Positions 1 to 21,619 of a DNA stretch of 21,619 nt are shown piece after piece. Under the pieces are notes generated by a model. That model was not told the origin of the DNA, ran no database searches, and saw only the letters and a program-made list of their open reading frames with translations. Source of the stretch: a virus; IMG/VR virus record IMGVR_UViG_3300034375_001313, positions 1 through 21,619 of that record, one strand, 5' to 3'. Both the position numbers and the translations under genes were made by a program. How positions within the stretch are numbered: position 1 is the stretch's first letter; every line of letters starts with the position of its first letter.

Positions 1-1
1 C

Positions 2-175
2 ACTGGCAAAGAAGGTAAGTCTCGCTATCTTCCGAAGAAGGCACGGGAATCACTATCAGCCGGTCAAAAGGCCGCAGGAAGCCGAGCCAAAAACAAAGCA
101 ACAAAATCAGGAAAGCAAACAGCCAAGTACACGCCGTCCGAAAGGAAAGCAGTGAGGAGAGCAACTCGTGGCTAA
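2..175 (+). CDS. Small basic phage protein, C-terminal part (5' end outside window)
   Basis: An open frame enters from the left edge and stops at TAA 173-175, giving the last 57 residues of a protein. It is very rich in Lys and Arg and holds the motif SRYLPKKA followed by a stretch with repeated AxKA/SxKA patterns. I recall this YLPKKA-type segment from small hypothetical proteins of environmental phages near terminase or portal genes, but I cannot name a family with certainty. The stop overlaps the GTG start of the next gene by 8 bases, so the two are probably translationally coupled. The charge suggests nucleic acid binding, which is inference only. No catalytic motif is visible. Confidence 0.7.
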   Translation, partial: TGKEGKSRYLPKKARESLSAGQKAAGSRAKNKATKSGKQTAKYTPSERKAVRRATRG

Positions 176-455
176 GAAAGACCCTAGGCTCGCTCGTGCA
201 GGTGTTGCTGGGTACAACAAACCCAAGAGAACGCCGAGTCACCCGAAAAAATCTCACGTCGTTGTCGCAAAAGTCGGGGATAAGGTGAAGACCATCCGAT
301 TTGGCGAACAGGGCGCGAAGACCGCAGGTAAACCGAAAGCCGGTGAGTCAGAAGCAATGAAGAAGAAACGTGCGTCATTCAAGGCGCGTCATGCAAAGAA
401 CATCGCCAAGGGCAAAATGTCTGCGGCATATTGGGCTGATAAAACGAAATGGTAG
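168..455 (+). CDS. Small basic hypothetical phage protein
   Basis: 95 residues, strongly basic, starting at GTG 168 inside the end of the previous gene. The first residues, AKKDPRLARAGVAGYNKPKR, and the last part, SFKARHAKNIAKGKMSAAYW, look like a conserved phage family that I remember only as a domain of unknown function. The C-terminal block RASFKARHAKN...MSAAYWADK is the most characteristic part. No membrane segment or enzyme motif is present. It sits directly before the minor head protein gene (3 bases from stop to ATG), so it is expressed with the head genes. It could be a virion DNA-associated protein or a packaging accessory, but that rests only on charge and position. Confidence 0.75.
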   Translation: MAKKDPRLARAGVAGYNKPKRTPSHPKKSHVVVAKVGDKVKTIRFGEQGAKTAGKPKAGESEAMKKKRASFKARHAKNIAKGKMSAAYWADKTKW

Positions 456-458
456 TCA

Positions 459-1505
459 ATGGCACTTTCTGATGAGATACAAGATGCCATAACAAGGCAT
501 CAAATTTTCATATTAAGGTATGCCGCAGGGCGCGAGAAAGAAGCGTCGCAATATGTAGACCGTGTAAAAGAGATGATTCAGGATGAACTTCGCAACGAGG
601 AGCTGACTGATCTTGATCTTGCACGTCTGAACCGATTTATGGATGAAGTCCAACTGTTTGCCGAGGAGCAATATCAAGCTCTGGCAGACAAAGTTGCTGA
701 TGATGCACGGGAACTTGCGGCCCAAGAAGTAGATTGGAACGCAGGATTACTCAGTCGAATCATCGGAGAAGATATTACAGTACCTTCTGCATTTCGCACG
801 GAACTATCTGTTTTTGCTGAAGTTTTACTCGCTGGAGTGGCGGGTGCAACGGTGCGCGGAGTGGCAAATGCCTTCCGGCAAACCAAGACCGTTCAGCTTA
901 TGCAAGCCATTCGAGATGGTGTGACGATGCGGGAAGATAACTTTCAGATCGGACGACGGGCTGAATCTGTGACTGGATTGCACAAGAAGCAAGCAGGTTC
1001 GATGATCCGCACGATCAGTAATCATGTGTCCGTGAAAACGAGAGATACTGTCCTGCAAGAAAACATTGGTCTGTTTGATGGGTATGAGTGGGTTGCTGTA
1101 CTCGATTCTCGTACGTCGATCATTTGTGCAGGGAGAGATGGAAAAATATATCCATTGACGGATGATCCTGAAAAGTCACCGAAGCCTCCGGCGCACTTCA
1201 ACTGTCGCTCGACGATCACTCCGGTAGTGAAGGCGGGGTTTGAGGATCGGGTAAAAAAGCCAAAGCCTCGGACAGCAGAAGGCGCAAAAGGTAAGACAAA
1301 GGTCAGGCAGACCACAACGTATGAATCATGGTTGATTAGACAACCCGCATCTTTCCAAGATGAAGTATTAGGAGTCACGCGAGGACGGTTGTTTCGTCGC
1401 GGGGGCTTAAATCTTTCTAAGTTCGTTGATGATTCAGGGAAAACCCTGACGCTCGATGAGTTAAGAAAAGTCGAACCTGAAGTGTTTAATAGGTTAAAAT
1501 TGTAA
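459..1505 (+). CDS. Minor head / head morphogenesis protein (Mu gpF / SPP1 gp7 type)
   Basis: 348 residues. In this family the protein is a minor capsid component that binds near the portal and helps build the head and deliver DNA. The diagnostic block lies at about residues 214-254: LDSRTS, Cys223, the RDG of 226-228, then PPAHFNCRST at 243-252 and a TPV. Cys223, His246 and Cys249 are placed as in the family's conserved Cys/His signature and could bind a metal. A second conserved segment, QPASFQDEVLG...RGRLFRRGGL at about 295-318, is also usual at the C-terminus of these proteins. The N-terminal 200 residues are mostly helical. It lies just before scaffold and coat, the standard order; the portal gene should be upstream of the window. 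ATG 459 follows the previous TAG by 3 bases. Confidence 0.9.
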   Translation: MALSDEIQDAITRHQIFILRYAAGREKEASQYVDRVKEMIQDELRNEELTDLDLARLNRFMDEVQLFAEEQYQALADKVADDARELAAQEVDWNAGLLSRIIGEDITVPSAFRTELSVFAEVLLAGVAGATVRGVANAFRQTKTVQLMQAIRDGVTMREDNFQIGRRAESVTGLHKKQAGSMIRTISNHVSVKTRDTVLQENIGLFDGYEWVAVLDSRTSIICAGRDGKIYPLTDDPEKSPKPPAHFNCRSTITPVVKAGFEDRVKKPKPRTAEGAKGKTKVRQTTTYESWLIRQPASFQDEVLGVTRGRLFRRGGLNLSKFVDDSGKTLTLDELRKVEPEVFNRLKL

Positions 1506-1508
1506 CTG

Positions 1509-1521
1509 GAGTCTGAGACTC
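1509..1521 (+). other. Short inverted repeat between minor head and scaffold genes
   Basis: GAGTC TGA GACTC forms a perfect 5-bp stem with a 3-base loop, four bases after the stop of the minor head gene. It lies in a 40-base gap that also holds AGAGGTGAAGC before the scaffold ATG at 1546. There is no T-run, so it is not an intrinsic terminator. It could be an RNA processing or stability element, or chance. Confidence 0.35.
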
Positions 1522-1545
1522 AACGTGCGAAGCTAGAGGTGAAGC

Positions 1546-2220
1546 ATGGAATTTCTAAATGAAGTAGAACTGGACGATACGGTCAAGCAACAACTGGCCG
1601 ATAAGTTCAAGGAGACTCTGGATAAGAGTCTGGAAGAGAAAGTCGCGGAAGAAGTTTCGGGACTCAAGGCGAAAAACGACGAGCTGTTGGCTGAGAAGAA
1701 AGCCGCACAGCGAGCGAAGGAGGAGCTAGATGCCAAGGCCAGAGCTGACCAAGAGAGGTATGCTAAAGAAAACGGGCAATACCAAGAGCTTTATGAAAGC
1801 CAAAAGCAAGAAGCCGAAACTCTACGCCAAAAAATCGAAGAAATGAATTATCTGGCTACCCGACAAAAAGTGCAGTCGGAGGCCACAAAGATTGCTTCTA
1901 CGTTGACAAAAGACGTAGGTAAGGCAAAATTATTGGAAGAAAAGCTAAGTCAGAGACTTACGCTTTTAGATGGAGAAATTAGAGTGACTGATGACTCAGG
2001 TCAACTGACAGTCAGTTCGCTCGATGATTTGGTGACTACGGTCAAGAACGATTTTCCGTTCTTAGTCGATGGAATCCAAGCAACTGGTGGCGGGGCCACT
2101 CGTTCACAAGGCAGGGCCGATGTGGGCAATCGACAGATCAGCCGAACAGATTTTGAGGCATTAGCGCAAGGTCAACGAGCGCAATTCCTGAAAGAGGGAG
2201 GCAGAGTATTTAATGATTAA
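1546..2220 (+). CDS. Capsid scaffolding protein
   Basis: 224 residues, highly charged and helical. Residues about 12-115 are almost without Gly and Pro and rich in Glu, Lys, Ala and Gln, with heptad-like spacing, so a long coiled coil is likely. After that comes a smaller region, then a Gly/Arg-rich linker near 180-195 and a short C-terminal helix with SRTDFEALAQGQRAQFLKEG. The C-terminal helix of phage scaffolds usually contacts the coat protein. Size, composition and position directly before the coat gene match scaffolds of the phage minor structural GP20 type. It would fill the procapsid and leave or be cut during maturation; no protease gene is seen in this window. The start ATG has AGAGGTG 5-11 bases upstream. 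Confidence 0.85.
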   Translation: MEFLNEVELDDTVKQQLADKFKETLDKSLEEKVAEEVSGLKAKNDELLAEKKAAQRAKEELDAKARADQERYAKENGQYQELYESQKQEAETLRQKIEEMNYLATRQKVQSEATKIASTLTKDVGKAKLLEEKLSQRLTLLDGEIRVTDDSGQLTVSSLDDLVTTVKNDFPFLVDGIQATGGGATRSQGRADVGNRQISRTDFEALAQGQRAQFLKEGGRVFND

Positions 2221-2231
2221 GGAGAGGCCAC

Positions 2232-3377
2232 ATGGCTAACGTATTAACAGATTTGGCGGCAGACATTTACAAAGCCGCAGACGTAGTAGGGCGTGAGCTG
2301 GTTGGCTTTATCCCTGCATCTACAATTAACGCTAACGGCTCAGAGCGTGCGGCGAAGGGTGACGTAGTTCGTGCATCATTCACACGCGAAGCAACAGCAG
2401 TTGATGTATCAGAGTCTATGACGATTCCAGAAGGAACCGATCAGACTGTTGATAACAAGACTCTGAGCATCACAAACGCTCGTGCAGTTCAGATTCCGTA
2501 CACTGGTGAAGACATTCTCCACTTGAACAACGGTATTGGATACGAGACTGTGTACGGTGACCAGATTGCTCAGGCAATGCGTACTCTGACAAACGAAATG
2601 GAGCAGGACTTGTGGGAAGAAGCCTACACCAACTCTTCTCGTGCGTTCGGTACTGCCGGTACAACACCATTTGGCTCTAACTTCTCAGAGATTGCTGAGA
2701 TTCGCCAAATCCTCGTTGACAACGGTATGCCACAAAACGACGGTCAAGTATCACTTGTACTGAACACTCTCGCAGGAACTAACTTGCGTCAGTTGGCTCA
2801 GTTACAGCAAGCAAACACTGCTGGCGGTACTGATCTTCTGCGTCAGGGCGTTTTGCTTGACCTTCAAGGTCTGGGCATCCGCGAGTCTGCACAAGTCAGC
2901 ACTCACACCAAGGGTACTGGTACTGGCTACCTGTTGAACGATGCTTCATCTGCTGTCGGTGATACGACAATCGCAACTGACACTGGTACAGGAACTATCC
3001 TTGCAGGTGACATTGTGACCTTCGCAGGTACATCAACTCAGTACGTTGTAAACACAGCTCTGTCTGGCGGTTCATTCGTCATCGGCGGAACTGGTTTGAC
3101 TGCGGCTGAAGCTGACAACGACGCGATCACTGTGGGCAACAGCTACACAGCGAACATTGCGTTCCATCGTCGCGCTCTTGAGTTGGCGGTTCGTGCGCCA
3201 GCAGTACCACAAGGCGGAGACACAGCAGACGACGCTATGACAGTTCAAGACCCAGTTTCAGGATTGGTCTTTGAAGTCCGTGTTTATAAGGGCTATCGTA
3301 AGACTATGATCGAAGTTGCGGCATCTTGGGGTGTTAAGGCTTGGAAGTCTGACTTCATTGCCACATTGGTTGGCTAA
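2232..3377 (+). CDS. Major capsid protein, P22 coat-like (HK97 fold) with an inserted domain
   Basis: 381 residues. The N-terminal part, with LAADIYKAADVVGRELVGFI followed by ERAAKGDVV and a TIPEGTDQTVDNK segment, matches the P22 coat-like branch of HK97-fold capsid proteins. The segment IPYTGEDILHLNNGI and the region around residues 110-135 (AMRTLTNEMEQDLWEEAY) fit the spine helix. Residues about 230-308 form a Gly/Thr-rich beta domain with VGDTTIATDTGTG and AGDIVTFAG, typical of the insertion found in this branch. After it the chain returns to FHRRALELAVRAP and ends with EVAASWGVKAW, typical of the C-terminal half. The start is preceded by AAGGAG (2219-2224) at ideal spacing, the best ribosome binding site in the head region, as expected for the most abundant protein. 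A strong terminator follows directly. Confidence 0.93.
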   Translation: MANVLTDLAADIYKAADVVGRELVGFIPASTINANGSERAAKGDVVRASFTREATAVDVSESMTIPEGTDQTVDNKTLSITNARAVQIPYTGEDILHLNNGIGYETVYGDQIAQAMRTLTNEMEQDLWEEAYTNSSRAFGTAGTTPFGSNFSEIAEIRQILVDNGMPQNDGQVSLVLNTLAGTNLRQLAQLQQANTAGGTDLLRQGVLLDLQGLGIRESAQVSTHTKGTGTGYLLNDASSAVGDTTIATDTGTGTILAGDIVTFAGTSTQYVVNTALSGGSFVIGGTGLTAAEADNDAITVGNSYTANIAFHRRALELAVRAPAVPQGGDTADDAMTVQDPVSGLVFEVRVYKGYRKTMIEVAASWGVKAWKSDFIATLVG

Positions 3378-3383
3378 AAGTAG

Positions 3384-3406
3384 CGGGGGCTTCGGCCCCC
3401 GTTTTT
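3384..3406 (+). terminator. Rho-independent terminator after the major capsid gene
   Basis: CGGGGGC (3384-3390) and GCCCCCG (3395-3401) form a perfect 7-bp GC stem closed by the very stable TTCG loop (3391-3394), followed by five T (3402-3406). It lies 7 bases after the coat gene stop. Because essential tail genes follow with no visible strong promoter, it is probably leaky and serves to give the coat gene more mRNA than the downstream genes, or to protect the 3' end of a coat mRNA. Confidence 0.9.
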
Positions 3407-3422
3407 GATGAGGAAGCTGAAG

Positions 3423-3602
3423 ATGGCAGAATCAAAGACTACCGCAAAGAAAGCTCCGGCTAAGAAGCCAGCGGTTAAGAAGGCGGCTCCAAAGAAAGAA
3501 TCCAATGCGCTTGTCACAATGGTTAATGACGAGGGCAAGACAGCAAGTGTTCATCCATCAATGGTTGAAGACTACAAATCAGGCGGTTACAAGGAAGCAT
3601 AA
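3423..3602 (+). CDS. Small protein with basic Lys/Ala/Pro tail, paralogue of the next gene
   Basis: 59 residues from ATG 3423, which has AGGA at 3411-3414 as ribosome binding site. TTG 3405 and ATG 3408 are in frame but overlap the terminator T-run, so I reject them. Residues about 5-27 are a histone H1-like tail of AKKAPAKKPAVKKAAPKK type. The C-terminal domain, with MVNDEG, VHPSMV and YKSGGYKE, is shared with the product of 3605-3778 at about the same length. Placed between coat and connector genes, it may be a head accessory or decoration protein whose tail faces DNA, but no function is known to me. Confidence 0.8.
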   Translation: MAESKTTAKKAPAKKPAVKKAAPKKESNALVTMVNDEGKTASVHPSMVEDYKSGGYKEA

Positions 3603-3604
3603 TC

Positions 3605-3778
3605 ATGGCTAAGAAAGACGTGGTTGAGGAAGTGGCTGTCGAAGAAGAGGTTGTCGTTGAAACTACATCTGCCCCGAAAGGGACGACAAAGATGGTTCAC
3701 GCTGACGGCAGAGTTGCGTATGCACACGAGTCAATGATTCCGGCATACAAATCCGGCGGGTTCAAAGAGGAAGAGTAA
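3605..3778 (+). CDS. Small protein with acidic tail, paralogue of the previous gene
   Basis: 57 residues from ATG 3605 to TAA 3776-3778. The N-terminal part, VVEEVAVEEEVVVE, is strongly acidic. The C-terminal domain has MVHADGRVA, HESMI and AYKSGGFKEE, which aligns without gaps to the C-terminal domain of the gene just upstream (MVNDEGKTA, HPSMV, DYKSGGYKE). The two are therefore tandem duplicates that have kept the folded part and taken tails of opposite charge. The stop codon shares its last A with the ATG of the next gene (TAATG), so translation is coupled to the connector gene. The function is unknown; a head accessory role is inferred from position only. Confidence 0.8.
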   Translation: MAKKDVVEEVAVEEEVVVETTSAPKGTTKMVHADGRVAYAHESMIPAYKSGGFKEEE

Positions 3779-4254
3779 TGGCACTTGTAGTCGAAGATGG
3801 GTCAGTCGTTTCTGGGGCTAATTCTTACATTACCCTAGCTGATTATCGCGCATGGGCGAACGCACGAGGGATTAGTGCGTCAGATTCAGACACAGTGCTT
3901 GAACGCTATGTGCTTCGTGCAATGGATTACTTTGAACAATTAGTGTTCATTGGTAACAAAGCTAATGAAAATCAACTCCTCCAATGGCCTCGCACAGAAG
4001 CCCTCATAGACGGCTATTATGCTGATGCGACGGAAATACCTGCCCAAGTGAAGAAAGCCGTGTACGAGGCTGTTAAAGTCGAAGCAGACGGGTATTCAGA
4101 ACTAAATAACCAAGACCGCAGGACAATCCGCGAGAAGATCGGTGATATTGAGATTCAATACGCTGATAACAGCGAGAACCGTACGATTACCCCTGCGCTT
4201 ACCTCTGCGCTGAGTAAACTGGTGCAACCGGCGACTATCGTAGGAAGACTATGA
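3778..4254 (+). CDS. Head-tail connector candidate (DnaT-like phage family)
   Basis: 158 residues. The opening MALVVEDG, then ANSYITLADYRAWANARG and the central LLQWPRTEA, followed by a helix with PAQVKKAVYEAVKVEADG, is the pattern of a phage protein family often labelled as putative DnaT-like ssDNA-binding protein. In synteny that family sits at the adaptor or head-completion position between coat and neck genes, as here. I regard the DnaT label as misleading and favour a role as connector ring under the portal (HK97 gp6 / SPP1 gp15-like helical fold). It starts in the TAATG overlap with the preceding gene and its TGA overlaps the next ATG (ATGA). Confidence 0.75.
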   Translation: MALVVEDGSVVSGANSYITLADYRAWANARGISASDSDTVLERYVLRAMDYFEQLVFIGNKANENQLLQWPRTEALIDGYYADATEIPAQVKKAVYEAVKVEADGYSELNNQDRRTIREKIGDIEIQYADNSENRTITPALTSALSKLVQPATIVGRL

Positions 4255-4601
4255 GCTTCAATTACACTGCGTTACAGAATAGTGCTGGAGCCTTGCTTCA
4301 GAAGTTCGGGAGGCAGTTGACGTTCACTCGTACGGCAGATGGAGCGTATGACGCGACGACAGGCAAGAAGACGCAAACTACTACGACGTTTACAAAGTAC
4401 GCTTGCGTGTTTGATTATTCTGCCGAAGAGCTAACCTTAGATAATATTGAGGCGGGTGATCGTCGAGTCTTAGCAGAAGGCCATGCTTATCAAGTAGGAG
4501 ATACTGTATCTCTTGATAGTCAAAACTTTCGAGTTGTTGCAGTATCTAACATTCAACCGGCTGGTACTGTACTAGCGTGTAACTTGCAGGTGAGAAAGTG
4601 A
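4251..4601 (+). CDS. Head closure / neck protein candidate
   Basis: 116 residues, starting in an ATGA overlap. After a helical first 20 residues with LLQKFGRQLTFTR, the rest is beta-rich: AYDATTGKKTQTTTT, VFDYSAEELTLDNIEAGDRR, VGDTVSLDSQNFRVVAVSNI. This small beta-barrel pattern (two strands, a GDRR-type loop, then a hydrophobic strand with a V-VVAV core) and the length match head-closure (SPP1 gp16/lambda FII-like role) proteins of siphoviruses. The family is judged from pattern and gene order, not a motif search. Its end overlaps the GTG start of the next gene (GTGA). Confidence 0.7.
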   Translation: MSFNYTALQNSAGALLQKFGRQLTFTRTADGAYDATTGKKTQTTTTFTKYACVFDYSAEELTLDNIEAGDRRVLAEGHAYQVGDTVSLDSQNFRVVAVSNIQPAGTVLACNLQVRK

Positions 4602-5041
4602 GTCGTAAGTTTGGCAAAAGGCTGGAAGGTGCTACTGCAAGGATTATTGATAAGGCGGAAAAGCGCGTCAAAAACTTAATTGGCGTAACTGCACGAGCAA
4701 TCATCAGGCAAACCCCTAAAGATAAAGGTCTGCTAATCAATAATTGGTATGCATCCAAGGGAAATTTCCCGCAGGGTAGAACTAAGTCTGTTGACCGTAG
4801 TGGCAAAAAGTCCATCGCAAGAATCAACAAAACCGTTGACTCTTTAAAACTAGGGCAGACTTTTTACATGGCTAACAATCTTCCATATGCGAGGGTTGTG
4901 GAATATGGCTTGTATCCAAATCCTCCAAAGAATCCAACAGGCAAGACTGTCAATGGGTTCTCTAAGCAAGCTCCGGCAGGAATGGTCAGGATTAACATTA
5001 GAAAGCTCATCTCCAAAATACGAGCTGGGGGAGCTGTTTAA
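4598..5041 (+). CDS. Neck / tail completion protein, HK97 gp10-like
   Basis: 147 residues from GTG 4598, within the stop of the previous gene. The N-terminal helix (ATARIIDKAEKRVKNLIGVT) is followed by RQTPKDKGLLINNWYAS, then FYMANNLPYARVVEYGLYP and finally KQAPAGMVRI. These blocks, TPxDxGxLxxxW, NxxPYAxxxEYG and xAPxGMVR, are the signature of the HK97 gp10-like family, which joins the head-to-tail interface. The protein is basic. Placed between head closure and tail terminator genes, it has the expected partners on both sides. The TAA stop and the next ATG share a base (TAATG). Confidence 0.88.
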   Translation: MSRKFGKRLEGATARIIDKAEKRVKNLIGVTARAIIRQTPKDKGLLINNWYASKGNFPQGRTKSVDRSGKKSIARINKTVDSLKLGQTFYMANNLPYARVVEYGLYPNPPKNPTGKTVNGFSKQAPAGMVRINIRKLISKIRAGGAV

Positions 5042-5448
5042 TGGCTACTCATTTCAATGATCTTCAGGCGGCATTAGATGGTAGGTTATCGACACTGAGT
5101 GGCGGATATTCTATCGCTTGGCCGAATACAAAGTTTGAGCCAGAGGCAAATCAAACTTTTCTTAGTCCATCCTTTTTACCAACAGGAACGGTACAAGCAG
5201 GGCTTGGCTCTACTGGCAAGGATGAAACAAACGGCATTTATCAAATAGATGTTGTTTATCCAGCAGGGGCAGGGCGTTCTACGATTCCTGATTCTGTGGC
5301 AGATCATTTTAAGAGAGGCACTGTTTTGTCTTATAATGGTCTAAATGTCAGGATTCGATCTGTTTCGATTGATCCTGCTGTGACTGAGGGTGCGTTTCAT
5401 TTCGTGCCAGTGACAGTCGATTTTCAAACTTATACTGACGCGAGGTAG
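5041..5448 (+). CDS. Tail terminator protein (DUF4128-like, gpU role)
   Basis: 135 residues. An N-terminal helix (FNDLQAALDGRLSTL) is followed by IAWPNTKFEPEANQTFLSPSFLPT, then GIYQIDVVYPAGAG, a second helix with IPDSVADHFKRGT, and the strands VRIRSVSIDPA and FHFVPVTVDFQTY. The W-PN-xFxP and the Y-Q-I-DV-Y-PAG blocks are typical of the DUF4128 family, whose position and alpha/beta fold fit a tail terminator ring that stops tube growth and binds the neck. It lies immediately before the tail tube gene, as usual. The stop is five bases before the next ATG. Confidence 0.85.
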   Translation: MATHFNDLQAALDGRLSTLSGGYSIAWPNTKFEPEANQTFLSPSFLPTGTVQAGLGSTGKDETNGIYQIDVVYPAGAGRSTIPDSVADHFKRGTVLSYNGLNVRIRSVSIDPAVTEGAFHFVPVTVDFQTYTDAR

Positions 5449-5453
5449 GAAAA

Positions 5454-6371
5454 ATGGCTATCGCAAACGGCGCACAACATTCCCTGCACTTTATTGCAGA
5501 GAGTACCTATGGAACTACTCCAGCAACACCAACTTGGACTCCTTTACCGCACACAGGAACGACTTTGGCTTTGTCAAAAGATGGCATTGAATCAGAGAAA
5601 CTGCGCGGTGACCGGCAGGTCGAAGATTTTCGTCATGGCAACAAGTCTGTTTCAGGGGATGTTTCCGCTGAATTAGAATACGGAGCATTTGACGACATTC
5701 TTGAAGCTGTGATGTGCGGAACTTGGACAACTAACGTCCTAAAGACAGGCACAACTCGTCGCTCTTTCACTCTTGAGCGTAAGTTCGCAGATTTGGCAAC
5801 TCCAGAGTTTCATCGCTATACAGGGTGTGAGTTCAACACAATGAGTATGTCGATCAGCCCAAATGCTATGGTTAGCACTACTTTCGGGGTTGTAGGTAAG
5901 GATTTAGCACTTGATACTGCTGAAGTTGCTTCATCAACCTATTCTGCTGACATTGGCAATACACCGTTTGATTCATTTACTGGATCGATCAATGAAGGTG
6001 GTTCTTCAATCGCAACAGTCACAGCACTCGATATTTCTATTGAGAATGGTCTGGAGCCTTTGTTCTCGGTAGGTGATGACACAACTAGCCGCCCTTCGAT
6101 TGGCAAGTCTCGCGTCACTGGTTCACTAACCACTTACTTCGACAGCAAGGCACTGTACGAGAAGTTCCTAAATGAAACTGAGTCTGACATTGTATGCACA
6201 CTGACAGATACAGCAGGGAATGACTACATCATCGATTTGACGCGAGTTAAGTTTAACTCAGGACAGCCGGACGTTTCAGGGGAAGGTGCGGTTACAGTGA
6301 GCATGGACTTTGTTGCCTTGTACAGCAGTGCTGACGCTTCACAGCTCGTTATTACCCGTACACCGGCATAA
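5454..6371 (+). CDS. Major tail tube protein (Phage_tube_2-like)
   Basis: 305 residues. The N-terminal block, with AQHSLHFIAESTYGTTPATP, then LSKDGIESEKLRGDRQVEDF and GNKSVSGDVSAELEYGAFDD, is the typical pattern of the Phage_tube_2 tail tube family. It continues with RRSFTLERKFADLATPEFHRYTG split over two strands, and SMSISPNAMVSTTFGVVGK. The C-terminal half has repeating beta strands and ends with VSMDFVALYSS. Hexamers of this protein stack to form the tail tube. ATG 5454 has TAGGA a few bases upstream. The hairpin behind it (6383-6401) may lower read-through into the chaperone gene. Confidence 0.9.
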   Translation: MAIANGAQHSLHFIAESTYGTTPATPTWTPLPHTGTTLALSKDGIESEKLRGDRQVEDFRHGNKSVSGDVSAELEYGAFDDILEAVMCGTWTTNVLKTGTTRRSFTLERKFADLATPEFHRYTGCEFNTMSMSISPNAMVSTTFGVVGKDLALDTAEVASSTYSADIGNTPFDSFTGSINEGGSSIATVTALDISIENGLEPLFSVGDDTTSRPSIGKSRVTGSLTTYFDSKALYEKFLNETESDIVCTLTDTAGNDYIIDLTRVKFNSGQPDVSGEGAVTVSMDFVALYSSADASQLVITRTPA

Positions 6372-6382
6372 TTTAGAAACAA

Positions 6383-6401
6383 TAAAACCTAGGGGGTTTT
6401 A
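6383..6401 (+). promoter_or_regulatory. Hairpin covering the ribosome binding site of the tail chaperone gene
   Basis: TAAAACC (6383-6389) pairs perfectly with GGTTTTA (6395-6401) around the loop TAGGG. The only Shine-Dalgarno-like bases of the following gene, AGGGGG (6391-6396), lie in the loop and stem, and the last stem base is the A of its ATG. If formed in RNA, the hairpin would hide the ribosome site and reduce translation of the chaperone relative to the tube protein. It is AT-rich and short of a T-run, so termination is less likely than translational control. Confidence 0.5.
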
Positions 6402-6772
6402 TGGAGATTAAACAACTGGCAACAGTTGAAAGGCACGAAGCTGGGATGGAGTTCCAGCTCGTAAATCAGGTAACTGGTGAAAAAGAGGACGCAGTATTTA
6501 AGGTCAAGGGTACTGACTCAAAATCTTGGCGCGAAGCAAGTAAAGCACAGCGCAGGAAGTATCAAGATGAAGAGTCTATTGACTTTGTAGACCATGAATA
6601 TCTATGGCCTATGGTGGCAAGCGTCATCATTAGCTGGGACAACTTGAATAAAGGAGGAGAGCCATTTGAATATTCTGAAGAGAATGCTCAGTGGTTGTGT
6701 GAAAACTCTCCGATTGTTGTCAGTCAGATATTTGCGTTCATTGTCGATAGGGATAATTTTACCGAAGACTGA
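6401..6772 (+). CDS. Tail assembly chaperone (gpG-like)
   Basis: 123 residues. It stands between tail tube and tape measure genes, the fixed place of tail assembly chaperones, which hold the tape measure soluble while tube protein assembles. The N-terminal part is beta-like (EFQLVNQVTGEKEDAVFKVK); the C-terminal part has YLWPMVASVIISWDNL, GGEPFEYSEENAQWL and SPIVVSQIFAFIVDRDNF. The W-x-NL...GxPxxxSxEN...L pattern is common in these chaperones. A second open frame starts in the -1 frame before its stop and encodes the T-like part, so a G/GT pair is likely. Its ribosome site lies in the 6383-6401 hairpin. Confidence 0.82.
   Translation: MEIKQLATVERHEAGMEFQLVNQVTGEKEDAVFKVKGTDSKSWREASKAQRRKYQDEESIDFVDHEYLWPMVASVIISWDNLNKGGEPFEYSEENAQWLCENSPIVVSQIFAFIVDRDNFTED
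6757..6763 (+). promoter_or_regulatory. Candidate -1 frameshift site in the tail chaperone gene
   Basis: The -1 frame is closed at 6754-6756 (TAA) and open from 6757 to 7068, while the zero frame stops at 6770-6772, so a shift would have to happen within 6757-6772. In that stretch T TTT ACC (zero-frame codons TTT ACC) is the only place where the P-site codon re-pairs perfectly (TTT to TTT). The A-site codon ACC to TAC pairs badly, so it is not a classic X XXY YYZ heptamer. Confidence 0.4.
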
Positions 6773-6783
6773 TTGATGAATTT

Positions 6784-7068
6784 GTGACCTACGGGAAATG
6801 GTGCTATCACATGAACCAGTTTCCCGAAGGTTCAAAGATCAGTCGATACGAAACGCTGAAACAAGTTGAGAAAAGTCGCGGGGTCACACCGCCAGAGCTT
6901 TTGAACGCGCCAAAGCTATCTTGGCAACATACTGATAGTTGGAATGCGTATACTTCTCTCAGGGAGCATACTTATCTTGAGTTAGAAAGTTATATGCGCC
7001 TCACTCAATCAGAATTGGATTGGTGGGAGGTCACAGCAATTATGGAGCTTGCGAAGCATAAGGTTTAG
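6784..7068 (+). CDS. Tail assembly chaperone, T-like part (gpGT extension)
   Basis: 94 residues if started at GTG 6784; the same frame is open back to 6757. It holds GKWCYHMNQFPEGSKISRYE, a PPELLNAPKL segment, and ELESYMRLTQSELDWWEVTA followed by IMELAKHK. The E-Y-R-LT-xELxxWEV pattern near the end resembles the T part of tail chaperones in siphoviruses and gene transfer agents. GTG 6784 has no recognisable ribosome binding site and sits 11 bases after the stop of the upstream gene. I think the natural product is a fusion made by a -1 frameshift (adding YRRLIDEF-type residues before the GTG), but a free-standing protein coupled to the upstream stop is possible. Confidence 0.7.
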   Translation: MTYGKWCYHMNQFPEGSKISRYETLKQVEKSRGVTPPELLNAPKLSWQHTDSWNAYTSLREHTYLELESYMRLTQSELDWWEVTAIMELAKHKV

Positions 7069-7070
7069 TT

Positions 7071-9050
7071 ATGGCAACAGATATTGAAAAGCTACAAATT
7101 GCGATTGAGACGGTAGGCACAAAAGCCGCTCAAAAAGAGCTTACCAGAATGAAGAAAGCCGCTGATGAAGCGGCAAACGGCGTTGATGGATTAAATAAAC
7201 AAACGAAAAAAGCTCCTCCTCTCTTAAAAGGATATAGGGGCGCAACCTCAGCTCTAACTAATACTACTGGTCAATTATCTGTTCAGTTGCAGGATGTTGC
7301 AGTCCAAGCACAAATGGGTACTGATGGCCTCCGCATATTCGCGCAACAGGGGCCGCAGATTGCCTCTATCTTTGGCCCAACTGGTGCTGTCGTCGGTGCA
7401 TTGATTGCAGTCGGCGCGATCATTGCAGGGCCGTTTGTCAATAGCTTGCTAGCCGCCAACGAACAGCTCGAAAAGGCAACAAAAGGTCTTGAGGGGGTCA
7501 AAGATAAGATATATGAGCTGACCGAAGCTGAAAAAGCGGCGAGGGGAGCAATACTTGCTCGGCAAATGCGCGAAACTAGAGAAGCAATCAAGCAAGCAGA
7601 AGAATCTTTACAAGATGCAATAAGCACGAATCAGACCTTCCAGAAGGGCGGGAAAGATGTTGCGTCTATTTACTACCAACTAAAAAACGGAGTCATCGAT
7701 TACGATGAAGCTCTTGCTCAATCAAGCGAAGAATTGTTGATAGCGCAAGCTAACGTAGAAGATCAAAAACAGGCTTACAAAGAACTGTCGGATATTTTTG
7801 ACATATTAACCGGCAAGGTTGACGAGGAAACGGAAGCTCAGAAGCGCAGGAAAAAGGCTGTTGAGGAAACTCTCAATCAAGGAAGAATACAAGTAGCTAC
7901 CCTTAGAATGAGCGCAATCGAGGCAGAGCTGTTTAGGTTTTCATTGCAAGGTGCTACTGAAGATCAGATCAAGGCTCGTCGAGCGCAGTTAGAGGCTACT
8001 GCGGCATTTAAGGCAGATCAAGAGGCCAAAAAGAAAGCAGATCGAGAAGAAGAGGCTCGGAAGGCCGCCCGCAAGAGTTACATTGAGTCATTAGAACTAC
8101 AATCTCAAAAGCAAGGTAAATCTGTATTCCAGCAGATCATGGCAACAGCCGCGACAAAAAATCTCAACGACGAGCAGATGAAGCGAGTAACGATTGCGGC
8201 AGTAAGAATACAACAGCAAATTGATGAACAAGAGCGTCAGAAAGAGCTAAATGATGAACAGCGCGAATCATTGCGAATTAGTCAACAGGTAGCCGCCGCC
8301 AGACAGAGAGAGCAAGAGGCGTTAAAGCAAGCTCAGTTAGAGCTGGCAAAAGCCTTTGAAGACGATAGAAATAAGGCGATTGCTGAGTTACGTCAAGCTG
8401 GCCTATTGGAAGAGGAGAGGTTGCAAGACCTTTCGTACCAAAGACAACTAGATAAGCTCAAATTATTCCTTGCTCAGAAAAGCATTACTGAGGAAGAGTT
8501 TGGTGAAGCAAAGAAAAAGCTAGACAAGAAGACTCAAGATGCCGCAATCAAGACTGCGGCTGATGGCCTTCAGGCTTTGGGTCAATACAACAAGACAGCA
8601 TTTGAAGCGCACAAGGCTTACGCATCGGGCAAGGCGGTTATGGATACTTATGCCGCCGCAACAAAAGCATTTGCAGAGATTCCGCTCCCGTGGAGTATCG
8701 CGGCGGCGGCAGGGATCGTAGCAATGGGATTAGCCAACGTAGCATCAATTCAGTCACAACAATATCAGGGCCGTGCGCTTGGTGGGCAGGTTCGTGGTGG
8801 TCAAACCTATGTTGTCGGAGAACGTGGCCCAGAACTGCTGACGATGGGCGGAAGCGGCACTGTCACCCCGAATGAGAAACTCAGGGGTTCTACTGGCACT
8901 CAGTCTGTGTCAGAGACAGTCAATATTAACTTCCAGATCACTGCGAATGATGCATCAGGATTCGATCAACTTCTTGTCGCAAGACGAGGTATGATTGTCA
9001 GCATGATTAACCAAGCAATGAATAATCGTGGAAGGAGAGGCTTAGTATGA
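7071..9050 (+). CDS. Tail tape measure protein
   Basis: 659 residues, the longest gene of the tail tube block. The N-terminal part has a tape-measure pattern: MATDIEKLQIAIETVG with KAADEAANGVDGLNK, then SVQLQDVAVQAQMGTDGLRI-like and FAQQGPQIASIFG, followed by a hydrophobic segment at about 103-125. Residues about 130-480 are charged helices rich in Gln, Glu, Lys and Ala. A second hydrophobic segment follows at about 541-560 (WSIAAAAGIVAMGLANVASI), then RALGGQVRGGQTYVVGERGP, a conserved C-terminal mark of lambda H-like tape measures, and a final part with SETVNINFQITAND. It sets tail length, is carried in the tube and is thought to enter the cell envelope with the DNA. Its stop overlaps the next start (ATGA). 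Confidence 0.93.
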   Translation: MATDIEKLQIAIETVGTKAAQKELTRMKKAADEAANGVDGLNKQTKKAPPLLKGYRGATSALTNTTGQLSVQLQDVAVQAQMGTDGLRIFAQQGPQIASIFGPTGAVVGALIAVGAIIAGPFVNSLLAANEQLEKATKGLEGVKDKIYELTEAEKAARGAILARQMRETREAIKQAEESLQDAISTNQTFQKGGKDVASIYYQLKNGVIDYDEALAQSSEELLIAQANVEDQKQAYKELSDIFDILTGKVDEETEAQKRRKKAVEETLNQGRIQVATLRMSAIEAELFRFSLQGATEDQIKARRAQLEATAAFKADQEAKKKADREEEARKAARKSYIESLELQSQKQGKSVFQQIMATAATKNLNDEQMKRVTIAAVRIQQQIDEQERQKELNDEQRESLRISQQVAAARQREQEALKQAQLELAKAFEDDRNKAIAELRQAGLLEEERLQDLSYQRQLDKLKLFLAQKSITEEEFGEAKKKLDKKTQDAAIKTAADGLQALGQYNKTAFEAHKAYASGKAVMDTYAAATKAFAEIPLPWSIAAAAGIVAMGLANVASIQSQQYQGRALGGQVRGGQTYVVGERGPELLTMGGSGTVTPNEKLRGSTGTQSVSETVNINFQITANDASGFDQLLVARRGMIVSMINQAMNNRGRRGLV

Positions 9051-9616
9051 GCTATCCAACTGATCCAGAGTTTCAGTCAGTCAATTTCAGGTCTAATTCT
9101 CCGGTTACCTCTAATACATCTATCTCAGGGAAGCGCACAGTTCGCTCATTAAATTCTCAGAGATGGGAGTTTTCAGCTAGATATGACAGGCTTACTAAGG
9201 CAGAGTTTGGCCCTGTGTACGCATTTCTTGTTTCGCAGGGCGGTCAGTTTGGAGAGTTTTCAGTCACTCCAACAGAAATTAGTTCGGCTCGCGGGACTGC
9301 CAGCGGCACTTGCACGATTACTTCTGGGGCCAGCGCAGGAGCAACAACTGTATCTGTGGGGCTTACTGGGACTTTACTTAAAGGTGATTTAGTCAAGTTC
9401 TCCAACCATACAAAGGTCTACATGGTTACAGAGGATCGTAGCGGCAATGGAACGCTGACAATATTTCCTGCTTTGCTTCAGGCTGTGACAACATCTCATA
9501 CGGTTGTCTATGATGATGTGCCGGTGCAGGTAAGATTGGTCAATGATATTCAGGAATTTGAGTTAAACTCTAACAATCAGTATACGTTTGAAGTTGATTT
9601 TAGAGAGTCTTACTAA
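9047..9616 (+). CDS. Distal minor tail protein, first tail tip gene
   Basis: 189 residues, directly after the tape measure in an ATGA overlap. The beginning, YPTDPEFQSVNFRSNSPV and RSLNSQRWEFSARYDRLTKA, followed by FGPVYAFLVSQGGQFGEFSV, is the type of beta-rich start seen in minor tail proteins after the tape measure (lambda gpM-like position). Residues about 85-165 form an extra module with ASAGATTVSV, LLKGDLVKFSN and YMVTEDRSGNGTLTI, which looks like the inserted domain of this phage's own coat protein. The chain returns to VQVRLVNDIQEFELN and ends FEVDFRESY. It probably connects the tube end to the tip hub. Confidence 0.75.
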   Translation: MSYPTDPEFQSVNFRSNSPVTSNTSISGKRTVRSLNSQRWEFSARYDRLTKAEFGPVYAFLVSQGGQFGEFSVTPTEISSARGTASGTCTITSGASAGATTVSVGLTGTLLKGDLVKFSNHTKVYMVTEDRSGNGTLTIFPALLQAVTTSHTVVYDDVPVQVRLVNDIQEFELNSNNQYTFEVDFRESY

Positions 9617-10170
9617 TGGCACGGACTATCAATTCCAGCACTCTTGCTTCGTTTCAGTCGGACTCTTCATACATTCTGCATCTAGTCAGCGTTGACCTGA
9701 CGACGACTGTTATACGATATACATCTGCACCTATCGACGTGACTTACAACTCAAATACTTACACAGCAAGCGAGCTATTTGTGAATGTAGGAGGGGTGGC
9801 GCAAAGCTCCACGTTGCAAAACAATCAGTTGGGCATTTCTATATCCACTGCCGAAGGTAGTTTTGCACAGTATATGCAGACGTATAACTGGCACAACGGC
9901 GAAGTTCTTTACTATCTAGCCGCTTGTGATTCTTCGTCATCTATCATTGGTAGTCCAGTCCTGATGTTTAAGGGTCTTTTGTCCACTTGGAGTCTAAGCG
10001 AAGAAGATGGCAGTCAATTAGAGTTGACAGCGGACTCTCATTGGGCTGACTTTGAAAGAATTGGCGGAAGGAGAACAAACACCAATTCACAGCATCAATA
10101 TGATTCAGCGGATGATGGGATGGACTTTGCCGCAGAAGCCGTTCGTGACATGAAGTGGGGTGTTGCGTAA
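9616..10170 (+). CDS. Minor tail / baseplate hub protein (DUF2163-like)
   Basis: 184 residues. It starts MARTINSSTLASFQSDSSYI and continues with beta strands such as VDLTTTVIRYTSAPIDVTYN and a YLAACDSS-type strand, then MFKGLLSTWSLSEEDGSQL. The end, with SHWADFERIGGRRTNTNSQH and a following DDGMDFA...KWG, is the most conserved part: the GRRTN-SQxxxxxxDxGxxFA pattern is common in phage hub proteins of the DUF2163 kind. Position (after the distal tail protein, before the J-like protein) equals lambda gpL. It ends with TAATG overlap with the J-like gene. Confidence 0.7.
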   Translation: MARTINSSTLASFQSDSSYILHLVSVDLTTTVIRYTSAPIDVTYNSNTYTASELFVNVGGVAQSSTLQNNQLGISISTAEGSFAQYMQTYNWHNGEVLYYLAACDSSSSIIGSPVLMFKGLLSTWSLSEEDGSQLELTADSHWADFERIGGRRTNTNSQHQYDSADDGMDFAAEAVRDMKWGVA

Positions 10171-13100
10171 TGGGTCTAATAGACAATCTTTGGAAAGAAA
10201 CAAAAAGTAATCTTAACTTCAATGCCGCCACTAGCGGTGTTAGAAATACCTTTAAGGCGGCTGGCGGTTTATTAAACAATCCGCTAGAAGAAATTAACGG
10301 CGGGTTCACCGAGCTAGTCGAGCTGTTTGTTGATATTCCTGATTTTGGCGATTTTTCTGCTTCCCAACGATCAGCTTTACTGAATAAGCAAGCCAATGAT
10401 GCTCACATACCTGTCATCTATGGTGAGCGTAGAGTCGGCGGCGTTCGTGTTTTCATGGAGACGGGCGGCACGGATAATCAGTATTTGTACATTGCATTAG
10501 TGCTATGTGAAGGGCCGGTACATTCTATTGGCGACATTTATATTGACGATGTTCTTTCCACAGATTCTCAGTTTTCAGGTCTGGTTACGATTGACAAGAA
10601 GACTGGTGAATCAAATCAGACAGCTAGCACAACTCTGACAGAAGCTACATCTTGGACTTCTACTCACAAATTGAGCGGCCTTGCTTATCTTGGTATTCGG
10701 CTGAAGTACGACTCAAATGTGTTTTCTGGGCTACCGAATATCCAAGCAGTCGTAAAAGGACGCAAAATATATGATCCACGCAAGGATAGTACGTCTGATG
10801 GGTATGACAGTTTACTTGGTGTAAGTACGCATCGTGAAAATGATGTTACAACGTGGGAATGGACTGACAACAATGTCATTTGTTTGCGCGACTATTTGTT
10901 CGATGATAACTACGGCAAAGGCATTCCCTCGTCGGAGATTGACGACGTATCAGTCAAAGTAGCCGCCAATCTCATTGACACATCGGTGACGGAATATACT
11001 GGAGCATCAGGCACTACAAACCTTTATAACTGCAACATGGTTGTCGATACGAGCGTTCAAATATTCAGTAACGTAGCGGCCATGCTGAAAAGCTTCAGAG
11101 GAATGCTTCCGTACAGTAATGGCGTGTATAAGATCATTGTGGACGATGATCCTGCGTCCAGTACCTTTACGTTCGATGCTGACAATATCGCTTCTGGAAT
11201 CTCAGTACAAAGTACATCCCGCAAGGATAGATATAATCGCGTCATTGCTAACTTTGTAAACAAAGAAAAGAATTATGAGCCTGATGAGGTGAGTTATCCA
11301 GAGACAGGTAGCGCAGAACATACTGCATTCTTAGTTGCAGATAATAACTTCATACAAGAAACAACGATTGATCTTCCTGCTACAACATCAGTCTATCAGG
11401 CTAGAGATATAGCTAAGATTGCGCTGGAATTTAGTCGTTCGCAGAATTTAACTGTTAGTTTTACCGCTCATCAAAATCTAACAAGCCAGAACCCAAATGC
11501 CACTTGCCTCGTATGTGAAGTAGGCGACAAGGTGGTGCTGAACTATCCAGCCCTTAACTTCTCTAACAAGGAGTTTAAGGTCAGGGCAATGACAATCAAT
11601 AACGACAGCTCGTGTAGCTTTACTTTATTAGAGCATGACGACACGCTCTACACTTGGTACGAGGATGACGAGGTTGCCACTGTAACTCCGCCTACGATAA
11701 GCGTGCCGAAGGTTGAGTTCATCAAGAATCCGATCACTCCATCAATACCCACTTTGACTGTTGAAACTGAGACAGATACGGATGGCGCAAGCAAAAGATA
11801 TTTGTTGTTCACTGCAACTTCATCGACATACGAGTTTACCGATTACTATGAAATTAACTACCGCATAGGAACTTCAGGGGATTACTCAACGGTATTCCAG
11901 AAGAGTCCTCGATTTATCTTATATGGATTTACCGCAGGTAGCACTTATCAGTTTTATTACAGGATAATTGATAGATTTGGTGTTGCAAGTAACGCATCAG
12001 CAACCGTTGGATTCACAACAACTGTTGCTCATCAGAATGATTACAACGGGACAAGAATTGTTGCGGGGTCGCTAACAGGAACACAAGTAGAGGATGATTC
12101 ACTTCCATTTGAAAAGACTGAAGCATTCTCAGCTAAATCATACGGTGGCACAGTTGCAAATCCTCATTACAAAGGATATGTCGGGCCAGCGGGTTCTGGA
12201 TCAGGATTTGAAGCCTCTTCTTTCGCAATAGGCGGAAAGGGATACGATAACGACTCTGGAACCGCTATTAAAGGCGGAGTCATAGGTTACGCTGAGTTGG
12301 GGCCAGCTCTTCAGGCGATTACAGAAAACAGCAATAGTTATGGACACAGCGATTTTTACGGTGCGGCTACTTTACTGGGCGGGTATGTTTATGGAAGCCC
12401 GCCGAAGTTTACTTCTGATGTAAGACTTGCGTATATGAATATGGGCGGAGATTTTGTTCTCGGCGCACAAGAAGCCGCTCAAACTATATTTAGTACAGCA
12501 ACCACTAACCCAGTTAGGGTCAACATGGTCAGCTCACAAGGCTGGGGCGATGGTGATGTAATTTATATAACTGGCGTTTCTGGAATGACGCAATTAAACG
12601 GAAACAGCTATTACATTAAGAAAATAAGCGGGGTTGCTCCTGCGTTCGATCTATACACAGATATAGATTTAACAGTTTCCGTAGACGGTACATCGTGGTC
12701 TGCCGGAAGTGGAGGCACGGCCCAAAACTTATCAAGACCGGAGTTAATAACTTCAGGAACATCTTTTACCCCTGCCGCGCACGTTCGGATTGCTTGGTTA
12801 TATGGAACTGCTTATTCGATTTATACGTTCCAAGGTACAACAGGGCCATTTACAGCATCGCACGATGGCTTAATAGATAGAACGCTAGCTCAGCCTGAGA
12901 TTGGCGATATTGTTGTGGATATTGATGTGTTCGCTTCTCCTAACGTCAATGACTGTATTACTACGATGAAAGTAAGCTCAGAAGCAAACCAAGTCGGAGT
13001 TATAGGAGTATGTGCGGGATACAATGATCGAGGGTTTATCCCTGCTTCTTTAGCTAAGACAACCAAGCAAACTGGTAATGAACCCAGCGAAGGGATAAAA

Positions 13101-13370
13101 GTTACTTTAAAAGATGAATACGCAAACCTTCCAGATCAATATTCGATGATAGCTGTCAACTCTATCGGTGAAGGGAAAATCAACGTCTGCGGTCAGGCGG
13201 GGAATATCTCTGTTGGAGACTTAATTGTCGCATCTGATATGCAGGGTAAAGGTATGAAGCAGAGTGATGATATAATTCGCTCGTACACGGTAGCTAAATC
13301 ACGCGAGAATGTGACGTTCGCATCCGCTGATGAGGTTAAACAAATCGCTTGTATTTACTTAGGTGGATGA
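10170..13370 (+). CDS. Central tail tip / host specificity protein, lambda J-like
   Basis: 1,066 residues from ATG 10170, whose A is the last base of the previous TAA; GTG 10155 in the same frame is less likely. Around residues 84-100 the pattern YGERRVGGVRVFMETGG followed by YLYIALVLCEGPV is typical of J-like tip proteins, as are KIYDPRKD and VICLRDYLFDDNYGKG. Residues about 525-617 form a fibronectin type III-like domain ending in YQFYYRIIDRFGVASN. A Gly-rich part follows. Residues about 775-855 resemble the small FCCH-like beta domain common in phage fibres (GWGDGDVIYITGVSGMTQLN). The last 180 residues contain IAVNSIGEGKINVCGQAGNI, then VGDLIVASDMQGKGMKQ, a terminal domain seen in environmental phage tail proteins. 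It closes the tube and triggers DNA release on receptor contact. Confidence 0.9.
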   Translation: MGLIDNLWKETKSNLNFNAATSGVRNTFKAAGGLLNNPLEEINGGFTELVELFVDIPDFGDFSASQRSALLNKQANDAHIPVIYGERRVGGVRVFMETGGTDNQYLYIALVLCEGPVHSIGDIYIDDVLSTDSQFSGLVTIDKKTGESNQTASTTLTEATSWTSTHKLSGLAYLGIRLKYDSNVFSGLPNIQAVVKGRKIYDPRKDSTSDGYDSLLGVSTHRENDVTTWEWTDNNVICLRDYLFDDNYGKGIPSSEIDDVSVKVAANLIDTSVTEYTGASGTTNLYNCNMVVDTSVQIFSNVAAMLKSFRGMLPYSNGVYKIIVDDDPASSTFTFDADNIASGISVQSTSRKDRYNRVIANFVNKEKNYEPDEVSYPETGSAEHTAFLVADNNFIQETTIDLPATTSVYQARDIAKIALEFSRSQNLTVSFTAHQNLTSQNPNATCLVCEVGDKVVLNYPALNFSNKEFKVRAMTINNDSSCSFTLLEHDDTLYTWYEDDEVATVTPPTISVPKVEFIKNPITPSIPTLTVETETDTDGASKRYLLFTATSSTYEFTDYYEINYRIGTSGDYSTVFQKSPRFILYGFTAGSTYQFYYRIIDRFGVASNASATVGFTTTVAHQNDYNGTRIVAGSLTGTQVEDDSLPFEKTEAFSAKSYGGTVANPHYKGYVGPAGSGSGFEASSFAIGGKGYDNDSGTAIKGGVIGYAELGPALQAITENSNSYGHSDFYGAATLLGGYVYGSPPKFTSDVRLAYMNMGGDFVLGAQEAAQTIFSTATTNPVRVNMVSSQGWGDGDVIYITGVSGMTQLNGNSYYIKKISGVAPAFDLYTDIDLTVSVDGTSWSAGSGGTAQNLSRPELITSGTSFTPAAHVRIAWLYGTAYSIYTFQGTTGPFTASHDGLIDRTLAQPEIGDIVVDIDVFASPNVNDCITTMKVSSEANQVGVIGVCAGYNDRGFIPASLAKTTKQTGNEPSEGIKVTLKDEYANLPDQYSMIAVNSIGEGKINVCGQAGNISVGDLIVASDMQGKGMKQSDDIIRSYTVAKSRENVTFASADEVKQIACIYLGG

Positions 13371-13371
13371 T

Positions 13372-13707
13372 ATGGCTGATCCAATCAAACTCGTACAAGG
13401 GGATACAGCCCCGCAAATCAAAGCAACTGTAACCCGTAGCGACACAGGCGATGCTGTTGACGTGTCTGATGCAACAGTAAAGCTCCATTTCCGTAGAAAG
13501 TTCTCTGAAACTGTATTGTTCTCACTGACCAACCAAGGCACATCCGATCAGGCCGCAGATGGCATTTGTATCTTTGTCTTTGCCGCAGGGAATCTTGATC
13601 TTGATGCTGGGGAGTATGAAGGTGAGATTGAGGTTCTGTTCAATGGTGGAACCCGTGAAACAGTGTATGAAACACTTAACTTCTTAATGAGAGAAGACTT
13701 CCAGTGA
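13372..13707 (+). CDS. BppU N-terminal-like / Ig-like baseplate protein
   Basis: 111 residues from ATG 13372, preceded by AGGTGG at 13361-13366; GTG 13363 in frame is the alternative. The start MADPIKLVQGDTAPQIKATV, then DAVDVSDATVKLHFRRK and the end LDAGEYEGEIEVLFNGGTRE plus VYETLNF, shows the small beta sandwich seen at the N-terminus of BppU-type baseplate proteins. In lactococcal phages this domain ties receptor-binding proteins to the tail tip. Here it is a stand-alone protein, so it may act as an adaptor between the J-like tip and the repeat fibre coded right after it, with which it overlaps (GTGA). Confidence 0.75.
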   Translation: MADPIKLVQGDTAPQIKATVTRSDTGDAVDVSDATVKLHFRRKFSETVLFSLTNQGTSDQAADGICIFVFAAGNLDLDAGEYEGEIEVLFNGGTRETVYETLNFLMREDFQ

Positions 13708-15047
13708 GTTTGAGCCTATCGGCGGCTATTGTTGCTAAGAGAATACTAGCCGCAATATCCGCTGGTAGGGTAAAGGCCGCTATATCAGCGGGACGAGTCC
13801 TTGCTTCTATCACCGCAAGCAGGATTAGCGCATCTGTAACAGCCGCACAACTTCAAGTTGCGATTGTTATTGGCCGGTTCATTGAGATATTGAGGACTCA
13901 AGACAATGTGTCTGTGTCTCAGATATTCAGTTTATTATTCGTCAAGAGATTATCTGACTCAGCAGACCTGACAGATGAACATACAATCGATTACGGTAAG
14001 AATGAGTCAGAATCTATTGGCGTTACGCAACTAGCCGCCAAGTCTGTATCTAAGCCAGAGACAGACGCCTTCTCAGCATCAGATGACAGCACGATTGCGT
14101 ACGGCAAGAATCCAATCGAGTTTCCTAATCTCACAGAACAGGCTGTATTTTCATTCGGTAAATCTTTATCTGACACAGTAAACGCCACTGATGACGTTGA
14201 TGGTAACGCAACCATCGAAGACGATCAGAATATGACGTACAACAAGATACGTCTAAATACAGCACAGGTTGCAGAGGCTCACGCGATTGATTTTGTCAGG
14301 GGGCCAATATCTGACGCATTTAGCGCATCCGATCTGCACTCACTGGCGTATGGCAAGGTTGTTAATGATAGCGGTGCGCTGACAGACTCAAACACCGTAG
14401 ACTTTGGCAAGGCTCCATCTGATTCAGCCAACCTCACAGAGACACAGGAATTTGACCTAGGTACTGTCAAAACAGACTCAGCAAGCGTAACTGAAGCGCA
14501 TGAAGTGTCATTTAGGTTTGTACAGGCCGATACAAGCTCTCTAGCGGACGATCACGCTGTTTCCTATGGCAGTATCCAAGCTGACTTAGGAAGCGTCACA
14601 GAGAGCATTTCAAACAGCCCAAGTAAAGTTCTGACTGACTCTGGTTCATTTACAGATGACTCTGTGTTTAATGTCGGCAAGAACCCATCTGATTCAGGAT
14701 CGCTATCTGATCTGCACGTTGTCGATCTATCGAAGACACTAACTGACTCTGGCTCTGTTGCTGAGTCCTTTAGTCGAGTTGTAGCGTTTAGCCGATCATT
14801 TACTGAGACGATTTACGTTACAGATGATGTAAATGGTGCGGCAGTCGATGATGACCAGAACGCACAATTCTTCAAGAATCTTACAAACATTGGTTATACC
14901 TCTGATTCAGAGGTAAAATCAGTGGGTAAGAACCCGTCCGACTCTGCAAATTTCACGGAGTCAGGCGCGTATGAAGTGCAAGATTACGTTGATACGATGA
15001 CGTATTTTGCTGAAAACTATGTCGGGACTACCGGCTCATTGTTCTAA
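13704..15047 (+). CDS. Repeat-built tail fibre-like protein (9- and 18-residue repeats)
   Basis: 447 residues from GTG 13704 overlapping the previous stop. Residues 7-60 are six units of nine residues of the form A-[AS]-[IV]-x-A-x-R-[IV]-x. Residues 84-429 are eighteen units of mostly 18 residues with consensus [ST]DSx(x)[LVF]T[DE]xxxx(F/Y)GKxP. Two units (156-183 and 365-393) are longer by 10-11 residues and share DDVDGNA.(I)EDDQN and DDVNGAAVDDDQN. The C-terminal tail ends TTGSLF. No Cys is present. Such a regular, Ser/Asp/Thr-rich chain suggests an extended trimeric beta shaft or a lattice protein on the tail tip. Position between a BppU-like adaptor and the S74 fibre supports a fibre or linker. 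I know similar DSxSxTDxF repeats from environmental phage proteins, but not a named family. Confidence 0.78.
   Translation: MSLSLSAAIVAKRILAAISAGRVKAAISAGRVLASITASRISASVTAAQLQVAIVIGRFIEILRTQDNVSVSQIFSLLFVKRLSDSADLTDEHTIDYGKNESESIGVTQLAAKSVSKPETDAFSASDDSTIAYGKNPIEFPNLTEQAVFSFGKSLSDTVNATDDVDGNATIEDDQNMTYNKIRLNTAQVAEAHAIDFVRGPISDAFSASDLHSLAYGKVVNDSGALTDSNTVDFGKAPSDSANLTETQEFDLGTVKTDSASVTEAHEVSFRFVQADTSSLADDHAVSYGSIQADLGSVTESISNSPSKVLTDSGSFTDDSVFNVGKNPSDSGSLSDLHVVDLSKTLTDSGSVAESFSRVVAFSRSFTETIYVTDDVNGAAVDDDQNAQFFKNLTNIGYTSDSEVKSVGKNPSDSANFTESGAYEVQDYVDTMTYFAENYVGTTGSLF
13722..13883 (+). repeat. Six tandem 27-bp units coding nine-residue repeats
   Basis: Units (residues 7-60): AAIVAKRIL, AAISAGRVK, AAISAGRVL, ASITASRIS, ASVTAAQLQ, VAIVIGRFI. 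Units two and three are identical in eight consecutive residues but use different synonymous codons at six of those eight, so the repeat is maintained at protein level. Confidence 0.85.
13953..14990 (+). repeat. Eighteen tandem ~54-bp units coding 18-residue repeats
   Basis: Reading from residue 84 the frame divides into units such as SDSADLTDEHTIDYGKNE, TDAFSASDDSTIAYGKNP, SDSANLTETQEFDLGTVK, TDSGSFTDDSVFNVGKNP and SDSGSLSDLHVVDLSKTL. Fifteen of eighteen are exactly 18 residues, one is 19, and units five and sixteen are 28-29 because of a DD(V)NG...DDQN insertion. The DNA units are diverged. Confidence 0.85.
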
Positions 15048-15059
15048 TAGGAGAACACC

Positions 15060-15506
15060 ATGCTACAAGATAGCTTGAAACTAAGTGGACGGGTCGGAAT
15101 TGTCCTACGAGACAAAGACGGCAATATCATTGACGAGCAGACGACTGAGAACTTGGTTGTCAACGATGGCCTGAACTTTATCTGTTCGCGGATGGAAGGC
15201 ACGAGCCAAGACGTTATGTCGCACATGGCTGTTGGCACAGACAACACTGCCGTAGCCGCAGGGGATACAACTCTGGGTACTGAACTGGCACGAGTTGCTT
15301 TGACTAGCACCACAGTCTCTACAAACACCATTGAGTACGTTGCTTCATATTCAGCGGGTACTGGTACAGGTGCTTTGGTTGAGGCAGGTATTTTCAATGC
15401 CGCGTCAGCAGGTGATATGTTATGCCATGTGGTTTTCGATGTTATCAACAAGGCCGCCGCCGATAGCATGACGATCACTTGGACGATCACACTGACTGCA
15501 TCTTAA
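15060..15506 (+). CDS. Conserved small tail/structural phage protein
   Basis: 148 residues from ATG 15060 with AGGAGA (15049-15054) upstream. Blocks: LKLSGRVGIVLRDKDGNI, ENLVVNDGLNFICSRM, MSHMAVGTDNTAVAAGDTTL, VEAGIFNAASAGDMLCHVVF and SMTITWTITLTA. I recognise this as a frequent phage structural protein: the MSHMAVGxxxTAxAAGDTxLGxEL and EAGIFNA blocks are highly conserved in phages of Gram-negative bacteria and usually annotated only as hypothetical or tail-associated. The fold appears to be a compact beta sandwich. It lies between two fibre genes and may be a cap or connector for the fibres; an enzymatic role is not suggested by the sequence. Confidence 0.7.
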   Translation: MLQDSLKLSGRVGIVLRDKDGNIIDEQTTENLVVNDGLNFICSRMEGTSQDVMSHMAVGTDNTAVAAGDTTLGTELARVALTSTTVSTNTIEYVASYSAGTGTGALVEAGIFNAASAGDMLCHVVFDVINKAAADSMTITWTITLTAS

Positions 15507-15529
15507 TTTAGGACGAGGAGCGTTTTTAC

Positions 15530-18500
15530 ATGGCTATTAAAACCCGCCAAACAGATGGTACTGGCGTAACCAATGAGAACGCTCCTCTGACTAATGAGGA
15601 ATTAGACAACAATTTCATCGAGCTAGTTGCTGAAGATGCTTTGAAAGCTAACCTGTCTGGGGCCGCTTTCACTGGTCAAGTCACTATCAGTACAAGCACT
15701 GAAAATGCGCTCGATATTCTTGCAGGAACGAACAATCAAAGACTGCTTAGATTAAGCCATCCAACATCCCCTACTGCGGCGGGGGGATACTTTGACTTTA
15801 ACTCCGATGGCACGACAGACGATAATGTTGTGACCTTTGGGGTAGAGTATTCTGGCACTGATTATGATGTGTTGAATATTCAGCGTTCAACCCAGCGCGT
15901 TGGCATAGGGACAATATCACCCTCCACTAATCTAGATGTTGTAGGGGCTAATAATAATACGTTTGACACTCCATACACAATTCTGCTTCAAGGCACTGAT
16001 GCGTACAATTCAGGAAACGCTGGATCAGGAATTGTTTTTACTGGGGAGTATAATTCATCTGAAGCTAGTACAACTTTTGCTACTATTTCTGGCGTTAAAG
16101 AAAATATAACCGATGGTAATTTTACTGGCGCACTTCTTTTCGGAACCCGCAAGAGCAGTGGGACGGATATAGAATCCATGCGAATAGACTCTAGTGGTAA
16201 CCTGCTAATTTCTGGAAGTAACACAACTCCAAATACCAATAGCGCAGGAACTACTGCTGATAATGAAATGGCACTGCGAAACGATGGATTAGCTTTGTTT
16301 AGTGCTTATAAAGCCACTACAAATGTTGGCGTGGTGATGGACATTAACCGCACAAGTACCGATGGGGGTATTCTTGGCTTCCGCAAAAACGGCACAACAG
16401 TCGGGTCGATTGGTACTAGAAATGGCTATCTCCACATTAGGACTGAGGCGGGAACAAACGGTTCTGGGATCAGATTTTCTGATGGGTATGTAATGCCTTG
16501 CGCTAGTGATGGCAGTAATAGTGATGCTACCACTGATTTAGGGTTGAGTGGTTCGCGCTTCAAAGACCTCTACCTATCAGGTGATAGCTACATTACATTC
16601 ACTGATGATAATAGTTTTTCAGCATCTACAAGCTCATGGCATAACATCATAGTAAGGAACACAAGCGAGAACGCCAATAATTCTTGCGGGATTGTCTTTG
16701 AGTTAAATGACACTTATCACCAGAACGCAGGAACAGGCATTGCGGCTGTAAAAGCAAATACTTCAAATGACTATGGTGCTGATCTAGTAATCATTACGCG
16801 CCCTGAATCTGCGGCGGCGGTAGAAAGGATGCGAGTAACGAATGATGGCAAAGTCGGGATAAACGAAGACGATCCATCCGCCAAATTGCACGTTAATTCA
16901 GGAACTATCGACAATGTTGCTATATTTGAAAGTACAGATCAGGCCGCAAGTATAAGATTAAAAGATAATTCAACTTATTCCGCAGTCAGCCAATCTGGAA
17001 GCAATTTTGATATAAGTTCTGACGCTGGGAACACGGATGATGATTCTAAGCTCAGATTGCTTACAGATGGTGCTGTCAGGGCTGAATTAAACAACATCGG
17101 TATGTATGCAAGTGAGTTTCGCGCAATCAATTTATTTGACCTAGCGGGCGGAACCGGCAACTCCTATGACCATCGAGTTATCTTACTTGCTCCGCTTATT
17201 ACGACTAGCACATCTCATCAAAACCGTGTCAATGGTCGTATTACGATGGCAAAGACCGGAGGTAATGTTTGCGACTTTTTTGATGTATACGTCAATAATG
17301 TCTACACCGATAATAGAGCGAGTTTTATATCACATGGGCAGAGAACTGGTCATAAGTTTGTTAGCTTTGACTATGACAATATTACTTGGTTGGGGATCGA
17401 GTTTGCGTACACAGCCAATCCATATAACGAAGCTTATTTCATCGGCCAAGCAATTACAGACATAAGTGGTGCGGCAGAACATCAATTAAAAGTCATTTCA
17501 TACAAAGATACGCAGTCTGGAACGACAGTTCTTAACCAAGAGATTTACGATTCGATTGCGGATTACACTCCAAACGGTTTAGCGAAAGTAGATACGTCTT
17601 CATCAAGTTTTCTAAGTGGGCCTGTGACAATCGACAATTCTGATGATGTTGGGCTGACTGTAAAGCAATCAGCTACAAGAGGCGGAATCCGATTAGGCGG
17701 CGGTAACGGGACAGGTAATCATCGGCTGTACTTCCAAGCGGATGCGTCAAACGCTTATATTGACAGCTATGGAGGGGATGCATACAACTCATTATCAATA
17801 GAGGCTAGCCCATTAAAACTAAACAATAGCAGTAACGGCGCAATAACCACAGGCTCAGGCCAATTTACATTCAGTGGCGGAAGCACTGGCAGTTATGGGC
17901 CGATTATAAGCTCTACGTCTACTGGTGGCCCTGCGATAAAACTAGACTCAAATGGCACAAACGGAAAAGAACTTTGGCTTATATCTAACGCAAGTGGGAA
18001 TACTGACGGTGGTGGAAGGTTCCAATTTTGGAATAATTCGGACAACAGAACATTTGCAACATTTGCCGCCAATGCCGGAGAAAGAACTAAGCTATATAAC
18101 CCTGTCGAAATTGCTCACACAAATTTATCAGCAGAGCCATATTCAGGGTTACATATTAAGAATACTAACTCCGCTAGTGGGGCGGCCTACACAGGTTTGT
18201 ATGTTGATGCCGCTATTCAATCTCACATTCGTCTTGCTACTGCGGGATCGCTTAAATGGCAGATGCGTACAGGCACGACTACGAGTGGTGAATTAAGATT
18301 CTATTCTTGGGACGGTAGTGCTGACGTATTTACACTTGCCAGTAATGGCAACGCTACTTTAACTGGCGAATTGACAGTCAACTCTGACGAGCGCATCAAA
18401 GACAACATCGAACAGATTGATGGTGCGCTTGAGAAAGTACAAGCTATTCGTGGTGTAACCTTCAACAGAACTGATACTGATGACGATACACGCCATGCAG

Positions 18501-18679
18501 GGGTAATCGCTCAAGAAGTAGAGAAAGTCCTGCCAGAAGTGGTCAAAGACGGCGAGGATGGTATTAAGTCAGTCGCCTACGCAAACATGGTCGGCCTACT
18601 CATCGAAGCGATTAAAGAACAGCAGACTCAGATTGACGATTTGAAGGCAGAAGTCACTCGACTGAAGGGGTTTGAATAA
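15530..18679 (+). CDS. Large tail fibre with C-terminal S74 self-cleaving chaperone domain
   Basis: 1,049 residues; GAGGAG at 15515-15520 precedes ATG 15530. The N-terminus, AIKTRQTDGTGVTNENAPLT with NEELDNNFIEL, is a common attachment end of phage fibres. The middle is beta-rich with repeated blocks such as RVGIGTISPSTNLDVVG (about 124) and KVGINEDDPSAKLHV (about 442), and SMRIDSSGNLLISG-type turns. From residue 952 the S74 peptidase/intramolecular chaperone domain begins: SDERIKDNIEQIDGALEKV, FNRTD, HAGVIAQEVEKVLPEVV and VAYANMVGLLIEAIKEQ, ending in a coiled coil. In this family the domain trimerises the fibre and cuts itself off before Ser952, with Lys957 as likely partner. Ends TAATG with the next gene. 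Confidence 0.92.
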   Translation: MAIKTRQTDGTGVTNENAPLTNEELDNNFIELVAEDALKANLSGAAFTGQVTISTSTENALDILAGTNNQRLLRLSHPTSPTAAGGYFDFNSDGTTDDNVVTFGVEYSGTDYDVLNIQRSTQRVGIGTISPSTNLDVVGANNNTFDTPYTILLQGTDAYNSGNAGSGIVFTGEYNSSEASTTFATISGVKENITDGNFTGALLFGTRKSSGTDIESMRIDSSGNLLISGSNTTPNTNSAGTTADNEMALRNDGLALFSAYKATTNVGVVMDINRTSTDGGILGFRKNGTTVGSIGTRNGYLHIRTEAGTNGSGIRFSDGYVMPCASDGSNSDATTDLGLSGSRFKDLYLSGDSYITFTDDNSFSASTSSWHNIIVRNTSENANNSCGIVFELNDTYHQNAGTGIAAVKANTSNDYGADLVIITRPESAAAVERMRVTNDGKVGINEDDPSAKLHVNSGTIDNVAIFESTDQAASIRLKDNSTYSAVSQSGSNFDISSDAGNTDDDSKLRLLTDGAVRAELNNIGMYASEFRAINLFDLAGGTGNSYDHRVILLAPLITTSTSHQNRVNGRITMAKTGGNVCDFFDVYVNNVYTDNRASFISHGQRTGHKFVSFDYDNITWLGIEFAYTANPYNEAYFIGQAITDISGAAEHQLKVISYKDTQSGTTVLNQEIYDSIADYTPNGLAKVDTSSSSFLSGPVTIDNSDDVGLTVKQSATRGGIRLGGGNGTGNHRLYFQADASNAYIDSYGGDAYNSLSIEASPLKLNNSSNGAITTGSGQFTFSGGSTGSYGPIISSTSTGGPAIKLDSNGTNGKELWLISNASGNTDGGGRFQFWNNSDNRTFATFAANAGERTKLYNPVEIAHTNLSAEPYSGLHIKNTNSASGAAYTGLYVDAAIQSHIRLATAGSLKWQMRTGTTTSGELRFYSWDGSADVFTLASNGNATLTGELTVNSDERIKDNIEQIDGALEKVQAIRGVTFNRTDTDDDTRHAGVIAQEVEKVLPEVVKDGEDGIKSVAYANMVGLLIEAIKEQQTQIDDLKAEVTRLKGFE

Positions 18680-19260
18680 TGGCAACTACATACGGTGCAA
18701 ATGGTCAGCAAGTCGTTCAGACTATAACCACATCAGACGTTGCGTTTTTTTTGATAAATTTAGAGCCTTATGTCAATCGGATCAGAGTCAACTATAAGAT
18801 GAAGGCCAATACACTGGGAACGCCATACATCAGATTCTTCAATGCCGCCAATACAAATGATGCGGCAACCCGAATGTATATTAAGGCGCATAATGTTGAT
18901 GAGGCTCCTACTGATACTCATACTTATTATACAAGTGGCACTGCGTTAAATCAGGAATTTCATTACGTTTCCTCTTTTTATCACAATGCTACTACAACTT
19001 ATCCTACTGATTTTTTGGATTTAACAGTCATCAGAACCAGTTACGATCATTTTTTTCAGCCCGCTTTCTTTTCCGAAGATAGTTACATAACCAGTTCTGG
19101 GACAAGACGTATTTCTCATGGCGGCGGCACTATATCCTATCGCTCATCGGCAGATGAAGAACCTTTGGGGATGTTGATTGGCTTTAACAATAATGGTCAA
19201 TTTGCAAAGGCAAATGTTAAGCATTGGGTGGAAGGCCAAGTTTTTGAGGGCGTAAACTGA
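18679..19260 (+). CDS. Putative receptor-binding / fibre tip protein 1 (unknown family)
   Basis: 193 residues, starting in a TAATG overlap with the S74 fibre. The composition is rich in Thr, Ser, Tyr, Phe, Asn and Gly and the pattern is beta throughout. Motifs: VNRIRVNYKMKANTLGTPYI, then RFFNAANTNDAATRMYI, and a late HGGGTISYR. No Cys and no membrane segment. The block V-RI...I-FF-AAN also appears, loosely, in the next gene (VTRIEF...IMDFYDASNN), so both may share a jelly-roll type fold. Position behind the fibre and before a fibre-assembly chaperone makes a receptor-contact role the best guess. I do not recognise the family. Confidence 0.65.
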   Translation: MATTYGANGQQVVQTITTSDVAFFLINLEPYVNRIRVNYKMKANTLGTPYIRFFNAANTNDAATRMYIKAHNVDEAPTDTHTYYTSGTALNQEFHYVSSFYHNATTTYPTDFLDLTVIRTSYDHFFQPAFFSEDSYITSSGTRRISHGGGTISYRSSADEEPLGMLIGFNNNGQFAKANVKHWVEGQVFEGVN

Positions 19261-19817
19261 TGGCTTTCAATCTTGTCAGGGAGGGGTTTGACTATAATGC
19301 TAGACAAAGCGTTACTACAAGCAGTCCGACTACGACAGAATTTAATGTAGATATTCCATCTGGAGACAGGGTTACGAGAATTGAGTTTCAGTGTTACCCA
19401 TCAAGCTCAACTGGGACAATAGACCCAATCATGGATTTTTATGATGCTAGCAACAACCAGTTACGTTGGACGGGAAATTACAGGACTCATCGAGGCGGAT
19501 CAACTCGGGGGCATTCTTCATCACTTAACAACTTAAATTCTGTATTCTTAGGCGGCTTTCAAATTGATAATTCACCAAGTTACCACTCAAATTGGTTTAT
19601 CGAGGTAACAAATCTATCTGGATACAACACGAACGTCATGTTTCGCGGATCGTACAATTCAACAACCACTGGGTACGAAACTATGATTTACGGGGCTGTA
19701 AGGATTGGAGGAGCCAATGGTTCTGTTGTTGAAGTCAGAAAGGTAACTCTTTCTCTTTTTGGCGGTACAGCATTTGATGTTGCTAATTATATCAGCATCG
19801 TGGGGATTGATTTGTAA
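19260..19817 (+). CDS. Putative receptor-binding / fibre tip protein 2 (unknown family)
   Basis: 185 residues, starting in TGATG overlap with the previous gene and ending in TAATG with the next. It holds VTRIEFQCYPSSSTGTIDPI, MDFYDASNNQLRW, a Gly/Ser/His loop (THRGGSTRGHSSS), SNWFIEVTNLSGYNTNVMF and a C-terminal VRKVTLSLFGGTAFDVA strand pair. The WFIEVTN block and an ending of the form I..G(G)T..V...I.GI resemble carbohydrate-binding tip domains of environmental phage proteins, which I judge by pattern only. One Cys (in FQCYP). Function inferred from context. Confidence 0.65.
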   Translation: MAFNLVREGFDYNARQSVTTSSPTTTEFNVDIPSGDRVTRIEFQCYPSSSTGTIDPIMDFYDASNNQLRWTGNYRTHRGGSTRGHSSSLNNLNSVFLGGFQIDNSPSYHSNWFIEVTNLSGYNTNVMFRGSYNSTTTGYETMIYGAVRIGGANGSVVEVRKVTLSLFGGTAFDVANYISIVGIDL

Positions 19818-20428
19818 TGGCGATCTTTACTGGTTCAGGATTTGATTGGGTACAACTGCTAGAAGTTAGTGATACATCAAGCGAATATGAAACAGAACAC
19901 ATCATCTCTTGGAATGAATATGTAGAGTCTGGCACTGTTACGGAAGGGACATATATGATTTATATATGCTATACCCAAGCAACAGTTGATGGCACAACTA
20001 GTCTAAATACACAAAATGCTAGCCCAAGCTTCCAGATGATGAATCAAGGCACTGCCTTGCCTACGACTTTTTTTACTATCTCTTGGCATAATGGTTTTAA
20101 TTGGACTTATAACTCTACTGAAAGCTCTGCCACAGCGCAAAGATTCTTTTCTGGAACAAATCCGACTTTCCCTAGCACATTACACAGTGTTGTTGTAAGA
20201 ATGGAATTGCGACTAGAGGTTGGCAATTGTGCCTATCGTGGACAAGTAGTAGGGCCGATATGTCCAGACAAAGGTAGGCCAATTCAAGGATACTTTCATG
20301 GGCGAGTACATGACTATACTAATCTTCCAACGAATATGAGATTGTTCACTTTTACTAGCAGTATTGGTAGTGACGTATACTTCCCAAGGTGCGTTGCAAG
20401 TGCATATCGAATGAATACTTCATGGTGA
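19817..20428 (+). CDS. Putative receptor-binding / fibre tip protein 3 (unknown family)
   Basis: 203 residues, starting in TAATG overlap. It begins MAIFTGSGFDWVQLLEVSDT and contains TYMIYICYTQATVDGTTSLN, ISWHNGFNWTYNSTESS, a region VVVRMELRLEVGNCAYRGQV, then GPICPDKGRPIQGYFHGRVH and a final YRMNTSW. It is rich in aromatic residues and Thr/Ser, with four Cys. It has little visible similarity to the two preceding genes apart from length and composition. A receptor-contact or fibre cap role is inferred from the place just before the fibre chaperone. No known motif was recognised. Confidence 0.62.
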   Translation: MAIFTGSGFDWVQLLEVSDTSSEYETEHIISWNEYVESGTVTEGTYMIYICYTQATVDGTTSLNTQNASPSFQMMNQGTALPTTFFTISWHNGFNWTYNSTESSATAQRFFSGTNPTFPSTLHSVVVRMELRLEVGNCAYRGQVVGPICPDKGRPIQGYFHGRVHDYTNLPTNMRLFTFTSSIGSDVYFPRCVASAYRMNTSW

Positions 20429-20432
20429 TTAT

Positions 20433-20681
20433 ATGATTGAAGAAGGACAATACCCCCCAACTCCTGCGCGTGATGACTTGCCAGATGAGTCAACAGCAGA
20501 GATAAATCGCGTCAATAGAGATTATCTGCTAGAGCAATCAGATTGGACGCAACTCTCTGATGTAAATCAGCAGACTCGCTATGCGTATGTTGGCTATCGT
20601 CAGGCTTTGCGTGATCTTCCCGATCATCCAAACTGGCCTCGGTTAGCAGTAGAGGATTGGCCTAAAAAACCAAACGTCTGA
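20433..20681 (+). CDS. Tail fibre assembly chaperone-like protein
   Basis: 82 residues. The core NRDYLLEQSDWTQLSDVN...YRQALRDLPDHPNWP...WPKKP closely follows the C-terminal motif RDxLLxxxDWTQLPD...YRxxLRDL...PxNPxWPxxP of phage tail fibre assembly (Tfa-type) and related chaperones. Most such proteins are longer; here only this small domain is present after an acidic, Pro-rich N-terminus (EEGQYPPTPARDDLPDES). It directly follows the fibre tip genes and would help fold or attach one of them. ATG 20433 has no good ribosome site, so coupling to the preceding stop (20426-20428) is likely. Confidence 0.78.
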   Translation: MIEEGQYPPTPARDDLPDESTAEINRVNRDYLLEQSDWTQLSDVNQQTRYAYVGYRQALRDLPDHPNWPRLAVEDWPKKPNV

Positions 20682-20687
20682 TATAAT
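20657..20687 (+). promoter_or_regulatory. Possible sigma-70-type promoter before the membrane protein genes
   Basis: A perfect TATAAT at 20682-20687 lies 19 bases after TTGGCC (20657-20662), a poor -35 match. The site overlaps the end of the fibre chaperone gene. TTGACT at 20691-20696 is downstream of the TATAAT and is not placed to serve it. A local promoter for the following genes is possible but weakly supported. Confidence 0.3.
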
Positions 20688-20688
20688 T

Positions 20689-20713
20689 CGTTGACTTTAA
20701 AGGAGGTTCAACG
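20689..20713 (+). promoter_or_regulatory. Hairpin presenting a strong ribosome binding site in its loop
   Basis: CGTTGA (20689-20694) pairs with TCAACG (20708-20713), leaving a 13-base loop that holds AAAGGAGGT (20699-20707), a full match to the anti-Shine-Dalgarno sequence. The last stem base is the G of the GTG start codon at 20713. This could display the ribosome site and at the same time hold the start codon, giving control of timing for a putative lysis gene. The stem is only 6 bp. Confidence 0.35.
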
Positions 20714-20904
20714 TGGATAAGCGTACAGTAGCTTCAGCACATGAAAGAATTGATGAGCTTGCATCAGAGTTTGCCAAGCATGAGGCTGTCTGCACTGAGC
20801 GTTGGACTGAGACAATTCTAAGAATCAAACGAATCGAAGCCATAATGATCGGCACAGCAGGTGCAACCATCATGCTCCTCATTTCCCTTCTCGCTAAGAC
20901 GTAG
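20713..20904 (+). CDS. Small membrane protein, holin/XhlA-like candidate
   Basis: 63 residues from GTG 20713 with the strongest ribosome site of the window (AAAGGAGGT). Residues 1-40 are a charged amphipathic helix (SAHERIDELASEFAKHEAV, RWTETILRIKRIEA) and residues about 43-61 a hydrophobic helix (AIMIGTAGATIMLLISLLA), ending in KT. One N-terminal helix plus one C-terminal membrane helix in about 65 residues is the layout of XhlA-type proteins that assist holins. Position after the tail genes is a common site for lysis genes. No endolysin is in the window, so the lysis role is unproven. Confidence 0.65.
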   Translation: MDKRTVASAHERIDELASEFAKHEAVCTERWTETILRIKRIEAIMIGTAGATIMLLISLLAKT

Positions 20905-20906
20905 CC

Positions 20907-21356
20907 ATGATCTTTGAAGCCATAGCCGCTATCAAGATCGCAAACGAGGCTATCGGCGCAATCAAAGAGTTTGCAGGTCACATTCAATCTGTTGGTGAGA
21001 TGGGGCCGCAACTTACTAAACTCGCTGATGCTAAAGGCGAAATAGAAAAGAAAGCTAAAGATGGCGACATGGATGCTTTTTTTGCCTTGGAAGATATTCG
21101 TAAGAAAGAAGCTGAAATTAAGCAAATGTTTATCTATAACGGTCGGGCAGGACTGTGGGATGACTACCAGAAGTTCATAGCTAACCGTAAGCAAATGCGG
21201 GAGAACGAAAAGAAACGTGCAGAAGCTAAAGCACTGGCTCGTAAAAAAGCCATACAGAATGGATTTTTGTATGGTGCTGTTGGCATTGCTGTTCTCGGTG
21301 CTGTGGGCGGGGCCGTGGCCCTATTACTGTGGCTTATTAGCCTTAAAGGTAAGTAA
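20907..21356 (+). CDS. Membrane-anchored phage protein of unknown function (possible lysis accessory)
   Basis: 149 residues. An N-terminal amphipathic part (IAAIKIANEAIGAIKEFAGH), a central charged helical part with KLADAKGEIEKKAKDGDMDA and LEDIRKKEAEIKQMFIYNG, then GLWDDYQKFIANRKQMREN, and a C-terminal membrane helix at about 120-144 followed by SLKGK. Similar proteins with this AKxxxEK...FxxxEDIRKxExEIK pattern and one late membrane helix occur in environmental phages as hypotheticals. A holin, spanin or envelope role can be imagined, but no motif decides it; there is no N-terminal signal peptide or lipobox, which argues against a classic o-spanin. Confidence 0.6.
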   Translation: MIFEAIAAIKIANEAIGAIKEFAGHIQSVGEMGPQLTKLADAKGEIEKKAKDGDMDAFFALEDIRKKEAEIKQMFIYNGRAGLWDDYQKFIANRKQMRENEKKRAEAKALARKKAIQNGFLYGAVGIAVLGAVGGAVALLLWLISLKGK

Positions 21357-21359
21357 CTT

Positions 21360-21619
21360 ATGAGTATGATTCAGGACATTATCCGTTTACCGCATGGACT
21401 ATTAGGCGTTGCGGCAAATCATTATCAAGGTCTTTCGCACGTCCACAAGTTCGGTGCTGTCCCTGCAATGAGTCAGAATAGTACCGGAACAATCTGGGAC
21501 GTAAACGACACAGCCTACCCTTGGTCATCCTTTACTTCTGCTGGAACGCTGTCTGTACCGGCTGTCAATGCGTCTGATAATGGTAAAACGATACGGATTA
21601 TCGGTTTGAACGCATCCTA
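21360..21619 (+). CDS. Structural-type phage protein, N-terminal part (3' end outside window)
   Basis: 86 full codons from ATG 21360 to the right edge without a stop; AAAGG at 21345-21349 is a moderate ribosome site. Residues include LPHGLLGVAANHYQGLSHVH, then VPAMSQNSTGTIWDVNDTAY, PWSSF, GTLSVPAVNASDNGKTIRII and GLNAS. The pattern S.NS.GTIWD....YPW-S...AGTLSV.......GKTIRI.GLN is one I associate with a beta-rich phage structural protein common in marine phages (often unnamed). It may be a further virion surface protein, so the structural module probably continues beyond the window. Confidence 0.7.
   Translation, partial: MSMIQDIIRLPHGLLGVAANHYQGLSHVHKFGAVPAMSQNSTGTIWDVNDTAYPWSSFTSAGTLSVPAVNASDNGKTIRIIGLNAS

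Follow-up and report, generated by a model that had tools for sequence, protein, structure and literature searches.

The gene at positions 13,704–15,047 of the window, by which we mean the whole 21,619-nucleotide stretch of viral DNA analysed here (IMG/VR record IMGVR_UViG_3300034375_001313), probably encodes a protein that serves a tailed phage as a spacer at the tail tip (baseplate) or as a fibre shaft. We base this assignment on the conserved repeats of the protein, its change in length by whole units, purifying selection, its place in a fixed set of three genes and, in cultured phages, its fusion to a tail protein. The repeat gene sits in this three-gene set in hundreds of related aquatic viruses. 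Neither Pfam nor the PDB contains the repeat, and it has no PHROG of its own with a functional annotation, yet it occurs in at least 421 IMG/VR stretches. The open reading frame itself is as described by an earlier annotation made from the letters of the DNA (the sequence-only reading), on the plus strand and 447 residues long. The features discussed below are collected in Table 1.

Table 1. Coordinates of the repeat gene, its internal features and its neighbours in the window (residue numbers are those of the repeat protein).
Feature	Position	Strand	Details
Tape measure	7071-9050
pb9-like distal tail gene	9047-9616
Hub-attachment-like gene	9616-10170
J-like central tail fibre, 1071 aa	10155..13370	+	phrog_31 E 1e-57, PF13550 E 7e-9
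Upstream partner, 114 aa, BppU_N-like / phrog_1084	13363..13707	+	phrog_1084 E 1.3e-5
Repeat protein gene	13704..15047	+	GTG start; 447 aa; 9-mer head, 18-mer body, conserved C-terminal tip
9-residue repeats, residues 1-63	13704..13892	+	six clear units; pattern x-V-x-A-x-I-S/T-A-G/S
Eighteen 18-residue units, residues 81-426	13944..14981	+	PSSM scan
DDVDGNATIEDDQ insert within a unit, residues 163-175	14190..14228	+	unit starts 153 and 181, 28 residues apart
Second insert, DDVNGAAVDDDQ, residues 374-385	14823..14858	+	PSSM scan
Conserved C-terminal tip, residues 427-447, DYVDTMTYFAENYVGTTGSLF	14982..15044	+	alignments A2, A3
Downstream partner, 148 aa, phrog_5417	15060..15506	+	phrog_5417 E 7e-31; tail fibre phrog_4176 E 1e-11
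Tail fibre with S74 endosialidase-chaperone domain, 1049 aa	15530..18679	+	PF13884 E 3.8e-17

Repeats of nine and eighteen residues

In the head, identity at a lag of 9 amounts to 39.6% over residues 1–62, compared with 12.0% in shuffled sequences (z 6.5, 0 of 2000 shuffles), and six clear 9-mers occupy residues 10–63, in agreement with the six units that the sequence-only reading had assigned to the N-terminal 60 residues. Across the family, lag 9 is the only one raised among lags 7–11 (84 N-termini, mean z 2.31), the period being clearest in relative L084, in which YVKLQAATS is repeated. The 9-mers of the window protein (SAGRVKAAI, SAGRVLASI and others) are without Asp and do not follow the Gly-rich, Asp-containing nonapeptide GGxGxDxUx of RTX beta-rolls. 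Relative L005, the head of which is 44% identical to that of the window protein over residues 1–80, retains the 9-residue period (lag-9 z 5.2). At this locus (L005:5499-5740) the 44% identity of the head stands against 85% for the body, in which there are few synonymous changes, a sequence pattern that likely reflects mosaic exchange at the head-body boundary.

The body has a period of its own: over residues 63–447, identity at lag 18 is 18.5% versus 7.7% in shuffles (z 8.0), with lag 36 at z 7.9. A PSSM, built iteratively from 964 distinct units of the family, detects exactly eighteen units in the protein, spanning residues 81–426, with a summed score of 344 bits against a maximum of 21 in 200 shuffles, a score that is not independent, as the matrix contains units of the window protein and its closest relatives; the lag statistics are independent. 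Eighteen was also the count of the sequence-only reading, which had set the units about 3 residues out of register, at 84–429. Extra residues break the run, mainly two inserts of the DDxxGxxxxDDQ type. Similar Asp-rich inserts occur in many relatives, adding about 8–10 residues per unit, and resemble metal-binding loops, a putative assignment. The tip that follows the body has the family consensus QGYCDxTYFAEDYVGxSRTF, the columns of which are invariant in alignment A2 and near-invariant in A3, and it is kept in cultured phages.

The family consensus of the 18-mer is K-x-L-S-D-S-V/A-S-V-T-D-S-x-x-L-x-V/F-G. Its odd positions hold the hydrophobics together with Lys/Arg at position 1 (85% of the 964 units) and Asp/Glu/Asn at positions 5 (99%) and 11 (97%), big hydrophobics occupying positions 3 and 17 in 72–74% of units, and its even positions hold mostly small residues. 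Correlated with itself, the averaged 18-mer profile gives +0.29 to +0.35 at even offsets (highest at 6) and negative values at all odd offsets (-0.19 to -0.34), including -0.34 at offset 9. Lag 6 is likewise raised in the 18-mer region (z 2.2 in the window protein, 2.66 in the relatives). Eighteen is twice nine numerically, as had been pointed out in the sequence-only reading, but the step from there to an 18-mer derived from a doubled 9-mer was rejected on the profile and on lag 9, which has a z of -1.6 in the window protein and a mean of -1.85 in 87 relatives. The two-residue alternation fits extended strands; this is suggestive only, because beta does not come out ahead of alpha in Chou-Fasman averages (0.96 vs 0.99) and the hydropathy of the window protein has power at period 6 (p = 0.001) and also at 3.6.

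Relatives, length change and selection

The repeat protein has six near relatives in IMG/VR. Scanning with the upstream gene yielded 50 loci, in nearly all of which the next ORF, where present, has the 18-residue period, and a scan seeded from the C-terminal tip (the family-wide alignment A1 being too divergent to seed one) confirmed the at least 421 stretches mentioned above, 80 of which were kept, all with the 18-residue period. The unit recurs in 84 of 84 complete distinct proteins, which span 7–34 units and 217–771 residues and include many close kin (filtering the C-terminal part at 93% leaves 57). Conservation of the period, on which the sequence-only reading had staked its case beforehand, is therefore seen in every complete relative examined. 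Searches of Pfam and PHROGs with the window protein gave no significant match, the repeats have no match in Pfam, and tblastn of the window protein and of relatives L027 and L033 against 50,697 phage records returned none, cultured phages being reached only via the C-terminal tip or the partner genes. GTDB bacterial and archaeal genome contigs, scanned twice, contained pattern matches and no confirmed relative, and within open-access papers we found nothing matching such a repeat in phages. The protein apparently belongs to an undescribed family of tail-tip repeat proteins.

Length differences were read as internal gaps after relatives that share at least 55% identity had been aligned globally. 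In the body these gaps measure 36, 54, 72, 90 and 126 residues, all multiples of 18, and in the head 9 residues (eight distinct inserts); the exceptions are a gap of 8 (a DDxDGxxxxxDDQ insert), one of a single residue and one of 9 residues at the C-terminus of L039. That locus (L039:5335-6297) has an altered C-terminus relative to near-identical relatives, as from a frameshift or an assembly error. The whole-unit gaps between close relatives, together with the range in unit number, bear out the proposal of the sequence-only reading that length varies by adding units. Identity between units is about 25% within a protein at any distance and 22% between proteins, which makes slippage between similar DNA copies unlikely. 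Units that are old, the lack of a DNA repeat (see below) and indels of exact units together point to selection for register rather than slippage, and selection against out-of-register changes is the simplest explanation of the unit-wise indels.

Codon usage leads to the same level of selection. The neighbouring 9-mers SAGRVKAAI and SAGRVLASI have seven residues in common and differ in codon at 7 of 7; the synonymous differences reported in the sequence-only reading are thus real, its count of six of eight being amended. Throughout the 9-mer region, identical residues at lag 9 differ in codon in 17 of 21 pairs (15.1 expected) and agree in 4 of 21 (5.9 expected), and identical residues at lag 18 have the same codon in 23 of 64 (25.1 expected). 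Codon agreement no higher than random among unit-spaced identical residues argues that the repeat is kept at the protein level. The dN/dS of the window protein is 0.14 against L010 and 0.20 against L011 (range for the two 0.08–0.21), and 0.40 against L005 (0.42 for the body). That the window repeats stem from a recent tandem duplication was rejected on account of the random-like codons, the age of the units and the result of Tandem Repeats Finder, which detected no tandem DNA repeat in the gene (13704-15047). Selection on the protein and the absence of a fresh duplication, both put forward in the sequence-only reading, are in this way supported by codon choice, the first also by dN/dS and by unit identity that does not fall with distance, the second also by the lack of a DNA repeat. 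The sole sign of recent duplication seen is at L057:5385-6245, which has a strong 36-residue period (z 13) and near-identical adjacent blocks.

These data bear on the alternative of a flexible, largely disordered linker or entropic spacer, the repeats of which expand and contract without a fixed fold. For the window protein (22-row alignment) AlphaFold2 reached a mean pLDDT of 34.7, and for the regular relative L092 (44-row alignment) one of 38.6. Both runs covered monomers only and used alignments that are shallow for such repeats, so that they would neither confirm the solenoid or trimeric beta shaft suggested in the sequence-only reading nor amount to confident disorder. Low confidence throughout the repeats and a Ser/Thr/Asp/Ala-rich composition are what such a linker would be expected to give, and for segments next to a phage module that were modelled poorly, the LSH1 authors proposed either a linker under weak selection or a repetitive motif (PMC13243795). 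We nevertheless consider a linker of this kind unlikely, given the acidic or Asn residues at positions 5 and 11, the basic residue at 1 and the hydrophobics at 3 and 17 at the frequencies given above, the whole-unit indels despite the low identity between units, and dN/dS values well below 1.

The gene trio in the tail region

The repeat gene lies in the tail-fibre region together with conserved tail partners, the trio having the J-like gene before it and the S74 fibre after it, and the fibre setting assumed in the sequence-only reading is accordingly retained. The upstream partner gene shares 4 bases with the start of the repeat gene, and its BppU_N link rests on 1 of 15 aligned family members (Pfam BppU_N 4.9e-5). 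A relative of the upstream partner directly precedes the repeat gene in 88 of 88 tested loci and a phrog_5417 relative directly follows it in 83 of 84, the loci having partly been found via the upstream gene and 59 distinct complete proteins coming from the scan with the repeat protein itself. The downstream partner matches residues 403–508 of PDB 9h4p (E 8e-9), the baseplate hub of archaeal virus HFTV1 (PMC12494034), and weakly matches Gp80, fibre I of podophage GP4. In Nitrososphaera phage Pro-Nvie1, a phrog_5417 relative (L149:4001-4315) carries the annotation of putative tail fibre, and the phrog_5417 matches to this phage and to the HFTV1 hub suggest a bacterial-archaeal link. Following the S74 fibre, three consecutive ORFs of 185–203 aa are found at 18679-20428; none has a Pfam match, and the two scanned against PHROGs gave none there.

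Cultured phages contain the cassette both free and fused. Achromobacter phage CF418P1, a temperate prophage (PMC10457797), has the BppU-like, repeat (177 aa) and phrog_5417 genes in this order after an SU10-type head-tail adaptor gene, its upstream gene being BppU_N-like by profile (E 4.5e-30). Aeromonas phage phiA008 and EBPR siphovirus 1 have trios of a similar kind, in which visual inspection alone identifies the upstream gene. As in the window, the repeat gene of these three is followed directly by the phrog_5417 relative; unlike in the window, their repeat proteins measure 138–296 aa, have more degenerate units and are annotated as hypothetical proteins. In JWX, SE2, Axy14, BcepGomr and Simon, the tip and a small number of units are joined to a tail domain of about 255 residues (phrog_384, 'virion structural protein'). 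Wherever the surrounding genes are annotated, this fusion gene comes immediately after that of the tape measure; the phrog_5417 relative follows it. Units in these cultured phages score above shuffles (p 0.01 or less, phiA008 being the weakest), and those of the five fusion phages do so at p 0.005 or less. The same unit scan found the tape measure, J and S74 proteins of the window and phiAxp-1 orf54 not above shuffles, and the HFTV1 hub, included as a further comparison, borderline (p 0.025). The phrog_384 member orf54 of phiAxp-1, which is without 18-mers, was detected in virions by LC-MS/MS with 22 peptides (PMC4764938). As direct virion proof of the repeats this protein was rejected, since it has no units.

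Small conserved genes beside fibre genes sometimes encode fibre chaperones, and the repeat protein might by its position be a tail-fibre assembly factor or chaperone that stays outside the mature virion. This we hold to be very improbable: in the JWX-type phages a phrog_384 protein carries the module within its own chain, a phrog_384 member is present in virions, and the variable number of units fits a structural spacer. The trio, found in siphovirus-type and other tail organisations, both free and fused, offers a handle for annotating the dark tail genes of aquatic viromes.

A candidate shaft among known systems

For a tail-tip spacer or shaft, we infer the anchoring, oligomer state, rigidity and reach as follows. 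Together with the BppU_N-like partner, the N-terminal 9-mer domain (or the fused tail domain) would dock on the tail tip; the 18-mers would build a shaft of extended beta type, rigid, locked in register and probably homo-oligomeric, with a reach set by their number; and the conserved C-terminal tip would join or seat the next protein (phrog_5417 or fibre). The cassette would then be an adjustable arm between tail tip and adhesin. More tentatively, it may represent a new class of phage fibre shaft, with a register-locked 18-residue beta repeat, a 9-residue docking head, a whole-unit ruler and a fold not in the PDB, in which profile searches with two repeat alignments gave chance-level matches only. 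The cassette provides a test case for repeat number setting reach and a candidate fold beyond monomer prediction.

A single-chain beta-solenoid in place of an intertwined oligomer, be it a two-strand beta-roll or a left-handed beta-helix in which each 18-residue coil holds three hexads, would account for the sub-period of 6 in profile and hydropathy, 18 being 3 x 6. AlphaFold2 often recognises single-chain solenoids, and it built none even for L092 with its deeper alignment, a modelling outcome that lowers the case for a simple solenoid of this type. Moreover, the alternating face that bears the hydrophobics also holds Asp at positions 5 and 11 and Lys/Arg at position 1, and we judge the solenoid improbable. 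Compared with the left-handed beta-helix hexads [LIV]-[GAED]-x2-[STAV]-x, the 18-mer has the sub-period of 6, but Ser/Thr predominate at hexad position 2 and the third hexad, L-x-V-G-K-x, departs from the pattern.

Triple beta-spiral and triple-stranded beta-helix shafts, such as those of the adenovirus fibre and T4 gp5, consist of stacked short repeats, and their length follows the number of units. The window repeat has no sequence match to these shafts and differs in unit length and residue pattern. Its period is exactly 18, against about 15 residues with a turn Gly/Pro in the triple beta-spiral, Gly and Pro together reaching at most 24% at any 18-mer position (highest at 18 and 2), and its periods of 9 and 18 are not the 8 of the T4 gp5-type octad VxGxxxxx. 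GP4 fibre I gp80 (PF23140; PDB 8JOU) and the HFTV1 hub, as fibre and baseplate relatives of the downstream partner, resemble that partner and not the repeat protein, the GP4 matches lying below the Pfam cut-off. The undescribed phrog_12240 is matched by 11 of 22 family members (best E 3.6e-10) and not by the window protein.

The phrog_384 proteins (JWX gp22, YP_009196207.1; BcepGomr gp17, YP_001210237.1; Axy14_022, QDH84241.1) share with the window protein C-terminal 18-residue units and a YFAESYVG-type tip, and several window relatives match the C-terminal ~90 residues of phrog_384 (E about 0.003–0.009). The window protein itself aligns with phrog_384 only at residues 412–446 (E 0.42, no significant match) and is without the N-terminal domain: where phrog_384 proteins combine a tail domain of some 255 residues with few units, it has a 9-mer head and eighteen units. 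Phages are already known to have arms and fibres whose length depends on the number of repeats, and the present family is a variant among these repeat-built phage fibres and spacers.

Follow-up and report, generated by a model that had tools for sequence, protein, structure and literature searches.

A hypervariable three-gene cassette between an S74 tail fibre gene and a fibre chaperone gene, exchanged as a block among uncultivated siphoviruses

Three overlapping genes at the end of a tail operon

The stretch of DNA analysed here in full (21,619 nt from an IMG/VR virus record; hereafter the window) represents the structural half of a siphovirus, with the head genes first and the tail operon after them (Table 1). 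At the end of the tail operon, between an S74 fibre gene and a Phage_tail_APC chaperone gene, lies a cassette of three tandem genes (18679-20428). A preliminary description based on sequence alone had reported open reading frames of 193, 185 and 203 residues joined by one-base overlaps, and these are present as claimed: at the cassette junctions a single base belongs both to the stop codon and to the ATG that follows (TAATG, TGATG, TAATG). The junction between the fibre and gene 1 is likewise a one-base overlap, which is seen in all four alleles described below, and the chaperone gene begins 4 bases past gene 3. The composition of the three window proteins also agrees with the richness in aromatic, threonine and serine residues noted at the outset (aromatic residues, 12.4-14.5%; Ser+Thr, 18.7-23.2%).

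The genes on both sides of the cassette have recognisable families. The upstream protein matches tail fibre families in PHROGs, with E-values down to 2.2e-33, and ends in an S74 domain (PF13884, E=3.8e-17, 62.8 bits, gathering cut-off 22). Domains of this family are self-cleaving intramolecular chaperones that trimerise the fibre and are then removed. The downstream protein matches the fibre-assembly chaperone family PF16778 (E=3.6e-14, 52.8 bits, gathering cut-off 26.6), as expected from its earlier designation as a fibre chaperone, and two further small genes lie beyond it in the window.

Table 1. Features of the window and sizes of the cassette proteins in its diverged relatives
Feature	Positions	Strand	Remarks
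Tape measure	7071-9050		
Distal tail protein	9047-9616		
J-like tail hub	10155-13370		
Repeat protein	13704-15047		447 aa
Conserved small gene	15060-15506	+	phrog_5417; 95% identical in L011; anchor for finding relatives
Tail fibre	15530-18679	+	1049 aa; C-terminal S74 domain, residues 952-1006
Cassette gene 1 (slot 1)	18679-19260	+	193 aa; without known family
N-terminal motif, gene 1	18679-18720	+	Gly at residue 9
Cassette gene 2 (slot 2)	19260-19817	+	185 aa; without known family
N-terminal motif, gene 2	19260-19301		like that of gene 1
Cassette gene 3 (slot 3)	19817-20428	+	203 aa; predicted beta-sandwich of galectin/ConA type (low confidence)
N-terminal motif, gene 3	19817-19858		like that of gene 1
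Fibre-assembly chaperone	20433-20681	+	82 aa; Phage_tail_APC (PF16778)
Small downstream gene	20907-21356		149 aa
L011 cassette proteins			202/183/197 aa
L016 cassette proteins			195/185/196 aa
L090 cassette proteins			193/195/201 aa

The cassette layout is kept in diverged relatives

Four contigs in IMG/VR match the window almost exactly, with 1, 1, 17 and 30 differences across 6.6-16.6 kb, and three diverged relatives, L011 (the same contig as L091), L016 and L090, were located through neighbouring genes. All three diverged contigs preserve the order of fibre, three genes encoding 183-202 residues, and chaperone; for L016, the ATG at 2846 was taken as the start of gene 1 for lengths, overlap and comparisons. 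Because this layout is kept in three relatives whose cassettes lack DNA similarity to that of the window, it is unlikely to have arisen by chance. A degenerate pattern describing the end of the S74 gene recovered seven contigs, namely the four near-identical and the three diverged ones, each of which carries a cassette (7/7). The cassette is therefore represented by four alleles, all from metagenomes, a count that rests on this pattern and a chaperone scan, the S74 scan being incomplete in that it missed known members.

Two sequence differences among the near-identical contigs were also seen. At position 19280 in gene 2, the window differs from all four by one base that leaves the protein unaltered. 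Contig L004 differs from the window at 29 positions within 15128-15433, where the conserved small gene meets the edge of the contig, and then at one position in 6 kb; this cluster represents either a recombination edge or the end of a chimeric assembly.

The cassette proteins match no known family

The preliminary description recognised no family among the three proteins, and our searches were in accord with this. None of the window proteins matched Pfam (E<=1) or PHROGs, and this included the lectin family Laminin_G_3 (PF13385). The nine proteins of the diverged relatives likewise gave no Pfam match at cut-off, Laminin_G_3 included, and in PHROGs only matches with E>=0.086, all to families of unknown function. 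At the nucleotide level, blastn of the cassette against 50,697 phage records returned no match, and tblastn against cultured phages at E<=1 returned nothing for the three window proteins or for three of those nine.

Profiles built for each of the three gene positions, or slots, gave nothing below E=0.32 against all PDB chain sequences and, against the open reading frames of loci L001-L293, detected no member beyond the four alleles at E<0.01; an open reading frame among the tail genes of L009/L010 reached E=0.013 with the slot 1 profile. Nine bacterial genomes that carry related capsid genes contained no match to slot 1 or slot 3, and 394 genomes from a single family contained none to slot 1 in a search run without a positive control. 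Single genes that follow other S74 fibres (for example in L142, L145 and L187) were considered as members and set aside, as they do not match the slot profiles. A literature search limited to titles and the openings of abstracts found no three-gene cassette of this kind. We regard the cassette as genuinely new and hypervariable, and its proteins as lacking a known family.

Cassette alleles are replaced as a block

The preliminary description had proposed comparing related genomes for replacement of exactly this block. In L011, the DNA aligns with the window up to 18727 and again from 20541 on, with corresponding edges at 18688 and 20536 in L016, and at 18689 and 20534 in L090. In all three diverged relatives, homology thus breaks around the cassette, the edges falling just inside gene 1 and inside the chaperone gene, such that the three genes are replaced together. 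The replaced block is slightly larger than the one foreseen, as it extends ~100 bases into the chaperone gene.

This boundary is reflected in the proteins. Cassette proteins are 18-33% identical between alleles (19-33% with a second aligner), whereas the S74 end is 82-99% identical and the 149-aa gene downstream is 81-91% identical between window and relatives. The chaperone itself is divided, with 76-84% identity between alleles in its C-terminal 55 residues and differing N-terminal ~35 residues.

In a comparison of the window with L090, dN in the cassette (0.84-1.05) exceeds dS in the flanks (0.31-0.63), although at about 25% identity such estimates depend on an uncertain alignment; the contrast is weaker in pairs with L016, for which dS of the S74 end is 1.03-1.53. 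Change in place would require that amino-acid changes be fixed faster than neutral sites change next door, and import of versions that had already diverged is thus the simpler explanation for the window-L090 pair. Sequence comparison therefore gives good support to the view that pre-diverged versions of the cassette have been exchanged.

The cassette is not the sole variable part of these genomes, because the fibre body is also replaced and the tape-measure and tail-tip genes of L011 have diverged. In the relatives, the fibre N-terminus and S74 end are conserved and the body between them (about 15912-18370) is exchanged, with 24-34% identity. L011 carries in addition a second mosaic block, extending from the tape measure to the hub (7071-13370), that is only 40-60% identical to the window, while the genes flanking it are 90-100% identical and two small genes just before it 68-77% identical. 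The cassette thus appears to belong to a wider variable region concerned with host recognition.

Three slots share an N-terminal motif

Between the window and its relatives, protein identity is 21-33% for slot 1, 19-28% for slot 2 and 18-28% for slot 3. Slot kinship was evaluated by a leave-one-out procedure in which the allele of the tested protein was excluded from the slot models, with 200 shuffles of each protein as controls. The correct slot gave the best score for 12/12 proteins. The window proteins of genes 1, 2 and 3 scored 51.8, 15.0 and 29.2 bits, respectively; the slot 3 protein of L011 (A3) was a near tie (6.5 versus 6.1 bits), and with the model of their own slot the other 11 proteins exceeded all 200 of their shuffles.

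A weak block common to the first two proteins had been pointed out previously. The gene 2 protein of the window (W2) indeed scores 10.2 bits against a slot 1 model built without the window allele, a value reached by 0/200 shuffles, and the profiles of slots 1 and 2 align with an hhalign score of 30.8, whereas none of 60 column shuffles exceeded 15.4. Slots 2 and 3 score 20.2 (at most 16.2 in column-shuffled controls), and the alignment of slots 1 and 3 does not rise above column shuffles, even untrimmed. After removal of the first 14 residues, the score for slots 1 and 2 falls to 15.5, which 4/60 shuffles equal or exceed, and no slot pair stands out, so that paralogy between slots is not supported beyond the N-terminus. 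The block therefore rises above shuffled controls as a signal that rests mainly on a common N-terminal motif.

The motif consists of a glycine at residue 8 or 9, which 12/12 cassette proteins of the four alleles possess, with a hydrophobic residue after it in 11/12; 0/20000 shuffles were as good. Judging from the sequences, the motif may indicate either that the three proteins descend from one ancestor or that they use a common docking or assembly element.

Predicted folds of the gene 1 and gene 3 proteins

A fold search had been suggested in the preliminary description, which regarded all three proteins as rich in beta patterns. The products of genes 1 and 3 were each modelled alone using AlphaFold2 and four-sequence alignments, and both are predicted to be all beta, with no helix of at least 4 residues and with low-confidence N-termini. 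The gene 3 model is a weak one (mean pLDDT 57.6, pTM 0.61) that forms a beta-sandwich, and the gene 1 model is poor (mean pLDDT 44.9).

Among the matches listed for the gene 3 model are sialidase accessory domains, levanase accessory domains and galectins (VIA Z 8.8-10.1; rmsd 3.3-4.8 over 124-163 aligned residues). Foldseek placed legume lectins first (E=5.8e-4, TM about 0.3), with TM-scores of only about 0.3-0.4 overall. Matches to viral models were mostly uncharacterised phage proteins, several of them 172-206 residues long. The gene 1 model returned a similar list of lectin-type folds (Z up to 7.3), which carries little weight at its pLDDT. At low confidence, the gene 3 protein is thus predicted to resemble lectins of the galectin/ConA type. 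A common fold alone is not evidence of function, and neither catalytic nor sugar-binding residues were recognised in the cassette proteins.

Parallels among characterised and metagenomic phages

In phages of the T2/S16 type, a small variable adhesin gene (gp38) lies directly downstream of the long fibre gene (gp37), and its product occupies the fibre tip (PMC7289586; PMC6851490). The cassette genes resemble gp38 in lying directly downstream of an S74 fibre gene, with the one-base overlap, but differ from it in number, with three adhesin-like genes instead of one. The S16 fibre has a C-terminal intramolecular chaperone (PMC7289586; PMC6851490), and the S16 polyglycine domain contains over 50% Gly (PMC6851490). 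Such a domain is absent from the 12 cassette proteins, which contain 4.9-10.4% Gly and at most 5 Gly per 10 residues. Nor is a helical attachment domain with a conserved Trp visible, although the N-termini of the gene 1 and gene 3 models are of low confidence.

A second parallel concerns fibre chaperones of the TFA/APC type. The chaperone of the Pam3 gp24-gp25 complex binds the fibre through a non-conserved N-terminal domain and trimerises through a conserved C-terminal domain (PMC9608196). This is reminiscent of the chaperone studied here, whose N-terminus is replaced with the cassette and whose C-terminus is kept. The Pam3 client is one TNF-like and Gly-rich fibre, whereas in the window the fibre and chaperone genes are separated by three small ones. 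The host recognition module of Alteromonas phages A5/V22/P24, also made up of fibre and chaperone, is shared and exchanged between phages of marine bacteria (PMC10579305); it comprises one fibre and a DUF4376 chaperone of other families, and has no three-gene cassette.

Several metagenomic loci resemble the window in plan but not in sequence. Following an S74 fibre, the marine contigs L164 (1923-4671) and L162 (2061-3442) carry four and two tandem genes, respectively, of 215-235 residues, 5/6 of which reach the cut-off for Laminin_G_3, a ConA-like lectin family. Unlike the window cassette, to which they have no match at E<0.01, these genes are clear paralogues with Laminin_G_3 domains, and from their sequences they may represent another multi-lectin tip design. 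Three tandem paralogues follow the S74 fibre in L191 (6330-8752), the second and third overlapping by one base, and in L231 (714-3212) three such genes separate an S74 fibre from an APC chaperone. A general enrichment of tandem paralogues after S74 fibres was tested and is not significant (12/154 adjacent pairs versus 2/67 elsewhere; Fisher p=0.24; 69 S74 loci, L231 not among them).

Locus L199 (1354-3323) shows a further arrangement, in which two paralogues of 260 and 261 residues with Gly-Pro repeats, together with a 135-aa open reading frame, directly follow an S74 fibre; by eye, the bodies of the paralogues look intein/Hint-like, which we take as a provisional assignment.

A proposed role in receptor binding

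The fibre body is typically a part of the phage that sets host range. In view of the tail-operon position, the kept layout, the block swap, the covariation with the fibre body, the lectin-like models, the chaperone pattern and the parallel cases, we consider that the cassette probably encodes three small, distantly related beta-sandwich adhesins, positioned at the S74 fibre end or tail tip with the help of the chaperone and most likely reading glycans. The preliminary description had likewise proposed an exchanged receptor-binding cassette; the block exchange bears out one half of that proposal, and the binding role is one that we infer.

A possible course of events can be outlined. Coupled translation would yield the fibre, three adhesins and chaperone one after another. 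The S74 domain would trimerise the fibre before being removed, and its self-cleavage may expose the seat of the cassette proteins. The chaperone, with its cassette-linked variable N-terminus, would fold or mount the adhesins, for which the N-terminal motif might serve as the docking or assembly element. Once present in the virion, the adhesins would bind sugars and thereby recognise surface glycans, and recombination at the two conserved flanks, the S74 end and the chaperone end, would swap the whole set, with a putative change in host range. Rather tentatively, we further propose that the three separately encoded, different adhesins share one fibre or tail tip through the common docking motif as a combinatorial recognition head, and that the triplet and the client-binding end of the chaperone are swapped as one unit with exactly three slots, each having its own lineage.

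The location of the genes between fibre and chaperone, and the covariation of the cassette with the fibre body, would also suit a function in assembly, in which the three proteins serve the variable fibre as additional folding chaperones or as transient caps, without remaining in the mature virion, as with T4 gp38 or V22 gp27. We judge this unlikely, as the fibre already has an intramolecular chaperone in its S74 domain and a separate APC chaperone downstream. Three extra chaperones that each diverge over their full length as fast as the fibre body would also be unusual, given that known chaperones retain a conserved part, as the APC protein does here.

Small proteins in a tail operon that are modelled as all beta (genes 1 and 3) and have no proven ligand might instead be structural or decoration proteins of the tail tip that do not bind receptors, diversified by escape from, for example, host decoys or proteolytic defences. 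Divergence is confined, however, to the fibre body, the cassette and the tail-tip genes, which is the usual host-recognition region, and the neighbouring structural genes are highly conserved between the window and L011, making this explanation quite improbable. That the cassette comprises moron-type genes, as their unknown families and variability between close relatives might suggest, is very improbable, because morons are usually gained and lost readily and have a promoter of their own, whereas here there are always three genes in the same order, with the overlap at the fibre stop codon in four alleles, and no strongly hydrophobic N-terminal stretch is present (top 11-residue Kyte-Doolittle mean, 0.16-1.70).

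If the three proteins are indeed adhesins, the cassette would represent a receptor-binding design in which three small proteins in fixed slots are exchanged as a set, in uncultivated viruses of aquatic bacteria, and would add three new protein families whose role can be tested. Metagenomic predictions of host shifts could then use the block as a marker, and the system would offer a natural setting in which to ask whether a fibre chaperone follows its client by means of one variable end.

Affiliation of the virus and neighbouring genes

The tail hub of the window is similar to hubs of pelagiphages whose genomes measure 32 kb (HTVC202P, 34.6% identity over 56%) and of roseophages. Relatives of its chaperone in cultured phages are mostly found in Rhodobacterales phages, 15 of the 25 records being named Roseobacter or Lentibacter phage. 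Relatives of its capsid, at 55-65% identity, occur in nine bacterial genomes that include Loktanella, Brevirhabdus and Actibacterium, three which we take to be rhodobacterial. Because of these relatives, a Rhodobacterales host is a fair guess from sequence, no more.

Upstream of the conserved small gene, the 447-aa protein consists of repeats of the type DSANLTE.. and has one weak family match; it is possibly tail-associated. The 149-aa gene downstream of the chaperone encodes a protein with a hydrophobic C-terminus and is 97-99% identical in L219-L226, despite very different upstream genes. In one of the contigs nearly identical to the window (L001), a second, diverged copy of this gene (144 aa, E about 3e-14) lies downstream. 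It may be a mobile gene with a lysis function, passed from phage to phage.
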